From Muriicola marianensis (GTDB lineage: Bacteria > Bacteroidota > Bacteroidia > Flavobacteriales > Flavobacteriaceae): 64,000 bases of DNA. The translations under genes and the position numbers were made by a program. The stretch covers positions 310,001 to 374,000 of the forward strand of contig NZ_BMFH01000002.1 in the NCBI RefSeq assembly GCF_014638095.1. The letters run 5' to 3'. Positions 1 to 64,000 of this stretch are shown here, piece after piece (position 1 is the first letter of the stretch; each line of letters opens with the position of its first letter). The notes under the pieces were generated by a model. That model saw only the letters and a list, made by a program, of their open reading frames with translations. It was not told the origin of the DNA and searched no databases.

Positions 1-1
1 A

Positions 2-1021
2 GCATTTCTGGCGAGTTTTGCCACGCGATATGAAAACTACAGTGATTTTGGTTCAACGATGAACTTTAAGCTGTCTACCCGGATCAAAGCCTCGGATAAT
101 CTCAATATCAGGGGGGCCGTAAATTCAGGATTCCGCGCACCTTCACTGCATCAGCTTAACTTTAATTCCACTTCCACGATCTTCGACAACTTGGGGAATC
201 CGCAGGAAGTGGGTACATTTTCCAATGATAGTAAGGCCGCCAATCTCCTGGGGATTCCGGAACTGAAGCAGGAAACATCAAAGAGTGTGAGTTTGGGTCT
301 CACCTCCAGGATTCCTTCGGCAAATCTCACGGTAACCCTGGATGGGTATTTTGTCAAGATCGATGACCGAGTGGTTTATACAGGACAGTTCTCAGGTCCG
401 GGAACCGGGACAGAACTCGATCTGCTGCTCAGACAGGCCAATGCCACAGCAGCTTCGTTCTTTGCCAATGCGATTGATACTGAATCCAAAGGAGTAGACC
501 TCGTGATCACGCATGATGCCTTGTTGGCCGATGGATGGAGACTTCGGTCCGATCTGGCCGGAACCTTTTCCAAGACCCAAAAGGTAGGGGATATCAATGC
601 TTCGGATGTTCTCCGTGATGCAGGATTGGTAGATACCTATTTTCCGGAAGACAGCAGGGTCTATTTGGAACAGGCCGTGCCCAGGACCAAGGTCAACCTG
701 ACCAACAACCTTTCCTCAGACCGATGGGTGTTCTTCCTCAGGAATGTATTCTTTGGAGAGGTGACTGAAGCAACCACGATTGTGGCCAATCAACAGGACT
801 TCGGGACGAAAATCGTGACCGATCTCTCTGTAGGCTTCAAGGCTTCCGAGGAATTGACACTGACTGTAGGTGCCAACAACCTCCTGGATGTATACCCGGA
901 CATGGCCGACCCTGCTTTTGGTAACAGGAGCGGCGGTAGATTCGACTGGTCCAGGAGATCGCAGCAATTCGGTATCGCCGGGCGGTTCCTGTTTGCGCGA
1001 CTGAGCCTTAATCTGAAGTAA
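2..1021 (+). CDS. TonB-dependent outer-membrane receptor, C-terminal part (5' end outside window)
   Basis: The reading frame is open from base 2, so this is the last ~339 residues of a larger gene. The methionine at base 59 is internal, because the frame upstream already reads as receptor sequence (ATRYENYSDFGST). The segment is the outer half of a 22-strand barrel: alternating aromatic and polar strands, the family's SGFRAPSLHQL stretch near the visible N-terminus, a strand reading LTLTVGANNLLDVYPD, and a last strand just before the stop. Receptors of this type import siderophores, vitamins or glycans across the outer membrane using TonB energy. The plug domain is missing from view, so the substrate cannot be inferred. 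A strong terminator follows directly. Confidence 0.9.
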   Translation, partial: AFLASFATRYENYSDFGSTMNFKLSTRIKASDNLNIRGAVNSGFRAPSLHQLNFNSTSTIFDNLGNPQEVGTFSNDSKAANLLGIPELKQETSKSVSLGLTSRIPSANLTVTLDGYFVKIDDRVVYTGQFSGPGTGTELDLLLRQANATAASFFANAIDTESKGVDLVITHDALLADGWRLRSDLAGTFSKTQKVGDINASDVLRDAGLVDTYFPEDSRVYLEQAVPRTKVNLTNNLSSDRWVFFLRNVFFGEVTEATTIVANQQDFGTKIVTDLSVGFKASEELTLTVGANNLLDVYPDMADPAFGNRSGGRFDWSRRSQQFGIAGRFLFARLSLNLK

Positions 1022-1041
1022 CTACTCGATATTGTAAGTCT

Positions 1042-1068
1042 AAGGCCCTGTGAACTCAGGGCCTTTTT
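1042..1068 (+). terminator. Rho-independent terminator after the TonB receptor
   Basis: Perfect inverted repeat AAGGCCCT / AGGGCCTT with an 8-nt loop, the right arm running into five T. It lies 20 nt after the receptor stop and separates it from the next gene. Confidence 0.85.
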
Positions 1069-1133
1069 CTTTCCGGTTATACTAAAGTGCAAACATCCCT
1101 GTTTAATGAGTATAACTCAATCCTTTCGCTCGG

Positions 1134-1574
1134 ATGATAAAAAATGCCATTCTTTTCTCTCTATTTGCCTTGTACAGCTTTGAAATCTCTGCCCAGTCCG
1201 GTGATTGCATGCTTGGTATAGGCGGGAATGACACAGAGACCATCATTCAGGTTTTTCAGCTCAGTGAGGAGCAGATCGGGAAGATGGAGGAATGGCGGGC
1301 CGAATTGGCTCTGGCCAACAAAATCTACCAGGACGAGATCCGCCAGCTGTTCGATACGCATCCCCAAAGTACGGATGAAGAATTGCAGGCCCTGGCCAAT
1401 AAATACAGGGTCCTTAAGGATAAAGTACTGGATAATGCCCGGGAATACGATATCCGTATGCTTAAGATCTTTAATCCCAGACAGTATGACCGCTACCTGG
1501 AACTTTGTGCGAGCGCACAAAGAGTTCCCTACAAAGTTGTACCCCGCCCATTCACAAACAAGGGACCCGAATAG
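1134..1574 (+). CDS. Small exported helical protein, Spy/CpxP-like in outline
   Basis: 146 residues. A signal peptide with predicted cleavage near SAQ-SGD (about residue 21) puts it in the periplasm or at the surface. The mature part is almost all charged helix and contains FQLSEEQIGKMEEW, which resembles the LSxEQ helices of Spy/CpxP-type periplasmic proteins, plus a late cysteine (LELC). I do not recognise a defined family. It stands alone between the receptor terminator and the pyrD promoter. No clear TAnnTTTG box is visible before it. Function unknown; a chaperone-like role is only a guess from the helix pattern. Confidence 0.7.
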   Translation: MIKNAILFSLFALYSFEISAQSGDCMLGIGGNDTETIIQVFQLSEEQIGKMEEWRAELALANKIYQDEIRQLFDTHPQSTDEELQALANKYRVLKDKVLDNAREYDIRMLKIFNPRQYDRYLELCASAQRVPYKVVPRPFTNKGPE

Positions 1575-1628
1575 TTATTCCCATATCAAATAAGGGCGAA
1601 AACCCGAAAGTGAGAAGATTGAAGTTTG

Positions 1629-1636
1629 TATTTTTG
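1629..1636 (+). promoter_or_regulatory. Bacteroidota -7 element of pyrD
   Basis: TATTTTTG matches TAnnTTTG. It ends 16 nt before the ATG at 1653, inside the possible N-terminal extension of pyrD, and so argues for the ATG at 1653 over an upstream TTG at 1626. Confidence 0.7.
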
Positions 1637-1652
1637 CCTTTCAAAAGGCCGT

Positions 1653-2705
1653 ATGTACAGGTTAATCATCAGACCTCTCCTATTTCTATTCGATCCTGAA
1701 AGTGTCCACCACTTCTCATTCCTGACCATCAGATGGATGGGTAAACTCGGTCTCTCCGGTCTTATCAGAAGATGCTATTTCGTGGAAGACCCCAGGTTAG
1801 AAAGGGAGGTTTTTGGATTGAAGTTTAAAAATCCGGTGGGCCTCGCCGCAGGGTTCGATAAGAATGCAGAATTGTACAATGAACTCTCCGACTTCGGATT
1901 TGGATTTGTCGAGATCGGGACCCTGACCCCCCGGGCCCAGGACGGAAACCCTAAAAAGAGGTTGTTCAGGCTCAAGGCAGACCAGGCGATCATCAACCGG
2001 ATGGGGTTTAACAATAAAGGGGTGGATGCGGCTGTGGAGCGACTTAAAAAAAGACATCGTGTCCTAATAGGCGGAAATATCGGCAAGAATAAGGTCACCC
2101 CCAACCGGGATGCTACCTCGGATTACCTTCTCTGTTTCAGGGCACTTTTTACTCATGTCGACTATTTTGTCGTCAACGTCAGCTCGCCCAATACTCCAGG
2201 GCTCCGTGAATTGCAGGAGAAAGAACCTCTTACAGCCCTTCTGAAAGCGCTTCAGGAAGAAAATTCTACCCTCGCCGGCAAATATGAGGTAAAGAGGAAA
2301 CCGATCCTGCTGAAGATCGCACCCGACCTGTCAAACGATCAGCTTTTGGATATCATCGATATCGTGAGAGGCACAGTACTTGATGGCGTTATCGCGACCA
2401 ATACGACGATAGGCAGGGAACATCTCAATTCTTCTCCGGAATTGACAGGCCAGGCAGGCGGACTCAGCGGTAAACCCCTGAGGGAACGCAGCACGGAAGT
2501 GATCCGTTTCCTGCATGAAAAAGGTAAGGGAGATTTCCCCATCATTGGCGTTGGAGGGATTCACTCCCCTGATGATGCCCTTGAAAAACTGGAAGCAGGT
2601 GCCAGCCTGGTCCAACTGTGGACCGGTTTTGTCTACGAAGGCCCCGTCCTGGTCAGGCAGATCAACAGGGCCCTGCTAATAAAGGAGGCTCAATCGGCCC
2701 AGTAA
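1653..2705 (+). CDS. pyrD: Dihydroorotate dehydrogenase (quinone), class 2
   Basis: Fourth step of pyrimidine synthesis: oxidises dihydroorotate to orotate and passes electrons to quinone at the inner membrane. 350 residues. An N-terminal amphipathic helix pair (about 1-40) of the class 2 type docks to the membrane. The TIM barrel carries [12 protein letters not shown] (about 60-71), the catalytic serine region [11 protein letters not shown] (Ser177/Ser178), KIAPDLS, TNTT and the FMN-phosphate loop [14 protein letters not shown] start it at ATG 1653 because the -7 box lies immediately upstream. Its last 16 nt overlap the convergent Dabb gene. Confidence 0.96.
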
Positions 2706-3106
2706 TCTACCACAAGTACGTCTTCCAGAATAGGTCCCAGGAGATTTCCAAATGCTTTGTGATCGGGGTGAGGCAGGTAGAGGTCTCTGTCTTCTTCTGA
2801 TTTAAAGGTGAGGAAGAAGCAATGTGTAAATCCCTTATCCAGGCCTTCCGGACTGTTGTTGATCCCCCATTCCAGGTTTACGATCTGCGGTATTTTGGAT
2901 TTCAGGTCGACAAAGGCCTTTCGGACTTCTGCAATCTCGTCGGCAGAGGCACCGGCCTTGAATTTGAACAAGACCACATGGCGCAGCAAAGAATCTTTCT
3001 CTTGCGTAGTATCTGCTGTATCGATATGTCTTTTCACGGGAATTATTTCTGTTCTGAGAAGGAGGAAACCCAGGACCAACGCCAGGCCCAGCAAGGGAAT
3101 TTTCAT
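2690..3106 (-). CDS. Dabb-domain (stress-responsive alpha/beta barrel) protein, membrane-anchored
   Basis: 138 residues: an N-terminal hydrophobic segment (about 3-18, signal peptide or anchor), a short linker, then a Dabb domain from about residue 40 that opens [13 protein letters not shown] and closes with the HPDHKAF and VVDYW strands typical of this dimeric ferredoxin-like fold. Members are small ligand-binding proteins or unassigned; no catalytic residues can be assigned here. It is transcribed towards pyrD and the two stops overlap tail to tail by 16 nt. Divergent from the LysE gene. Confidence 0.85.
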
Positions 3107-3135
3107 GATCTAAATTTTTGTAAGATATAAAAAAG

Positions 3136-3143
3136 TACGTTTG
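3136..3143 (+). promoter_or_regulatory. -7 element upstream of the LysE-family gene
   Basis: TACGTTTG matches TAnnTTTG and ends 30 nt before the GTG start at 3174, in the divergent gap with the Dabb gene. Confidence 0.55.
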
Positions 3144-3173
3144 TTTGTCCTGAGATTCAAATAGGTACCTGAA

Positions 3174-3800
3174 GTGAATTACGAGATCCTGTGGGCGTTC
3201 TCCCTGGCTACAGCGGCCCTGGCCATTTTTCCCGGTCCGGACAATATCTTCGTGCTTACATTGAGTATTGTCCATGGAAAAAAGTACGGCTTGGCCACCA
3301 CTGCAGGATTGATCTCCGGCTGCCTGGTTCATACAACCCTCCTGGCCTTTGGGGTGTCTGCCATCATTAGCCTGAACCCTATGTTGTTCTATACGATCAA
3401 GATCTTTGGGGCGCTCTATCTGTTCTATCTGGCGTTCCGTGTCATGCGATCCGAGGCTCAACTCAACCTGGAGGTGAACGGACGTCCAAAAAAGACACTC
3501 TGGCAACTATATCGACAGGGATTCATCATGAATGTGCTCAACCCAAAGGTGACCATCTTTTTTCTCGCTTTTTTTCCGGGTTTCCTGTTCAGTGATTACA
3601 TAAGTACGACCCTGCAATTCTATATCCTTGGGATCTTATTCATGATCATCTCATTTACCATCTTTGCCCTCATTGCCCTTCTCGCCGGATCTATATCGGG
3701 CTATTTGCAAACCCACCGGGGAGCACCTGTCTTCCTGAAATGGCTGCAGGTCCTGGTTTTTGCGGGGATCGGACTTTACCTGCTTTTATCCTATAAATAG
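3174..3800 (+). CDS. LysE/RhtB-family amino-acid exporter
   Basis: 208 residues, GTG start. Six hydrophobic segments and the family signature GPDNIFVLTLSIVHGKKYGLATTAGLISG at the N-terminus (shown here as its landmarks GPDN and GKKYGL), followed by NVLNPKVTIFFLAFFPGF in the middle. The family exports amino acids or homoserine lactones by proton antiport across the inner membrane; the substrate cannot be read from sequence. It is followed by an HMG-CoA-lyase-like gene that has its own -7 box, so co-transcription is possible but not required. Confidence 0.9.
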   Translation: MNYEILWAFSLATAALAIFPGPDNIFVLTLSIVHGKKYGLATTAGLISGCLVHTTLLAFGVSAIISLNPMLFYTIKIFGALYLFYLAFRVMRSEAQLNLEVNGRPKKTLWQLYRQGFIMNVLNPKVTIFFLAFFPGFLFSDYISTTLQFYILGILFMIISFTIFALIALLAGSISGYLQTHRGAPVFLKWLQVLVFAGIGLYLLLSYK

Positions 3801-3803
3801 TAG

Positions 3804-3811
3804 TACTTTTG
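3804..3811 (+). promoter_or_regulatory. -7 element of the HMG-CoA-lyase-like gene
   Basis: TACTTTTG matches TAnnTTTG three bases after the LysE stop and 23 nt before a GTG codon at 3835. It supports that GTG as the start rather than codons inside the LysE gene. Confidence 0.65.
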
Positions 3812-3834
3812 AGAGAGTAAAAAAGACTGTTGAA

Positions 3835-4704
3835 GTGCCTGCAGAAAAGGTTGCCATCATAGAGTGCCCCAGGGATGCCATGCAGGGTATCAAGAACTTT
3901 ATTCCCACAGAGGAGAAGGTCAAATACATCCAGGCATTACTGGGATGTGGCTTTCATACGATCGATTTCGGAAGTTTTGTTTCTCCCAGGGCAGTCCCCC
4001 AAATGGCTGATACGGCAGCAGTATTGGAAGGGTTGGACCTATCAAAAAAACAGTCGAAATTACTCGCTATCGTTGCCAATGTAAGGGGGGCTCAGGACGC
4101 ATCCGAATTCGGGCCTATCGATTACCTGGGATATCCCTTTTCCATTTCTGAGAATTTCCAGATGCGAAATACGCACAAGACCATTGCACAATCAACAGAA
4201 GTGCTCAGGGAGATCCTCGATATTGCTGCAAATTCAGGCAAGGAGGTGGTAGTTTACATTTCAATGGGATTTGGTAATCCTTATGGTGATCCGTGGAACG
4301 TGGAGATCGTTGGAGAATGGGCGGAGAAGCTCACAGCCATGGGAGTCAGAATCCTGTCTCTCTCAGACACCGTTGGTACCTCTACGCCTGAAGATATCTC
4401 CTATCTCTTCTCTGAGCTGATCCCCATGTATCCCGGAGTGGAATTTGGCGCCCATCTTCACACGACTCCGAATACCTGGCACGAAAAGATCGATGCGGCC
4501 TTTAAGGCAGGATGCAGGAGATATGACGGGGCTATTCAGGGATTTGGAGGATGTCCCATGGCAAGGGATGAATTGACGGGCAACATGCCAACTGAAAAGA
4601 TGTTATCCTATTTTACGGCTAAAAAGGCCCAAACCGGGGTGAGCTGGACCGCCTTTGAGGCGGCCCATAATCGTGCTACCCAGCTATTTTCAAAGTATTT
4701 CTAA
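3835..4704 (+). CDS. Hydroxymethylglutaryl-CoA lyase-like protein (HMGL/DRE-TIM family)
   Basis: 289 residues from the GTG at 3835. HMG-CoA lyase splits HMG-CoA to acetoacetate and acetyl-CoA in leucine breakdown. The metal-site motif is ECPRDAMQG, where the usual form is EVGPRDGLQ; HLHTTP gives the two metal-ligand histidines and GFGGCPMA the catalytic cysteine loop. These fit the HMGL branch better than isopropylmalate synthase. Start choice rests on the -7 box at 3804-3811; longer frames would run back into the LysE gene. Converges with the TonB receptor after an 11-nt gap. No other leucine-degradation gene is adjacent. Confidence 0.85.
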   Translation: MPAEKVAIIECPRDAMQGIKNFIPTEEKVKYIQALLGCGFHTIDFGSFVSPRAVPQMADTAAVLEGLDLSKKQSKLLAIVANVRGAQDASEFGPIDYLGYPFSISENFQMRNTHKTIAQSTEVLREILDIAANSGKEVVVYISMGFGNPYGDPWNVEIVGEWAEKLTAMGVRILSLSDTVGTSTPEDISYLFSELIPMYPGVEFGAHLHTTPNTWHEKIDAAFKAGCRRYDGAIQGFGGCPMARDELTGNMPTEKMLSYFTAKKAQTGVSWTAFEAAHNRATQLFSKYF

Positions 4705-4715
4705 TATTCTTCCTT

Positions 4716-6947
4716 TTAATACTGCAGTCTTACGCCCAGGTAAGCCCCCAGGGGATGTCCGGGTCGCAAACCTGCAGGCACCCTGGACACTGCGTATTTC
4801 TCATCCAGCATGTTGATGAAATTGAGGGTCAGACTTGCATTGGGGTTAATGTGATAAGCCCCGGCGAGATCCAGCACAAAACTGGAAGGAACCCGTTCGT
4901 CCGATGGGATGGACCCCTGTCCTGCCAGTGTTCGGAATTCACCGTTGTACCGGCCACTGAGATTGATGTCGAAGGTTTTGTGTTCCAGAGACAGGGTAGT
5001 GTTGAATTGATGTTTGGAGATGTAGGGAAGTTCATCTCCTGTGGTCACGTCGCCCCATATATCTTCTGCACTGCCAAAACTACTCTGGAATTCCGTGTCC
5101 GTGTAGGTGTAGGCAAAAGTGAGGGGCAAACTCAATTTGTCATGGGATTGAAGGAAATCGTAGTTGAGGAGGAGTTCGATCCCCTGTACTTTGACCTCCC
5201 CGGCATTGAACTGTTCCAGGCTGCCGGTTCCTCCCGTGGCTGCAAGGTCGCTCCCCAGCAAGTTGCTGTAATCATTGTAGAAGCCGATAAGCTCCCCGGA
5301 GATCCCTTTAAATCTGAATCGGGAACCCAGTTCCAAATTGATACTCTCCTCGGCTTTTTCATCCTCCCTGCTGGTAGGAGGCGCAAATCCCTTGTGAACT
5401 CCACCAAAAATGGAGAATCCATCGAAGTTGTAGTTGAATCCAACCCCTGGGATCCAGACGTCTGTCCGGTTCTCGCGCACAGACAATGAAGTTCCCAGGC
5501 GTTCTATGTCGCTGGTGCCGAAGTCTGTCCGGCCCAGGCGAATGTTCTCGTATCTGAGGCCGGGAGTCAGTGTGAGTTCTTTGTATTTAAACTTGTAAAG
5601 GGCGAATGTCGCAAGGGCTGTGGCATCGCTTATCCTGTTGGCATCCGTGCCCGGTACACCTGAGGAGGTACGGATCATACTGCCGTCTGTTATTCGGTAT
5701 CCGTCGATGAACTGGAAACGGTCCTCTTCATCGTAGTGGTATCTCACTCCTATCTCAATGTCGTGAAAGGTATTTTCCCCAGTCCAGTGATAGTCGAACT
5801 TGGTCTGCAGCCCTTTTGAAATATAACCCCGTGCATTCGCCTTAACGAGCAGAGCATTATCAGGACTATCAGCTGCTCCCGTGATCACATCCAGGTATTC
5901 AGAATTATTCGAAGGGTCGGAGAGGATGCCGGAAACACCGCGGCGTTCCCCGTTCAGAGTTACCCCATCCAGTTTGTACCAGTTCCTGGTAAAGCCGTTG
6001 TAATAGGCATTCGTTGTGATATGGAAATTGTCACTAAAGGCCAACAGGTGAGTAAGCATGAACTGTTTGTGGTCATTGACCATTTCGTCTTCGGCGGTTC
6101 CCGCATATCTCCGGAAAGGAGTAGCACTGAAATCCGCATCGCTCAGACCCACATAGGTCTCATTGGATTCCTCGTCCGAGTACTGGAACTTGAATTCGAG
6201 GGATTGCTGAAGGCTGGCTGCGGGGCCGGTATTCACCCTGAATTTAGCCACGAGGTCATTTTTATCGAATCCCGTATTTCCTCTGGAATCCAGGTTTTTA
6301 AAACCATCGGAATTGAAATTCAGGTACTCTATCATATAACCAAACCGCTCTTTGGAATCTCCAAGTTTTGCGTGCAATCTGCCGCTGTTGTAATTTCCAT
6401 AGGAGGCTGAGAGAAATGCGTTAAAATCATCGGGGATCTGTGTCGAGAGCATGTTGATCGCTCCTCCGGTGGTAAAGGGGCCGTATTGAACCTGGCTGCT
6501 CCCTTTGAGGATCTCTACTGCCTGCATTCTTGCAACAGAGGGAAAATAGTAGGCGGCCGGGGCGCTGTAAGGTGCCGGGGCGATCAGCACTCCGTCTTCC
6601 ATCAGGGTGATTTTTGCGCTCCTTTCGGGGGAGGTTCCTCTGAGACTGATATTGGGCCGGAGTCCAAATCCGTCTTCTTCGTAGTAATTCACCCCGGGTA
6701 CCGATCTCAGCACCCTGTTGATATCTGAGTAGTTAAAAGTGGCGAGTTCCTGAGGAGAAATGTAAAAAGCCGAACCGGTGCGATTCTCAGCCTGATACTT
6801 GCTGCCCAGGATCACATTGGCGGAGAGCACTACTTCATCGAGGCGGATGAGGTTGGAGTCCTTGGATTGTGTTATAAGCCGGGCGTTTTGGGCCAGCATC
6901 GAACAGGAAAATAATACGGTGACGAGGGTGAGTAAGTGTTTGTACAT
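4716..6947 (-). CDS. TonB-dependent receptor, FecA-like (iron-chelate type)
   Basis: 743 residues starting MYKHLLTLVTVLFSC, with a signal peptide ending near LAQ. The plug domain (about 35-165) carries the ferric-citrate-receptor pattern GLRPNISLRGTSPERS, LMEDGVLIAPAPY and VEILKGSSQVQYGPFTTGGAIN; the barrel follows to a C-terminal YLGVRLQY strand. There is no N-terminal FecR-signalling domain and no carboxypeptidase-like repeat. Likely imports a ferric chelate across the outer membrane. An in-frame extension upstream to 7016 would run through the promoter and is rejected. Regulation looks metal-dependent: see the two inverted repeats at 6950-6968 and 7022-7040 around the -7 box. Confidence 0.92.
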   Translation of the reverse strand: MYKHLLTLVTVLFSCSMLAQNARLITQSKDSNLIRLDEVVLSANVILGSKYQAENRTGSAFYISPQELATFNYSDINRVLRSVPGVNYYEEDGFGLRPNISLRGTSPERSAKITLMEDGVLIAPAPYSAPAAYYFPSVARMQAVEILKGSSQVQYGPFTTGGAINMLSTQIPDDFNAFLSASYGNYNSGRLHAKLGDSKERFGYMIEYLNFNSDGFKNLDSRGNTGFDKNDLVAKFRVNTGPAASLQQSLEFKFQYSDEESNETYVGLSDADFSATPFRRYAGTAEDEMVNDHKQFMLTHLLAFSDNFHITTNAYYNGFTRNWYKLDGVTLNGERRGVSGILSDPSNNSEYLDVITGAADSPDNALLVKANARGYISKGLQTKFDYHWTGENTFHDIEIGVRYHYDEEDRFQFIDGYRITDGSMIRTSSGVPGTDANRISDATALATFALYKFKYKELTLTPGLRYENIRLGRTDFGTSDIERLGTSLSVRENRTDVWIPGVGFNYNFDGFSIFGGVHKGFAPPTSREDEKAEESINLELGSRFRFKGISGELIGFYNDYSNLLGSDLAATGGTGSLEQFNAGEVKVQGIELLLNYDFLQSHDKLSLPLTFAYTYTDTEFQSSFGSAEDIWGDVTTGDELPYISKHQFNTTLSLEHKTFDINLSGRYNGEFRTLAGQGSIPSDERVPSSFVLDLAGAYHINPNASLTLNFINMLDEKYAVSRVPAGLRPGHPLGAYLGVRLQY

Positions 6948-6949
6948 AT

Positions 6950-6968
6950 TATTTAGACTAATTAAATA
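6950..6968 (-). promoter_or_regulatory. Candidate metalloregulator operator, promoter-proximal
   Basis: 19-bp inverted repeat TATTTA-gactaat-TAAATA, two bases before the receptor ATG and downstream of the expected transcription start. It shares the half-site ATTTAGACT with the second repeat at 7022-7040. Size and symmetry resemble Fur/DtxR-class sites; which regulator binds is not known. Confidence 0.5.
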
Positions 6969-6986
6969 TAAGATGTTCTCAGAGGA

Positions 6987-6994
6987 CAAAAGTA
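6987..6994 (-). promoter_or_regulatory. -7 element of the FecA-like receptor
   Basis: On the minus strand TACTTTTG (CAAAAGTA as written) matches TAnnTTTG, 39 nt before the receptor ATG and between the two candidate operators. Confidence 0.65.
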
Positions 6995-7021
6995 GACCGC
7001 AATTGCCGCATTTCAAAATTA

Positions 7022-7040
7022 ATTTAGACTTTTTCTAAAT
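7022..7040 (-). promoter_or_regulatory. Candidate metalloregulator operator, distal
   Basis: Perfect 7-5-7 inverted repeat ATTTAGA-ctttt-TCTAAAT, 27 bp upstream of the receptor -7 element. It has the same ATTTAGACT half-site as 6950-6968. Confidence 0.55.
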
Positions 7041-7042
7041 AA

Positions 7043-8647
<1,605 letters not shown>

Positions 8648-8655
8648 ACAGAGGC

Positions 8656-9192
8656 TTATTTGCCCTGTCCGCTATAAGTTTTCCAATCGAGTTCTTTGTA
8701 AATATCCTCCCCAAAGTAACGGGCGATATTCAAAAATGGCCCGGGCTTCTGGTAGCCCGGTACAGGCGAGAGCATGTTGAATTGCTCGTCGAGAAAAACC
8801 ACAGTAGGGTAGCTGAGTCGGCCCTGTAACAGGGCTGCAGCAAATTGATGGTATCCCCTTCTTCCTGAGGGGACATAGGTGTAGGTCTTTCCTTTGAATT
8901 CAATAGGTTCCTTTCCTTCTCCATCCATCTTGACCATATAGAAATTCTCATTCATATAGGCCGCTACCTGGGGATTCTGGAAGGTATCCTTATCCATACG
9001 CTTGCACCAGCCACACCAGTCGGTATACACGTCTATAAATATCTTTTTGGCGTTGCCTTCTGTCCTGGCCAGCTCTGTGGCTTCCTGCCAGGTAAGCCAG
9101 TTCACCTGTTGGCCCCTGACTTCTTGGGTCGCCCCGCTCAGAACAAAGGTTAGGAATAAGAGAGTGAGTATAGAGAATTGTTTCATAGCCAT
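8656..9192 (-). CDS. Exported thioredoxin-fold protein (WCGWC)
   Basis: 178 residues. An N-terminal signal peptide ends near VRGQ. The thioredoxin domain has IDVYTDWCGWCKRMDKDTF (redox pair CGWC, about residues 60-63) and the cis-proline loop SYPTVVFLD. The layout matches the Thioredoxin_7/DUF255-like proteins of Bacteroidota, which act on periplasmic disulfides; reductase or isomerase activity cannot be separated by sequence. A second ATG at 9186 could equally be the start. A 13-bp palindrome lies 7 bp upstream of the first ATG. Confidence 0.85.
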   Translation of the reverse strand: MAMKQFSILTLLFLTFVLSGATQEVRGQQVNWLTWQEATELARTEGNAKKIFIDVYTDWCGWCKRMDKDTFQNPQVAAYMNENFYMVKMDGEGKEPIEFKGKTYTYVPSGRRGYHQFAAALLQGRLSYPTVVFLDEQFNMLSPVPGYQKPGPFLNIARYFGEDIYKELDWKTYSGQGK

Positions 9193-9198
9193 TTGTTT

Positions 9199-9211
9199 CG
9201 ACCTTTGGTCG
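9199..9211. promoter_or_regulatory. Short palindrome before the thioredoxin-like gene
   Basis: CGACC-TTT-GGTCG, perfect 5-bp arms, 7 bp before the ATG at 9192. Could be an operator or a small leader hairpin; chance occurrence is not excluded. Confidence 0.25.
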
Positions 9212-9286
9212 TAATCTTACCACTAAAATAACGAATTTCTATCTCCTTTATTTTAAGGATCGACTCAGGAATACTCGAGAGGGTAT

Positions 9287-10528
9287 TTATTTGGCTGCTA
9301 CCCTCTTCTTTGCGGGCTCAAAAAGTTCGGGATGGTCTACCTGGTTGCGAATGATGTCGTCAAAGGTCTCGCGCTTGCTGATCAGGTGAGCCTTCCCTTT
9401 GTGCCACATGACCTCCGCCGGTCTGTAGCGGGAGTTGTAGTTGCTGGCCATGGTATAGCAGTAGGCTCCCGCATTGCGGAAACACAGGATATCGCCCTCC
9501 CTGATCTCGCTGATCCTTCGGTTGCTGCCAAAGGTATCGGTCTCACAGATATAGCCGACAACGGAGTAGTATCGTTCTCTACCATCTGGATTGGAGATAT
9601 TGATGATCTCGTGGGAGGCACCGTAGAGCATAGGGCGGATCAGATGGTTAAATCCGGAGTCCACACTGGCAAAGACGGTCGATGTGGTCTGTTTTACCAC
9701 ATTTACACGGGCCAGGAAAAAGCCGGCTTCGCTTACCAGGAATTTACCGGGTTCAAAGGCCAGGGTAAGGTCGCGCCCGTATTCCTTGCAGAATTCGTTA
9801 AAGCGGTTCCCCAGTTTCTGACCCAGTTCCTCAATATTGGTCTGGATATCCCCGGCTTTGTAAGGCACCTTGAAGCCACTTCCAAAATCTATGAACTCCA
9901 GGTTCTCAAAGTGTTTGGCCGTTTCGAAAAGGATCTCCGAAGCGTACAGGAAAACCTCTATGTCGAGAATGTCACTTCCCGTATGCATGTGGATGCCGTT
10001 GATGTTCATTTTGGTAAGATCCACGATCCTCAGCAGGTGGGGGATCTGGTGGATGCTGATCCCGAATTTGGAATCTATATGGCCCACGGAGATCTTGGTA
10101 TTTCCCCCGGCCATGACATGGGGGTTGATCCTGATGCAGACAGGTACATGGGGATGCCTGGTCCCAAATTGTTCCAGGATAGAGAGGTTGTCTATATTGA
10201 TCCTGACACCTAGTCGGGTCGCTTCTTCGATCTCTTCCAAAGAAACGCCGTTCGGGGTATAGATGATATCCTCAGGGGAGAATCCCGCCAGGAGACCCAG
10301 CCTTACCTCTTGAATGGAAACGGTGTCGAGGCCGCTGCCCAGGCTATTCATCAACCTTAAAATACTTAAATTGGACAGGGCTTTGGCCGCATAATTCAGT
10401 TTTAGGCGCGGAACCCCGCTGAAGGCCTGTGTCAGACTTTTGAACTGTGCTGTGATCTTTTCCGTGTCGTATACATAGACCGGAGCTCCAAATTCGTCCA
10501 CTATATTTAAGAGATCTGCATGCTTCAT
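9287..10528 (-). CDS. lysA: Diaminopimelate decarboxylase
   Basis: 413 residues. Decarboxylates meso-diaminopimelate to L-lysine with PLP, the last step of the DAP pathway. PLP lysine is K49 in KLNYAAKALSN; HMHTGSDI and FGSGFKVPY form the phosphate site; EPGKFLV and the active-site cysteine in ICETDTF complete the alanine-racemase-like fold. Single gene with its own promoter; dapD of the same pathway is in this window 20 kb away. Normal length and no anomalies. Start at ATG 10528 is fixed by a -7 box 16 nt upstream. Confidence 0.95.
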   Translation of the reverse strand: MKHADLLNIVDEFGAPVYVYDTEKITAQFKSLTQAFSGVPRLKLNYAAKALSNLSILRLMNSLGSGLDTVSIQEVRLGLLAGFSPEDIIYTPNGVSLEEIEEATRLGVRINIDNLSILEQFGTRHPHVPVCIRINPHVMAGGNTKISVGHIDSKFGISIHQIPHLLRIVDLTKMNINGIHMHTGSDILDIEVFLYASEILFETAKHFENLEFIDFGSGFKVPYKAGDIQTNIEELGQKLGNRFNEFCKEYGRDLTLAFEPGKFLVSEAGFFLARVNVVKQTTSTVFASVDSGFNHLIRPMLYGASHEIINISNPDGRERYYSVVGYICETDTFGSNRRISEIREGDILCFRNAGAYCYTMASNYNSRYRPAEVMWHKGKAHLISKRETFDDIIRNQVDHPELFEPAKKRVAAK

Positions 10529-10544
10529 GATGAATACTTTAGGG

Positions 10545-10552
10545 CAAAACTA
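10545..10552 (-). promoter_or_regulatory. -7 element of lysA
   Basis: Minus-strand TAGTTTTG (CAAAACTA as written), matching TAnnTTTG, 16 nt before the lysA start. Confidence 0.65.
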
Positions 10553-10596
10553 AGGCAGTTGCCGGGTCCACCCAAAATAAAAACATATAAATAGAA

Positions 10597-10626
10597 AAAT
10601 ACAACAAATAGTTATAAATACAACAA
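10597..10626. repeat. 11-bp direct repeat in the lysA / Lon-N divergent region
   Basis: AAATACAACAA occurs at 10597-10607 and again at 10616-10626, a 19-bp period (about two helical turns), in an AT-rich divergent promoter region. The spacing would suit a regulator binding one DNA face; no factor can be named. Confidence 0.4.
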
Positions 10627-10689
10627 TATTCAAAGGCGATAGCATTTGTCCCTGAAGGGCCGACTTCGTATTTTTACTAAAATTCAGAC

Positions 10690-11328
10690 GTGAAACTACC
10701 ATTCTTTCCCTTACAAACCGTTTTTTTTCCCGGGGAGACCGTTCCCCTGCACATCTTTGAAGAACGCTACAAGGAACTCATACACGATTGTCGTAAAGAG
10801 GCCGTTACCTTTGGCATTCCCGTCTATATCCACGACAGGATCACTTACGGCACAGAAGTACAACTCGTGGAGGTGGTGACAACTTATGAAAACGGGTCTA
10901 TGGATGTGGTCTGTGTGGCCCGTCAGGTCTTCCAGGTCATGACCTTTGAAAATGAAATGGAAGGGAAGCTTTACGCGGGGGGAGTGGTGAAATTCCTGGA
11001 GAATATCAATGACGGGGACCTCGAGACCAAGAAAGTGGTACTGGATGGTATCCAGGAACTCTACGATCTGATGGGGGTCCCATTTGACCGTATCCCGCCC
11101 GAGAAATTCAATCCCTTCATGCTCGCTCATAAAATGGGTCTGTCCTTTGAACAGGAGCACGAACTGTTGCAACTCATGAGGGAAAGCGAACGATTGGCCT
11201 ATATCAAAAAACACCTTGATCATACCATCAAGGTCCTCAAACAGGTAGACCGGACCAAGGCCCTGATCGAGATGAATGGACACTTCAGGAATTTTGACCC
11301 GCTGGATTTCAAGGATTTTAAAGTTTGA
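10690..11328 (+). CDS. Lon N-terminal (substrate-binding) domain protein
   Basis: 212 residues, GTG start. Opens KLPFFPLQTVFFPGETVPLHIFEERYKEL, the conserved start of the LonN/LAN domain (landmarks FPLQTV, FPGE, LHIFE.RY); the C-terminal third is helical. The AAA and protease domains of Lon are absent, as is usual for this stand-alone family, whose role is not established. Starts 161 nt after the divergent lysA start; followed by sucC, which has its own promoter. Confidence 0.88.
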   Translation: MKLPFFPLQTVFFPGETVPLHIFEERYKELIHDCRKEAVTFGIPVYIHDRITYGTEVQLVEVVTTYENGSMDVVCVARQVFQVMTFENEMEGKLYAGGVVKFLENINDGDLETKKVVLDGIQELYDLMGVPFDRIPPEKFNPFMLAHKMGLSFEQEHELLQLMRESERLAYIKKHLDHTIKVLKQVDRTKALIEMNGHFRNFDPLDFKDFKV

Positions 11329-11368
11329 GAAGCTTATTTTATAAATAGGGTAACTCCGCTTTCTTTCC

Positions 11369-11376
11369 TATTTTTG
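11369..11376 (+). promoter_or_regulatory. -7 element of sucC
   Basis: TATTTTTG followed by CACAC, matching the consensus, 25 nt before the sucC ATG. Confidence 0.65.
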
Positions 11377-11401
11377 CACACAACTAACGAAATATCACCT
11401 T

Positions 11402-12595
11402 ATGAATCTTCACGAATATCAAGGAAAGGAAATATTAGCCAGTTTTGGCGTTCGTATCCAGAGAGGCATTGTGGCTCATAATGCGAAAGAGGCTGTAGAT
11501 GCAGCCAAACAGCTCAATCAGGAAACCGGGACCTCCTGGTATGTCATCAAGGCTCAGGTCCACGCGGGAGGCCGGGGTAAAGGAGGTGGCGTAAAGCTGG
11601 CCAAAAACCTCAATGAAGTGGAGGAGATCGCAGGAAAGATTATAGGGATGAATCTGGTTACCCCTCAAACCTCCGCCCAGGGAAAGAAAGTCCACCAGGT
11701 ACTGGTCGCTGAAGATGTGTATTACCCGGGTCCAAGTGAAACGAGCGAGTTTTATGTATCCGTTCTCTTAAACCGTGCCAGGGGTCGCAATATGATCATG
11801 TATTCCACCGAGGGCGGGATGGATATAGAAGAGGTGGCCGATAAAACCCCTCATCTCATCTTCACAGAAGAAATTGACCCTGCTACCGGCCTGCTTCCGT
11901 TCCAGGCACGGAAGATCGCCTTTAACCTCGGGCTGTCAGGGACCGCCTTTAAAGAGATGACCAAGTTCATCTCCTCCCTTTACAAAGCCTATGAGCAAAG
12001 CGATGCGAGCCTGTTCGAGATCAACCCCGTTCTGAAGACTTCAGACGATAAGATCCTGGCCGTGGATGCAAAGGTCACTATAGACGATAATGCCTTGTTC
12101 AGGAGGAAACAGTATGCCGAGATGCGCGATCTCAGGGAAGAGAACCCTATAGAGGTAGAAGCAAGGGCCGTAGGCCTGAACTACGTCGATCTCGATGGTA
12201 ACGTTGGGTGTATGGTCAACGGAGCCGGACTCGCCATGGCGACCATGGACCTGATCAAGATGGCTGGGGGTGAGCCCGCCAACTTCCTCGACGTAGGAGG
12301 TACAGCCGATGCCAAAAGGGTAGAGGAAGCTTTCAGGATCATCCTGAAAGATCCCGCAGTAAAAGCCATCCTTATCAATATCTTCGGGGGAATCGTACGG
12401 TGCGACCGGGTTGCCCAGGGTGTTGTCGATGCGTATAAAAATATGGGTGATGCGATCAAAGTACCCATCATCGTCAGGCTGCAGGGTACCAATGCTGAAC
12501 TCGCAAAAGAGATCATCGATAATTCAGGCCTCGCGGTGCATTCGGCCGTTCAGTTCCAGGAGGCTGCAGACAAGGTGAAGGAGGTGCTGTCATAA
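11402..12595 (+). CDS. sucC: Succinyl-CoA synthetase (ADP-forming), beta subunit
   Basis: 397 residues, full length. With the alpha subunit (SucD) it converts succinyl-CoA to succinate with substrate-level phosphorylation in the TCA cycle. Starts MNLHEYQGKEILASFGV; ATP-grasp domain with VIKAQVHAGGRGKGGGVKLAK (landmarks AQVHAGGRGK); C-terminal ligase domain with GNVGCMVNGAGLAMATMD, NFLDVGG and INIFGGIVRCD. sucD is not adjacent: the gene is monocistronic, with its own -7 box and a strong terminator. Confidence 0.97.
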   Translation: MNLHEYQGKEILASFGVRIQRGIVAHNAKEAVDAAKQLNQETGTSWYVIKAQVHAGGRGKGGGVKLAKNLNEVEEIAGKIIGMNLVTPQTSAQGKKVHQVLVAEDVYYPGPSETSEFYVSVLLNRARGRNMIMYSTEGGMDIEEVADKTPHLIFTEEIDPATGLLPFQARKIAFNLGLSGTAFKEMTKFISSLYKAYEQSDASLFEINPVLKTSDDKILAVDAKVTIDDNALFRRKQYAEMRDLREENPIEVEARAVGLNYVDLDGNVGCMVNGAGLAMATMDLIKMAGGEPANFLDVGGTADAKRVEEAFRIILKDPAVKAILINIFGGIVRCDRVAQGVVDAYKNMGDAIKVPIIVRLQGTNAELAKEIIDNSGLAVHSAVQFQEAADKVKEVLS

Positions 12596-12614
12596 TCCAC
12601 CTGTAATAGAATAC

Positions 12615-12651
12615 AAAAGGGAGATGTTGGATACACATCTCCCTTTTTTTT
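12615..12651 (+). terminator. Rho-independent terminator of sucC
   Basis: Perfect 13-bp stem AAAAGGGAGATGT / ACATCTCCCTTTT, 7-nt loop, T-tract of eight. It lies 20 nt after the sucC stop. Confidence 0.92.
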
Positions 12652-12858
12652 GTCTTTGAATCAATACTCGTTTCCCTCCTTCATCTGATCTCTCTATAAT
12701 TCGTGTATCAGCTGTATAAATTGCCATCTTCGCACATTTTCCTTTCTAAAGTTGCTTAAATAATTGTTAATACTTCAAAAAATTGTAACATCATCAAATT
12801 ACAGTCGTCTTTTATAGCAAATCATCAATCTAATTATTAATCAAAAAACAAACTAGTC

Positions 12859-13194
12859 ATGAGAAAATTATCTTTAGTATTTGCCGCGGCCCTGCTTCTG
12901 GCAGGTGGGAATCTCTTTGCAAATGATTCCGGGACCATCGATCCCAACAATGAACTCGCTGTTCAAATAGGGGACCTGTTAAAGGACAACAATTTCGTTC
13001 TGGACGAGGAAGACTTGACCGCTAAGGTCCTTTTTACTCTCAATGACGAGAAGGAGATCGTTGTCATTTCTGTAGAAACAGAGGATGAAATCCTGGAGAA
13101 ATTTGTAAAAAGCCGCCTGAATTACAAGCAGGTGAACGTAGTAGCCGGGAAGGAAGGTAAGATGTATACCGTACCGGTAAGAATTCAAGGATAA
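12859..13194 (+). CDS. Small exported protein with TonB-C-like pattern
   Basis: 111 residues; signal peptide to about residue 21 (NLFAND). The mature part AKVLFTLNDEKEIVVISVETEDEILEKFV then VPVRI resembles the beta-alpha-beta layout of TonB C-terminal-like domains (partial motifs VLFTLN, EIVVISV). No transmembrane anchor, so it would be free in the periplasm. Preceded by 263 bp without a gene (12596-12858): first the sucC terminator, then an AT-rich stretch with no consensus -7 box I can see; mRNA may have a long leader. Function unknown. Confidence 0.7.
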   Translation: MRKLSLVFAAALLLAGGNLFANDSGTIDPNNELAVQIGDLLKDNNFVLDEEDLTAKVLFTLNDEKEIVVISVETEDEILEKFVKSRLNYKQVNVVAGKEGKMYTVPVRIQG

Positions 13195-13216
13195 TACCTG
13201 GGGTTATTCATCAACA

Positions 13217-13244
13217 GGTCCTAAGTTCGCTTAGGGCCTTTTTT
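13217..13244 (+). terminator. Terminator with TTCG tetraloop
   Basis: GGTCCTAAG-TTCG-CTTAGGGCC followed by six T; one wobble pair and a very stable UUCG loop. It ends the 12859-13194 gene and overlaps the last codons of the convergent DUF1456 gene, so part of the hairpin is coding on the other strand. Confidence 0.88.
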
Positions 13245-13568
13245 ATTTTTAGCCGATGCCTTACCGGTGTGGACGCGTTTCTGTCCGCCGATTTTTTTCG
13301 GCTTCGGTCGATCTGTATTCTCATTGCTTTTGTCCCTTGCCTTTGGTGCTTCCTTTGGCCCCCTGAGATGCAACACCAGACCGTTCAAAAAATTCCTCAG
13401 AACCTGGTCCCCGCATTCCCTGTATTTCGGATGCCCCTCCTTACGGCAAAAGGCACCGATCTCACTTTTTGAGATCCTGAAATCCACCAGGGCCAGGATG
13501 TCCACGATCTCATCATCCCTCAACTGCAGAGCCACCCTTAATTTCTTCAAAATATCGTTGTTCGTCAT
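13221..13568 (-). CDS. DUF1456 (YehS-like) protein, single repeat with basic tail
   Basis: 115 residues from ATG 13568 (MTNNDILKKLRVALQLRDDE). The DUF1456 module spans about 1-72 and includes RISKSEIGAFCRKEGHPKYRECGDQVLRNFLNGL (landmarks SEIGAF, ECGDQVLRNFLNGL). From what I know of E. coli YehS, which has two such modules, this one aligns best with the second. The rest is a Lys/Arg/Pro-rich disordered tail suggestive of nucleic-acid contact. An upstream in-frame ATG at 13625 would add 19 residues of no family match. Function of DUF1456 is unknown. Its 3' end overlaps the opposing terminator. Confidence 0.82.
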   Translation of the reverse strand: MTNNDILKKLRVALQLRDDEIVDILALVDFRISKSEIGAFCRKEGHPKYRECGDQVLRNFLNGLVLHLRGPKEAPKARDKSNENTDRPKPKKIGGQKRVHTGKASAKNKKGPKRT

Positions 13569-13795
13569 TCGATCAGCTTTGTGGGAAAGATAGGAATTCC
13601 TGTTAAGTTTTGCCTGCTTAATCATCCATGTGCGTTCTTTTCTACATGGGAATGGGTGCTTTATTGATCAGACTAAAACTGACAAAACGGCATGTATAAC
13701 TAAAGAATACCCGACAAAAAGACATGTAATTACACTTGGTATATCCTTTGTTCTATTAGGGTAAAAAAAGAAGTTTAATCTAAAAACTATAAGTC

Positions 13796-14224
13796 ATGAG
13801 TATCATAACACGAAACACCGGTATGTTCCCAACCTTGATGAATGAATTCTTCAAGCCTGATTGGTTCGGCGGAAGCGAGAACTATGTATCCACACTGCCT
13901 GCCGTAAATATCAAGGAAGATGACTTGGGCTTCCATCTGGAACTTGCCATCCCTGGAAGGAACAAAAATGATTTCAACGTAGAAGTAGATAACGATGTGC
14001 TTACCATCTCCATGGAAAGCAAGACTGAAGATGAAAAGAAAGAGGATAATTATACCAGAAGAGAATTTTCTTACTCTTCCTTCAGAAGGTCCTTTACGCT
14101 GCCAGAAACAGTGAACAGCGATAAGATCAAAGCATCTTATAAAGAAGGCATCCTGCATCTGGATCTTCCCAAAAAAGAAGAGGCTTTACCTAAGCCAAAG
14201 AGGATGATCGAGATCGGCAAGTAA
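13796..14224 (+). CDS. Hsp20 / alpha-crystallin small heat-shock protein
   Basis: 142 residues. ATP-independent holdase that forms oligomers and binds unfolding protein in the cytosol. Alpha-crystallin domain about 35-130: LPAVNIKEDDLGFHLELAIPG, FNVEVDNDVLTIS, REFSYSSFRRSFTLPE, and the end motif YKEGILHLDLPKKE; an I-E-I tripeptide near the C-terminus fits the I-x-I anchor. The 170 bp before it (13626-13795) hold no gene; I see a CCATGT/ACATGG hairpin at 13626-13649 and no exact TAnnTTTG box, so heat control is not visible. Confidence 0.95.
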   Translation: MSIITRNTGMFPTLMNEFFKPDWFGGSENYVSTLPAVNIKEDDLGFHLELAIPGRNKNDFNVEVDNDVLTISMESKTEDEKKEDNYTRREFSYSSFRRSFTLPETVNSDKIKASYKEGILHLDLPKKEEALPKPKRMIEIGK

Positions 14225-14293
14225 GTATTTAAGAAATTATGCTTGACCCGTTCTGCGGGTTTTCATAATGGTTGGTTTGTTTGGTTAGTTGAG

Positions 14294-14325
14294 AGGTACC
14301 CCGTTTTCGGGGTACCTTTTATTTT
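14294..14325 (+). terminator. Rho-independent terminator of hsp20
   Basis: Perfect 10-bp stem AGGTACCCCG / CGGGGTACCT with a TTTT loop, then TTTATTTT. A weaker ACCCG/CGGGT hairpin at 14246-14263 precedes it. The T-tract runs over the stop codon of the convergent M20 gene. Confidence 0.88.
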
Positions 14326-15839
14326 AAAGGTTCGTTGAGGATGGCCAGACAGGTGATAATCCCCTCCAGAAAATTCCCCAGCCGGAGATTTTCATTCGGA
14401 GCGTGGATATTGTTGTCCGGATTAGGGATGCGCACCGAAACGGCCGGAATATCCAGGGTCTTAATAAACGGGGCTATGGGCTGTGAGCCTCCGGTGGTTC
14501 TCATATTGACCACCTTCTCCCCGAACACCCGTGATAGGGCTTTGTTAAGGTAATGTCCTGTCTCTGAATCCATTTCTGTCCTGAAGGGCAGGGAACCCAG
14601 GCGATAGTCCAGGCTGGCCAGTTTCGAATACTGTGCTCTTTCCTCTGGGGAGGGTGTGTCATCTACCATGTAGTACCCTTCCCTTTCCATATGATCTCTC
14701 AGGAGCTGTATCATGCGTTCTCCCGGTGTTTCGGGAACCAGTCGCATGTCTATCTCTACATCCACCACATCGGGGATGATCGTCCGCACTTCTTTTCCTA
14801 CCCATCCGGACTGCAAGCCACGGACATTCAGGGAGGGGTACTGCATAGATTCCTGGTAATTATCACCTATGGCGTCCCTTTTGTGAATTCCGAGCCGGAG
14901 TCTCAGGCTGTCCTCATTTTCGGGCAGGAATCCCAGAGCCTTTTTGTCTTTTTCAGACAGGGAGATCCCATCGTAAAATCCCCGGATCAACACCCTTCCT
15001 TCTTCATCCTTCATACTGGAGATAAGTCGGGCAGCCTCGAATACAGGATTGGGGGCGTAATTCCCGTATTGCCCGCTGTGCAGGGAAGTAGAAGGTCCGA
15101 AAACCCGGATCCTGGCTGTGGCGATCCCCCTAGCCCCGTAGCAGAGGGTGGGCCAGTTGGATATATGGCGTGTGCCATCCATGATCAGGACCATATCGGC
15201 ATCAAAAAGGTCCCTGTTATCGGTTACGGCCTGCGGGAGGGAAGGAGAGCCCAGCTCTTCCTGGAAGTCCATCACGACCTTAATGTTGAATTCGGGTTGG
15301 TGGCGGTGCTCATGAAAGTACTGTACAGCCGTGATAAAAGCCATGGCCGGACCTTTGGAATCGGAAGCAGACCGACCGAACAAGCGCCATTCAGGGTTGG
15401 GAATTCCTTTACCATCCCAATCCACGGTCTTCCAATGCCCGTCACTACCTTTCTCCTTGATCACCGGTATGAAAGGATCGTCCTGTTCCCATTCCGACGC
15501 ATCCACGGGCTGGCCGTCGATCTGCAGGTAGAACAATACGGTCTTCTTTTTCGGGGATACCCTTTTCTCGGCAAATAGTAAGGGGGCCGAAGAGGTCTCG
15601 ATGACCTCTGTCCTGAATCCCAGGGAGGTGAATTTATTCTCGCACCAGTTCAGGTTTCGGCCAACCTGGTCTGGCTCACTCCCGATGTTAGGGATCTTCA
15701 AGAAATTCATCAAATCCTTCAATCCACCTGGATATGCCTCGGTAGCCGCAGATTTGATCATGCGCTCGCTAAGCCGCTGACCTGTAATAGTTTGAACGGC
15801 AAGGGAGAAAAACAGGAAGAGATAGACAAATTGCTTCAT
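14319..15839 (-). CDS. Exported M20-family metallopeptidase
   Basis: 506 residues with a signal peptide (ends near ITGQ). M20 dipeptidase/carboxypeptidase architecture: a catalytic domain with an inserted dimerisation domain (about 215-375). Visible site residues are the bridging aspartate in GRSASDSKGP, the Glu pair in FQEELGSP, the aspartate in IMDGTRH and the C-terminal histidine in IHAPNENL. The first metal-ligand motif, normally G-H-x-D, reads YLQIDGQPVD, with Gln in the histidine position. Lies 14 nt downstream of uvrB on the same strand, so probably co-transcribed. Substrate unknown; a dipeptide is likely from the family. Confidence 0.88.
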   Translation of the reverse strand: MKQFVYLFLFFSLAVQTITGQRLSERMIKSAATEAYPGGLKDLMNFLKIPNIGSEPDQVGRNLNWCENKFTSLGFRTEVIETSSAPLLFAEKRVSPKKKTVLFYLQIDGQPVDASEWEQDDPFIPVIKEKGSDGHWKTVDWDGKGIPNPEWRLFGRSASDSKGPAMAFITAVQYFHEHRHQPEFNIKVVMDFQEELGSPSLPQAVTDNRDLFDADMVLIMDGTRHISNWPTLCYGARGIATARIRVFGPSTSLHSGQYGNYAPNPVFEAARLISSMKDEEGRVLIRGFYDGISLSEKDKKALGFLPENEDSLRLRLGIHKRDAIGDNYQESMQYPSLNVRGLQSGWVGKEVRTIIPDVVDVEIDMRLVPETPGERMIQLLRDHMEREGYYMVDDTPSPEERAQYSKLASLDYRLGSLPFRTEMDSETGHYLNKALSRVFGEKVVNMRTTGGSQPIAPFIKTLDIPAVSVRIPNPDNNIHAPNENLRLGNFLEGIITCLAILNEPLK

Positions 15840-15853
15840 ACCGGCTAATTTAA

Positions 15854-17842
15854 CTACTCCTGGCTTTGCAGCACTTTGATCTCATCCCTCAATTTGGCTG
15901 CCAGCATGAAGTCGAGCTCCTTGGCTGCCTTTTCCATGGCCTTGCGTTTGGAACGGATCATCTTTTCCCTCTGATCTGCGGTCAGGTATTCCGGATCCGG
16001 TTCTGCTGCTTTGCGCTCTTCTTTGATGTAGTGGTAGGTCGAGACCGAATTCTTTGCCAGGGCATTGTCCAGGCTTTTGTTCAGGGAGGTGGGGGTGATA
16101 TTGTTCTCCAGGTTGTACTGGGTCTGTTTTTCACGCCTGTAGCGGGTCTCGTCAATGGTCTTTTGCATGCTTTCCGTGATCTTGTCCGCATACATGATCG
16201 CCTTTCCATTCAAATGTCGCGCGGCCCGACCCACCGTTTGGGTCAGGGACCGGTTACTGCGCAGAAAGCCCTCCTTATCGGCATCCACAATGGCCACAAG
16301 GGATACCTCGGGTAAATCGAGGCCTTCCCTCAACAGGTTCACCCCTATGAGGACATCGAAGAGCCCTTTCCTGAGGTCCTGCATGATCTCCACCCGTTCC
16401 AGGGTGTCCACATCGCTGTGGATGTATCGGCAGCGCACATTGATCCGGGTGAGGTATTTTGCCAGTTCCTCAGCCATGCGTTTGGTAAGGGTGGTCACCA
16501 GGGTTCGCTCGTCCCTTTCAACCCGGACCTGTATCTCTTCCACCAGGTCGTCTATCTGGTTCTTGGTAGGACGTACTTCGATCTCGGGATCGAGTAGTCC
16601 TGTTGGCCTGATGACCTGTTCCACATAGACCCCCTGGCTGTGCTGCAATTCATAGTCGGCTGGGGTGGCGCTGACAAAGATGGTCTGACCCTGCAGGGCT
16701 TCAAATTCCTCAAATTTCAGGGGACGGTTGTCCATGGCGGCGGGCAGCCGGAAACCGTAATCCACCAGGTTCTCCTTCCGGGAGCGGTCTCCCCCGTACA
16801 TGGCGTGCACCTGTGGGATGGTCACGTGACTTTCGTCCACGATCATAAGGTAATCTTCAGGGAAATAATCCAACAGGCAGAAGGGCCTTGTCCCGGGTTC
16901 CCGTCCGTCCAGGTACCTCGAGTAATTCTCGATCCCAGAGCAATATCCGAGTTCCCTGATCATTTCCAGGTCGAAATTGGTCCGTTCCTCCAGTCGCTTG
17001 GCCTCCAGAGGCTTACCGATCTCCTTAAAATAATCCACCTGCTTAACCAGGTCGTCCTGGATCTGGTGAATAGCATTCTGGAGAATGTCCGGGGAGGTGA
17101 CAAACATGTTCGCCGGGTAAATATTCAGTGTTTCGTAAATCTCGATCAGGGTGTTGTTGTATGGGTCGAAGGCTTCGATCTCTTCAATCTCATCCCCGAA
17201 GAAATGGATCCTGAAGGCATGGTCCGCGTAACTGGGAAAGACGTCCACCACGTCCCCTTTCACCCTGAAATTCCCGTTCTTGAAATCGGCTGTGGTACGG
17301 GAATAGAGGCTTTGAACCAATTGATGGAGGAATTTGGTCCTCGAGATCACCTGCTCTTTCCTGATGGTAATGACGTTCTTCTGGAATTCAATGGGATTTC
17401 CGATTCCGTACAAACAAGACACCGAAGCCACTACCAGTATATCCCGCCTTCCCGACAGCAGGGAGGAGGTGGTGCTCAGCCTCAGTTTCTCAATGTCTTC
17501 ATTGATGGACAGGTCCTTTTCGATATAGAGTCCACTTGAGGGGATATACGCTTCAGGTTGGTAATAATCGTAGTAGGAAACAAAATACTCCACCGCGTTA
17601 TTCGGAAAGAACATCTTGAACTCGGAATAGAGCTGTGCCGCCAGGGTCTTGTTATGGGCCAGTACCAGGGTCGGACGTTGTACTTTTTCGATCACGTTGG
17701 CCACCGTGAAGGTCTTACCCGATCCTGTTACTCCAAGGAGGGTCTGATATTGTTCTCCTTCCTCTATTCCGGTAACCAGCTGCGCGATCGCTTCGGGCTG
17801 ATCCCCGGTAGGTTTGAATTCTGATACTACCTTAAATTTCAT
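15854..17842 (-). CDS. uvrB: Excinuclease ABC subunit B
   Basis: 662 residues, normal length. DNA-damage verification helicase of nucleotide excision repair. Walker A GVTGSGKT at about 37-44; beta-hairpin region YYDYYQPEAYIPSSG; DESHVTIPQ as the Walker B box; helicase motifs TLTKRMAEEL, LREGLDLPEVSLVAI and QTVGRAARHLNG; the C-terminal UVR motif (about 625-658, AMEKAAKELDFMLAAKLRDEI) binds UvrA/UvrC. First gene of an apparent pair with the M20 peptidase. No consensus -7 box or LexA-like box is evident in the 59 bp upstream. Confidence 0.98.
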   Translation of the reverse strand: MKFKVVSEFKPTGDQPEAIAQLVTGIEEGEQYQTLLGVTGSGKTFTVANVIEKVQRPTLVLAHNKTLAAQLYSEFKMFFPNNAVEYFVSYYDYYQPEAYIPSSGLYIEKDLSINEDIEKLRLSTTSSLLSGRRDILVVASVSCLYGIGNPIEFQKNVITIRKEQVISRTKFLHQLVQSLYSRTTADFKNGNFRVKGDVVDVFPSYADHAFRIHFFGDEIEEIEAFDPYNNTLIEIYETLNIYPANMFVTSPDILQNAIHQIQDDLVKQVDYFKEIGKPLEAKRLEERTNFDLEMIRELGYCSGIENYSRYLDGREPGTRPFCLLDYFPEDYLMIVDESHVTIPQVHAMYGGDRSRKENLVDYGFRLPAAMDNRPLKFEEFEALQGQTIFVSATPADYELQHSQGVYVEQVIRPTGLLDPEIEVRPTKNQIDDLVEEIQVRVERDERTLVTTLTKRMAEELAKYLTRINVRCRYIHSDVDTLERVEIMQDLRKGLFDVLIGVNLLREGLDLPEVSLVAIVDADKEGFLRSNRSLTQTVGRAARHLNGKAIMYADKITESMQKTIDETRYRREKQTQYNLENNITPTSLNKSLDNALAKNSVSTYHYIKEERKAAEPDPEYLTADQREKMIRSKRKAMEKAAKELDFMLAAKLRDEIKVLQSQE

Positions 17843-17901
17843 GGTTTAAAATTACGAAAGTCGACGGGTTTACAACTTCCGTCCTGTCAGAAAATCAGGG
17901 G

Positions 17902-19662
17902 TCAGCGTTTGAGGGCGAAATGCCCTGTCATTTCCCGGTCGGTGCTCGACCTGGCCCTGTACCAGTAATCCGATGCAGGAAGGTCCATCCCATTGATGGT
18001 CCCGTCCCAGCCGCGGGAGGAGGGATCGATGCGGACCAAGAATTGTCCATAGCGGTTAAAGATCTCTATACTGACAAGAGTGATATCGCCTGCAAATTCA
18101 GGCGGGATGTACTGCCAGTAATCATTGATGCCATCTCCGTTTGGGGAAAAGAATTTGGGAAAGCCCTCCAGGGTGAGGTCCTGTACAATCTGTTCCTCTG
18201 CAATCCCGCAGCCATTTTTATCTCTAACATACAAGGTATGTGTACCATAGGCAATATTGGTAAAGACATTGCTGTCCTGGTAGGGTCCGTTGCTGTTATC
18301 AATGGCGTATTCATAGTCGCCGCTACCTGCAGCGTTCACGACAATGCGTATCCCGTTGGCCTGTTCTGTTATATTGACTGAGGTGATCTCCGGAATCTCC
18401 GAACTCACTACTGTAATGATCCTGGAGGTCGGGCATTCCAGGTTTCCGCTTTGAGGGATGAGGGTATAGGCTTCGTACCGGTAGGAACCCGGTCCGGGAA
18501 AAGAAACAGTTTGTGTATCCGATATCAGGGCTTCGTTCCCATTTACATCAATGCGGAACCATCGAAAGCCGTCAGCTACATCCGGTGAGATGTACACCAG
18601 GGGAAATTCACTGGCACAGGTCGAAATGGTATCGGGTATATCGATCACGGGATTAAGGGTGATCAGGTCCCCTGTCATGGGATCAAAAAAGGGCCCACAA
18701 CCCTGCAGGGTGGTAAAGGATTCCTGTTGACATCCTATGGCTTCCCCAGCATCGTTGAAAGGCACGATTGTGATAAAAAAGGTCCTGTTGGCCTCCAGTT
18801 CCAGGATGCCTGTCTGTGTCACAGGAGGGAATGCTACATTGTCGAGCACCTCCGCTGTAAAAGGGGAATTGCCCACTGTGATCCTGTAGCCCGTGGCACC
18901 GGGGACGGGTGTCCATTCCAGGATGGGGGTGACCGGCACGTTGGTCGCCCCGTCCAATGGTGAGATCAGGGAGGTACATCCCGGCAAGGCTGCCAGTTCA
19001 CTGGTTGTAAAACTAAAATCCGTGCAAGAGGTTGCATCCCCAATTAGGTTGTAAGCGGTAAGGCGCACATAGATGACCGTGTTAGGAGGGAATTCCGCGG
19101 GTGGGTCGTAACTCAGCACATTCCCCAGAACCGTTGAGGGCAGGATCTCTCCTCCTCCCGGACTCGTGCCTATGGTCAGTCGATATCCTATAGCGCCGAG
19201 AACATATCCCCATCTAAGGTTGGTGGCCGGGTTGACGTCCGTCTGTCCGTTGGTGGGGATGTTCAGCTGCGCACAGGCCGGTGCCTCAGTAATGGAGGCT
19301 GTGGTAAATGATTCACTTTCGCAGGGGATCTCGATGTTCCCGTTCTGGAAGTCGAATAAGGTGATGGTCACATAGATGGTGGTATTCTCCGGAAGGCCTA
19401 CCGGAGGATTGTAAGTAGTGGCACTGCCCACAAAATTCTGGTCGAGTATATCTGTACCTCCGGGAGTGGTTCCCAGGGAAATTATATAGCCGGGGACATT
19501 GGGCACCTGATTCCAGGAAATATCGGCATCTACAGGAACGTTTACGGCTCCGTTAAGCGGACTCGTAAGGACAGGAGAAGGGCAGGTCTGACCAAATGCA
19601 TTCAGACCAAATAGCAGGACTGAGAAGCTTGTGATAACAAACCCTTTCCATGAATATTGCAT
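17902..19662 (-). CDS. T9SS-exported surface protein with Fn3-like repeats and type B sorting domain
   Basis: 586 residues from ATG 19662, signal peptide ending near AFGQ. Three ~100-residue fibronectin-like repeats (about 30-325), each opening with a proline-rich LxxPxNGxxxV line, for example LTSPLNGAVNVPVDADISW, LNIPTNGQTDVNPATNLRW and LISPLDGATNVPVTPILEW. A mid region of Ig-like strands follows, then the gliding-motility-associated C-terminal domain: FFSPNGDGINDYW and the end GHFALKR, a type B CTD that directs export by the type IX system. Probably an adhesin or matrix protein. A second ATG at 19686 is possible. 158 bp upstream hold no gene. Confidence 0.9.
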   Translation of the reverse strand: MQYSWKGFVITSFSVLLFGLNAFGQTCPSPVLTSPLNGAVNVPVDADISWNQVPNVPGYIISLGTTPGGTDILDQNFVGSATTYNPPVGLPENTTIYVTITLFDFQNGNIEIPCESESFTTASITEAPACAQLNIPTNGQTDVNPATNLRWGYVLGAIGYRLTIGTSPGGGEILPSTVLGNVLSYDPPAEFPPNTVIYVRLTAYNLIGDATSCTDFSFTTSELAALPGCTSLISPLDGATNVPVTPILEWTPVPGATGYRITVGNSPFTAEVLDNVAFPPVTQTGILELEANRTFFITIVPFNDAGEAIGCQQESFTTLQGCGPFFDPMTGDLITLNPVIDIPDTISTCASEFPLVYISPDVADGFRWFRIDVNGNEALISDTQTVSFPGPGSYRYEAYTLIPQSGNLECPTSRIITVVSSEIPEITSVNITEQANGIRIVVNAAGSGDYEYAIDNSNGPYQDSNVFTNIAYGTHTLYVRDKNGCGIAEEQIVQDLTLEGFPKFFSPNGDGINDYWQYIPPEFAGDITLVSIEIFNRYGQFLVRIDPSSRGWDGTINGMDLPASDYWYRARSSTDREMTGHFALKR

Positions 19663-19820
19663 TTTCCGGCCACAGATCCGTGACATTATATCAGTGTTAT
19701 CGTAAGGTACAGAAGGGAGGTGTCTAAAATCTCGCTTTCCCTGCTCAAGGAGGATTATGATAAGACCAGATCAGGTCGGAGTAGCAATTTTTTTCACGTT
19801 TCCCTAAACGCTACAATATA

Positions 19821-20654
19821 CTACAAATCTCTCTTTTTCAGGATCCAGTAGGACGAAGAGATAAAAATAAAGGTCCAGGTGAGGACGATGAGGATCTCGT
19901 AGGTATGAACGTGATAGTTCAGGGAAACCTTTTCCCCGATCTGGTTGGCGACGGATTGTACGGCATTTAGACGGGTGAAAGGTTCTTTGACGAGGTTAAA
20001 CATGGAGTTTAGAGGAAAGAACCCCATCACGGTGTCTGTGGTCTCTGAATCAAACAATTTCCAGCGGATCATCCCCCTTACAAAGCCTTCAAAAACCTGC
20101 CACAGGATAAGGAAACCCAGGGCAAAGGCCGATCTTTTAACCAGGACCCCGAGAAAGAGACAGAAGGAAAAGAAACCCACCAGTTTCACAAAATAGGCCA
20201 GGAGGAATTCCAGGTCTGAGAAGATTATAGAAAGTTCGTCATAATCCGAATAGATCAAACCCAGGATCATCGATACCGCAAAAACGAAGACTGTGGATAT
20301 CAAAGCAAAGGAGATCACGGTCAGGAATTTCGAAAGCACAAATTCCTTTTTGGAGAGACCGTCGATCAGGTTTTGTTTGATGGTCTTGTTGCTGTATTCG
20401 TTAGACATCATGGAGACGATCACAATAGCCAGGAACAGCTTGAAGAAGGCCGTGACAAAGGTGTTGAAATGCCAGATGTACGGAAAATTGAATATTCCCT
20501 GGTCTGCCAGGTGAAACTGTATCGGACCTATATCAAACTTGATGGCAGCGACCAGGGCTATGGAGGTCAGCAGGACGAAATAGGAGATGATCAGGATCCG
20601 GCTCGAACGGTTGTTCCAGAGCTTGATAAATTCTATTTGCAGGAGTCGTTTCAT
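19821..20654 (-). CDS. ABC-2 type transporter permease
   Basis: 277 residues, six hydrophobic segments, with a large loop after the first and a last segment near the C-terminus (WTFIFISSSYWIL). MKRLLQIEFIKLWNNRSSRIL is the usual short cytoplasmic lead-in of Bacteroidota ABC-2 permeases. It lies 15 nt after the ATPase gene on the same strand and should form the exporter with it. Substrate unknown; related pairs are annotated as bacitracin/lantibiotic-type resistance or gliding ABC transporters without firm assignment. Confidence 0.88.
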   Translation of the reverse strand: MKRLLQIEFIKLWNNRSSRILIISYFVLLTSIALVAAIKFDIGPIQFHLADQGIFNFPYIWHFNTFVTAFFKLFLAIVIVSMMSNEYSNKTIKQNLIDGLSKKEFVLSKFLTVISFALISTVFVFAVSMILGLIYSDYDELSIIFSDLEFLLAYFVKLVGFFSFCLFLGVLVKRSAFALGFLILWQVFEGFVRGMIRWKLFDSETTDTVMGFFPLNSMFNLVKEPFTRLNAVQSVANQIGEKVSLNYHVHTYEILIVLTWTFIFISSSYWILKKRDL

Positions 20655-20669
20655 AAATGTGATCCGGAA

Positions 20670-21572
20670 TTAATTGCTCTGACTTTTGGTCAGGTTAAGG
20701 AATTGCTCTTCCAGGCTTTCCCTTCGCATCACCAGATGGGTTAGGACGATACCTTTTTTGAATAGGTGCTCGTTGAGCTCACCCGGGTCCATTTTCTCGC
20801 GCAGGACCACGGTAACTAACCCCAGGCTTTCTTCAATCTTCCCAAAACGCTCATCACCGCTGAGAATGTCAACCAGGGCGCTTGTGTCCCGGCACTTCAA
20901 TTCAAGGAACCCATGACTGGCCATCATGTCCTCTACGGGACCCGAATACAGTTTTTCCCCTTTCCTCAGGATCACCACATGAGAGCACACTTTTTCCACC
21001 TCATCCAGCAGGTGGGAGGCCAGCAGGATGGTCGTACCCTGGGAGGCGATCTTTTTGATGATCTGTCGGATTTGGTGGATCCCCTGCGGGTCGAGTCCGT
21101 TGGTGGGCTCATCCAGGATCAGGATCTCAGGGTCATTCAACAAGGCAGAAGCGATTGCGAGGCGTTGTTTCATCCCCAGAGAATAGGTGCGAAATTTGCT
21201 GTCCTTTCTTTCCCATAACCCGACGAGTTGAAGGGTTTCTTCAATTCTGTCTTCAGGGACTTCCTTGATCTTAGAGACCAGTTTCAGATTCTGCAGGGCA
21301 GACATATAGGGGTAGAAATTTGGCCTCTCAATTATCGCACCCACTTTTTTCAGCGCCTCATGCGTACTGGTATGGCCATCAAACCAGGTGAAGTTTCCGC
21401 TTGTGCGGTTAACAACATTCAGGACGATCCCCAGGGTAGTGGACTTGCCACTGCCGTTGGGCCCTAAAATGCCATATACATTCCCCTTTTCGATGGAAAA
21501 GGAAAGGTCTTTGACGGCGGTTAGGTATCCGAATTTTTTGGTCAGGTTAGAGACCGTAAGAATCGTTTCCAA
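20670..21572 (-). CDS. ABC transporter ATP-binding protein
   Basis: 300 residues. Walker A GPNGSGKST (about 37-45), signature loop YSLGMKQRLAIASALLND, Walker B ILILDEPTNGLDPQG and switch ASHLLDEVEKVC. A ~75-residue C-terminal DUF4162-like tail follows. The start appears to be TTG (reading L/M-E-T-I-L-T-V), which aligns with relatives; no better ATG precedes it. Pairs with the permease immediately downstream to form an export pump in the inner membrane. Confidence 0.95.
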   Translation of the reverse strand: METILTVSNLTKKFGYLTAVKDLSFSIEKGNVYGILGPNGSGKSTTLGIVLNVVNRTSGNFTWFDGHTSTHEALKKVGAIIERPNFYPYMSALQNLKLVSKIKEVPEDRIEETLQLVGLWERKDSKFRTYSLGMKQRLAIASALLNDPEILILDEPTNGLDPQGIHQIRQIIKKIASQGTTILLASHLLDEVEKVCSHVVILRKGEKLYSGPVEDMMASHGFLELKCRDTSALVDILSGDERFGKIEESLGLVTVVLREKMDPGELNEHLFKKGIVLTHLVMRRESLEEQFLNLTKSQSN

Positions 21573-21657
21573 AAAGTACGCTATTTAGGCAGTTTATAGT
21601 AACTTGACGAGATAATACCCGTTTTGTTACAAATTGGTGGTAAATACATAAGTTGAA

Positions 21658-22743
21658 ATGACCCAGCAAAGACTCATGTCCAAAAAGAAGCCCTCGTTTC
21701 CTGTAAGCAAGAAACTCGAGACCTTTCTGGACCAGTACAATCGCAAAACAGAGATCCCTATCCTTTATGACGATCTCCTTCGCTTTGCGGGTTCTGTGGT
21801 GGTCTACGACGACGAGGGAAATGACACCCTGTGGGTGCGGGCCTATTACACAGATGCCGAACGCAATGAGATCGACCTGAACCTCAAAAAGGTTTATTCC
21901 ATATTACATTCCGACGGGACCGACAGGATATTTCAGTATTTGAATGTGGATGCCGTCGACTATTGCACTTTTGGGAATTCCAAGCCCTTTCGTATAAGGA
22001 TCAGGAATATCCTCAATGACAACTTCATTTATTTCTACGTCAAAAAAGCAGATGCCTCAAGGATCTACGGCCTGGAGCTCGAGCATATGCTTTCGCCCTA
22101 CAACCTCAATTACCTGGTTTACAAGGATACGCTGATCGAAGAACATATCTCAGGGATTCCAGGGGACATCTTTATCAAAAAAATGCTGCCCAACTGTACA
22201 GATACACAGAAATCACAACTGGCCAAGGAGTTTGTCAAATTCAACGAACGGTGCATGATCCAGCTGCTGGGCGACATGCGGTCCTATAATTATGTGATCA
22301 TTCCCATCCACGATTTTGACCATGTGGTCTTTCGCATTCGGGCTATCGACTTTGACCAGCAGTGCTACGAAGGCAAGCTCAAGGTCTACCGGCCACAGTT
22401 CTTCAAGGAGAACCAGAAGATGGTGTCTCTGGTACAGTCGCGATTGCTCAATGACTCAGTGGAGCAATACAAGGTCGAGGAAAGGTCTATCATCGCCAAA
22501 AGGATCATCAGCGCAAACAAACGGATCAAAAGGCTGATCAATTCGGCAAAGGTTGACAAGATATCCAGCCCGGAGAACGTGGAACAGCTGAAGATGGAGA
22601 TCTTTGCCTTTACCAAGGATGTCAAATTCAAAAAGTGCCGCAATATGGGACAGATCCTGAACCTTACCCTGGATTTCGTCCGCAGGAACTACGAAAATGT
22701 CAGCATGAGGCAGATCCTCGATAAAAAGATCAAGGTCCGTTAG
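21658..22743 (+). CDS. Uncharacterised protein with protein-kinase-like motifs
   Basis: 361 residues, cytosolic, no signal or membrane segment. I recognise no annotated family. Read by eye it follows the order of a protein-kinase/aminoglycoside-phosphotransferase fold: FIYFYVKKAD (possible beta-3 lysine, K129/K130), GLELEHML (possible helix-C glutamate, E140 or E142), LIEEHISGIPGD (hinge-like, about 159-170), LLGDMRSYNYVI with D206 and N211 at the catalytic-loop spacing of five, and AIDFD (D231-D233) as the metal motif. A helical basic C-terminal region follows. A glycine-rich loop is not obvious. Convergent with the nucleoid-associated protein gene after 28 nt. Start could also be ATG 21676. 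The kinase reading is inference. Confidence 0.75.
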   Translation: MTQQRLMSKKKPSFPVSKKLETFLDQYNRKTEIPILYDDLLRFAGSVVVYDDEGNDTLWVRAYYTDAERNEIDLNLKKVYSILHSDGTDRIFQYLNVDAVDYCTFGNSKPFRIRIRNILNDNFIYFYVKKADASRIYGLELEHMLSPYNLNYLVYKDTLIEEHISGIPGDIFIKKMLPNCTDTQKSQLAKEFVKFNERCMIQLLGDMRSYNYVIIPIHDFDHVVFRIRAIDFDQQCYEGKLKVYRPQFFKENQKMVSLVQSRLLNDSVEQYKVEERSIIAKRIISANKRIKRLINSAKVDKISSPENVEQLKMEIFAFTKDVKFKKCRNMGQILNLTLDFVRRNYENVSMRQILDKKIKVR

Positions 22744-22771
22744 ATCAGGACCACTTCAGCCCAAGCAAGTA

Positions 22772-23830
22772 TCAGTGTTTGGTTTCCTTGTTAAAGTACA
22801 CCAGGTAGTAGTACATCTGTTTTTCCTCGTCCCAGCCCTTTTCAACAAAGCGTTCCGCAGATTCAGGATTGATGAAGTCGAGCCGGATCTGCACGTTGGT
22901 ATCCAGGTTGATGACGTTCTTGATCTTCTTACGCGTATCTGATACCGCTTTGTTGGCAATGGGGAAGGAAGATACATCCTCAATGCTGTATTTGGGTCCC
23001 CTTTCCACCTTGTAGTGTTTGAATTCGGGGATGAGGTCGGGATTGTCCATGACCTCGTTGAGGAAACGCGTCTCCTCAAAGTCGTCATTCTTGGCAAAGT
23101 GATTGACCGCCCTGTTCATAAAGAGTACTTCCTGTTGTTTGTCCTCTGCCGGCAGGACCACATCCTTGGCAAAATTCTGGCAGAATTTGAGGTAGTTCTT
23201 GGTATAGAAATTTTCATCCGGCAATACTTCAACCCCCAGGAAGTTCTCGAGCCAGTATTTGGCGTCATACCGGTTGCTGTCTACCGACAGGACTTTGTAT
23301 CCCTCCTCCGGGAGGACATTGAAGATCAGGCATCCTTTATCCAGTTTGTTGAGGTTGATCCCCTCTTCTAGTTTCATCTTCAACAGGCCCGGCTTTTCTT
23401 CGAACTGCAGGAATTCCTGCTTGATTTCGCTTTTAAAGATCCCAAGGGCTTCCACCTTTTCCTTGTCCAGGACGATGTTGCTGAGCCTGACCACAAAGAC
23501 CTCACCATTCTTGATGTGGGGATGTCCTGATTGATCGTACAGGTGACGGGCAATCAGTTTCGACTGTTCCTGAAGTGCGGCAGGGTTCATAAAAATCGTC
23601 TTGGCTGCCTTATAGACTTCATTGAATTCAACATCGGCCTCATGGTCCAGGGTGTAGTAATTCTCCTCTTTCTCCCTGAAGGGTTTCAGGAAGAATTCTT
23701 TGAGGAGCCCCCTGGATTCGTCGTTGAGTTCCTGGGCCGATTCCGAGAGAAAGAGGCCTTCATTCCTGTGTTTATTGCCGATGCGGTGGAGAGATACCTC
23801 GTCTATCTGGGCATTGAATAGGTTGATCAT
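22772..23830 (-). CDS. Nucleoid-associated protein, NdpA/YejK family
   Basis: 352 residues. Matches the 37-kDa nucleoid-associated protein family in length and layout: MINLFNAQIDEVSLHRIGNKHRNEGLFLSES at the N-terminus (a Bacteroidota form with IGN and EGLFLS), a central FVVRLSNIVLDKEKVEALGIFKSE strand set, and a C-terminal domain with KYSIEDVSSFPIANK and VQIRLDFINPESAERF. The E. coli relative binds the nucleoid; its exact role is poorly defined. Single gene, 60 bp downstream region to the PRiA4 gene on the same strand. Confidence 0.85.
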   Translation of the reverse strand: MINLFNAQIDEVSLHRIGNKHRNEGLFLSESAQELNDESRGLLKEFFLKPFREKEENYYTLDHEADVEFNEVYKAAKTIFMNPAALQEQSKLIARHLYDQSGHPHIKNGEVFVVRLSNIVLDKEKVEALGIFKSEIKQEFLQFEEKPGLLKMKLEEGINLNKLDKGCLIFNVLPEEGYKVLSVDSNRYDAKYWLENFLGVEVLPDENFYTKNYLKFCQNFAKDVVLPAEDKQQEVLFMNRAVNHFAKNDDFEETRFLNEVMDNPDLIPEFKHYKVERGPKYSIEDVSSFPIANKAVSDTRKKIKNVINLDTNVQIRLDFINPESAERFVEKGWDEEKQMYYYLVYFNKETKH

Positions 23831-23890
23831 AAAAGCGTAGCTTAATTAAAGGGTTTGCGGTAAAAATTCAGGAGTTAATTGAAAGAGACC

Positions 23891-24385
23891 TCAGTTCCAG
23901 TTTTCTTCAAAATCCAGATCGTCATAACGGTCGAAGGTCTCGTCGAAGTCGAAATTCGGATCCGCCTCAAAGGTCTTTTCCGGAGGGGTGTCAGGAAGTT
24001 CCCCGAAACTGAAAAGGACATTGGGGTATTGGTGCCCTTCGGTTTCCTCGACAATGTCGGCGAGTTCTACAAAGAAGGTCCACATACTCAGAAAATCGTA
24101 TACATAGATCATTTTGGGATGTTCTCTTGTGAGCACATCTTCCAGGAAGGTCTCGTTCATCAGGCGGACAGACTCATTCCCTTCACTCATATCGAAGAGT
24201 GCAATCTCCTCCTGCTGATTCCAGTTGTCGTCACAGGTATAGAAGGAAGCCATCTCATCTCCCATAAAACCAAAAGCCTGGGTGATGGCATTGTGGAAAT
24301 CTTCCATAGTGCTTTCCGCCTCAATCTCGATATCCCTGAAGATATCTTCCTTCGCATCCAGGATGATCCTGATCTTATAAACCAT
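23891..24385 (-). CDS. PRiA4_ORF3-like (IS1096 passenger type) protein
   Basis: 164 residues. Opens VYKIRIILDAKEDIFRDIEIEAESTMEDFHNAITQAFGF, the characteristic beta-alpha start of the plasmid pRiA4b ORF-3 family (landmarks FRDIEI and FHNAITQAFGF), and continues with a strongly acidic C-terminal tail of Asp/Glu/Phe. The family is often carried by mobile elements, but no transposase or inverted repeats are present here, and the gene sits 21 nt downstream of ctaA on the same strand. Function unknown. Confidence 0.82.
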   Translation of the reverse strand: MVYKIRIILDAKEDIFRDIEIEAESTMEDFHNAITQAFGFMGDEMASFYTCDDNWNQQEEIALFDMSEGNESVRLMNETFLEDVLTREHPKMIYVYDFLSMWTFFVELADIVEETEGHQYPNVLFSFGELPDTPPEKTFEADPNFDFDETFDRYDDLDFEENWN

Positions 24386-24406
24386 ACTTCATTTCATTTC
24401 CAAAGT

Positions 24407-25447
24407 TCAAAGGTACGAAGTTTCCGGGCTGATTTTCTTTTTTCGGGTCTCCAGTACCAGATAAAATTGAAGGCCGAACATAAGAGCCGCCAACACCAGG
24501 TGGAGAGGCTGGGATCCGAAGGGAAAATCGAAATAATACATGGCGATCCCGGTCAGGACCTCTATTCCTATGAGCCCCATAACCCAGTATATCATACCAT
24601 ATCCCAGTTTTTTTGTAAAGATCTGAAAGGCGATCCATCCGTTGAGCAGAACCACGGCTATGGAGAGGGAACGGTGAATATAGAATTGCACTTCCGGTTC
24701 AGACAACCACAGGCCTTTGGCATTTGCTCCCAGCAGGTCGATCTGCGTATCGATAAATTGCCTTACCTGGGTTCCGAGCACGATCTGCACCAGGGTAAGT
24801 CCAAGGGCGACCCACAGCAGGTTATGGATGGATTTGTCGAAGAGCCTCGAGTCTTCGTTCCTGCGGGTCTGTTGCAGGAGGTAAATTAGCAGGGCCACAA
24901 TGACAAGGGCCATGACCATATGAATAGTGATGCGCACAGGCAGCAGCACGGAGTACACCACAGTCGCCCCTAACCAAGCCTGGAAAAGCATTCCGAATAC
25001 GACAAGCCAACTCACCAAGGTTATACGTTTGTCTGTTTTCCAAAATCCAAAAGAGGACAGTGCCAGAAATAAGGTGGCCAATCCTGCTAAAGCTCCCAGG
25101 AGTCGGTTGATATACTCTATCCATGTATGGGTGGCGTTAAAGACGGCGTAATCGTGTTTTGTATAGGGCTCCCAGTTGGCGGAATCGTATTCCTCCCCCG
25201 TTGTAAAGTCCGACTTGGCGACCCAGAGGGATTCCTCCCTGATGATCACCTGGCCTTTTTCGAAGGTCCGGTCAGGTTGCCAGAGCAACTCGGCTTCCTG
25301 GGTAGGGGGGATATAATAACCAAAACACTTGGGCCAGTCAGGGCAGCCCATACCGCTGCCGGTCATCCTGACCACAGCCCCTGCAATGATGACAAGGTAA
25401 ACCAAGATGAGGGAAGTCCTTGCCAGGGGGCGATAGAATCTACGCAT
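24407..25447 (-). CDS. ctaA: Heme A synthase (COX15/CtaA)
   Basis: 346 residues, about eight membrane helices. Oxidises the heme O methyl group to make heme A for the aa3-type oxidase. The first helix ends VRMTGSGMGCPDWPKCFG, a diagnostic motif; then a long periplasmic loop (about 38-105) and heme-binding histidines in HTWIEYINRLLG, IHMVMAL, IHRSLS and LHLVLAAL. No other oxidase gene is adjacent. Promoter box at 25470-25477. Confidence 0.95.
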   Translation of the reverse strand: MRRFYRPLARTSLILVYLVIIAGAVVRMTGSGMGCPDWPKCFGYYIPPTQEAELLWQPDRTFEKGQVIIREESLWVAKSDFTTGEEYDSANWEPYTKHDYAVFNATHTWIEYINRLLGALAGLATLFLALSSFGFWKTDKRITLVSWLVVFGMLFQAWLGATVVYSVLLPVRITIHMVMALVIVALLIYLLQQTRRNEDSRLFDKSIHNLLWVALGLTLVQIVLGTQVRQFIDTQIDLLGANAKGLWLSEPEVQFYIHRSLSIAVVLLNGWIAFQIFTKKLGYGMIYWVMGLIGIEVLTGIAMYYFDFPFGSQPLHLVLAALMFGLQFYLVLETRKKKISPETSYL

Positions 25448-25469
25448 AGTTCTTACTTCAAAAACAACA

Positions 25470-25477
25470 CAAAAATA
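25470..25477 (-). promoter_or_regulatory. -7 element of ctaA
   Basis: Minus-strand TATTTTTG (CAAAAATA as written), 22 nt before the ctaA ATG. Confidence 0.65.
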
Positions 25478-25550
25478 CCACTCTTTTGGGTCTTAAAAAG
25501 ACAGGAATCATGTCAGAAAATAGATTGTAAAGATGCCGCATCGACCCGAC

Positions 25551-26972
25551 TTATGGCTCAATTCCCAGCTCCCTGGCCTTTTTCATCATAAAGTCCCTGG
25601 CAGCTCCGTATTCATTCGGGATCTCCCCGTCGAGGATGGCTTCCTTGATCGCATCTTTTATCAGGCCGACTTCCCTTGATGGAGAAAGCCCAAAAGTCTC
25701 CATGATCTCCTCCCCGCTGACAGGGGGTTGAAAATTCCGTATGTGGTCCCTTTCTTCTACTTCCTCGATCTTCTCTCTTACTTTTTTGAAATTGTTGAGG
25801 TAGCGTTTCTTTTTTCTGGGATTTTTAGTAGTGATATCGGCCTCGCACAGGGTCATAAGGTCTTCTACATAGTCGCCTGCATCGAAGATCAACCGGCGAA
25901 CTGCGGAATCCGTGACAAAATCCTCGGATAAAACGATGGGCCTGGAACTCATCAGGACCATCTTCTGCACGAATTTCATCTTTTCATTCAGGGGCAGGCG
26001 CATTCTCTTGAAAAGCTTGTAAACCATTTTGGCACCTACGAATTCGTGAGCGTGAAAGGTCCAACCCAACTTCTTGTCGTAGCGCTTAGTTGGCGCCTTG
26101 CCGATATCGTGCAAGAGAGCGGCCCATCGGAGCCAAAGATCGTCTGTCTTTGCAGCGATATTGTCGACCACTTCCAGGGTATGCCAGAAATTATCCTTAT
26201 GCCTTTGCCCTTCTACCTCTTCAATTCCCTGTAAGGCTACCAGTTCGGGGAGGATCAAAGGCAAAAGACCGGTTTTATGTAGCAGGGCAAACCCCGTGGA
26301 TGGGGTGTCGCTCATCAGTATCTTATTGAGTTCGTCCACGATACGCTCAGTGGATACAATTTTTATCCTCGATTTGTTCTCGGTGATCGCCGAAAGGGAG
26401 TTGCTTTCTATCCTGAATCCCAGTTGGGTGGCAAAGCGAATAGCTCGGAGCATCCTGAGAGGATCGTCAGAGTAGGTTACCCCGGGTTCAAGGGGTGTCC
26501 TGAGTATCTTTTTGTCCAGGTCGTCCAGGCCCCCGAAGGGATCGAGGAGGTCCCCAAAATTATGCTCGTTCAGGGATAGAGCAAGAGCATTGATCGTAAA
26601 ATCCCGTCTGTTCTGGTCGTCCTCGAGGGTACCGTCTTCCACCACCGGATTCCTGCTGTCACGGTTGTAGCTCTCTTTCCTGGCCCCGACGAATTCAACT
26701 TCAGTTTCTCCTACCTTCAGCATGGCGGTGCCGAAGTTCCTGAACACAGTCACCTCAGGTTTTCCCGGGGAGAGGTCAGCCACTTTCTTCGCCAGTGAAA
26801 TCCCGCTACCTACCGAAACGATGTCTATATCTTTAGGGATGCGTCGACCCAGAAGCAGGTCTCGGACAAACCCACCGATCACGTAACTCTCGAGCGACAG
26901 TTCCCTGGAAGCCCTGGCGACTATTTGAAACACAGGTCCTTCAAGAGCTTCTTTGTAGTTTGTCTTCCTCAT
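25551..26972 (-). CDS. cca: CCA tRNA nucleotidyltransferase / polyA-polymerase family with HD domain
   Basis: 473 residues. Adds or repairs the 3' CCA of tRNA. Head domain [24 protein letters not shown] carries the G-G-x-V-R-D and D-I-D metal aspartates; [11 protein letters not shown] and [18 protein letters not shown] are class II neck motifs; an HD phosphohydrolase domain follows ([14 protein letters not shown]), common in Bacteroidota members. Starts 2 nt after the tsaC stop, in the operon GT - tsaC - cca. Confidence 0.95.
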
Positions 26973-26974
26973 AA

Positions 26975-27544
26975 TTATTCCCGTATCACTTTTACGGTGC
27001 CATCGTTACCCAGTGCAATGATGGAGGAGGGAAGGGTTATCCCTTTTTCGCGATGCAAATTTACCACATAGTCCACTCCTTTTAAAATCGCCGCGGGGAT
27101 TTCTCCGAAGTGTTGGGGCTCCGGCATTACTGCAATATTTGCGGAGGTTGAGACTATTGGTTTTTTAAATGCGTTGATCAGGTAGCGGCAGAACTTGTCA
27201 GAGGCAACTCTTATGGCTAAGGAGCCATCCTCGGCGATCAAACCTGAAGCAACCCCCCGGGGTTTGTCGAAGACTAAGGTGGTGGGTTTGGTTGCCAGGT
27301 CCATGATCTCCCAGGCCAGATCGGGAACCTGCTCCACATATCGTTCCAGCATGGCGTCATTGCCCACCAGGCAAACCATGGGTTTATTTTCAGGCAGTGC
27401 TTTTAAAGCACGGACCTTCTTCACTGCTTTTTCGTCCGTAGCATCACAACCTATCCCCAATATTGTATCCGTGGGGTAGAGGATGAGTCCGCCCGCAGAG
27501 AGCACCTCCAGACACTTCCGTATCTCTGCCTGGAAATCATTCAT
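26975..27544 (-). CDS. tsaC: L-threonylcarbamoyladenylate synthase (YrdC domain)
   Basis: 189 residues, a lone YrdC/Sua5 N-domain. Makes threonylcarbamoyl-AMP from threonine, bicarbonate and ATP for the t6A37 modification of ANN-decoding tRNAs. Signature [39 protein letters not shown], and the late [10 protein letters not shown] motif (landmarks YPTDT, KPM, STSAN). The extra Sua5 domain is absent, so TsaC-like. It overlaps the upstream glycosyltransferase stop by 8 nt and precedes cca by 2 nt, a tRNA-maturation pair. Confidence 0.93.
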
Positions 27545-28370
27545 GACTCAGGAACTTTCTCAGGTCGAAATGATCCACCAACTGCCTCCATTGTACGCTG
27601 TTAAGGTCTTTTTTGATGTTCTCGTGTTTGAGGGAGAATTTCTGGGAACCCATGATGGGGATCCCTTTTTTACCCGAGTTGGAAGCCGGCCTGCATACCG
27701 TACCATTCAGGAGGGACATAGACTTGAACCATAGGTCGTCTGCCTTGGGTGCCAATTTCAGGAAAAGATCATCTCGGGAATAAAGGGGATTCAGGGATCC
27801 GGGCGGATAGAGCACTCCTTCTGCTCCGATGGGAAGCACCCAAGGGGAGGCATCCTGTTCCGGGAGATCCACCGGCCACTGCTCGTATGGCAGGAAATTG
27901 CCCTGCGCATCTGTGCGGATAGTTCGGGTTTGATTGCCGATTACAGCTCGCGGATAGCGTTCGGATTCTTCATACAATCGCTGCAGCCATTGGGGTCTGT
28001 ACATCAGGTCGTCGTCACAGGTGATGATCCTTTCAGACGGGTAGGCCTCGAGGGAATGGATCAGCTTTTTATGGGAGCAGTGCAGGGGAGTGGGCCTGAT
28101 CTCGAAGATCTCGTTTTGCAGGGAGGTGAGTCTGGGTGGGAGTTTTGTCAGCAGGGATTCGTGGATCCAGAGCAGTATCTTTTTTGGGGCTACACTCTGT
28201 GTCAGCAGGCTCCTGATGACCAGGTCTACCAATCGGAGTCTGGGCTCTATGGTGGTCAGGGAGACCACGACGGGGACCTGTGGTTTTGAGCTCGATCCCG
28301 GTCCGTATCGCGTCCCATACCTGAGCTTGAGGGTTTGATAAAGGGATTCGGGGATTTCTTTGACTTTCAT
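27537..28370 (-). CDS. Glycosyltransferase (GT-A type)
   Basis: 277 residues from ATG 28370 (MKVKEIPESLYQTLKLRYG). PVVVSLTTIEPRL starts the Rossmann-like donor domain, and IITCDDDLMYRPQW supplies a DxD metal motif; the C-terminal half contains ADDLWFKSMSLLNG, typical of surface-polysaccharide transferases. No membrane segment. A near-consensus -7 box (minus TAATTTGC, 28401-28407) lies 30 nt upstream of this ATG and would fall inside the longer frame beginning at 28403, so I prefer 28370. Leads the operon with tsaC and cca, an odd functional mix. Sugar specificity unknown. Confidence 0.8.
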   Translation of the reverse strand: MKVKEIPESLYQTLKLRYGTRYGPGSSSKPQVPVVVSLTTIEPRLRLVDLVIRSLLTQSVAPKKILLWIHESLLTKLPPRLTSLQNEIFEIRPTPLHCSHKKLIHSLEAYPSERIITCDDDLMYRPQWLQRLYEESERYPRAVIGNQTRTIRTDAQGNFLPYEQWPVDLPEQDASPWVLPIGAEGVLYPPGSLNPLYSRDDLFLKLAPKADDLWFKSMSLLNGTVCRPASNSGKKGIPIMGSQKFSLKHENIKKDLNSVQWRQLVDHFDLRKFLSHE

Positions 28371-28540
28371 AGAGAATGGGAATCGGCTGTCTGTGTTGTG
28401 CAAATTACGTTATCCATGTGAGAAGCACCAAATGCTGAAACGAAATCGAGATTTGGCATGAAGGATAACTTCCCAGAGCCAGACACTCCAAATCCATGCT
28501 ATAATTTCTTCATGAAACATGGTAATTGGATAAAGTCTCC

Positions 28541-28548
28541 TATTTTTG
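28541..28548 (+). promoter_or_regulatory. -7 element placed 5 nt before a start codon
   Basis: TATTTTTG, an exact TAnnTTTG match, ends only 4 nt before the ATG at 28553; the transcript would start at or almost at the start codon. Confidence 0.55.
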
Positions 28549-28552
28549 TGCG

Positions 28553-29377
28553 ATGCAGCAGACAGCACCTAAGATCTCGATCGTCGTCAGCACCTATAAT
28601 TCGGAGGCCTGGCTTGAAAAGGTCCTCTGGGGATTCCAATACCAGACTTTTAAGGATTTCGAAGTGGTGATCGCTGATGACGGCTCCGGTCCGGCTACCC
28701 GGAAGTTGCTGGAGGAAATGCAGAAGAAGGTATTCTATCCCATCATTCACATCTGGCAGGAAGACGACGGGTTCCAGAAATCACGTATTCTCAACAAGGC
28801 GGTTGTTGCCTGCAATGCTCCTTATATCATCATGACCGACGGCGATTGTATCCCAAGGGAGGATTTCGTGGAAGTGCATTACATCAACAAGGAACCAGGC
28901 TATTTTATTTCCGGGGGATACTACATGCTGCCCATGAACATTTCCAAGGCCATTACCAGGGAAGATATAGAGAAACAGAATTGCTTTAATATCCATTGGT
29001 TAAAGAACATGGGGATCCCAAAGACCTTTAAGAACAACAAACTCACTGCGCGGGGATTTATCTCTAAATTCTTCAACACCATCACACCCACCAATGCGAG
29101 TTGGAACGGTCATAATTCCTCCGGGTGGAAAAAGGATATCCTCAATGTCAATGGTTTTGACGAGCGTATGCAATACGGAGGGCAGGATCGTGAGCTGGGG
29201 GAACGCCTTTTTAATTTTGGGATCAGATCCAAACAATTGAGATACAGTGCGGTCTGTGTGCATTTAGATCACAAACGTGGCTATAAAACCCCGGAGTCCA
29301 TAGAGAAGAATAAAGCGATCAGAAAAGAGACCCGGAGTCAAAAACGGGTCTGGACGCACTACGGCATAAGCAAGTAA
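28553..29377 (+). CDS. Glycosyltransferase family 2
   Basis: 274 residues starting MQQTAPKISIVVSTYNSEAWL. GT-A fold: SIVVSTYNSE, VVIADDGSG (nucleotide aspartates), TDGDCIPRED (DxD) and the late GGQDRELGERL (catalytic-base region). Members with the added galactosyl-type C-terminal helix sit in polysaccharide or LPS loci. An upstream in-frame TTG at 28526 would place the promoter inside the gene, so I start at 28553. Its 3' end overlaps the convergent glycosyltransferase by 19 nt. Confidence 0.88.
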   Translation: MQQTAPKISIVVSTYNSEAWLEKVLWGFQYQTFKDFEVVIADDGSGPATRKLLEEMQKKVFYPIIHIWQEDDGFQKSRILNKAVVACNAPYIIMTDGDCIPREDFVEVHYINKEPGYFISGGYYMLPMNISKAITREDIEKQNCFNIHWLKNMGIPKTFKNNKLTARGFISKFFNTITPTNASWNGHNSSGWKKDILNVNGFDERMQYGGQDRELGERLFNFGIRSKQLRYSAVCVHLDHKRGYKTPESIEKNKAIRKETRSQKRVWTHYGISK

Positions 29378-30153
29378 TAGGCAAGGGCGTTCTTTCTCTC
29401 CAGGCGTTTCAGTTCCCTGAATCGCTCTAGTACTCCCAGAGCGTTGAGATAACAGATCGTCAACCCTTTTTTACCATCCAGGATCCCTAACCTCAGAATA
29501 TAGTGGTTGAAGAATTTCCAGGCCGGTTTTACTATGTAGTAGAAATAGTTGAAGCTTTTCTCCCTGTAGAAATCCTCCTTGGCTTTTAGTCGGCCATAAT
29601 TAAGCATCTTCGACTTGTAATCGGAGTAATCCTTATAGCAGTAATGGATCAGTTTCTCTTTGAGAATTCCTGATGTACCGTCTACTTCAAGGGTCTCATG
29701 GACGATCTTCTTATCCGTAAATTTAGCTTTGTCCTTTTGGAAGAGGCGGTAGTTCTTATCGGTTTGCCATCCGCTATACCGCAGAGGAGTCTTCTGGAAC
29801 ATAAATTTCCTGTAAAACCAATAGGCTGCGTGAGGCGATTCGAGCTGAACCGTTTCCAGTATCTCATTCCTGAGGGCTTCCGGAATGATCTCATCGGCAT
29901 CCACGAAAAGTATCCAGGGATGGGAGGCCTGGCTCAATGCAAAGGTCTTTTGCTGGGTAAAATTCGAGAAGGGGTGTTGAATGGCTTTGACTTTCGGATG
30001 TTCCTTGAGATATTCATAGGTCCCATCCGTGCTGTATGAATCCACAACCACAATTTCATCGGCAAAGGAAACAGAATCAATACAGTCCTGAATATATCCC
30101 ATCTCATTATAGGTGATGATCAGCGCTGATATTTTATGATGTTCCTTTTTCAT
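29359..30153 (-). CDS. Glycosyltransferase family 2, KdtX/WaaE-like
   Basis: 264 residues. ISALIITYNEMGYIQDCIDS, IVVVDSYSTDGTYEYL and the ILFVDADEIIPEAL metal motif; a conserved SGWQTDKNYRLFQKDKAKF block and a hydrophobic C-terminal half with AWKFFNHYILRLGILDGKKGL. This is the layout of LPS-core beta-glucosyltransferases of the WaaE/KdtX type, acting on the cytoplasmic face of the inner membrane. Function in this organism is inferred only. Tail-to-tail overlap of 19 nt with the preceding glycosyltransferase. Confidence 0.88.
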   Translation of the reverse strand: MKKEHHKISALIITYNEMGYIQDCIDSVSFADEIVVVDSYSTDGTYEYLKEHPKVKAIQHPFSNFTQQKTFALSQASHPWILFVDADEIIPEALRNEILETVQLESPHAAYWFYRKFMFQKTPLRYSGWQTDKNYRLFQKDKAKFTDKKIVHETLEVDGTSGILKEKLIHYCYKDYSDYKSKMLNYGRLKAKEDFYREKSFNYFYYIVKPAWKFFNHYILRLGILDGKKGLTICYLNALGVLERFRELKRLERKNALAYYLLMP

Positions 30154-30244
30154 ACTTGTAATTGAGGTTATATCCTGGCTTTAAGCCAAAATAATAACTT
30201 GAAATTATCGATTAAATTGCCTTTTGAAAGTAAATTCTTACAAT

Positions 30245-31060
30245 TTAAACCGCTACATTATATTCCCTCAGGGCATCGTTCAGGGAGGTTTTCAGATCTG
30301 TGCTCGGTTTCCGTTTCCCGATGATCAGAGCACAGGGCACCTGATATTCTCCTGCGGCAAATTTCTTAGTGTAGCTCCCTGGTATAACAACTGAGCGCGC
30401 CGGAACCCTACCTTTCATCTCTATAGGCTCTGACCCGGTCACATCGATGATCTTGGTTGAAGCGGTCAACACCACGTTGGCACCCAGCACGGCTTCACGT
30501 TCTACTCTCACTCCTTCCACAACTATGCATCGGCTTCCCACAAAGGCATTGTCCTCAATGATCACAGGGGCTGCCTGCAGGGGTTCCAGCACCCCTCCAA
30601 TCCCAACACCCCCGCTTAGGTGTACGTTCTTCCCTATCTGTGCACAACTACCTACGGTAGCCCAGGTATCTACCATGGTCCCGCTGTCTACATACGCTCC
30701 GATATTCACATAACTCGGCATGAGGATGGTACCGGAGGCGATGAATGCACCGTGCCTGGCCACTGCGTGGGGTACAACTCTCACGCCTTTTTCTTTATAT
30801 CCTTTTTTGAGCGGTATCTTATCGTGGTATTCGAAGATGCCAACCTCGTAAGTATCCATCTTCTGAATAGGAAAGTAAAGTACCACTGCCTTTTTTACCC
30901 ATTCGTTGATCTGCCAGTCGTCCCCTGTAGGTTCGGCACATCTGAGTTTTCCCTGATCGATCAGGTTAACGACTTCCCTTATGGCCGTCTGAGTCCCGGA
31001 ATCCGCCAGCAAGTCTCGATTCTCCCAGGCTTTTTCCACGATTTTCTTCAACTCTTCCAT
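30245..31060 (-). CDS. dapD: 2,3,4,5-Tetrahydropyridine-2,6-dicarboxylate N-succinyltransferase
   Basis: 271 residues. Succinylates tetrahydrodipicolinate on the route to diaminopimelate. N-terminal helical domain, then a left-handed beta-helix of hexapeptide repeats (about 100-215: VVPHAVARHGAFIASGTILMPS, VNIGAYVDSGTMVDTWATVG and so on) and the YTKKFAAGEYQVPCALIIGKR end. Works with lysA, present elsewhere in the window. -7 box at 31080-31087; divergent from ruvX. Confidence 0.96.
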   Translation of the reverse strand: MEELKKIVEKAWENRDLLADSGTQTAIREVVNLIDQGKLRCAEPTGDDWQINEWVKKAVVLYFPIQKMDTYEVGIFEYHDKIPLKKGYKEKGVRVVPHAVARHGAFIASGTILMPSYVNIGAYVDSGTMVDTWATVGSCAQIGKNVHLSGGVGIGGVLEPLQAAPVIIEDNAFVGSRCIVVEGVRVEREAVLGANVVLTASTKIIDVTGSEPIEMKGRVPARSVVIPGSYTKKFAAGEYQVPCALIIGKRKPSTDLKTSLNDALREYNVAV

Positions 31061-31079
31061 AGGCTAAACAAATTTGCCG

Positions 31080-31087
31080 CAAAGATA
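31080..31087 (-). promoter_or_regulatory. -7 element of dapD
   Basis: Minus-strand TATCTTTG (CAAAGATA as written), 19 nt before the dapD start. Confidence 0.6.
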
Positions 31088-31141
31088 GTGGGATGGGGTG
31101 GATTATGGAGAGCATTTTGACAGGAATAACAATTTATCCTG

Positions 31142-31149
31142 TACTTTTG
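31142..31149 (+). promoter_or_regulatory. -7 element of ruvX
   Basis: TACTTTTG, exact TAnnTTTG, 9 nt before ATG 31159; implies a very short leader and rules out starts further upstream. Confidence 0.65.
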
Positions 31150-31158
31150 CAAAAATTA

Positions 31159-31581
31159 ATGGAATTGGGGAGGATCATTGCCTTGGATTACGGAAAAGTC
31201 AGGACGGGAATAGCGGTCACAGACCCCTTGCAACTCATAGCTTCCGGGCTGACCACCGTAGATACAAAGGCCTTGATCCCTTTTCTGGAAACCTATCTGG
31301 CCGAAGAGAGCATCGCTGCTTTGGTCGTAGGAGAACCCCGGCAAATGGACAACTCCCCGTCGGAGTCGGAAGCAATGATCAGCAGCTTCATCGACAAATG
31401 GGAGAAATTGTATCCGGAGATCCCGGTATACCGGCAGGATGAACGGTTTACTTCCCGTGAGGCTTTGAAAAGCATGATCGCCTCCGGCGTTAAGAAAAGC
31501 AAGAGAAGAGAAAAGGCCCTGGTGGATGAGGTGAGTGCAACCCTCATTCTGCAGGGATATCTCGACAGGATAAAAAATTGA
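31159..31581 (+). CDS. ruvX: Putative pre-16S rRNA nuclease / Holliday junction resolvase RuvX (YqgF)
   Basis: 140 residues. RNase H-like fold: RIIALDYGKVRTGIAVTD with catalytic Asp10, ALVVGEPRQMDN, PVYRQDERFTSREA with the second acidic site, and VDEVSATLILQGYLD with the last aspartate. YqgF is known to mature 16S rRNA ends in E. coli; Holliday resolution was an early assignment. The promoter box fixes the start at 31159 rather than 31093. 26 nt before def, so likely co-transcribed. Confidence 0.92.
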   Translation: MELGRIIALDYGKVRTGIAVTDPLQLIASGLTTVDTKALIPFLETYLAEESIAALVVGEPRQMDNSPSESEAMISSFIDKWEKLYPEIPVYRQDERFTSREALKSMIASGVKKSKRREKALVDEVSATLILQGYLDRIKN

Positions 31582-31607
31582 GAACCTACTAGAGATCAGA
31601 TCAGAAT

Positions 31608-32198
31608 ATGATTTTACCAATTGTTGCCTATGGTGATCCGGTTTTGCGGAAGATAAGTACAGAAATCGATGAGGATTACGAAGGTCTGGACACCCTTATT
31701 TCCAACATGTGGGAAACGATGTACAATGCCAGTGGGGTAGGCCTGGCGGCCCCACAGATCGGTCTTGCCATCAGATTGTTCCTCGTAGACACCAGTCCTT
31801 TTGCCGATGATGAAGAACTCTCGGCGGAGGAGAGAAAACAGCTCGAAGGTTTCAAAAGAGTTTTTATAAATGCGAAGATCCTGGAGGAAACCGGAAATTC
31901 ATGGGCCTTTAATGAAGGGTGTTTGAGTATACCGGATATACGGGAAGACATCACCCGCCTGGATACCATCACCCTGAGGTATCAGGACGAGAATTTCGTG
32001 GAACATACAGAGACCTTCGACGGACTGCTGGCACGTGTTATCCAGCACGAATACGATCACATTGAGGGTATACTCTTCACAGACAAGGTATCGAGCCTTA
32101 AGAAACGACTTCTCAAAGGGAAACTCTCCAACATATCCAAGGGAAAAATACAGGTGGATTACAGGATGCGATTCCCCCTGTTAAAAAAAGGCAGATAG
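31608..32198 (+). CDS. def: Peptide deformylase
   Basis: 196 residues. Removes the N-formyl group from nascent proteins. Three motifs are intact: GVGLAAPQIG, NEGCLSIP (metal cysteine) and QHEYDHIEGILF (two metal histidines and the catalytic glutamate). Length is in the type 1 range, with an insert (LSAEERKQLEGF) as in other Bacteroidota. Follows ruvX and precedes the DUF5606 gene. Confidence 0.97.
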   Translation: MILPIVAYGDPVLRKISTEIDEDYEGLDTLISNMWETMYNASGVGLAAPQIGLAIRLFLVDTSPFADDEELSAEERKQLEGFKRVFINAKILEETGNSWAFNEGCLSIPDIREDITRLDTITLRYQDENFVEHTETFDGLLARVIQHEYDHIEGILFTDKVSSLKKRLLKGKLSNISKGKIQVDYRMRFPLLKKGR

Positions 32199-32251
32199 GA
32201 TGCGATATTCCTTATTATTTTACATATTTGCCGCCTAAAATCAGGAATTGA

Positions 32252-32674
32252 ATGAGTCTGGACAAGATCTTATCCATCGGAGGAAAACCGGGACTGTTTA
32301 AGTTGCTTACCCAAACCCGCTCGGGCTTTGTGGCTGAATCACTGCTGGATGGTAAAAAGGTTACGGTAGGGATGACCAATAATGTAAGCGTACTCTCTGA
32401 GATAGCCATTTTTACCCTGGAAGAGGAACTGCCTCTGAAGGCCGTTTTTAATAAGATCAAGGAGAAGGAGAATGGAGGAAAGACCTCCATAGGCCACAAA
32501 GAGGACAAGATCAAGCTCGAGGAGTATTTCTTCGAAGTAGTACCCAATTACGATGAAGACCGTGTCTATCCCAGCGATATAAAGAAGGTCATACAGTGGT
32601 ACAACCTCCTGCACCAGCACGGGATCACCGATTTTGAACCAGAGGAATCACCGGAAGAAGGGGAAGAAAAATAG
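32252..32674 (+). CDS. DUF5606 family protein
   Basis: 140 residues, cytosolic. MSLDKILSIGGKPGLFKLLTQTRSGFVAESLLDGKK is the conserved N-terminal half (landmarks ILSIGGKPGL and GFVAESL), followed by a lysine/glutamate-rich middle and a YPSDIKKVIQWYNLL helix; acidic tail. Known as a Bacteroidota-restricted family of unknown function that often sits by def and mazG; here it follows def by 53 nt. Confidence 0.88.
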   Translation: MSLDKILSIGGKPGLFKLLTQTRSGFVAESLLDGKKVTVGMTNNVSVLSEIAIFTLEEELPLKAVFNKIKEKENGGKTSIGHKEDKIKLEEYFFEVVPNYDEDRVYPSDIKKVIQWYNLLHQHGITDFEPEESPEEGEEK

Positions 32675-32753
32675 GTTTTTGATCCCGGTTCAACCCATAT
32701 AATTTCTCATAATTATCTCTATATTCGGAGTCTGAACAAAACTGAGACTCCAG

Positions 32754-35700
32754 ATGATACATTCGTGCTTTCGATCCCTCCCTGTCGCACTACTTCTCAT
32801 TTTTTCAACATTCCAATTAAAAGCTCAGGATTCCATCCAGGCTGTGGATTCCACCAAAAAGGCTACTAAGGAACTGCCTTTAGAGCCAGAGAGGAAAATC
32901 AGCTTCACAACCTCAGAAGGTACCTGGATATCCCTGGACGTCAGTCCGGATGGTTCAACCATCGTCTTCGACCTGATGGGAGATATCTACACTTTGCCCA
33001 TACAGGGAGGCAAAGCTGTACCTGTCACCCAGGGCATGGCCTATGATGTCCATCCGCGGTTCAGCCCGGATGGAAAGTCGATTGTTTTCATATCCGACAA
33101 GAGTGGCTCTGACAATGTCTGGACGCTGAGACTTGAGGACAATGAAGAAAAGCAGATCAGCAAGGCAAACAACCAGAATTTCTTCGCTGCAGAATGGACC
33201 CCGGACGGGGAGTATATTTTAGCAGCCCAGGGAAGGCGGAATATCAAAATGCATATTTATCACAGGGAAGGCGGATCGGGAAGTGCACTGATCTCTGAAC
33301 CCAAAAACCTCAAGACCATCGACCCTGCCATAAGCCCGGATGGAAAACTGCTCTATTTCTCCCAGCGGCAGAACGCCTGGAATTACAATGCCCGCTTACC
33401 TCAATACCAGATAGGGACCTATGATATGGAAGATGGCGATATGGCGGTGATTACCTCCCGCTATGGCTCTGCCTTTACGCCCACCTTGTCTCCGGACGGA
33501 AACTGGCTGGTATACGGAAGCAGATACGAGGAGAAAACCGGACTCGTCCTGCGGGATCTCAATTCCGGGAAGGAGCGATGGCTGGCGTATCCCGTACAAA
33601 GGGACGAACAGGAATCCATAGCGCCTTTGGGCGTCCTCCCGGCCATGTCCTTTACTCCTGACAGTAAAAAACTGCTCACCTCCTATGGAGGTAAACTCTA
33701 TTCCATTGATATTTCGAACAACACAGCCTCGGAAATCCCATTTACAGCCGAAGTAGACCTCGACATGGGTCCGAGGTTGAAATTCTCTTATCCCATTGAG
33801 GATACCCCTGAAGCCCTGGTGACCCAGATCCGGGATGCAAGGCCTTCCCCGGACGGAAAAAAACTCGCCTTTACAGCCCTGAACAGGCTTTATGTCATGG
33901 ACCTTCCTGATGGTACTCCCAGAAGGCTTTCGGACCACAATTTTACAGAGGCCCAGCCCAGTTGGTCACCGGATGGCAAGTGGCTGGTATATACGACCTG
34001 GAAGGAAGGAGGAGGACATCTCTTCAAGGTCAATGTAGATGGAAGGCCCAGACAGGTGCAATTAACCCGCCAGGCGGGGATTTACAGTAACCCGCAGTGG
34101 TCGTATTCCGTGAATAGGATTGCCTTTCAAAGGGGAACCGCACAGGCCTATGAGGATGCCGTGGGACCCCGGGCGAGGGGAGCCCAGGAAGACCTGGTCT
34201 GGATCTCTTCAGACGGGGGTCCTGTTCAATTCATAGATAAATCGAAAGGGAGAGAACAACCGCATTTTACCCGGGTTGATGACAGGATCTACCTGAGCCA
34301 CTCTACCAAGGGCCTGATATCAATACGCTGGGACGGGACAGATGAAAAGGAGTTATTGAAGCTGAAGGGGATAGAGACATACGGCTCTAGCGATATTTTT
34401 GGCAGGGACCATATGGAAGGAGCCATTCCTCATTATTTGCCCATGGTTGAAGACAACAGGGAAGATAATGACAAGGCTTCTCGCCCTTCGGAGATCCGTA
34501 TCTCCCCGGACGGGACCACAGCCCTGGCTCTGATCAACAACGATATCTATACCGTTACGATCCCGAGGTATGGGAAGACACCCACTATCTCCGTAGCCAA
34601 ACCTGAAAAGGCTGCTTTCCCCGCGGTGAAACTAACCACCCTGGGAGGTGAGTTCCCGGCCTGGTCTGATGACAGCAAGAAGGTTCACTGGTCACTCGGA
34701 GCCAGTCATTTCCGCTATGACCTTGCGGCCGGAAAGCAGTACAGGGATAGTGTGGCTGCAGCGAAGAAAGCGGAGAAAGAACTAGCCGGTGCTGAAAAAC
34801 AAAAAGATTCTACGGCCAACGGAAATGAAAAAGAAAAGGAAAGTGAGGTCTTTGAAGCAGAGGAATTCAAGATCAAGGTGAAATACAAACGGCACATTCC
34901 TGAAGGTACTTTATTGTTGAAAGGAGGAAGGATCATCACCATGAAAGGGGATGAGGTCATTGAGAACGGTGATATCCTGATCGAGAACAACCGGATCAAG
35001 GCTCTTGGGCCAAACGGTTCCATCACCATGCCCAAAAATACTAGGGTCATCGATGTAAGCGGAAAAACACTCACACCCGGATTTGTGGACACCCACGCCC
35101 ACATGTGGCCTATTTGGGGAATCCATAAAAATCAGGTATGGATGTACTCTGCCAACCTCGCTTATGGGGTCACCACGACCCGGGATCCACAGACCGCCAC
35201 TACCGACGTGCTTACGTATTCTGACATGGTGGAGGCAGGAATGCTGCACGGTCCGCGGGTATACAGCACGGGACCCGGAGTGGGATTCTGGAGGTACAAG
35301 ATCGAGAGCCTGGATCATGCCAAACGGGTTTTGAAACAGTACAGTGAATACTATCATACAAAGACCATCAAGATGTACCTGGTCGGGAACAGACAGCAGA
35401 GGCAATGGGTTATTATGGCCGCTAAGGAACTTGAGTTGATGCCGACGACAGAAGGGGGTCTCGATTTTAAGTTGAACATGAACCAGTTGCTTGACGGGTA
35501 TCCGGGCCATGAACATTCCCTTCCGATCTATCCCATCTACAGGGATGTGGTCAAAACCATAGCAGAGTCAAAAATGGCCGTAACTCCGACCCTGCTGGTC
35601 TCTTATGGCGGCCCCTGGGCAGAAAATTATTTCTATGCTAAGGAAGATGTGTGGGGTGATGCAAAATTGCAGCACTTTACACCATATGAAGAACTGGCAA

Positions 35701-36161
35701 ATAAATCCAGGCGAAGGCCGGGTTGGTTCATGGATGAGGAACACGTCTTTATGAAACATGCCGAGTTTATGAATGATCTGGTCCGGGAAGGCGGACTTGC
35801 CGGGATAGGCAGTCATGGTCAGTTGCAGGGTCTCGGATTTCACTGGGAACTGTGGTCGGTGGCCAGCGGGGGCATGAAGAACCACGACGCCCTGAAGGTA
35901 GCAACCATTCAGGGGGCTACGGCAATCGGACTCGAAAAGGACCTCGGATCCCTTGAAGCTGGTAAGCTGGCTGATATCCTTATCCTGGCGGAAGATCCCC
36001 TGGAGGATCTGAGGAATACCAATACGCTCACGCATGTGATCAGGAATGGCACCGTTTACGATGCCGAAACCCTGGATGAGGTATGGCCGGTAGAAAAGAA
36101 AGCGGCACCATTTAGCTGGCAATCCGAAAAACCAAAGGGTATTCCGGGTATAAAGCATTGA
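32754..36161 (+). CDS. Exported PD40 propeller - amidohydrolase fusion
   Basis: 1135 residues, signal peptide ending near QLKAQ. Residues ~40-640 are beta-propeller strands with recurring SPDGK/SPDGT motifs (TolB/PD40-like: DVSPDGSTIVF, FSPDGKSIVF, PSPDGKKLAF, SWSPDGKWLVY). A charged linker of Lys/Glu/Ala lies at about 660-705. The C-terminal ~420 residues are an amidohydrolase: TPGFVDTHAHMW provides the H-x-H metal pair (near 780), then GHEHSLPIYP and the late SHGQ and DILILAEDPL. A periplasmic hydrolase of unknown substrate; family members are annotated as imidazolonepropionase-like. A near-consensus TATATTCG at 32720-32727 could be its -7 box. Confidence 0.88.
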   Translation: MIHSCFRSLPVALLLIFSTFQLKAQDSIQAVDSTKKATKELPLEPERKISFTTSEGTWISLDVSPDGSTIVFDLMGDIYTLPIQGGKAVPVTQGMAYDVHPRFSPDGKSIVFISDKSGSDNVWTLRLEDNEEKQISKANNQNFFAAEWTPDGEYILAAQGRRNIKMHIYHREGGSGSALISEPKNLKTIDPAISPDGKLLYFSQRQNAWNYNARLPQYQIGTYDMEDGDMAVITSRYGSAFTPTLSPDGNWLVYGSRYEEKTGLVLRDLNSGKERWLAYPVQRDEQESIAPLGVLPAMSFTPDSKKLLTSYGGKLYSIDISNNTASEIPFTAEVDLDMGPRLKFSYPIEDTPEALVTQIRDARPSPDGKKLAFTALNRLYVMDLPDGTPRRLSDHNFTEAQPSWSPDGKWLVYTTWKEGGGHLFKVNVDGRPRQVQLTRQAGIYSNPQWSYSVNRIAFQRGTAQAYEDAVGPRARGAQEDLVWISSDGGPVQFIDKSKGREQPHFTRVDDRIYLSHSTKGLISIRWDGTDEKELLKLKGIETYGSSDIFGRDHMEGAIPHYLPMVEDNREDNDKASRPSEIRISPDGTTALALINNDIYTVTIPRYGKTPTISVAKPEKAAFPAVKLTTLGGEFPAWSDDSKKVHWSLGASHFRYDLAAGKQYRDSVAAAKKAEKELAGAEKQKDSTANGNEKEKESEVFEAEEFKIKVKYKRHIPEGTLLLKGGRIITMKGDEVIENGDILIENNRIKALGPNGSITMPKNTRVIDVSGKTLTPGFVDTHAHMWPIWGIHKNQVWMYSANLAYGVTTTRDPQTATTDVLTYSDMVEAGMLHGPRVYSTGPGVGFWRYKIESLDHAKRVLKQYSEYYHTKTIKMYLVGNRQQRQWVIMAAKELELMPTTEGGLDFKLNMNQLLDGYPGHEHSLPIYPIYRDVVKTIAESKMAVTPTLLVSYGGPWAENYFYAKEDVWGDAKLQHFTPYEELANKSRRRPGWFMDEEHVFMKHAEFMNDLVREGGLAGIGSHGQLQGLGFHWELWSVASGGMKNHDALKVATIQGATAIGLEKDLGSLEAGKLADILILAEDPLEDLRNTNTLTHVIRNGTVYDAETLDEVWPVEKKAAPFSWQSEKPKGIPGIKH

Positions 36162-36186
36162 TTCTGAATGATCTCTATGTTGGCGA

Positions 36187-37692
36187 TTATCGGGAAGTAT
36201 CCCTGATAAAATCCGCGACATCCTTCTTAAAATGTGCCATAGACGGTGGATGGGTATACATCATATGCCCGGCCTCGTAATACTTCATGATGATGTTTTC
36301 CTTAATCTCCGGGGTCAGCCCCAGATGACTGATACTGTGCTCCACCCCGTAGAAGACCGTGGCAATATCGTAGATTCCGTTGAGGATGAGGACTTTCACA
36401 TGGGGATCCCTAGACATGGCTTCTGCCAGATCCACTCCCGTATTGATGGCGGCCTGTGTACCCCAGCGCTCGTTTCCCTCGTGTTTCCAATCCCATTTAA
36501 AGCCTTTTCTCTCATAAGCTGAGGTGGCGTAATGCAAGGACTTGTCCACCTTCAGGTCACGGTACAAGTAATCGAGAAATCCGGCTGTATAAGCAGGGGA
36601 AATGGCCGAGCTTTGAGGATCATGGTTGCCTTCCTGGGCCAACAGGTCCTGATTGATCCCTGTGAAGCGGGAGTCTAACCGACCTACGATTTCACCTTTA
36701 TCCCTGAGGAATTCCGCAAAGAATTCGCTGTTGGTGACCCTCAGGTCTGCCTTTACCCAATAGTCGGCCTTCGTCCCGGTATACATCGCGAGTTTTGCAG
36801 CCATCGCACTTTTCTCATCCTCCGTAAGCCGATCCCCTTTGAAGAGGGCAGGGGTGTATTCTTCTTCTGTGAACTTCCTCACCTTATCCAAAAATACATA
36901 GAGATCAGTCGGTTTATCCGGGATCATATCGTGGTACCAGGCCGTTGCTGCATAGGTGGGAAAATGGACGATATACGGCAGATCGTCCTCGGGCGGGAAG
37001 AGAAGTGTCCTCAGGTCAAATACCGCTGAGACCATGATGACCCCGTTCAGGGCGATCCCATCTTTTAGCAGCCGGTTCATCAACCCCGCATTTCTGAATG
37101 TGCCATAACTCTCTCCCAGCAGGTATTTGGGACTGTTCATCCTGTCGTTTGCGATCAGGAACTGCCTGATAAAGAGGGCAAGGCTCCTTATGTCCTGGTC
37201 GACTCCCCAGAAATCCTTGAATTGAGCTTTCCCCAGGGGAACACTCAGGCCGGTTCCCACGGGGTCGATCATGACCAGGTCGGCCACGTCCAGGATGGAG
37301 AAATTGTTATTGACGATCTGATAAGGAGACGCCGGAGTGTAGTCCGGATCGTTCACTACGATTCTTTTGGGCCCAAGGATGCCCATATGAAGCCAGTAGG
37401 AAGAAGAGCCGGGACCCCCGTTATAGGCGAATACGACAGGCCTCCTTCGTGTTTCGGATTCCCTCTTGTCTCCCTTGGTATAGAAGGTATGGCCCATAAG
37501 GGCGATGGGTTTGTTCTGTTCGTCCCTTACTTCAAAGGTCCCTGCCTGTGCTGTGAGGTAGAGGGTCCTTCCATTTATGTTTACACTTTGCATGCTGGTA
37601 AAAACTTCGGCTTCAGGGATAGTATCCCGTTCTGCCTGGCCATGAACCATTTGCATTATAAACAATGTGGTTAAAATGTAAATCCTTTTCAT
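36187..37692 (-). CDS. Exported serine carboxypeptidase-like protein (S10-type)
   Basis: 501 residues; signal peptide to about residue 18 (VHGQ). Alpha/beta-hydrolase with the S10 hallmarks: FAYNGGPGSSS (oxyanion hole), YLLGESYGTFR (nucleophile Ser), LNGIYDIATVF (Asp) and EAGHMMYTH (His). Would remove C-terminal residues from peptides in the periplasm. Last gene of a minus-strand run of four exported hydrolases, 37 nt after the GH20 stop; converges with the amidohydrolase after 25 nt. Confidence 0.9.
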   Translation of the reverse strand: MKRIYILTTLFIMQMVHGQAERDTIPEAEVFTSMQSVNINGRTLYLTAQAGTFEVRDEQNKPIALMGHTFYTKGDKRESETRRRPVVFAYNGGPGSSSYWLHMGILGPKRIVVNDPDYTPASPYQIVNNNFSILDVADLVMIDPVGTGLSVPLGKAQFKDFWGVDQDIRSLALFIRQFLIANDRMNSPKYLLGESYGTFRNAGLMNRLLKDGIALNGVIMVSAVFDLRTLLFPPEDDLPYIVHFPTYAATAWYHDMIPDKPTDLYVFLDKVRKFTEEEYTPALFKGDRLTEDEKSAMAAKLAMYTGTKADYWVKADLRVTNSEFFAEFLRDKGEIVGRLDSRFTGINQDLLAQEGNHDPQSSAISPAYTAGFLDYLYRDLKVDKSLHYATSAYERKGFKWDWKHEGNERWGTQAAINTGVDLAEAMSRDPHVKVLILNGIYDIATVFYGVEHSISHLGLTPEIKENIIMKYYEAGHMMYTHPPSMAHFKKDVADFIRDTSR

Positions 37693-37729
37693 GATTTTCG
37701 GGTTAGTGAGTTTGTCGTATCTCCTGAGG

Positions 37730-39349
37730 TCAGTCTTTGATGATCTCCCTCGATTTCTCGGGAGGTTTTACCCAATCGATCCTGGGTGAGGGATAATAGG
37801 CTACATTCATCATTTCCAGGAAGGGAGTTTGATGAGCCAGTCGCACCCTGAAATCCTCCCAGTCCCTGTTTTCCTCCAGGCTCCAGCTGAGTTCGGCATA
37901 CCCAATAGCCCTGGGGAAGGCCAGGTACTCCAGCTCCTGAATATTGCTGATCGTCTCAGACCAAAGAGGGGCTTCTACCCCAAGGATCTTGTCTTTTGGG
38001 ATCGCAGGGACGTAAGTTTCCGGGTTCCAGATATAAGCAGTGTCTACCGGTATATACGCGGCCCAGTGCAGGCCGTGTTTAGAAAGTGTATCGTATTGCA
38101 TGTCAAGATAGGCTTTTTTAGCAGGAGAAAGGATCACCTTCATCCCTTTGCTGACAGCTGTTGTAGCATTTTCCGCATCGGCCCAGAACTGGGCAATGGA
38201 AGAAGGGTCCACATCGGCCTGGGCGATCTCATCCCATCCAATCATGGTCTTCCCGTACTTCTGGACGATTTTTTCCACCCTGTTGACAAAGTAGATATAA
38301 TCATGTTTTTTCGTGGAATGGCTTTCATCACCCCCAATGTGGAAATACGGCCCCGGTGTGATGGCGGAGATTTCCCGCACCACGTCATCCAGGAACGCGT
38401 AGACCGTATCCTTCCGGGTGTCGAAGGTACTGAAACCCACCCTTGTGCCTTCGTACAGCTTGAGGGGTTTCCCCGTTCCGTCGAGGAAAGGGTAGGAGAC
38501 GGAGGCTGCGTTTGTATGTCCCGGCATGTCAACTTCGGGGATGACCGTCATAAAATGCTCTGAGGCATAGGCTACGATCTCCTTGTAGTCCTCCTGGGTG
38601 AAGAATCCACCTGCTTCCCCGCCGACCTCCGTGCTTCCTCCAACTTCTGTGAGTTTTGGCCAGGATTTTATCTCAATTCGCCACCCCTGGTCGTCAGTGA
38701 GGTGCAGGTGCAGGACGTTGAATTTGTAATAGGCCAGCAGGTCAATGTATTTTTTAACGTCTTCCACGCTGAAGAAGTGGCGGGCCACATCGAGCATGGA
38801 GCCCCTGAAACCAAAATTGGGATGGTCTTCTACAGTACCGGATGCCACAGGCCAGATCGGATGTTCTGCCAGGGTATCATTGGAAACTTCAGGGATGAGT
38901 TGCCTGATGGTCTGCACTCCCCTGAAGGCTGCTTCAGCCGTTGGCGCCTCCAGGATCATAGAATCTTTAGAAATGGAAAGTCGGTATGCCTCCTGATCAG
39001 GCCAGGACACTCCGTTTTCTTGACGGAAAAAGATTACCGGATCGCCTTCATTCCCCGTTTCCGGGTTTACTTCCGGCCGGATCCCGGCCTTCTGACTGAT
39101 CTTGTCCGCCAGAAAGGAAGCCACCTCTGCCAGCCGCTCGTCTTCACCCTGGGTGACGATCCGGGTGAACGAGTCGAGGCGAAAACTGCTGTTTGAAGGT
39201 ACAACCTTAGAGGGAATGGGAATAAGGTGTTGCTTACTGATATCCAGTGAGGGCATGTCGATCTCCTCGCGGGCTTTTTCACAGGAGTAACTACTTATTA
39301 AAAAGACTGTGATCAGGCCCATCCAAAATAAATTCTTTGTCATTTTCAT
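37730..39349 (-). CDS. Beta-N-acetylhexosaminidase lipoprotein (GH20)
   Basis: 539 residues from ATG 39349. Lipobox around ISSYSC, so predicted outer-membrane or periplasmic lipoprotein. Non-catalytic GH20b domain (about 45-165) followed by the barrel starting FGFRGSMLDVARHFF; catalytic pair Asp-Glu in YFHIGGDESHS; VIGWDEIAQADV and the late APLWSETISNIQELEY fit the family. Substrate-assisted removal of terminal GlcNAc/GalNAc. Frame extends upstream to 39388 but that part would overlap the SGNH gene. Sits 5 nt after the SGNH stop. Confidence 0.95.
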   Translation of the reverse strand: MKMTKNLFWMGLITVFLISSYSCEKAREEIDMPSLDISKQHLIPIPSKVVPSNSSFRLDSFTRIVTQGEDERLAEVASFLADKISQKAGIRPEVNPETGNEGDPVIFFRQENGVSWPDQEAYRLSISKDSMILEAPTAEAAFRGVQTIRQLIPEVSNDTLAEHPIWPVASGTVEDHPNFGFRGSMLDVARHFFSVEDVKKYIDLLAYYKFNVLHLHLTDDQGWRIEIKSWPKLTEVGGSTEVGGEAGGFFTQEDYKEIVAYASEHFMTVIPEVDMPGHTNAASVSYPFLDGTGKPLKLYEGTRVGFSTFDTRKDTVYAFLDDVVREISAITPGPYFHIGGDESHSTKKHDYIYFVNRVEKIVQKYGKTMIGWDEIAQADVDPSSIAQFWADAENATTAVSKGMKVILSPAKKAYLDMQYDTLSKHGLHWAAYIPVDTAYIWNPETYVPAIPKDKILGVEAPLWSETISNIQELEYLAFPRAIGYAELSWSLEENRDWEDFRVRLAHQTPFLEMMNVAYYPSPRIDWVKPPEKSREIIKD

Positions 39350-39354
39350 ACGTA

Positions 39355-40029
39355 TCAATTTATGTATTTGCTGAGCACTTCGTACCAAAGTGCATATCCT
39401 TTTTCATTCATGTGTAAGCCGTCCTCCTCGAACAGGCTTTCATTCAGCTGTTCGTCCATAAGCATTATGTCCCAAATGTTGGCGAACTCTACGCGCTCCG
39501 ATTTTAAGGCGTACTCTTCCAGCTTGCGATTCAGTCTCTGGAAACGCCTTTTTAATCTCCACCTTTCCGGGCTGGGCTTAGCGGCGATCAGGACAAATTC
39601 TGTATCGGGAAATTTCTCCCAGACCTTTTTCAGGATCTTCTTAGTGTTTTTCAAGACCCTGGAAGGACTTTTTCGATATTCGAGGTCATTATCCCCTTCA
39701 TATATAAAGACCTTTTCGGGCCTGAAATCCAGGATTAGAGGTTTGATAAACTTGAGGAGATCTTTGCTTTCGGATCCTCCGAACCCTGTATTTATGATCT
39801 GATGGTCGGGAAAGGATTCCTCAAGGCCCGGCCACAACCTAATGCTTGAACTTCCCGTAAATACAACAGACCTTTGTTCACTTTCTTTGAGGTCTTCGTA
39901 CTTCTGACTGATCAGGGCTACTTCCTCAGTGAAATCTTCTTTTTTTTGCGATATGCCCGATTCCAGGCCTATACATGAAATAATCACAAAGGCAATTAGC
40001 CTGATATGTTTCGAAACCGGGGTACTCAT
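39355..40029 (-). CDS. Exported SGNH/GDSL hydrolase
   Basis: 224 residues with an N-terminal signal segment (about 8-28). Blocks: VVFTGSSSIRLW (nucleophile Ser), NTGFGGSES (Gly), IYEGDNDLEYR (Asn in GxND) and EEDGLHMNEKGY (Asp and His). Likely an esterase or acetyl-xylan/sialate type deacetylase acting on glycans outside the inner membrane. Its ATG abuts the stop of the upstream esterase with no gap, which implies translational coupling. Confidence 0.92.
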   Translation of the reverse strand: MSTPVSKHIRLIAFVIISCIGLESGISQKKEDFTEEVALISQKYEDLKESEQRSVVFTGSSSIRLWPGLEESFPDHQIINTGFGGSESKDLLKFIKPLILDFRPEKVFIYEGDNDLEYRKSPSRVLKNTKKILKKVWEKFPDTEFVLIAAKPSPERWRLKRRFQRLNRKLEEYALKSERVEFANIWDIMLMDEQLNESLFEEDGLHMNEKGYALWYEVLSKYIN

Positions 40030-40914
40030 TTATTTGCCTGCAGGGTTTATGAGTTCTTCGGCTATGCCCCAATCGTAGAATCGTTCTATCCAGGAATCGG
40101 AAGGCAATCCCTGAGATCTCATCCCAAAACCGTGTCCGCCTTTTGAATACATGTGAAGAGCTACTCTCAGGCGGGCATCATACCAGGATTTGTACAAGTC
40201 CAGGCTCCCACTGGCGAGACCCAGGGGATCGTCTGAGGCACAAATAACCAACATGGGAGGTTGGTCTGCGGAGACAGGCTGCACGGGCATGGCATCCGTC
40301 CATGCATAGACGGGGACCAGGAAATCGGGTCCCGACTCAGGGGTGGCGTTGTAAGCAACTCCCATGGTAACGGCACCGCCGGCAGAAAAGCCCATAAAAC
40401 CGATCCTGTCTTCCTTCAATCCCCATTCTTTGGCGTGTTCGCGTACGTGCTTTACCGCAGCAAGTCCATCCGCCACGGAATAGGGGATCACGACGGAGAT
40501 CAGCCTTTTGAACTCCTCCAGGTTGTTTTTGCTCGTCTCGTTGAGGTCCCTGACCCCATCCTCCCCGGTTGGAACAAGCCGGTATTTGAGCACAAATGCG
40601 GTAATGCCTCGTTCAGCAAGCCAACGGGCTACCATATTTCCTTCGCTTTCTATACTCAGGGCGTACAACCCCCCTCCCGGGGCGATTACGACCGAAGTTC
40701 CATTGGCTGTGCCGGGAGCCGGTCTGAATACCTCCATCGTGGGTACGGAAACATTACAAACAACTTCTGTGTTCCAGATAGTGGAAAAGAAGGCCTTTTC
40801 ACCTCCTTCCCAACTCACACTTTCAGGCTTTTCATATGGGAGGGCAATGATCTCCTGGGACTGTATGAACAGTCCGTTCAACAAAAGAGTAAAGATTAAA
40901 AAAACAGTTCTCAT
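40030..40914 (-). CDS. Exported alpha/beta hydrolase (xylan-esterase-like)
   Basis: 294 residues from ATG 40914, signal peptide to about FIQSQ. VVIAPGGGLYALSIESEGNMVARWLAERG gives the oxyanion region and a BD-FAE type GGG; nucleophile in GFSAGGAVTM; acid in ASDDPLG; histidine in KGGHGFGM. The arrangement fits the family of carbohydrate (acetyl/feruloyl) esterases. First gene of the esterase - SGNH - GH20 - S10 run. A second ATG at 40929 is possible. The 129 bp upstream carry no exact -7 box. Confidence 0.88.
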   Translation of the reverse strand: MRTVFLIFTLLLNGLFIQSQEIIALPYEKPESVSWEGGEKAFFSTIWNTEVVCNVSVPTMEVFRPAPGTANGTSVVIAPGGGLYALSIESEGNMVARWLAERGITAFVLKYRLVPTGEDGVRDLNETSKNNLEEFKRLISVVIPYSVADGLAAVKHVREHAKEWGLKEDRIGFMGFSAGGAVTMGVAYNATPESGPDFLVPVYAWTDAMPVQPVSADQPPMLVICASDDPLGLASGSLDLYKSWYDARLRVALHMYSKGGHGFGMRSQGLPSDSWIERFYDWGIAEELINPAGK

Positions 40915-41043
40915 CTTATGGCGGGTCATTCTTATAAAGTCCAGCTCCTAAAATAACAAATAAAATGCTGTCCCAGGCAGGTTTTAGTATTCCATATTTG
41001 GAAATTAGTACTACATTTAAATTACCAGTAATCAACCGATCCT

Positions 41044-43251
41044 ATGAACGGACTCCGACGTTCCTTTCCCTTTTTGTTGTGTCTCATTTTCGCCATAAAT
41101 GCCAAAAGTCAGGTCAGGAATTTGTCTTTTGAGGGCGACCGACCCGTAATGAAGGCCTTGAAACTCACCGAACTTCCATCTATAGACGGGGAGGTACTGA
41201 ATGACCCGGTCTGGCAGAACATACCTATGTATGGGGATCTGATACAGACTCAGCCTCGGTTCGGATTTCCTGCCAGTGAAAGGACCGATATTCGGATTGC
41301 CTATTCAGAGGATACTTTTTTTCTTTCGGTGGTTTGTTTCGATTCCAGGCCTTCTGAACTGGTGATCTCAGACGCCAGGAGGGATGCCGATCTCGACAAT
41401 ACGGATGCCTTTCTCTTCATTATCGATACCTATAAAGATGGGCAGAACGGCTTTATTTTCGGGACGAATTCCCAGGGGGTGGAGTACGATGCACAGGTAG
41501 ACAATGAAGGACAAGGCAATTTCAATGTCAATCGGCAGCAGGGAGGGACGATTGGAGGTTTTAACCTCAACTGGGATGCGAGCTGGGTGGTCCGTACCCA
41601 GGTAGGAGATTTTGGCTGGAGCGCAGAATTTTCCATTCCTCTGAGGACCATTCGATTCCAGTCCGGGAAAGACTGGGGTATCAACTTCCGGAGAAATATC
41701 AGGAAGACCAACGAGATCGCTTACTGGGCACCCATACCCCTGGGTTTTACATTTAACAGGCTATCTCTTGCAGGGACCCTTACGGATCTGGACCTCAGGA
41801 GTCCCGGGAATCTGAAAGTTATACCCTATGTTCTGGGTCGACTTGAAAAAGACTATCAACAAACCGATCCCGAGCTTGAATTCTCCCCTGATGCCGGAGG
41901 GGACATCAAATACAGCATAACCCCCAGCCTGACCCTGGATTTTACTTATAACACTGATTTTGCGCAGGTTGAGGTGGATGACCAGCAGGTGAACCTGGAC
42001 CGCTTTAACCTTTTCTTTCCGGAAAAGCGAGCCTTTTTCCTTGAAAATGCAGGACTGTTCACCGTGGGTAGCCCGGGGGAGGTCGATCTTTTCTTCAGCC
42101 GGAGGATTGGGATAGGTACCGCTGGGAACCTCGTGCCTATTATAGGGGGGACAAGGTTGTCAGGAAAGCTAAACAGGACCAATGTCGGGCTTTTGTCCAT
42201 GTTCACGGACGATGTGGCCGATGCGGGGATCGAGAAGAACAATTTCAGTGTAGCCAGGGTCAACCACGAATTCAAAGGACGGTCTGCCCTGGGCGCGGTC
42301 TTCGTGAACAGGGCCGGCCTGGAGAGAAGTGACGATTTCAACAGAACGGCCGCCATCGATGGGAAACTGGGGCTGGGAAACAAGGCGAGACTTTCGGGTT
42401 TTTATGCCCGCACCTATGATCCCAACGATACAACCCAGGCACATGCCTACAAGCTGCAAGCCGATTATTTATGGAACAATTTGGAAATGAGGCTGGCTTA
42501 TACAGAGGTAGGGCAAGGCTTTAACCCGGAAGTGGGTTTCCTGCTTAGATCGGCCTTCCGGAAACCAGAGGCCCTGGTCTTGTATCGATATCGTCCCAAA
42601 AACCCGGAATCCCGTATCCTTGAACTCAGACCCCATGTGTCTTACCGTGGCTATTGGAATTTTGAGGGATTCCAGGAAACGGGGTTTTTACACCTCGACA
42701 ATCACTGGGAATTCAAGAGCGGCCTTGAATTCCACACCGGAATGAACCTGACCACGGAAGGGGTGGTCAGTGATTTTGAGATCTCAGACGGGGTGATCGT
42801 TCCCGCCGGCACCTATGACCATACGGAAGCCCAGATAATCTTTTTTACCAACCGAAGTAAACCGCTTTCAGTAAATATCCGATCGGTTATGGGAGGTTCC
42901 TTTGGAGGGTCCAGATACCTCAACAGCGGTACCCTTACCTATCGTCAGGGTGATAATTTCAACATCGCTCTGACGTATCAGAACAATAGTTTCGACCTTC
43001 CGGGGGGTAGTTTTTCGGCCAATATCCTAAGGACCCAATTGTCCTATGCATTTACACCCCGTATCTATCTTCAGGGCCTGATCCAGAACAATACTGCAGA
43101 CGAAATATGGGCGGTAAACCTGAGGTTCAGCTGGCTGCAAAGAGCGAATACCGGCCTGTTTGTAGTGTACAATCACAACCTTCAGGGAGGAGACCCACTT
43201 AACAATAGTTTTATCATTAAGTATACCAGGATGTTTGATTTGGTAAATTAG
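41044..43251 (+). CDS. DUF5916 outer-membrane protein with CBM9-like N-domain
   Basis: 735 residues, signal peptide ending near AKSQ. Residues ~40-225 form a CBM9-type beta-sandwich (SIDGEVLNDPVWQNIP, TDIRIAYSEDTFFLSVVCFDS, WSAEFSIPLRTIRF). The rest is a long run of amphipathic strands with NFRRNIRKTNEIAYWAP and FFPEKRAFFLENAGLF, the DUF5916 signature, ending in barrel-like strands. Likely sits in the outer membrane; carbohydrate-related role inferred from the CBM9 part. Divergent from the hydrolase run and stops 9 nt before the SRAP gene end. Confidence 0.9.
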   Translation: MNGLRRSFPFLLCLIFAINAKSQVRNLSFEGDRPVMKALKLTELPSIDGEVLNDPVWQNIPMYGDLIQTQPRFGFPASERTDIRIAYSEDTFFLSVVCFDSRPSELVISDARRDADLDNTDAFLFIIDTYKDGQNGFIFGTNSQGVEYDAQVDNEGQGNFNVNRQQGGTIGGFNLNWDASWVVRTQVGDFGWSAEFSIPLRTIRFQSGKDWGINFRRNIRKTNEIAYWAPIPLGFTFNRLSLAGTLTDLDLRSPGNLKVIPYVLGRLEKDYQQTDPELEFSPDAGGDIKYSITPSLTLDFTYNTDFAQVEVDDQQVNLDRFNLFFPEKRAFFLENAGLFTVGSPGEVDLFFSRRIGIGTAGNLVPIIGGTRLSGKLNRTNVGLLSMFTDDVADAGIEKNNFSVARVNHEFKGRSALGAVFVNRAGLERSDDFNRTAAIDGKLGLGNKARLSGFYARTYDPNDTTQAHAYKLQADYLWNNLEMRLAYTEVGQGFNPEVGFLLRSAFRKPEALVLYRYRPKNPESRILELRPHVSYRGYWNFEGFQETGFLHLDNHWEFKSGLEFHTGMNLTTEGVVSDFEISDGVIVPAGTYDHTEAQIIFFTNRSKPLSVNIRSVMGGSFGGSRYLNSGTLTYRQGDNFNIALTYQNNSFDLPGGSFSANILRTQLSYAFTPRIYLQGLIQNNTADEIWAVNLRFSWLQRANTGLFVVYNHNLQGGDPLNNSFIIKYTRMFDLVN

Positions 43252-43260
43252 GCCGGACAA

Positions 43261-44025
43261 CTATTCTTTCAATTCCGGATAAACAACTTCCTCGCTGATC
43301 TCCGGTACATTCCCGGCGTATTCTTTTCCCCTTAATTTCCCGACCGTATGAGCCTGTAATTCTTCTTCCGGATAGGAATGGATAAGGTCCTGCAGGGCTT
43401 TTATATCCAGGTCTTCCTCAACCTCTATCAGCCATTTGTCGGACAATTCCTCATCGAGGATGAGGGGCATTCGCGGTCCTGCCAGTTTAGGGTTGTTGTG
43501 AATATGAGCCATCATCGGATTTCCTTCTGTGGTGACAATACTGAACGTATTCAGGTATTCTCCGGTCTCAGGATCGAGCCAGGGATTCCACAGACCTGCA
43601 AACACCAGAGGCTGTCCATCTCTGCGCGAGATGAAATGGGGGTAGGTTTTGCCTTTGAAGTGATGATGCTCGTAAAATCCGTCCACGAAGATCAGACAGC
43701 GATGATATTTGGCGGCAGTCCGAAAGGCGGGTTTTTCAAAGATGGTCTCCCCCCTGGCATTCAGGGTGTTGTTCCAGATCTTTTTCTGTTGATTGTGATC
43801 CTTTACCCAGTGGGGCACCAATCCCCAGGTAGCTACCCTTGGGATCGAGGGTTCATCATCCGTGTAGATGAACAGCCGCGGGTGCTGAAAGCCGGAGGCG
43901 TGATAAATCGGGAGGTCTGTTAATGGGGCGAGTTTTTCTTCGATCTCCCGTATAGCGATCTCGTCCCCGTACTGGCGGGCGCGCTTGAGTTGGGCTTCCA
44001 AACTGGCTTTGATGTCGTAACACAT
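43261..44025 (-). CDS. SRAP / HMCES-YedK protein (abasic-site shield)
   Basis: 254 residues. Family members cross-link to abasic sites in single-stranded DNA through Cys2. Here MCYDI supplies Cys2 after Met removal, WNNTLNARGETI the asparagine, VDGFYEHHH the glutamate and MMAHIHNNPKLAGPRMPLIL the histidine, with a short insertion between IH and RMP compared with YedK. Downstream of the D-aminoacylase-like gene by 17 nt, same strand, functionally unrelated. Any SOS box is not evident. Confidence 0.94.
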   Translation of the reverse strand: MCYDIKASLEAQLKRARQYGDEIAIREIEEKLAPLTDLPIYHASGFQHPRLFIYTDDEPSIPRVATWGLVPHWVKDHNQQKKIWNNTLNARGETIFEKPAFRTAAKYHRCLIFVDGFYEHHHFKGKTYPHFISRRDGQPLVFAGLWNPWLDPETGEYLNTFSIVTTEGNPMMAHIHNNPKLAGPRMPLILDEELSDKWLIEVEEDLDIKALQDLIHSYPEEELQAHTVGKLRGKEYAGNVPEISEEVVYPELKE

Positions 44026-44042
44026 AAGACCTTAGAGTTGGG

Positions 44043-45695
44043 TTAATCAGATCCGGAATATCCCGGACCTTTGATAAAACGCCCCGGAAATGCACCTGTA
44101 TGATCTCCGTCTTTCAATACGGGCACGCCGTTTACCAGGACATGGATCACACCTGTGGCGTACTGATGGGGTTTCTTAAATGTGGCGTGGTCGGTGATCT
44201 TTTCAGGATCGAACAGGACCACGTCGGCATAATATCCTTCCCTGAGCGCGCCTCTCCTGTCGAGTTTTAAATTGGTAGCCGGCAACAGGGTCAGACGGCG
44301 GATAGCCTCCTCAAGGGAAATGACCTTCTCCTCCCTGACGTAATGGCCCAGCAGGCGGGCAAATGAACCATAGGCCCTGGGATGTGTGCTTTGTTCCAGG
44401 AAAACCCCTTCATTGGTATAGGACCCTGCATCGGAACAGATGGCCATAAACGGCAGGGCCAGCTTCTTTTTGATATTGTCTTCAGACATGGAGAAATACA
44501 CTACCTGTATACGGCTGTCGTCCTCAAAGATGAGGTCGGCCACCGTCTCGTTCGCCGGTTTTCCCCGTTCAGCAGCTACCTCGGCCAGGGTCTTGCCGAT
44601 AAGGTGTCTCAGGTCCTTATTCCTGAAGCCCACCAGGAGAATGTTTTCAGGGGGTACATGGAAATCGACCTCCCGGATCATCTTTTTCCGGGTCTCAGGT
44701 TGCTTCATCAGCTCGATGGTCCTGTCGTGGCCTCCTTCCTTGGCCCAGGCAGGGAGCAGCACATTGAGTCCGGTTGAACTGGCATTATACATATACATGT
44801 CGGTCGTAATGGCGAGGCCTCTCTCCCTGGCACTGTTAACTTTTTGAATGGCGCTGTCCAGCAGGTGCCAGTTGGCCGTGCCCGAGGCTTTAAAATGGTA
44901 GATCTCTGCCGGCAGATCGGCTTCTTCGGAGATCCTGATCAGTTCGTCCACTGCGTCCAGTAATTTACCTTCCTCGTCCCGGATGTGAGATACATACATC
45001 CCGTTATATTTGGAGGCAACCTTGGCCAGGGCAATGATCTCCTCGGTTTGGGCGTGTCCGCTGGGTACGTAGATCAGGGAGGTGGAAAGCCCTACGGCTC
45101 CTTCTTCCATGGCCTGTTGGACCAGGGATCCCATTTGAGACAATTCCTCATCCGTGGGCACCCTGTTCTCATAGCCCATGACGTATTCCCGCACCGTCCC
45201 ATTACCCACGAAGGAAGCGATATTGGGTGAGATCCCTTTTTGCTCCATATGATTCATGTATTCTCCCAGCGTTCTCCAGCTGACATCATATTGGATGCTT
45301 CCCTGATTCTCCGCCATTTCAGCTGCCATTTTCTCATTGAGCGGCCCCATGGATCGGCCTTCCCCCAGGACCTCCAGGGTTACTCCCTGTCTGATATCGC
45401 TCTGGGATCGCCCGTCTTCGATAAGAGAGACATTGGCCCAGCTCAGCATGTTGATAAAGCCCGGGGCCACAGCGAGACCGCTAGCATCGATCTCCTGGTT
45501 ACCCACAGCTTCATCCAGTTCTCCGATGGCAGCAATCGTATCGGCATTGATCCCTATATCGGCATATATGCCTTCCTCCCCGGATCCATCCAGGACCAAG
45601 CCATTCCTGATAAGGATGTCATAGGAATTGGGCTTCGAACAGCTTAAAAATGCAACGGAAATAATAAACAGGATCAAGTTGGAAGTGGTACGCAT
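44043..45695 (-). CDS. N-acyl-D-amino-acid deacylase-like lipoprotein (amidohydrolase family)
   Basis: 550 residues, lipobox VAFLSC (Cys about 19). Amidohydrolase fold: YDILIRNGLVLDGSG, later YVSHIRDE and AEIYHFKASG with the two histidines, FMAICSDAGSY with the catalytic aspartate, and a C-terminal DVVLFDPEKI segment. The first metal motif, normally GFID-H-x-H, reads GFINMLSWAN, so both histidines of that pair are lost. D-aminoacylases need mainly one metal site, so activity is still possible. Substrate (N-acyl-D-amino acids, or a peptidoglycan-derived product) is inferred. Confidence 0.87.
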   Translation of the reverse strand: MRTTSNLILFIISVAFLSCSKPNSYDILIRNGLVLDGSGEEGIYADIGINADTIAAIGELDEAVGNQEIDASGLAVAPGFINMLSWANVSLIEDGRSQSDIRQGVTLEVLGEGRSMGPLNEKMAAEMAENQGSIQYDVSWRTLGEYMNHMEQKGISPNIASFVGNGTVREYVMGYENRVPTDEELSQMGSLVQQAMEEGAVGLSTSLIYVPSGHAQTEEIIALAKVASKYNGMYVSHIRDEEGKLLDAVDELIRISEEADLPAEIYHFKASGTANWHLLDSAIQKVNSARERGLAITTDMYMYNASSTGLNVLLPAWAKEGGHDRTIELMKQPETRKKMIREVDFHVPPENILLVGFRNKDLRHLIGKTLAEVAAERGKPANETVADLIFEDDSRIQVVYFSMSEDNIKKKLALPFMAICSDAGSYTNEGVFLEQSTHPRAYGSFARLLGHYVREEKVISLEEAIRRLTLLPATNLKLDRRGALREGYYADVVLFDPEKITDHATFKKPHQYATGVIHVLVNGVPVLKDGDHTGAFPGRFIKGPGYSGSD

Positions 45696-45790
45696 ACTTC
45701 AGAATTTTAAGGAGGCGGTTATGATTTCTGCCATGGGCAGTCCTCTAAAAATAGTCCAAATAATGAGCACTCCCAAAACTTTCATCTTTG

Positions 45791-45798
45791 TACTTTTG
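45791..45798 (+). promoter_or_regulatory. -7 element of the mazG operon
   Basis: TACTTTTG, exact consensus, 15 nt before ATG 45814; long upstream in-frame starts to 45628 are therefore unlikely. Confidence 0.7.
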
Positions 45799-45813
45799 CG
45801 CAAACTACCGCAT

Positions 45814-46587
45814 ATGAATTCCCGTAAACAACAACTGGAGGCGCTCGACCGGCTTCTGACCATCATGGATGAATTGAGGGCACAGTGTCCCTGGGACCGG
45901 AAACAGACCATGGAGAGCCTGAGACACCTCACCATAGAGGAGACTTATGAATTGGGCGATGCCATCCTAGAGGAAGATCTGCAGGAAGTGAAGAAGGAAT
46001 TAGGGGACCTGCTGCTCCACATCTTTTTTTATGCCAAGATCGGGTCTGAGACCGGGGATTTTGACATTGCAGACGTTTGCCATTCCATCAGCGAGAAATT
46101 GATCCACCGACACCCCCATATTTACGGTGATGTGGATGTGGCCGATGAGGAGGAGGTGAAAAAAAACTGGGAGAACATCAAACTGGCCGAGGGCAAGAAA
46201 AGCGTGCTTGAGGGTGTACCGAATAGCTTGCCAGCCCTGGTAAAGGCCAATCGCATACAGGATAAGGTGGCCGGAGTGGGATTCGACTGGGAGGAGCCCC
46301 AGCAGGTGTTCGAAAAACTGCAGGAAGAACTGGGCGAACTGCAACAGGAGGTCCGCAAAGGAAAGCAGGAAAAAATAGAGGAGGAATTCGGAGATGTGTT
46401 TTTTTCCATGGTCAATTATGCGAGGTTTTTAAAAGTAAATCCCGAAAATGCCCTGGAGAGGACAAACAAGAAATTCATCAAAAGATTTGCCTACCTGGAG
46501 GAGAAAGCCAGGGAAGCGGGAAAATCCCTGAAAGAGATGACCCTGGCCGAAATGGATGTGCATTGGAATCATGCCAAAACCCTCTAA
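45814..46587 (+). CDS. mazG: Nucleoside triphosphate pyrophosphohydrolase MazG
   Basis: 257 residues with two MazG domains. LDRLLTIMDELRAQCPWDRKQT, EETYELGDAI and ELGDLLLHIFFYAKI form the first metal site (ExxE plus ExxD); the second is EELGELQQEV with EEFGDVFFSMVNYARFL. Hydrolyses (d)NTPs to NMP and PPi, cleaning the nucleotide pool. First gene of a plus-strand run mazG - MATE - small protein - PAP2 - GT39. Confidence 0.95.
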   Translation: MNSRKQQLEALDRLLTIMDELRAQCPWDRKQTMESLRHLTIEETYELGDAILEEDLQEVKKELGDLLLHIFFYAKIGSETGDFDIADVCHSISEKLIHRHPHIYGDVDVADEEEVKKNWENIKLAEGKKSVLEGVPNSLPALVKANRIQDKVAGVGFDWEEPQQVFEKLQEELGELQQEVRKGKQEKIEEEFGDVFFSMVNYARFLKVNPENALERTNKKFIKRFAYLEEKAREAGKSLKEMTLAEMDVHWNHAKTL

Positions 46588-46602
46588 TTAAAATCATATC
46601 CC

Positions 46603-47982
46603 TTGTTCAGGCAATACACACGGGAATTCCGATATAACATCAGGCTCTCCATTCCTGTCATCCTCGGCATGTTGGGGCATACCTTTGTAGCTTTTGCAGA
46701 CAACATCATGGTAGGTCAGCTGGGAACGGCCGAGCTGGCTGCGGTATCCCTGGGTAACAGTTTTGTGTTTATCGCCATGTCACTCGGTATAGGGTTCTCC
46801 ACGGCCATTACACCTCTGGTGGCCGAGGCAGACGGAGCCGGGTTGAAATCAGATGCCAAAAGGGCGCTAAAACACGGTTTGGTTCTGTGTACTTTGCTGG
46901 GCCTGTCCCTCTTTGTGCTTATCCTTTTGCTCAAACCCCTGATGTATATGATGGACCAGCCTGCCGAAGTGGTGGTACTGGCCATCCCGTATCTGGACCT
47001 GGTGGCATTCTCCCTGGTCCCCCTGGTCATGTTCCAGGCATTTAAGCAGTTTTCAGAAGGGCTTTCGCAGACCAAATATCCCATGTATGCCACCATCCTG
47101 GCCAATGTGATCAATATCGTATTGAATTACCTGCTGATCTTCGGTGCCTTTGGTTTTCCAAAAATGGGGATCGTCGGAGCTGCGGTAGGGACACTGGTGT
47201 CTCGCTTTGTCATGCTTGCATTTCTCTGGATTCTGTTGAACAAGAAGCAGAAATTCCACTACTATGTCTCTGCCTTTAACTTCAGGGAACTGGAGAGAAA
47301 GGTGATGAAGAAGATCATCGATCTCGGCTTTCCTTCGGCCCTTCAAATGTTCTTTGAGGTGGCCATTTTTACGGCTGCCATCTGGTTGAGCGGGGTGCTT
47401 GGGAAGAATCCACAGGCCGCCAACCAGATCGCCCTGAATCTCTCCAGCATGACGTTTATGTTCGGGATGGGACTGGGGGTGGCTGCCATGATCCGTGTTG
47501 GTAACCAAAAAGGACTGAAAGACTGGAGTGAACTCAGGCGCATTGCCCAGTCCATCTTTTTCCTGACCCTTCTCCTTGAGATCGGTTTTGCAGTTTTATT
47601 CCTCCTTTGCAGGCACTGGTTCCCTACTATCTATCTGGATGTGGACGATCTCGCCAATCAGGCAGATAATATGGAGGTGATCGGCCTGGCTGCCCAGTTA
47701 TTGCTAGTGGCTGCCTTTTTTCAGATCTCCGATGGGTTACAGGTGGTTATACTCGGAGCCCTGAGAGGATTACAGGACGTAAAGATCCCTACGGGGATCA
47801 CATTTGTATCCTACTGGTTGATCGCCTTTCCCATCAGCTATGTGTTGGGCCTGCACACTGAACTGGGCAGTACAGGTATATGGATCGGACTCTTATCCGG
47901 CCTTACTGCTTCGGCGATTATGTTGTATCTTCGATTCAATCATTTAACCAAAAAACTTGCGCTGGAACAAGCGAACAACTGA
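46603..47982 (+). CDS. MATE-family efflux transporter
   Basis: 459 residues with about twelve hydrophobic segments. Start is TTG 46603 (read M-F-R-Q-Y-T-R-E-F-R), 15 nt after mazG. Family landmarks: SIPVILGMLGHTFVAFADNIMVGQLG near the N-terminus and the second-half repeat FPSALQMFFEVAIFTAAIWLSG. Sodium- or proton-driven export across the inner membrane; substrate unknown. Confidence 0.92.
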   Translation: MFRQYTREFRYNIRLSIPVILGMLGHTFVAFADNIMVGQLGTAELAAVSLGNSFVFIAMSLGIGFSTAITPLVAEADGAGLKSDAKRALKHGLVLCTLLGLSLFVLILLLKPLMYMMDQPAEVVVLAIPYLDLVAFSLVPLVMFQAFKQFSEGLSQTKYPMYATILANVINIVLNYLLIFGAFGFPKMGIVGAAVGTLVSRFVMLAFLWILLNKKQKFHYYVSAFNFRELERKVMKKIIDLGFPSALQMFFEVAIFTAAIWLSGVLGKNPQAANQIALNLSSMTFMFGMGLGVAAMIRVGNQKGLKDWSELRRIAQSIFFLTLLLEIGFAVLFLLCRHWFPTIYLDVDDLANQADNMEVIGLAAQLLLVAAFFQISDGLQVVILGALRGLQDVKIPTGITFVSYWLIAFPISYVLGLHTELGSTGIWIGLLSGLTASAIMLYLRFNHLTKKLALEQANN

Positions 47983-48005
47983 TAGCTAAATAAAATTTCC
48001 CAAAA

Positions 48006-48233
48006 ATGGACATACCCAAATTCTTATTTGGAGACAATACAGACTATCCATCGGCCATCTTCATCATACATACAGAGTATCCCCGCTTTATCATCAATCT
48101 GGAGAATGATGAGGTGATTTGGCTGGAGGAATTTTCCATGGAGGATGAGAAGGAGCTGGAAGCGGAGGCTCGCGAACTCTTTGAGGCGGCCAACGAATTT
48201 TACGACAGGGAGATAGGCAGATACGAGGACTGA
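48006..48233 (+). CDS. Small acidic conserved protein
   Basis: 75 residues, no signal or membrane segment, strongly acidic with two predicted helices at the C-terminus (MEDEKELEAEARELFEAANEFYDREIG). The N-terminal half DIPKFLFGDNTDYPSAIFIIHTEYPRFI has the look of a conserved Flavobacteriaceae protein; I know no function. Lies 23 nt after the MATE gene and 1 nt before the PAP2 gene, so part of that operon. Coding status is supported by tight packing and frame quality. Confidence 0.75.
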   Translation: MDIPKFLFGDNTDYPSAIFIIHTEYPRFIINLENDEVIWLEEFSMEDEKELEAEARELFEAANEFYDREIGRYED

Positions 48234-48234
48234 T

Positions 48235-48804
48235 ATGCTGGAAGAACTCATCCAAATAGACCGGGAGACCTTCCTGTTCCTCAACAACCTGGGAACGCCG
48301 TCCTGGGATGGATTCTGGCTGTTTATGACCGGTAAATGGAGTTCCCTTCCCCTCTATTTTTTACTGCTCTTCCTGAGCGGCAGGATGCTGGGATGGAAGA
48401 AAACCTTTCTACTGCTGGTTGCAGTGGCCCTTCTGATTACGGTCTGCGACCAGTTGTCTAATTTCTTTAAATTGGGAGTAGGCCGACTAAGGCCCTGTTA
48501 TGACCCTGAGTTAAACGGGCTTTTCCGACTGGTGAAAGCTTCCTGCGGAGGGAAATACGGTTATTTTTCGGCCCATGCTGCCAACACCTTTGCGGTAGCC
48601 GCCTTTTTTTCTTATCTGTTCAGGACAGACTTTAAATGGTTTCCCTGGGTGCTGATCCTGTGGGCAGGGGTGGTTTCCTACAGCAGGATCTATATCGGGG
48701 TCCACTTCCCTCTGGATGTGCTCTCAGGGGCTCTTGTGGGTACATTTATGGGCTGGCTTTTCTTCCGCTTGTATATCTTTGCCTCAGACAGGATCCGATT
48801 ATGA
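48235..48804 (+). CDS. PAP2-family membrane phosphatase
   Basis: 189 residues with about five membrane helices. All three phosphatase motifs are present: KLGVGRLRPCYD (K-x6-RP), YFSAHAANT (PSGH equivalent, S-A-H) and SRIYIGVHFPLDV (SR-x5-H-x3-D). Likely an undecaprenyl-diphosphate phosphatase or lipid phosphatase in the inner membrane. Shares an ATGA overlap with the GT39 gene downstream, which indicates coupled translation. Confidence 0.93.
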   Translation: MLEELIQIDRETFLFLNNLGTPSWDGFWLFMTGKWSSLPLYFLLLFLSGRMLGWKKTFLLLVAVALLITVCDQLSNFFKLGVGRLRPCYDPELNGLFRLVKASCGGKYGYFSAHAANTFAVAAFFSYLFRTDFKWFPWVLILWAGVVSYSRIYIGVHFPLDVLSGALVGTFMGWLFFRLYIFASDRIRL

Positions 48805-50459
48805 TCACACCGGCCCGATACTGGAGTTTGCTGCTATTGATCTCTCTGGTCTATCTCGCCGGTCTCTTCGCAACTCTTTTCGAAAACGATTCAGCTCAGT
48901 TTGCCGTCATGGCGATGAGGATGGTGCAGGAAAACGACTTCCTAAGCCTATTCAAAGGGCCCGAAGAATACCTGGACAAGCCGCATATGCATTACTGGCT
49001 GGCGGCGCTGGCTTTTAAGATCTTCGGGATACATGACTGGGCCTATCGTATCCCGGCCCTGCTGGCTTCCCTTTTGGGTGCCTGGAGTACCTTTGGGCTG
49101 GGCAGCGTGCTTTACAACAAGCAAGTGGGAAGACTGGCTTCCCTTATTTTCCTCACGGCTCAGACCATTGTACTCTCCAATATAGACGTAAGAACGGATG
49201 CCGTTCTGACCGGTTTTACGGTATTTGCGATCTGGCAACTGGCCAGGTACATCAGGGATTCGGATCTGTTCTCCCTTTTGCTTGGCGCCTTTGGTGCAGG
49301 GATCGCATTTTCCACCAAGGGACAGATCGCCTTGTTGGTCATCGGCCTGCCTGTACTTTGCCACCTGGCGTATACGAGACGATGGGAAGTATTACTCAGC
49401 TGGAAGGTGGTGGCTGCCCTGCTGGTCTTTGGTCTGACGATCAGTCCGATGTTATATGCCTACTACCAGCAATTCGACCTGCATCCGGAAAAAGTGATCA
49501 GGGGGCGCTCGGGCAGAAGCGGTATCCTTTTTATTTTCTGGGAACAGAGTTTTGAGCGCTTAAGCGGGGAAGGGGTTGGCAGAAACAGCAGTGATTATTT
49601 CTTCTTTTTTCACACCTTCCTTTGGGTCTTTTTACCATGGACTCTCATAGGAATCTTTGCCTACTGGACGGCCCTGCGAAAACTGATAAAAACTCATTTC
49701 AGAAAGAATTCAAAACTCGAATTGCTTACGGTGGGTGGTATTGGGATCATTTTTGTGATCATCAGTTTTGCCCAGTTCAAGCTCCCTCATTATCTGAATA
49801 TCCTGATCCCTCTTTTTGCCATCCTCTCAGCCTCTTACTTGTTTTCCTTGAAAAGGAGGCAAAAGACACGGGTACTGAACCGTGTACTGGCCGCACAATA
49901 CTTCATCCTGAGCCTGGTCTTCATCGCCACAGCCCTGATTTGTTTTTATGTATTTGAATGGAGAAACTGGCTGTCCTACCTTCCTTTGGGCCTGGGTTAT
50001 GCCTTACTGGCTTATTTTATCGTTAAAAAAGAGGCTCCCTATCTGCGCATTATCACCATCACCGTCCTTGCCTCGGTATTACTGAACTCCGTGCTCAACC
50101 TTCATTTCTACCCCGAACTGCTCAAATACCAGGGAGGATCATCCATGGCCCGGATCGTAGAACGAGAGAACATCCCCCCGGACCGCATTGCGAAAATTTC
50201 TGAAAGGCATACTTGGGCACTTGACTTTTATAACCGGCAACCAGTAAAGATCATCTCACTGGATCAGTTGAAAGATCTAGATGATACCTGGGTTTATGTG
50301 ACCGAAGAAGAGATGACCATGCTGCTCGGGCAGGATTTCACCTGGGACAGGGAATATTCGGTGGACCAATTCCGCATAACACGCCTGCAGGGAAAATTCC
50401 TCAATCCGAGTACCCGTTCCAAGGTGTTGAACAGGATGTACCTGCTTCATATACCCTGA
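48801..50459 (+). CDS. Glycosyltransferase family 39 (ArnT/PMT-like)
   Basis: 552 residues with about eleven membrane helices. N-terminal loop carries ENDSAQFAVMAMRMVQENDF and YLDKPHMHYWLAALAFKIFG, the ArnT-type conserved acidic and K-P-P/H-x-W motifs. Transfers a sugar from a polyprenyl-phosphate donor to lipid or protein on the periplasmic face. Starts at ATG 48801, which overlaps the PAP2 stop as ATGA; frames extending back to 48636 would lie inside PAP2. The stop abuts the convergent gene with zero gap. Confidence 0.93.
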   Translation: MITPARYWSLLLLISLVYLAGLFATLFENDSAQFAVMAMRMVQENDFLSLFKGPEEYLDKPHMHYWLAALAFKIFGIHDWAYRIPALLASLLGAWSTFGLGSVLYNKQVGRLASLIFLTAQTIVLSNIDVRTDAVLTGFTVFAIWQLARYIRDSDLFSLLLGAFGAGIAFSTKGQIALLVIGLPVLCHLAYTRRWEVLLSWKVVAALLVFGLTISPMLYAYYQQFDLHPEKVIRGRSGRSGILFIFWEQSFERLSGEGVGRNSSDYFFFFHTFLWVFLPWTLIGIFAYWTALRKLIKTHFRKNSKLELLTVGGIGIIFVIISFAQFKLPHYLNILIPLFAILSASYLFSLKRRQKTRVLNRVLAAQYFILSLVFIATALICFYVFEWRNWLSYLPLGLGYALLAYFIVKKEAPYLRIITITVLASVLLNSVLNLHFYPELLKYQGGSSMARIVERENIPPDRIAKISERHTWALDFYNRQPVKIISLDQLKDLDDTWVYVTEEEMTMLLGQDFTWDREYSVDQFRITRLQGKFLNPSTRSKVLNRMYLLHIP

Positions 50460-51332
50460 CTATTGTTGGAGATCGGGACTGGGCTTTCGGAAATGATACC
50501 AGAAGCCCGAGAGGGATACCAGGGCCGTGATCAGAAAAAAGATCATGCTGATCGCAACGGAGCGTTCTTCTTCCAATCCAAACCACAGCGCCCCGTAAAG
50601 GAAAACGAGTTCCCTGCTGCCTATCCCTCCTATAGTCAGGGGAATGACGGACACGATGGAGGAAATAAGGAAAATAAACAGGTACTCATAAGTATTCAGG
50701 GAGATATCCAGGGACCAGAGGATGAGCAACACACTCGTTAACTGTGCGAGCTGAACCAGGGCAGAGAGGAGGTTGGTCTTCCAGAAAATGGCCTTTACAT
50801 ATGGGAAAAATCGAACGTACACCCAATAGAAAATCAAAAAGCCCAGGGGCACACAGAAGAGCAACAGCCATCTGAAGGGGGTTAGGGGAGACCCCTCAAG
50901 GGTAAATCCCAGGATACAGGCAAAGACGAAGAGCAGGAGGAGTCCGCTCAGCCGGTCCAGCAACAACACAGCCACCACCCTTTTTGTAGACACTTCAAAG
51001 TGCTGTTTGAGGTAGTAGCCCTTGTAGGCGTCACCGCCGATCCCTCCCGGTAAAAAGAGGTTGTAGAACATACCCAGCAGATAAAGGCGGAGGTTTGTAC
51101 CCGACCCCAGGGGAATGCCTATTTTATGGAAATACAGGTTGAGACGGATGGCCGCCACGAATTTGGAAACTACAAAAAGTAGTAGAGCTCCCATAAGGTA
51201 AAGGGAATTCGCATTTTTAACCGCTGAAATTACTTCCCTGAATGGGATCTTGGTAAAGATAAAATAGATCAGGGCGGCACTTACCACCACTTTCAGAAGA
51301 GTGATCCCTTTTTTACGCAGGCCGGCCTCCAA
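50460..51332 (-). CDS. Lysylphosphatidylglycerol-synthase-TM-like (flippase-like) membrane protein
   Basis: 290 residues, about eight membrane helices. FLPGGIGGDAYKGYYL in the first half and PLTIGGIGSRELVFLYG near the end are family landmarks of the UPF0104/LPG_synthase_TM group; the enzymatic domain of MprF is absent. Such proteins are thought to move or bind lipids; flippase function is inference. Start overlaps the end of the upstream polyprenyl-glycosyltransferase gene by 20 nt. Confidence 0.9.
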   Translation of the reverse strand: MEAGLRKKGITLLKVVVSAALIYFIFTKIPFREVISAVKNANSLYLMGALLLFVVSKFVAAIRLNLYFHKIGIPLGSGTNLRLYLLGMFYNLFLPGGIGGDAYKGYYLKQHFEVSTKRVVAVLLLDRLSGLLLLFVFACILGFTLEGSPLTPFRWLLLFCVPLGFLIFYWVYVRFFPYVKAIFWKTNLLSALVQLAQLTSVLLILWSLDISLNTYEYLFIFLISSIVSVIPLTIGGIGSRELVFLYGALWFGLEEERSVAISMIFFLITALVSLSGFWYHFRKPSPDLQQ

Positions 51333-52272
51333 TGCTTATGTTTTTTATGCGATAAGGCCGTTTGCTTTGGGATTCATAATAGGTACGGATCAGGAGTTCC
51401 ATGACGATACCTATGGTGAACAGTTGAATACCCCCGAGGATGAACATCATCCCGAAGATCAGCAAGGGTCTGCTGCCTATGTCTTCCCCGAAACCGAGCT
51501 TTACCACAAGGAGGTATGCATTGATCAGAAGACCCAGCAGGATCAGGAATACCCCCAGGATACCGAAAAGGTGAATGGGTCGCTGGAAGTACTTTCGGAT
51601 AAAGAGCAGCAGCATCATATCAGCGACCACTTTAAAGACGCGTTCCAGTCCGTATTTAGAAACCCCGCCGTGCCTGGCATGGTGCTTTACCGGTACCTGT
51701 TTGATCCGGGCCCCTTCCAGAAATGCGAGTAAGGTAATGAATCGGTGCATCTCTCCGTATAGATTGAGATCCTTGGCAATGTCCCGTGTAAAGACTTTCA
51801 AGGCACACCCGTTGTCCTTGATATCGAGCTTGGTCACCCGACGCACCAGGAAATTGGCGATCTTGGAAGGAATCTTCTTTACCAGGGAGTCCTTTCGTTT
51901 TTGCCGGATACCGGTTACGACATCGTATTCCCCGCTAAGGGCGTGTTCCAGCATTTGCGGGATGTCGCTGGGATCGTTCTGAAGATCCCCGTCCATGGTG
52001 ATGATGTATTCTCCCTCCGCATAATCCAGTCCGGCTGCCAGGGCCAGGCTCTGACCGTAGTTCTTTTTCAGGGCGAGGAGGTGGACGCGCTTATCTTCCA
52101 TATCCTGGATGACCCTGCGTGTTTGGTCCGTCGAAAAGTCATCGACATAAACGATCTGATAGTGATATCCTTTAAGGCTTTCGTGTATCTTTTCAGTGAG
52201 AAGGGCCACATTGGCCTCTTCATTGAAGAGAGGGACCACGATAGAAAGGAGTGCTTCGGTCTTGGGTCTCAT
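51313..52272 (-). CDS. Polyprenyl-phosphate glycosyltransferase (GtrB/DPM1-like)
   Basis: 319 residues. GT2 domain SIVVPLFNEEANVALL, VYVDDFSTDQT, ITMDGDLQNDPSDIP (DxD) and GEYDVVTGIRQKRKDS; two C-terminal membrane helices (about 230-295). Makes polyprenyl-phosphate-linked hexose on the cytoplasmic face, as in GtrB. Adjacent to a flippase-like protein and opposite a GT39 enzyme that uses this type of donor. Confidence 0.94.
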   Translation of the reverse strand: MRPKTEALLSIVVPLFNEEANVALLTEKIHESLKGYHYQIVYVDDFSTDQTRRVIQDMEDKRVHLLALKKNYGQSLALAAGLDYAEGEYIITMDGDLQNDPSDIPQMLEHALSGEYDVVTGIRQKRKDSLVKKIPSKIANFLVRRVTKLDIKDNGCALKVFTRDIAKDLNLYGEMHRFITLLAFLEGARIKQVPVKHHARHGGVSKYGLERVFKVVADMMLLLFIRKYFQRPIHLFGILGVFLILLGLLINAYLLVVKLGFGEDIGSRPLLIFGMMFILGGIQLFTIGIVMELLIRTYYESQSKRPYRIKNISIGGRPA

Positions 52273-52303
52273 GGGAGGTTTGTTGCCCGCAAATTTAGGG
52301 TAT

Positions 52304-53299
52304 TTATTTCATTCCTTTCCGATAGGCATCGAGCAACTCCTCAGCAGCTCTGAAGGGAGAGATCTTCAGCTCTTCAACGGCCTTCTCCAGTTTGCTAATG
52401 GACTTCTTTACTTGGACTTGCTCATAGAATTGCCCTTTTAATAAGGTTTCAGTCGTCTGTTGGAACCAGTATCTGTTCTGGCCCTTCCTCTTTTGGTCGA
52501 AGTGTCCGGATGCACGGTTCTCATTAGCGTAGTCCTCTATCATTTCCCATATCTCGGGAATCCCGGTGCCTTCGATGGAAGAACAGGTAAGTACGCGGGG
52601 GACCCAATTGTTCTCCTTGGGGGGATAGAGGTGCAGTGCCTTTTCAAATTCGCTTTTTGCCTGTTTTGCCCGTTTGATATTTTCTCCCTCTGCCTTGTTG
52701 ATCACAATGGCATCGGCCATTTCCATGATCCCTCTTTTGATACCCTGAAGTTCGTCTCCTGCACCAGTGAGCTTGAGCAATAAGAAAAAATCGACCATAC
52801 TGTGGACAGCCGTCTCACTCTGCCCCACGCCGACCGTCTCAACCAGGATTACATCGAATCCGGCTGCTTCGCATAGGATAATACTTTCCCTGGTCTTGCG
52901 TGCAACCCCTCCAAGGGAAGTGCCCGATGGGGAGGGCCTGATAAATGCCATAGGGTCGTTGACCAGCTGTTGCATCCTGGTCTTGTCTCCCAGGATGCTG
53001 CCCTTGCTTACTGTACTACTGGGATCCACTGCCAGGACAGCCACTTTCTTGCCCATGGCCGTAAGCATGGTCCCGAATCTTTCAATAAAGGTACTTTTGC
53101 CCACCCCCGGTACCCCGGTGATCCCGATCCTCAGAGTCTCCCCCTTCATTGTCAGGCATTTTTCTATAATCCCATAGGCTTTTTCACGGTGGTCCGGATG
53201 GGTACTTTCTACAAGGGTGATCGCCCTGGCCAGCAGTGACTGGTTTCCCACACGGATTCCCTTCACCAGCTCCTCGACCGTGGGTGTTTTCAGCCTCAT
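52304..53299 (-). CDS. meaB: Methylmalonyl-CoA-mutase-associated GTPase MeaB/ArgK
   Basis: 331 residues from ATG 53299, matching the E. coli ArgK start. P-loop GITGVPGVGKST, SSTVSKGSILGDKTRM (switch I), VILVETVGVGQSE, VINKAEGEN (NKxD-type base site). G protein that protects B12-dependent mutase cofactor loading; no mutase gene in the window. Other in-frame starts exist: TTG 53350 forms a TTGA overlap with the DUF2911 stop, and ATG 53392 lies inside DUF2911. Coupling to DUF2911 is therefore possible and the start is uncertain. Confidence 0.93.
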   Translation of the reverse strand: MRLKTPTVEELVKGIRVGNQSLLARAITLVESTHPDHREKAYGIIEKCLTMKGETLRIGITGVPGVGKSTFIERFGTMLTAMGKKVAVLAVDPSSTVSKGSILGDKTRMQQLVNDPMAFIRPSPSGTSLGGVARKTRESIILCEAAGFDVILVETVGVGQSETAVHSMVDFFLLLKLTGAGDELQGIKRGIMEMADAIVINKAEGENIKRAKQAKSEFEKALHLYPPKENNWVPRVLTCSSIEGTGIPEIWEMIEDYANENRASGHFDQKRKGQNRYWFQQTTETLLKGQFYEQVQVKKSISKLEKAVEELKISPFRAAEELLDAYRKGMK

Positions 53300-53346
53300 G
53301 GACCTCAGGTCAGAAGCACTCTTATCTCCTATGTTGCCCGTACTGC

Positions 53347-53913
53347 TCAAGACTTTTGAAAGATCGGTACCTGTACCTTGGTCCTGTCCCACATCAGGGA
53401 AAGGAAAAGTCCGTAGTCATCAGGAAAACTTATGGTAAAATTTTCCTGGGTGGCAGACATTTCTATCACAGATGCCTGCACCTGCAGTACATCCGTCTCC
53501 GGGTTCCTGGTGGCTTCTGTGCCTCCGCTGCTCAGAGTAGCTCCCCAGTCCGGTATCTCGCTGTTAAAAATGATCGTCCATTGCTTTTTACCAGGGATGG
53601 TCCAAAGGGAATAGGAACCTGCAGGAAGAGGTTTGCCCTTGATCATCAGGTCTGTTTTGGTCTCAAACCGTGTGGGTTCGTTGGCCCCGGTCCGCCAGAC
53701 CTCGTGATAAGCCACCAGATCCCCGAAGATTACCCTTCCTTTTTTGGATGGACTGCTGTAATTGACCAGCAGGTCATAGCCGTCATTTTGATAGACCACG
53801 GTGGTTTCCGGGCTGTGTTTTTTAGTCTGCTGCCTCAGAAATGGCATACCGACAAAATAAAAGAGCAGGCCCAGTACCACCAGGATACCTATGACCCATT
53901 TCAGAATTTTCAT
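53347..53913 (-). CDS. DUF2911 family protein
   Basis: 188 residues with an N-terminal membrane anchor (about 5-24). Core YDLLVNYSSPSKKGRVIFGDLVAYHEVWRTGANEPTRFE is the DUF2911 pattern (landmarks SSPSKKGR and EVWRTGANEPT), followed by LPAGSYSLWTIPGKKQWTIIFNSE. Beta-rich domain facing the periplasm; function unknown. First gene of the run DUF2911 - meaB - GT2 - flippase-like. Confidence 0.92.
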   Translation of the reverse strand: MKILKWVIGILVVLGLLFYFVGMPFLRQQTKKHSPETTVVYQNDGYDLLVNYSSPSKKGRVIFGDLVAYHEVWRTGANEPTRFETKTDLMIKGKPLPAGSYSLWTIPGKKQWTIIFNSEIPDWGATLSSGGTEATRNPETDVLQVQASVIEMSATQENFTISFPDDYGLFLSLMWDRTKVQVPIFQKS

Positions 53914-53941
53914 TGTGTTTTGCGATTAGGATTATAAGGAA

Positions 53942-54850
53942 CTAAGGTAGTGAATCGAACCTAAAAAAAGATTCATTCCTGTAGGTTTCTCCGGGTTGAA
54001 GGATACAAGAAGGAAAGGAGGAATGGTTGGGTGCATCCGGATAATTTTGGGTTTCAAAACAGATGGAAGGCAGATCTTTTGGAGTGTAGACAACCAGGGC
54101 CGGTTGGTTAGATTCTACGGTAAGCCTGATACCTGACACAGGGGAGTAGGCAAGGGCTTTGGGGTCTTTATCGGGATCGAACACATAAGGAGTGTCTAGG
54201 CGGGTCGATCCAAGGGGGCGCATGCTATGAAAATCGTATGCCGTGTCCATTACCTTCACAAGTTTACCTGTTGGTAAAAGGTTTTTCTCGGTCTCGAGTC
54301 GCTCCTCTGCAAAAATCTGTAAGTGCAGGTGATCGGGCGATCTCTCCCCGTCCAGTCTGAAATAGCTGTGGTTCGTCAGATTTACTACGGTCGGGCGATC
54401 GGTGGTGGCCTCATGGTAGATCCTCAAAGCGTTGCCCAGGAGTTGATAGGTGACCTGTACATACAGCTCGCCAGGATACCCCTCTTCCAGATGCGGGCTG
54501 AGGTATTCGTAGGTCACAAACGGATCCTTGCCATTATGGAATTCCTTTACTTTCCACATTCTCCGTCCCAACCCTTTTTTACCCCCGTGTAAATGCACTC
54601 CCCCTACAGCATCGATAGGGTAGGACGATTCCCCTATTTGTAACTGCGCACCGGAAATTCTGCCGGCAAATCGTCCTACACACGCACCCAAAAAACTTTC
54701 GTCTTTCAGGTAGTCTTCCGGATCCTGAAAGCCAACGACACAGTTCGTGAGATTTCCATTCCGGTCGGGAACCAGCAATTCCTGAATAATAGCCCCGTAG
54801 TTCAGGGTGGTAAGTTGCAGGTATTCGTTATTGACAGTGTGCAGTTTCAA
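53942..54850 (-). CDS. galM: Aldose 1-epimerase
   Basis: About 302 residues if the TTG at 54850 (reading M-K-L-H-T-V) is the start, in line with GalM relatives; TTG 54862 is an alternative. Interconverts alpha- and beta-aldose anomers. Visible site residues: NRSxxGR region as VGRFAGRISGAQLQ, GVHLHGGKKGL, NLTNHSYFRL with the catalytic histidine, and ILQPGETYRNE with the catalytic glutamate. The frame stays open to 55006, across the divergent sigma-factor promoter, so that extension is rejected. A near -7 box (minus TATTTTTA, 54872-54879) lies just upstream. Confidence 0.88.
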   Translation of the reverse strand: MKLHTVNNEYLQLTTLNYGAIIQELLVPDRNGNLTNCVVGFQDPEDYLKDESFLGACVGRFAGRISGAQLQIGESSYPIDAVGGVHLHGGKKGLGRRMWKVKEFHNGKDPFVTYEYLSPHLEEGYPGELYVQVTYQLLGNALRIYHEATTDRPTVVNLTNHSYFRLDGERSPDHLHLQIFAEERLETEKNLLPTGKLVKVMDTAYDFHSMRPLGSTRLDTPYVFDPDKDPKALAYSPVSGIRLTVESNQPALVVYTPKDLPSICFETQNYPDAPNHSSFPSCILQPGETYRNESFFRFDSLP

Positions 54851-54937
54851 TGGGAGATCCAAAGATTTTATTAAAAATAGAATATTTTGCAACACTACCT
54901 TTTTTATATCGTCTTTTAGATAACAACTCGACCAACG

Positions 54938-55495
54938 TTGGACACAAACCTGGAGATAACACGGGACCTGGTAGAACGCTGCAAGGCGAACGACCGAAGC
55001 GCACAAATGGCCTTGTACAGGCAGTATTGCGAAGGGATGTTCTGCGTGGCCATGAGATTTGTCAGGGAACGGGACGATGCAGAGGACCTGGTGCAGGAAG
55101 CATTTATAAAAGCTTTCAGGAAGATCGAGCAGTTCAGGGGAGAGGTGACCTTCGGGGCCTGGTTAAAGCGAATCGTGGTCAACAAATGCCTTGACTTCCT
55201 CAAATCAAAAAGGGAAAGGCTTATCTCCATTGAGGAGCACGAGTTACAGATAGCGGAGGAACCCGACTGGACAGTGGAACGAAAGGTTTCTGTGGACGGG
55301 GTACTCGTAGCAATGGAAAGGTTACCGGAGAAATACAGGGAAGTCCTGCAGCTCTATCTCCTTGAGGGGTACGATCACAAGGAGATCGCTGAAATCCTGA
55401 ACCTGACCCCGGTTGCCAGTCGGACCCGACTCATGAGAGGGAAAGAATATTTGCGCTCTTATTTAAATGAAAAAAAACATGAAACAGGATCTTAG
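54938..55495 (+). CDS. RNA polymerase sigma factor, ECF type
   Basis: 185 residues, TTG start. Sigma-2 region (about 20-90) with MRFVRERDDAEDLVQEAFIKAFRKI and FRGEVTFGAWLKRIVVN; sigma-4 (about 120-178) with LPEKYREVLQLYLLEGYDHKEIAEIL and the recognition helix TPVASRTRLMRGKEYLR. First gene of a three-gene operon; the following gene overlaps it by 29 nt and is a likely anti-sigma partner. Divergent from galM. Confidence 0.95.
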   Translation: MDTNLEITRDLVERCKANDRSAQMALYRQYCEGMFCVAMRFVRERDDAEDLVQEAFIKAFRKIEQFRGEVTFGAWLKRIVVNKCLDFLKSKRERLISIEEHELQIAEEPDWTVERKVSVDGVLVAMERLPEKYREVLQLYLLEGYDHKEIAEILNLTPVASRTRLMRGKEYLRSYLNEKKHETGS

Positions 55496-56063
55496 AAAGC
55501 TTTTTGAAGCCGAACGAGCCAAAAAGCACAGCATGAAGGAAGGACACGAGGCCCGGTTTGAGCAGAGGCTGGATGAGGCATTTCCTCAAAAGCGCAGGTC
55601 TTTCTATTACCTGTTTGGCATGGCCGCTTCTGTGGTTGTGCTCCTGGGGCTGGGCTTCGTCTTCTACCAACAGATGCAGACAGAAATCCCTGTAAAGACC
55701 ACTGTCGTTGACAAACAACCTGTTTCTGAAGAGCCCTATGCGATCTCTCTGGGAGACCTCTCTCCGGATCTCAAAAAGGTGGAGACCTATTATGTGAGCT
55801 CGATCAACCTTGAGCTTTCGCGCCTCGATCTCTCTGAGGACAATAAAGAAATAGTTGACGACTTTATGGGTCGGCTTGCCGAATTGAACCTGGAATACAG
55901 GGACCTGAACAGGGAGCTGAACGAGATCGGTCCCAATGAACAGACCATTGAGGCCCTGATCCGCAACCTCCAACTGCGACTGCAACTCCTGTTAAAACTA
56001 AAGGATAAATTAAATCATCTAAAATCATCAAACAATGAAACAGTTACGAACAACACCGTTTAA
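55467..56063 (+). CDS. Membrane-anchored protein, putative anti-sigma factor
   Basis: 198 residues. A cytoplasmic N-terminal stretch of about 44 residues (MKKNMKQDLRKLFEAERAKKHSM) precedes one membrane helix (about 48-66), with a periplasmic helical C-terminal part ending in leucine-rich IRNLQLRLQLLLKLKDKL. There is no HxxxCxxC ZAS motif, so it is not a classical zinc anti-sigma factor; the role is inferred from operon position, overlap and topology. Alternative ATG at 55479. Overlaps both neighbours by exactly 29 nt. Confidence 0.8.
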   Translation: MKKNMKQDLRKLFEAERAKKHSMKEGHEARFEQRLDEAFPQKRRSFYYLFGMAASVVVLLGLGFVFYQQMQTEIPVKTTVVDKQPVSEEPYAISLGDLSPDLKKVETYYVSSINLELSRLDLSEDNKEIVDDFMGRLAELNLEYRDLNRELNEIGPNEQTIEALIRNLQLRLQLLLKLKDKLNHLKSSNNETVTNNTV

Positions 56064-57483
56064 AGGATTCACTTTGGCACTGGCCATGATCTGTACGGGT
56101 GCCATCGCGCAGAAACAGACCAAGACCTACAAAGAGGAATTCAAAATAGAACCCAATGCCGTCATCGACATCAATACGAGCTATGCCGATATCCAATTTG
56201 AAACCTGGGATAAAAACGAGGTGGTGGTGGAAGGAACCATTGAACTGGAAGGGGCTACTGAGGAAGAAGCCAGGGCCTATTTTGAGAATTCGGGGATTGA
56301 GATTCTGGGCAACAGCAAAACCGTTGAGATCAGGACTTCCGGGAACAGCGGTTGGGGCCGCATAGCCGGAGCCTGGCCTTCGGCTGAAATGATGGAACTG
56401 GACTTCCGCATTCCCGATGTGGATGCCATCATCCATTCCATCGACATCCCTGAGATACCCCCTATGCCTGAGATGCCACCCTTGCCACCTATGCCCGATT
56501 TTGAATTCGACTATGAAGCCTTTAAAAAAGACGGGGAGAAGTACATGAAAAAATGGAAGAAGGAATTCAACAAGAGCTTTGACAAGGAGTACCAGGAGAA
56601 AATGGAGGCCTGGGGCCGGGAATTTGCTGCCAGGGCCGAGGCCAGAAAAGACCTGATGGAAGAAAGACGTGAAGTGATGGAAGAACAAAGGGCTGAGATG
56701 CGGGAGCAAAATGAACAGCTTCGGGAACAGGCTGAGCAGGCCAGGGAACAGGCCATGAAGGACCGGGAGCGAGCCAGGGAAGAAGTCCGCAAGGTCAGGG
56801 AGCAAATCAGGACGGAAATGAGGAATTCAGACGAATCTAACTTCTTTTTCCGTTCGGCTGATGGGGAATCCAAGTCGTACAAGGTTAAAAAGACCATCAA
56901 GATCAAAATGCCTAAGTCGGCCATCCTGAAAATGAATGTGCGGCATGGGGAAGTAAAACTGGCGGCCAATACCAGGAACATTCGTGCAACCTTGTCTTAC
57001 GCAAGGTTGCATGCTGCCAGTATTGAAGGTAATGATACAGAGATCAACGCCGCCTACACCCCCGTGAAAGTAGCACAATGGAAATACGGAAATCTGAACA
57101 CAAGCTTTACCGATCAGGTGGAGCTCGATGCCGTGACGGATCTGAACCTGAACGCTACCTCTTCCGAGGTGAAGATCAACAAGGTGCTCCGGAACCTGAT
57201 CAGCAGGAACGAACTGGGGGCTATTTATATCAGCACTGTAGATCCCAATTTTAAAAAGATCGATATAGAAGTGAGGAACGGGGAATTTGAATGTGTTCTT
57301 CCCAACACCCCCTTTGCAGTATCAGTGAGAAATACCCAATCCGATTTCAATTTCCCTGCTTCCTGGATACTTAAAACCACCAAAGACGGTCCACGCGTCC
57401 TCTACACCGGAAATTCCGGCAAAGGCAATTCAGACAGGGTCTTTAAACTCAACACGGCCTATAGTTCCGTAGTATTGCAATAG
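56035..57483 (+). CDS. Exported coiled-coil protein with beta-helix-like (DUF4097-type) ends
   Basis: 482 residues; signal peptide to about AIAQ (residue 26). First ~135 residues: beta-rich, opening EFKIEPNAVIDINTSYADIQFETWDKNEVVVEG as in adhesin-like DUF4097 proteins. Then a proline/methionine hinge (about 139-157), a long Glu/Arg/Lys coiled coil (about 165-262, with EEQRAEMREQNEQLREQAEQ repeats) and a second beta-rich part (about 275-482: ILKMNVRHGEVKLAANTRN). The coiled-coil insertion is unusual for this family. Presumably periplasmic or surface-exposed and sensed or controlled by the ECF pair. Confidence 0.88.
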   Translation: MKQLRTTPFKGFTLALAMICTGAIAQKQTKTYKEEFKIEPNAVIDINTSYADIQFETWDKNEVVVEGTIELEGATEEEARAYFENSGIEILGNSKTVEIRTSGNSGWGRIAGAWPSAEMMELDFRIPDVDAIIHSIDIPEIPPMPEMPPLPPMPDFEFDYEAFKKDGEKYMKKWKKEFNKSFDKEYQEKMEAWGREFAARAEARKDLMEERREVMEEQRAEMREQNEQLREQAEQAREQAMKDRERAREEVRKVREQIRTEMRNSDESNFFFRSADGESKSYKVKKTIKIKMPKSAILKMNVRHGEVKLAANTRNIRATLSYARLHAASIEGNDTEINAAYTPVKVAQWKYGNLNTSFTDQVELDAVTDLNLNATSSEVKINKVLRNLISRNELGAIYISTVDPNFKKIDIEVRNGEFECVLPNTPFAVSVRNTQSDFNFPASWILKTTKDGPRVLYTGNSGKGNSDRVFKLNTAYSSVVLQ

Positions 57484-57486
57484 AGA

Positions 57487-58224
57487 TTACTCCTCCAGCA
57501 CCAGGGTGCCAAAGATATCCGCATTGATCCACCCCTGGTTTTTATCTTCCCCGGGTACAAATACCGATCCCACAAAATTCTCCCTCTCTGCACTGCCGTC
57601 ATTGTCACAGTACGCCAGGGCAAAACCGATCTTCTTATTTTTTTTCAGGGGTACGGGAATATTGATCCCTCCGTCCTGGTAATCGTCCTTAAACAGCCGG
57701 ATGGCCAATTCCCAGGTGCTGAGATTTCCATCCACCCTGCGGGCAGAACGAATATGGTCGTTGTAGAGTCTGGGTTCCCGATCAGGGGCCAGGTCGACCA
57801 CATTCCCATCCAGGGCAATGTGGTACGCAAAAGCATTGTGGCTGAACTGGTGCAACCCTCCCGAGTTATCCTCATCTATGAAAACCTCTACACAGTCGTC
57901 ATCCCACCAGAGTTTCAGGGGGTCTTTTCGGGCGTCGTACAGGATGTCGTCAGTGATCTCGACCAGAACGTACAGGTAGTCCTCATCCCAGCTGAGTTTG
58001 TACCGCCCGTTAAAATCTTCAAAAGTATAGGCTTCACCAAGCCAGTTTTGATCCAGCAGATGCCAGGTAGCCATATTCCAGCAGGTTTCAGTGGCTAAAC
58101 CATCCAGGGTAGGGGGGGTAGAGGTCTTCTTTACGACCAAAAGCTGATGGTCTTCTTTTTCGGTGGATTTGCCGCAACTTGTAATACAAGCCAGGGCGAG
58201 AATCAACATAGCGTATTTCATCAC
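57487..58224 (-). CDS. CBM9-like domain lipoprotein
   Basis: 245 residues. Lipobox CITSC (Cys about 17) marks a lipoprotein. One CBM9-type sandwich: PPTLDGLATETCWNMATW, YKLSWDEDYLYVLVEITDD, WWDDDCVEVFIDEDNS, LSTWELAIRLF and the late INADIFGTLVLEE. Carbohydrate binding is inferred from the fold; the aromatic residues needed would have to be checked on a model. Stop lies 3 nt from the stop of the convergent coiled-coil gene. 196 bp upstream (58225-58420) contain no gene and no obvious promoter box. Confidence 0.88.
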   Translation of the reverse strand: MMKYAMLILALACITSCGKSTEKEDHQLLVVKKTSTPPTLDGLATETCWNMATWHLLDQNWLGEAYTFEDFNGRYKLSWDEDYLYVLVEITDDILYDARKDPLKLWWDDDCVEVFIDEDNSGGLHQFSHNAFAYHIALDGNVVDLAPDREPRLYNDHIRSARRVDGNLSTWELAIRLFKDDYQDGGINIPVPLKKNKKIGFALAYCDNDGSAERENFVGSVFVPGEDKNQGWINADIFGTLVLEE

Positions 58225-58420
58225 ACAGGATTTTAAGTTCTCAAGGGCTCAATCACTCCTTGATGAATGAAAGCCATAGATTTGGGGTCCAGAGGGCAGA
58301 TTAAAGATACAATTTAATCAGAATTCCCCTGCGTTTTAAAGAAAATCTCGATGAATGTCGATCTCCTGACCTGGGTCGATTTTATTGAGAAAGGCAAAGT
58401 AAATAGTTCCCGGGCAGATT

Positions 58421-59101
58421 CTAGTGACTATCCTTCTTGAGGTACTCCGCAAAATTCTCCTTAAACCGATTGAGGCGGGGGATGGAGACATTGCGGATGT
58501 AAGAGTCATTGGGATGTTTACGCTCGTAATCCTGGTGGTATTCCTCGGCCTTCCAGAAAGTAGTAAAGGGCTTGATCTCAGTGACGATAGGCTTTCCGTA
58601 CACCCCACTCTCGTCCAGAGCTTTTTGGTACTCCTCAATGATCTTGCGCTCTTCCTCGTTCTTGTAGAAGGCGATAGAGCGATACTGCGGCCCCCGGTCC
58701 GGTCCTTGCCGATTGAGGGTAGTCGGGTCGTGAGAGCCGTAAAAGACCTGTACCAGTTCAAAGAAACTCACTTCTTCCGGATCGTAATAGACCTCTACGG
58801 CTTCGGCATGGGTGGTACGACCGTAACTCACCTGTTCATAGGTAGGATTTTCCTCTGTTCCGCCTGCATAGCCCGAAACTGCTTCCTTCACGCCTTTTAC
58901 GCTTTCGTAAATAGCCTCCACACACCAGAAACAGCCGCTGGCAAAATAGGCGGTCTCGTATTTCTGAAGTTCGGTATCTGAGAGTTTCTCTTCCTGTGCC
59001 AGGGGTTCACCGGCCTGCTGGTCTGGACTTTTGGCCTTGGTCTGGCAACTCATAGAAACCAGGGCAATCACAGTAAAAAAGGTAGTTTTAAGCAATTTCA
59101 T
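58421..59101 (-). CDS. msrA: Peptide methionine-(S)-sulfoxide reductase lipoprotein
   Basis: 226 residues. Lipobox SMSC (Cys19) makes it an envelope lipoprotein. Catalytic motif AYFASGCFWCVEAIYESVKGV with Cys57 (nucleophile) and Cys60; SGYAGGTEENPTYEQVSYGRTTHAEAVEVYYDP (landmarks SGYAGG and HAEAVEV), FYGSHDPTTLNRQGPDRGPQYRS. Reduces methionine-S-sulfoxide in exported proteins. The MsrB domain is not fused and not adjacent. Confidence 0.96.
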   Translation of the reverse strand: MKLLKTTFFTVIALVSMSCQTKAKSPDQQAGEPLAQEEKLSDTELQKYETAYFASGCFWCVEAIYESVKGVKEAVSGYAGGTEENPTYEQVSYGRTTHAEAVEVYYDPEEVSFFELVQVFYGSHDPTTLNRQGPDRGPQYRSIAFYKNEEERKIIEEYQKALDESGVYGKPIVTEIKPFTTFWKAEEYHQDYERKHPNDSYIRNVSIPRLNRFKENFAEYLKKDSH

Positions 59102-59208
59102 AGCAATTTTTTAATTTGATTTGCAAAAGGTATAAAACCTCATAAAAATCAGGGTTAAGACGATGTTAATTATCCCGAGAAATCATTCGGCCTCTCAGCT
59201 TAAACGAT

Positions 59209-59910
59209 ATGCTGACAATATCTGACGACTTTACAACTCCTTCGGGTGCCGGACCCGTAATGGATGCCTCCATTCCATGGGAGGACTACACACCTCTTGA
59301 TCTGAGTACTGCCAACAGGGAATTGGAAGGAATAGACCTGGGTGATCCTGCGGCCTGCCAGGGATATATAGATTTAGTCCTGAGGCGGAATTCTGCCAGG
59401 ATCGCCTATGGGGGATATCTGGAACAGCGCAATCTCTACCGGGGTAATGCGGGTTTTGAATCGGGTGAAGAACCACGTGATATTCACCTGGGGATTGATT
59501 TCTGGGCCGAGGCCGGGACGCCGGTCCTCGCCCCTCTTAGCGGAAAGGTCCACAGTTTTAAGAACAATGCAGACAAGGGAGATTACGGCCCTACCATCAT
59601 CCTGACCCATGAGACTGGCAAAAACACTTTTTATACCCTCTATGGCCATCTTTCCCTCGAATCACTCGAGGGACTTTACCCCGGAAAACAGATAGGAAAA
59701 GGGGAGGTACTGGGATCACTGGGTACTCCTGATATCAATGTGAACTACGCGCCTCACCTGCATTTCCAATTGATTCTTGATATGGAAGGCAAACAGGGAG
59801 ATTACCCCGGGGTATGCATGGCCTCTGATTTGGAATTTTACAAACGGAATTGTCCGGATCCCTTTTTAATCCTAGGTTCACAAGGACTTAAGGATCACTT
59901 CCGGCGGTGA
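59209..59910 (+). CDS. M23-family metallopeptidase (LytM/peptidoglycan endopeptidase fold)
   Basis: 233 residues, no signal peptide recognisable. LytM metal site: IHLGIDFWAEAGTPVLAPLSG (H and D of HxxxD) and APHLHFQLILD (HxH), plus the YGHLSLESLEGL strand. Peptidoglycan cross-link cleavage is the family role, but lack of an export signal and the preceding ~80-residue N-terminal domain leave its target open. Overlaps the convergent membrane-protein gene by 16 nt. Confidence 0.9.
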   Translation: MLTISDDFTTPSGAGPVMDASIPWEDYTPLDLSTANRELEGIDLGDPAACQGYIDLVLRRNSARIAYGGYLEQRNLYRGNAGFESGEEPRDIHLGIDFWAEAGTPVLAPLSGKVHSFKNNADKGDYGPTIILTHETGKNTFYTLYGHLSLESLEGLYPGKQIGKGEVLGSLGTPDINVNYAPHLHFQLILDMEGKQGDYPGVCMASDLEFYKRNCPDPFLILGSQGLKDHFRR

Positions 59911-60353
59911 AATAAACGTTGGAACACCTCGATGATAAGATGCACAGCAAACAATACAATAGTGCCCAGTGGAATTCCAAGGCTCAGACCCCAGAACAGT
60001 GACATAGCAGTTTGTCCACCCTGAAATGTCTCCGACTGCCCGAAGTTGAAGTTCATATTTCCCGCCAGCCCGTAGGATATCGGGACCCAAAGGAAGGCTA
60101 ACACGATTACAATCTTTAGCGCAACCGCCATCGACCTGTAGAAAAAACCCTGGGGTTCCCTGAACCTCCTAACCCCGCAATAGAGGCTCATGGGTAAGGA
60201 AATAAGTCCGGCCCAGGTAATAAAACTGCCCAGGGGGACCGTATCGTTTTCTCCGAGGGGGTATTCCAGGGCGGGAGAGGCAGTGACCAGGAGATAAATC
60301 GACAGGGCACAGACGCCAAGGGAGAGGAATAGACCGATTAAACTCTTCTTCAT
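59895..60353 (-). CDS. Uncharacterised membrane protein
   Basis: 152 residues with four hydrophobic segments (about 5-26, 42-60, 75-97, 118-142) and a basic C-terminus (RLFHRRK). I do not recognise a family. Its 3' end overlaps the M23 gene by 16 nt, tail to tail. No operon partner. Confidence 0.75.
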   Translation of the reverse strand: MKKSLIGLFLSLGVCALSIYLLVTASPALEYPLGENDTVPLGSFITWAGLISLPMSLYCGVRRFREPQGFFYRSMAVALKIVIVLAFLWVPISYGLAGNMNFNFGQSETFQGGQTAMSLFWGLSLGIPLGTIVLFAVHLIIEVFQRLFHRRK

Positions 60354-60480
60354 ACCTGCTAAGTTAATGGATTACCGGATAGAGTTAATTACGCCAAACT
60401 GAATTCACTTGCAGTTTCACATAATTATTTGTTCCGAAGCTTTCGATATTAGGAATATTAATTAGGCAGGCACCGATTAA

Positions 60481-60840
60481 CGACCCCTTTTTCCGATTAG
60501 CGGTTTTGAGGTTCCGTGACGTTCACCGATGAATTTTTACACTTTACCCGGATTCTCGCCAGATACCGAAAAATAAGGGTTTTTCAGCGAACGACACCCC
60601 GGTGAAACCCCTGTCATCGCGTTTTATTTATATAAAACGCAAGACATGAAAACGCTCGTAACTTTCTTCTTCTTCTTCCTGATCAGCTTCGCTGCCCAGG
60701 CTCAGAATAACACTCCTGAAGTAAAGGTGGAAACTGCAAAAAAAGAAGTGGTTGCTCCTGCTGCTGAGAAGGAAAGCGTTGCCCGTCTGTATCGTTTTAA
60801 GAACAGCCGTATCAAAAAAGAGCTTTCTTTTAAGACTTCT
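60481..60840 (+). repeat. Direct repeat copy A (leader plus secreted-peptide gene)
   Basis: 360 bp matching 63571-63930 at a constant offset of 3090 bp, with seven single-base differences (60485, 60515, 60545, 60585, 60603, 60618, 60667). The non-coding part (60481-60645) has six of them, the coding part one. Similarity falls off abruptly on both sides: upstream of 60481 and after 60840, 24 nt before the end of the stop codon. No inverted terminal repeats or transposase are visible. The 292-bp gap upstream of the peptide gene (60354-60645) otherwise holds nothing I can identify. Confidence 0.93.
60619..60640 (+). promoter_or_regulatory. Leader hairpin just before the peptide start (copy A)
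   Basis: Perfect 9-bp arms GCGTTTTAT / ATAAAACGC around a TTAT loop, ending 5 nt before the ATG at 60646, and identical in copy B. It could mask the ribosome entry region or be a protein-binding palindrome. No T-tract, so not a terminator. A second possible pairing is GGGTTT (60577-60582) with AAACCC (60605-60610). Confidence 0.6.
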
Positions 60841-60864
60841 AGAGGATCTTCTAAACTTGCCTAA
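60646..60864 (+). CDS. Small secreted basic peptide (copy A)
   Basis: 72 residues: MKTLVTFFFFFLISFAAQAQ is a signal peptide with cleavage expected after AQAQ. The mature ~52 residues have an acidic-and-basic N-half (KVETAKKEVVAPAAEKES) and a strongly basic end, SVARLYRFKNSRIKKELSF then KTSRGSSKLA; no cysteine. Family not recognised. Frame is conserved against copy B (63736), with one substitution in the signal peptide (F8L) and a different last eight residues. Coding status is supported by the signal peptide and by sequence conservation. No consensus promoter box in the leader. Confidence 0.8.
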   Translation: MKTLVTFFFFFLISFAAQAQNNTPEVKVETAKKEVVAPAAEKESVARLYRFKNSRIKKELSFKTSRGSSKLA

Positions 60865-60971
60865 GAACTAGTTAGGGAAATGCTGTTTTTTGATTTCGCC
60901 CGGCACTGAGAAATTATAATCCATCTCTTCAATCGTTTTAAAGCCATATTCCCCAAAAAGACTATCCGCTA

Positions 60972-61367
60972 TTAAGTAGGCATTTGAGGAGGAATTAGCA
61001 TCGTCCAGTTCGCATGTACCATTTTCCACCGGGATCCGGTTAGTGAATATACCACAGTGGCTGCCCATTTTGTGGAGGGGCTGCCATCGAGTAAGCTGGG
61101 GTGGTACTGGTAGGACAGTATAACGGTATCGCCGTATTTCCTTGCCTTCAGCCCGGCCATTTCATAGGTGTGAGCCGGAAGCTCGGCAAATGTTTTTTTT
61201 GCGTAGGCAATGACATTTTCCATTCCCTCAACCAATTCCTGTGCACCTAGATTGTCAAAATAGATAAGATCCGGATGTGCGTGGATGGCATATCCTTCGG
61301 CTTTTCCACTGGCCCATCCATCCAGCGCTTCCCTTTCTAATGCAATAACCTGGTCAATTGCTTTCAT
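60972..61367 (-). CDS. SnoaL-like / NTF2-fold (DUF4440-type) protein
   Basis: 131 residues, no signal peptide. VIALEREALDGWASGKAEGYAIHAHPDLIYFDN is the typical N-terminal helix-strand start (landmarks REALDGW and DLIYFDN), and the end WKMVHANWTML closes the cone-shaped fold. Small-molecule binding or isomerase-type roles occur; none can be assigned. Overlaps the cyclase gene by 14 nt on the same strand, so the two are likely translated together. Confidence 0.85.
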   Translation of the reverse strand: MKAIDQVIALEREALDGWASGKAEGYAIHAHPDLIYFDNLGAQELVEGMENVIAYAKKTFAELPAHTYEMAGLKARKYGDTVILSYQYHPSLLDGSPSTKWAATVVYSLTGSRWKMVHANWTMLIPPQMPT

Positions 61368-63315
61368 GATTCACTTTATTAAAAAATTGATTTAAATACA
61401 TTTGATTCAGCAACTCCTGATATTCCGGCAGATCTCTCAAACGATCAAAAATAGGATCGATACCTAAGTAAGGCATATTCGGATCTCGTATCTCATAGGC
61501 CTTTTTGAGGTATTCGATTGCTCTTTCTGAATTTCCGGCCCGCGTGTACAAGGTGGCTATCTGCCAGGGGGTGTGATAGGCACCGTCCCGATCTTCACTT
61601 TTGTATTCAGCGACTCCGGAAAGGGCAGTCGGGTAGCCACCTTCTCTAAACCCTTCCTCCAGGATTTCTGCAGACCTGGCTTCTCCTTTTTCAAGGTAGG
61701 ATACTTTAAACATCTCATATGACCTATCATATTCCCCAAGGTTGAAATACACGGTCCTCAGGGTGGAGTAAGCGATGGGATGATTTCCTCTGTCCTTAAT
61801 TATATTCAGTAAGATGGCTTCGGCACTTCGAAATTTCCGGGCATAGTTAAGGACCATGCCGTAAAGGGACTGTATGAGTTCATTGAAAGGGTCTAGTTGA
61901 ATGCTGAGTTCGGCCTCTGCTACGGCTTCCTGAAGCCGGTTGGTAATGGCCAGTAAATGGGCAAAATATGCCCTGCCTTTGGCATTATTGGGATTTAATT
62001 CTAAGGCGCGTTTAAAGGCCTTATATGCCTTGTCCCATTCCCAGTCGATCCATGTATGGAGAGAAGCCCGCCAAAAGTAAGATTCTGCATTTTCACCATC
62101 AAGGGACATGGATCTGTACATATTCTTGTAGACATTCGGCAAGGCCTTAGCCTGATTGACGAATCCCATTTGAGCCCTGCCAAGCCATACACCGGCCATG
62201 GCAGTATAAGCCGGCGCAAAATTCGGATCCAGCTGAGTCGACTTCAAAAAACATTCCAGTGATCGGTCCAGTCCCTCTTTGCTTAGTTGTTCCCAGTAGT
62301 GTACTCCTTTTAAATAGGTTTCATAGGCTTCAGGGATGACTTCATAATAATTTTCAACCTGATCTCTTTCTCTTTGGGTCAGTTTGGCATCGATCTCTTC
62401 TGTAATGTCCTTTACCAGTTCGTTGTACATGGAAAGGACATTTTTAAGCTCCCGATCGTAAGATTTGGCCCAAAGATGCTCTTCTTTAACAATCGTTTTT
62501 ATGAGCTGGACCTGTATTCTGATGTGATTTTTATCTTTGAATACAGTGGCTTCGACAATGGCATCTACCCCGAGATCCCCGGCAATGTGCAACATGGGCG
62601 AAGTAGTATTCCGATAACGCAGTGTTGATGTCCTGGAGATGACCCTCAGGGAGTTGATCTGAGCGAGCTCGGTTATCAGAGCATCATGCATTCCATCTAC
62701 GAAAAACTGTTGTTCGGGATCTCCTGAAAGGCTGTGAAAAGGTAGGACGGCTATAGACTCTATTATGTCTGACCCACTCAATTCCTTTTTCCTGTGATGA
62801 GAGGTCTTCGGGAATTCCGGGTCGGCTATAGCATACGTGGTAACAGGCAGTGCCACATTCTTTAAAGGGAGTTCACCGAGTTTATCAAAGATGATATCAC
62901 AGTCATTTCCAATGGATTCTCGAACTTTTGACGAGAGAAAGATCCCGCCAGGATCTGCAATGGATTGCAACCTTGAGGCAATGTTAACGCCGTTCCCGAA
63001 GACATCGCCCTGCTCCACGGTAACTTCCCCAAAGTCGATCCCGATTCTGATCTTACATAGCAAGTTCCTGGCGTCCAGTTGTATATCCCTGGCGCATAGT
63101 GTGGCATCGAGAGGGTTTGCGAATCGTGCAAGCATTCCATCTCCCATCTCTTTGATCACCTCCCCATCATGTTTTCTGATCTGCTCCAGGTGAATCGCCC
63201 TGCTTTGTCTCAACAGCTCCAGGGTTTTGGTTTCGTCCTGTCCCATCATGGTGGTATACCCCACAATATCGGTAAACATGATAGCAGCTAGCTGCTTTTC
63301 AACGGACTGATGCAT
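61354..63315 (-). CDS. Class III adenylate cyclase with TPR domain
   Basis: 653 residues, no membrane segment. Cyclase domain about 8-165: MFTDIVGYTTMMG with metal Asp16, VIKEMGDGMLARF with Lys55 and metal Asp59, GDVFGNGVNIASRL with Asp104 (base recognition), Asn111 and Arg115. Lys55 plus Asp104 is the adenine-selecting pair, so cAMP is predicted rather than cGMP. Next IAVLPFHSLSGDPEQQFF begins a TolB/FlgO-like domain (about 188-320) often found in such proteins, then TPR repeats (about 330-640). Followed 14 nt inside by the SnoaL-like gene. It lies between the two peptide-gene copies but is transcribed the opposite way. Confidence 0.92.
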   Translation of the reverse strand: MHQSVEKQLAAIMFTDIVGYTTMMGQDETKTLELLRQSRAIHLEQIRKHDGEVIKEMGDGMLARFANPLDATLCARDIQLDARNLLCKIRIGIDFGEVTVEQGDVFGNGVNIASRLQSIADPGGIFLSSKVRESIGNDCDIIFDKLGELPLKNVALPVTTYAIADPEFPKTSHHRKKELSGSDIIESIAVLPFHSLSGDPEQQFFVDGMHDALITELAQINSLRVISRTSTLRYRNTTSPMLHIAGDLGVDAIVEATVFKDKNHIRIQVQLIKTIVKEEHLWAKSYDRELKNVLSMYNELVKDITEEIDAKLTQRERDQVENYYEVIPEAYETYLKGVHYWEQLSKEGLDRSLECFLKSTQLDPNFAPAYTAMAGVWLGRAQMGFVNQAKALPNVYKNMYRSMSLDGENAESYFWRASLHTWIDWEWDKAYKAFKRALELNPNNAKGRAYFAHLLAITNRLQEAVAEAELSIQLDPFNELIQSLYGMVLNYARKFRSAEAILLNIIKDRGNHPIAYSTLRTVYFNLGEYDRSYEMFKVSYLEKGEARSAEILEEGFREGGYPTALSGVAEYKSEDRDGAYHTPWQIATLYTRAGNSERAIEYLKKAYEIRDPNMPYLGIDPIFDRLRDLPEYQELLNQMYLNQFFNKVNHESN

Positions 63316-63570
63316 TTAGAGGAAGGTTGGTTACACAATCCTGAGTGGCCTGACCTTTAAATTAAGGTTTTAATCTCAATTTAAAAAGCATAAAAGATTG
63401 AAAATGTTGGGATTATGTAGATTCCAAAGACGATCCTTGTTAAGATCAAATCAAATAAATATTCAGATAAACAGAGCCATAACCTTTAGAGGAAACATTC
63501 ACCTCAGCAAGCCTGTTTCGATATCAAAGGGGTACGAGTGCGGTAAATGAACGAATTGAGGATAGATAAA
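63316..63570. other. Non-coding stretch upstream of the cyclase and peptide copy B
   Basis: 255 bp, AT-rich, between the cyclase start and the repeat copy B (the full gene-free stretch runs 63316-63735). I see no gene and no exact TAnnTTTG box on either strand. TTTAGAGGAA occurs twice (63315-63324 and 63485-63494), the first covering the end of the cyclase ATG. It should contain the divergent promoters of the cyclase operon and of the peptide gene. Confidence 0.5.
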
Positions 63571-63930
63571 CGACACCTTTTTCCGATTAGCGGTTTTGAG
63601 GTTCTGTGACGTTCACCGATGAATTTTTACACTTCACCCGGATTCTCGCCAGATACCGAAAAATAAGGGTTTTTTAGCGAACGACACCCCGGCGAAACCC
63701 CTGTCATTGCGTTTTATTTATATAAAACGCAAGACATGAAAACGCTCGTAACTTTCCTCTTCTTCTTCCTGATCAGCTTCGCTGCCCAGGCTCAGAATAA
63801 CACTCCTGAAGTAAAGGTGGAAACTGCAAAAAAAGAAGTGGTTGCTCCTGCTGCTGAGAAGGAAAGCGTTGCCCGTCTGTATCGTTTTAAGAACAGCCGT
63901 ATCAAAAAAGAGCTTTCTTTTAAGACTTCT
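63571..63930 (+). repeat. Direct repeat copy B (leader plus secreted-peptide gene)
   Basis: Same 360-bp unit as 60481-60840, seven differences. Identity stops abruptly after 63930; the following 24 nt differ at about a third of positions yet keep the reading frame and the SKLA end. Confidence 0.93.
63709..63730 (+). promoter_or_regulatory. Leader hairpin just before the peptide start (copy B)
   Basis: Identical to the hairpin of copy A (9-bp arms, TTAT loop), 5 nt before ATG 63736. The only nearby difference between copies is one base outside the stem. Confidence 0.6.
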
Positions 63931-63954
63931 AAAAGCATATCTAAACTGGCATAA
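63736..63954 (+). CDS. Small secreted basic peptide (copy B)
   Basis: 72 residues; signal peptide MKTLVTFLFFFLISFAAQAQ, then the same mature sequence as copy A up to the C-terminal SFKTS, ending KSISKLA instead of RGSSKLA. The C-terminal 28 residues hold nine Lys/Arg and one acidic residue. Same leader, same hairpin. Only 46 bp of sequence follow, with no visible terminator, so I cannot tell whether the array of copies continues beyond the window. Confidence 0.8.
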   Translation: MKTLVTFLFFFLISFAAQAQNNTPEVKVETAKKEVVAPAAEKESVARLYRFKNSRIKKELSFKTSKSISKLA

Positions 63955-64000
63955 ACCAGTCGTTCAAGAATCGCCTTACGAAAGGATATATTACAAAACA

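Follow-up and report, generated by a model that had tools for sequence, protein, structure and literature searches.

Near-identical secreted-peptide genes behind a shared DNA control region in marine flavobacteria suggest a common switch with adhesin operons and small-RNA arrays

Introduction

In the LytTR peptide regulons of bacteriocin production and competence, regulators such as ComE, PlnC/D and AgrA use a repeated operator, built from 9-bp direct repeats of the TACGTTNAT type with 12–13 bp between them. The genes described here are like those regulons in encoding small secreted peptides and in having, ahead of each member, half-sites in pairs spaced by about two turns of the helix. They are unlike them in that a Sec-type signal (assigned by eye) stands where those peptides have a double-glycine leader, and in that our scan, a weak one, tied no LytTR gene to the operator. 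Two further comparisons are instructive. As in the Vibrio Qrr circuits, several near-identical small RNAs occur, possibly under a response regulator; unlike in those circuits, secreted peptides are multicopy as well, and the small RNA has no Rfam match in the loci tested. Like rRNA operons and tuf genes under gene conversion, the copies are alike within genomes and different between them; here, however, what is homogenized is a short gene for a secreted peptide plus the operator ahead of it, and not everywhere.

The main other place where we find the operator is ahead of adhesin/SprF operons of the SprB type, which belong to the type IX secretion system (T9SS; PMC9723704, PMC9143113). For remFG-sprCDBF of F. 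psychrophilum, sigma54 (SM4) and SM5 promoters have been reported, and the available portion of that paper mentions no such operator, unlike what we see at the operons here (PMC9723704).

Here, we analyze a 64,000-nucleotide stretch of contig 2 of Muriicola marianensis (the window; the genome is 3.03 Mb in 3 contigs) together with related loci, and find that marine flavobacteria carry several near-identical copies of a peptide gene, every one preceded by the same large block of control DNA.

Results

Copies of a peptide cassette in Muriicola marianensis

The original prediction described a 360-bp unit, a 165-nt leader plus most of a secreted peptide, that occurs twice in the window, and both units are present (60481–60840 and 63571–63930, offset 3090 bp), with 7 differences, 6 of which fall in the first 165 nt. 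The two cassettes are, however, not the full number at this locus, as a third copy of the unit lies just beyond the window, 1.4 kb past copy 2 (contig 2:375011–375370; Table 1). Whole-genome BLAST with the unit returned the copies at E values of 2e-187, 1e-177 and, for copy 3, 2e-168; copy 3 differs from copies 1 and 2 at 14 and 19 bases, respectively. A TauE-type permease gene lies between copies 2 and 3 and a DUF349 gene behind copy 3.

A fourth, divergent peptide gene with its own operator, read from a GTG start, is located on contig 1 near 810270, next to M14 peptidase and amidohydrolase genes that have a HisKA_2 kinase gene ahead of them; by eye, the neighbors of this copy recur elsewhere. 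The histidine kinase gene near it occupies 6832–8049 of locus L111 on contig 1. Looking for a pheromone-type exporter or sensor beside the peptide, we found this HisKA_2 kinase at the fourth copy and no HisKA_2 kinase at the window locus; some other genomes likewise have HisKA_2-like kinase genes close to their peptide genes, as judged by eye.

Table 1. Features of the window and of related loci in M. marianensis and other genomes (window coordinates unless a contig or locus is given)
Feature	Position	Strand	Basis or remark
Predicted operator, cassette 1	60472..60594	+	Alignment A1 of 32 upstream blocks; R1 match E 5e-26
Palindrome GCGTTTTATTTATATAAAACGC	60619..60640	+	Sequence; sits where relatives have the -7-like promoter box
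Secreted peptide copy 1, 72 aa	60646..60864	+	
Predicted operator, cassette 2	63564..63684	+	R1 match E 3e-25
Palindrome ahead of ATG, copy 2	63709..63730	+	Sequence
Secreted peptide copy 2, 72 aa	63736..63954	+	
Secreted peptide copy 3	contig 2:375176-375391	+	Outside the window
M23 peptidase, recurrent neighbor of peptide cassettes	59209..59910	+	PF01551
MsrA, recurrent neighbor	58421..59101	-	PF01625
SnoaL-like gene, apparent bystander	60972..61367	-	PF13474; 0/28 peptide loci in other genomes
Class III cyclase with TPRs, apparent bystander	61354..63315	-	PF00211; 0/28 peptide loci in other genomes
Small-RNA-like units, M. marianensis	contig 1:1939552-1940002 (L254)	-	
Small-RNA-like units, further loci	L234, L238, L241, L267-L296		

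The peptide belongs to a multicopy family without annotated relatives

Searching 149 genomes, one per genus, with the peptide gave matches at E ≤ 0.01 in 25, of which three (G062, G089 and G122) were discarded as false, placing the family in 22 of the 149 sampled genera, usually in multiple copies. The discarded matches are the weakest (E 2e-4 to 9e-3), and the locus was inspected for G122 alone, where the match is a longer, different protein. Removal of that false locus (L063) leaves 28 of the 29 peptide-match loci from other genomes, one of them (L059) doubtful. A scan of named genomes gave 198 stretches, and 79 loci were examined, including loci from Maribacter, Zobellia, Kriegella, Eudoraea, Muriicola, Ulvibacterium, Arenibacter, Zeaxanthinibacter, Allomuricauda and others.

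In the peptide, a Sec-type signal (by eye) is followed by a linker that varies and by a basic, conserved C-terminus with the consensus VARLYKFKNSRVKKALSFTTKRNKAKLA; the net charge of the M. marianensis peptide copy is +8. No family scored above cut-off in Pfam (11 peptides scanned) or NCBIfam (6 scanned), the same scans found no C-terminal sorting domain of type IX secretion cargo, and a PDB sequence search with the peptide returned no relative. The AlphaFold2 model is weak overall (mean pLDDT 67, pTM 0.26), the best-modeled part of the mature peptide being a C-terminal beta-hairpin (residues 44–52 and 55–64), with a pLDDT of 86 for block 51–60. Searching the PMC library with sequence words of the peptide and of the small RNA described below gave no paper, a result that says little.

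The shared upstream block is a predicted operator and promoter

What had been called a 165-nt leader is a predicted repeated-site operator followed by a promoter. In an alignment of 32 upstream blocks (A1; L040_6261 was left out, L055_114 was too short, and L190 was left out of a further alignment, A6), the operator spans about 125 bp and consists of six repeated half-sites of about TCGATWAARTGYA: pair (1,2) is direct and pair (3,4) inverted, the members of each being 20 bp apart, and two looser half-sites follow. These half-sites resemble the LytTR type, and their start-to-start spacing of 20 bp is one or two less than in LytTR operators.

Operator and peptide travel together. In M. marianensis, the operator model R1 gave four strong matches (E 3e-8 or better), each ahead of a peptide gene, with the next at E 0.009. 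Across the 79 named loci, the operator is present at 127 of 138 peptide ORFs and ends 49–62 nt ahead of the ATG (28 nt in one case); the 11 ORFs that lack it comprise 3 at contig ends and 8 divergent paralogs. Conversely, 8 of 135 operator matches do not precede a peptide gene: 2 sit at contig ends, 5 fall on the strand opposite a genuine operator, and 1 is partial. In the sampled loci, from part of which R1 was built and which share some genomes with the named set, 54 of 65 peptide ORFs have the operator, one of these at 204 nt and doubtful. In G102, an operator lies right after an M23 gene (contig 1:2230574–2230694; L341 4574–4694), with no recognizable peptide gene of at least 60 aa behind it.

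The upstream block is shared, as originally described, but it does not look like an RNA leader: the 32 leader sequences form no consensus structure (5 pairs, -0.89 kcal/mol), and no Rfam family reached its gathering score in the leader or small-RNA regions (best STnc40, 34 vs. 45 bits). The flavobacterial sigma-A -7 box is TAnnTTTG (PMC9723704). The pattern TAnnTTT[AG] occurs at -25 to -38 in 13 of 34 family members, compared with 1.4 in base-shuffled controls; it is absent from the three M. marianensis copies, which have the palindrome in its place.

Copies often evolve in concert across operator and gene

Identity per 20-nt bin was compared among the copies of 10 multicopy genomes. In seven (M. 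marianensis, G126, G103, G001, G032, G135 and G102), the operator-to-stop block is all that the copies have in common, with 70–100% identity per bin from -160 to the stop, a transition in the bin -180 to -160, and 5–50% in the bins next outside; in M. marianensis, similarity goes down to 70–85% over the last 20 nt. Where lengths are equal, ORFs of copies in these seven genomes are 93–100% identical, and the M. marianensis copies are 93–96% identical to one another.

Cassette positions, adjacent to M23, DUF349 or TspO-like genes, are common to different genera. One layout, M23–peptide–gene–peptide–TspO-like gene, is found in both G126 and G103 (the TspO-like gene assigned by eye in G126); its two copies are 99% identical within G126 and 100% within G103, vs. 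69–70% between these genomes. The DUF349-adjacent copy of G126 (180 nt, at a contig start) is 98% identical to the other two copies of that genome, vs. 64% to the M. marianensis copy at the corresponding position. Across genera, positional counterparts are 64–71% identical. Because within-genome copies are more alike than positional counterparts between genera, as found in M. marianensis, G126 and G103, we conclude that the copies evolve in concert, most likely by gene conversion, which is the simplest reading. The pattern is not universal. The first array copy is only 74–75% (G108), 77–78% (G056) and 63% (G135) identical to its neighbors, copies at separate loci of one genome are 65–83% identical (L053, G106 and G050), and pairs in G050, G056 and G108 share their flanks too, marking ordinary duplication.

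These data bear on how the original prediction accounted for the repeat. A recent segmental duplication does not fit the unrelated flanks of the M. marianensis copies or the presence of the family in 22 of 149 genera, and the null of a purely local tandem duplication falls because the peptide, with its operator and usually in several copies, occurs in those same 22 genera. A cassette family under a shared upstream block is supported by the linkage and by the pattern in 7 of 10 genomes, although "homogenized in place" describes it better than "spreads," because cassette positions are common to different genera.

Weaker versions of the operator recur ahead of adhesin operons and some small-RNA arrays

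Among the matches listed for the 149 genomes, R1 reached E ≤ 0.01 in at least 81 of them. We inspected 23 of its non-peptide matches (E 2e-7 to 5e-4), with many more present at E 1e-4 to 6e-3. Sixteen lie ahead of adhesin or SprF genes, or between sixA and a gene for a secreted protein or an adhesin, with gene names assigned by eye (G024, G029, G141, G045, G097, G109, G069, G088, G040, G066, G005, G082; G135, G106, G086 and G102); of the other seven, one is ahead of another large secreted-protein gene (G107) and six are elsewhere. The operator thus recurs ahead of adhesin operons. These non-peptide versions are weaker than the peptide ones and occur also in genomes without a peptide match, so the upstream block is not tied to the peptide alone.

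In M. marianensis, the non-peptide matches are weak (R1, E 0.009–2.7; a second search, R2, E 2e-4 to 0.07). One R1 match (E 0.009) stands about 140 nt ahead of a gene that is followed by PorP/SprF and whose 2142-aa product carries TSP3 repeats together with a CHU_C type IX domain; matches on contig 1 near 199450, 398600 and 2233044 are unexplained.

Fifteen non-peptide R2 matches were inspected in other genomes, 3 of which are at small-RNA arrays and 12 elsewhere. The three arrays, in G103, G056 and G120, comprise 3–4 tandem units between sodA- and purF-like genes. Such a small-RNA-like unit is about 70 nt long, starts with CCATAGCATAAGTAGGTTAAG and is often tandem. The 21-nt start pattern (≤ 1 mismatch) is found in 108 of the 149 genomes, one per genus, and every one of the 22 peptide genomes has at least 3 copies of it, as do 13 of 127 others. 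The 77 units compared come from 34 loci, and 59 of them are distinct; directly behind the searched 21 nt, a further 19 nt hardly vary, and compensatory changes occur in the terminator hairpin. Half-sites are frequent upstream of the units, with 14 in 14.6 kb (7 of 34 loci) vs. 4 in 107 kb elsewhere; without the three loci that had been found through the operator, there are 7 in 12.7 kb (4 of 31 loci) vs. 2 in 79.6 kb. At least in some genomes, the operator also stands ahead of the small-RNA array.

A LuxR-type response regulator is a candidate operator-binding protein

A gene for a LuxR-type response regulator (M. marianensis contig 1:454073–454699) follows the distribution of the peptide, with orthologs in 19 of 22 peptide genomes vs. 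1 of 127 others (G051), counts that are uncorrected for shared ancestry. Matches were found in 25 genomes, of which 20 were counted as orthologs (at least 46% identity; G106 partial) and five, at 31–34%, were left out by a cut chosen after the list had been seen. Three genomes have the peptide without a regulator ortholog (G056, G057 and G135), and adhesin operators are present in genomes without one.

The regulator gene may carry operator half-sites itself. The half-site pattern occurs at -700 to -300 in 10 of 17 regulator loci, compared with 1 occurrence in the remaining 54.7 kb of these loci and 1 in 115.6 kb of other loci, although both the pattern and the window were chosen once the loci had been inspected; without the AACG variant, 3 of 17 loci remain (3 occurrences in 6.8 kb vs. 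the same controls). Because the half-site pattern is partly circular and falls to 3 of 17 loci without that variant, we regard this protein as a candidate only for binding the operator.

About 430–590 nt upstream of the regulator, most of loci L297–L313 have a conserved TGCATTT.AACGAAAA, and a possible small ORF lies between it and the regulator gene. A run of secreted-protein genes is also found beside the response regulator on M. marianensis contig 1 (L106 4030–7985).

A LytTR regulator was considered and gained no support: the 15 half-site pairs in 32.7 kb around the 10 LytTR genes of M. marianensis are about the shuffled rate (0.33/kb); the scan is a weak one, with chance-like pair numbers at known targets too.

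The intervening cyclase appears to be a bystander

On the minus strand between copies 1 and 2, a cyclase gene (PF00211 plus TPRs) with an overlapping SnoaL-like gene (PF13474) is arranged as first described. In the 28 peptide loci from other genomes (5–19.5 kb each), neither cyclase nor SnoaL occurs (0/28 for each); M23 peptidase and MsrA genes are found in 11 and 12 of them. Cyclase matches at E ≤ 1e-30 exist in 45 of 149 genomes, and near-full-length relatives besides that of M. marianensis in G106, G001, G129 and G002 only (4/148), with one cut by a contig end in G037. These relatives are on contigs without the peptide (some assemblies being fragmented) or, for G002, in a genome without it; at the 8 cyclase loci scanned, neither SnoaL nor peptide turned up within flanking stretches of at most 1.5 kb. 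The link between peptide and cyclase that had been suggested from position therefore fails in these comparisons, and the cyclase looks like a bystander.

The window also encodes, at 56035–57483, a 482-aa secreted protein with no Pfam match, whose relatives adjoin MsrA in L043, L046, L049 and L060.

Discussion

The control sites shared by peptide genes, adhesin operons and small-RNA arrays suggest a common switch. We favor, at a probability of roughly 0.65, a reading in which the cassettes are expression units, kept alike by conversion, within one operator-defined regulon that includes the adhesin operons. Each cassette would be a complete expression unit of operator, promoter and small Sec-exported peptide gene; several copies per genome would give higher output, and gene conversion would keep many of them alike across operator and gene, being confined to that block because it alone remains alignable. 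One transcription factor acting on the operator would then control the peptide, the operons for type IX-secreted adhesins and SprF, and some small-RNA arrays, and such joint control would amount to a surface or lifestyle switch, in whose program the peptide would serve the surface or periplasm as a component made in bulk.

Parts of this reading differ in strength. The computation itself establishes the cassette limits, the concerted pattern, the linkage of operator and peptide, the absence of RNA structure and the recurrence of the operator ahead of adhesin operons, whereas we infer gene conversion as the process, a common operator-binding protein, with the LuxR-type response regulator as candidate, and an effect of gene dosage. 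A single regulator probably drives both peptide cassettes and adhesin operons through the same composite site and, in some genomes, the small-RNA array too. That the peptide is a bulk-produced surface or periplasmic component is the weakest step, our best guess from the company it keeps but with the odds against it. Very unlikely is an attachment or density switch of Bacteroidota in which the LuxR-type regulator, under operator control, would drive multicopy peptides, multicopy small RNAs and giant adhesins from one composite site, and in which the peptide would be an autoinducer whose basic C-terminus acts back on an envelope sensor of the producer.

Other explanations take up particular parts of the evidence. 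The cassette could be a mobile element, operator and gene being copied as a unit to new places: its ends are sharp and fall at functional limits in 7 of 10 genomes, the genes between the M. marianensis copies are unrelated, the G126 copies are on different contigs, and two G050 arrays lie about 130 kb apart. Such a unit is too small for a transposase, however, its boundaries have no common end motif or direct repeat in the 10 genomes inspected by eye, and the positions common to different genera speak for copies that stay in place, which makes mobility unlikely. Three highly identical neighboring copies would also be expected if a local segment had simply been duplicated in tandem not long ago, without broader significance, and genuine flank-sharing tandem duplicates do occur in G056, G050 and G108; against this stand the unrelated flanks in M. 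marianensis, the copies at counterpart positions in other genera, and the breadth of the family and its operator (22/149 genera), and we consider it highly improbable.

The length and conservation of the upstream block, and the palindrome ahead of the ATG, which might fold as a hairpin, could instead point to a transcribed regulatory RNA common to the copies, riboswitch-like or a small-RNA target. Yet conservation falls on short sites that recur in both orientations at a spacing of 20 bp, Rfam and the 32 aligned sequences offer neither match nor consensus fold, and a -7-like box lies close ahead of the ATG in 13 of 34 members, albeit in none of the M. marianensis copies; we judge an RNA leader very unlikely. 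Least probable is one signaling module of peptide and cyclase, for which adjacency in the M. marianensis genome alone speaks, set against the 28 peptide loci elsewhere (5–19.5 kb) with neither cyclase nor SnoaL and near-full-length cyclase relatives that sit apart from the peptide in 4 of 148 other genomes.

Together, the reading of cassettes within an operator-defined regulon points to an undescribed marine flavobacterial regulon whose members annotation readily misses, combining a peptide family for which our searches gave no Pfam, NCBIfam or PDB match, a small RNA without an Rfam match in the loci tested, and giant surface adhesins. It also offers a clean natural case in which the extent of a promoter can be read, with no experiment, from how far gene copies have been homogenized.
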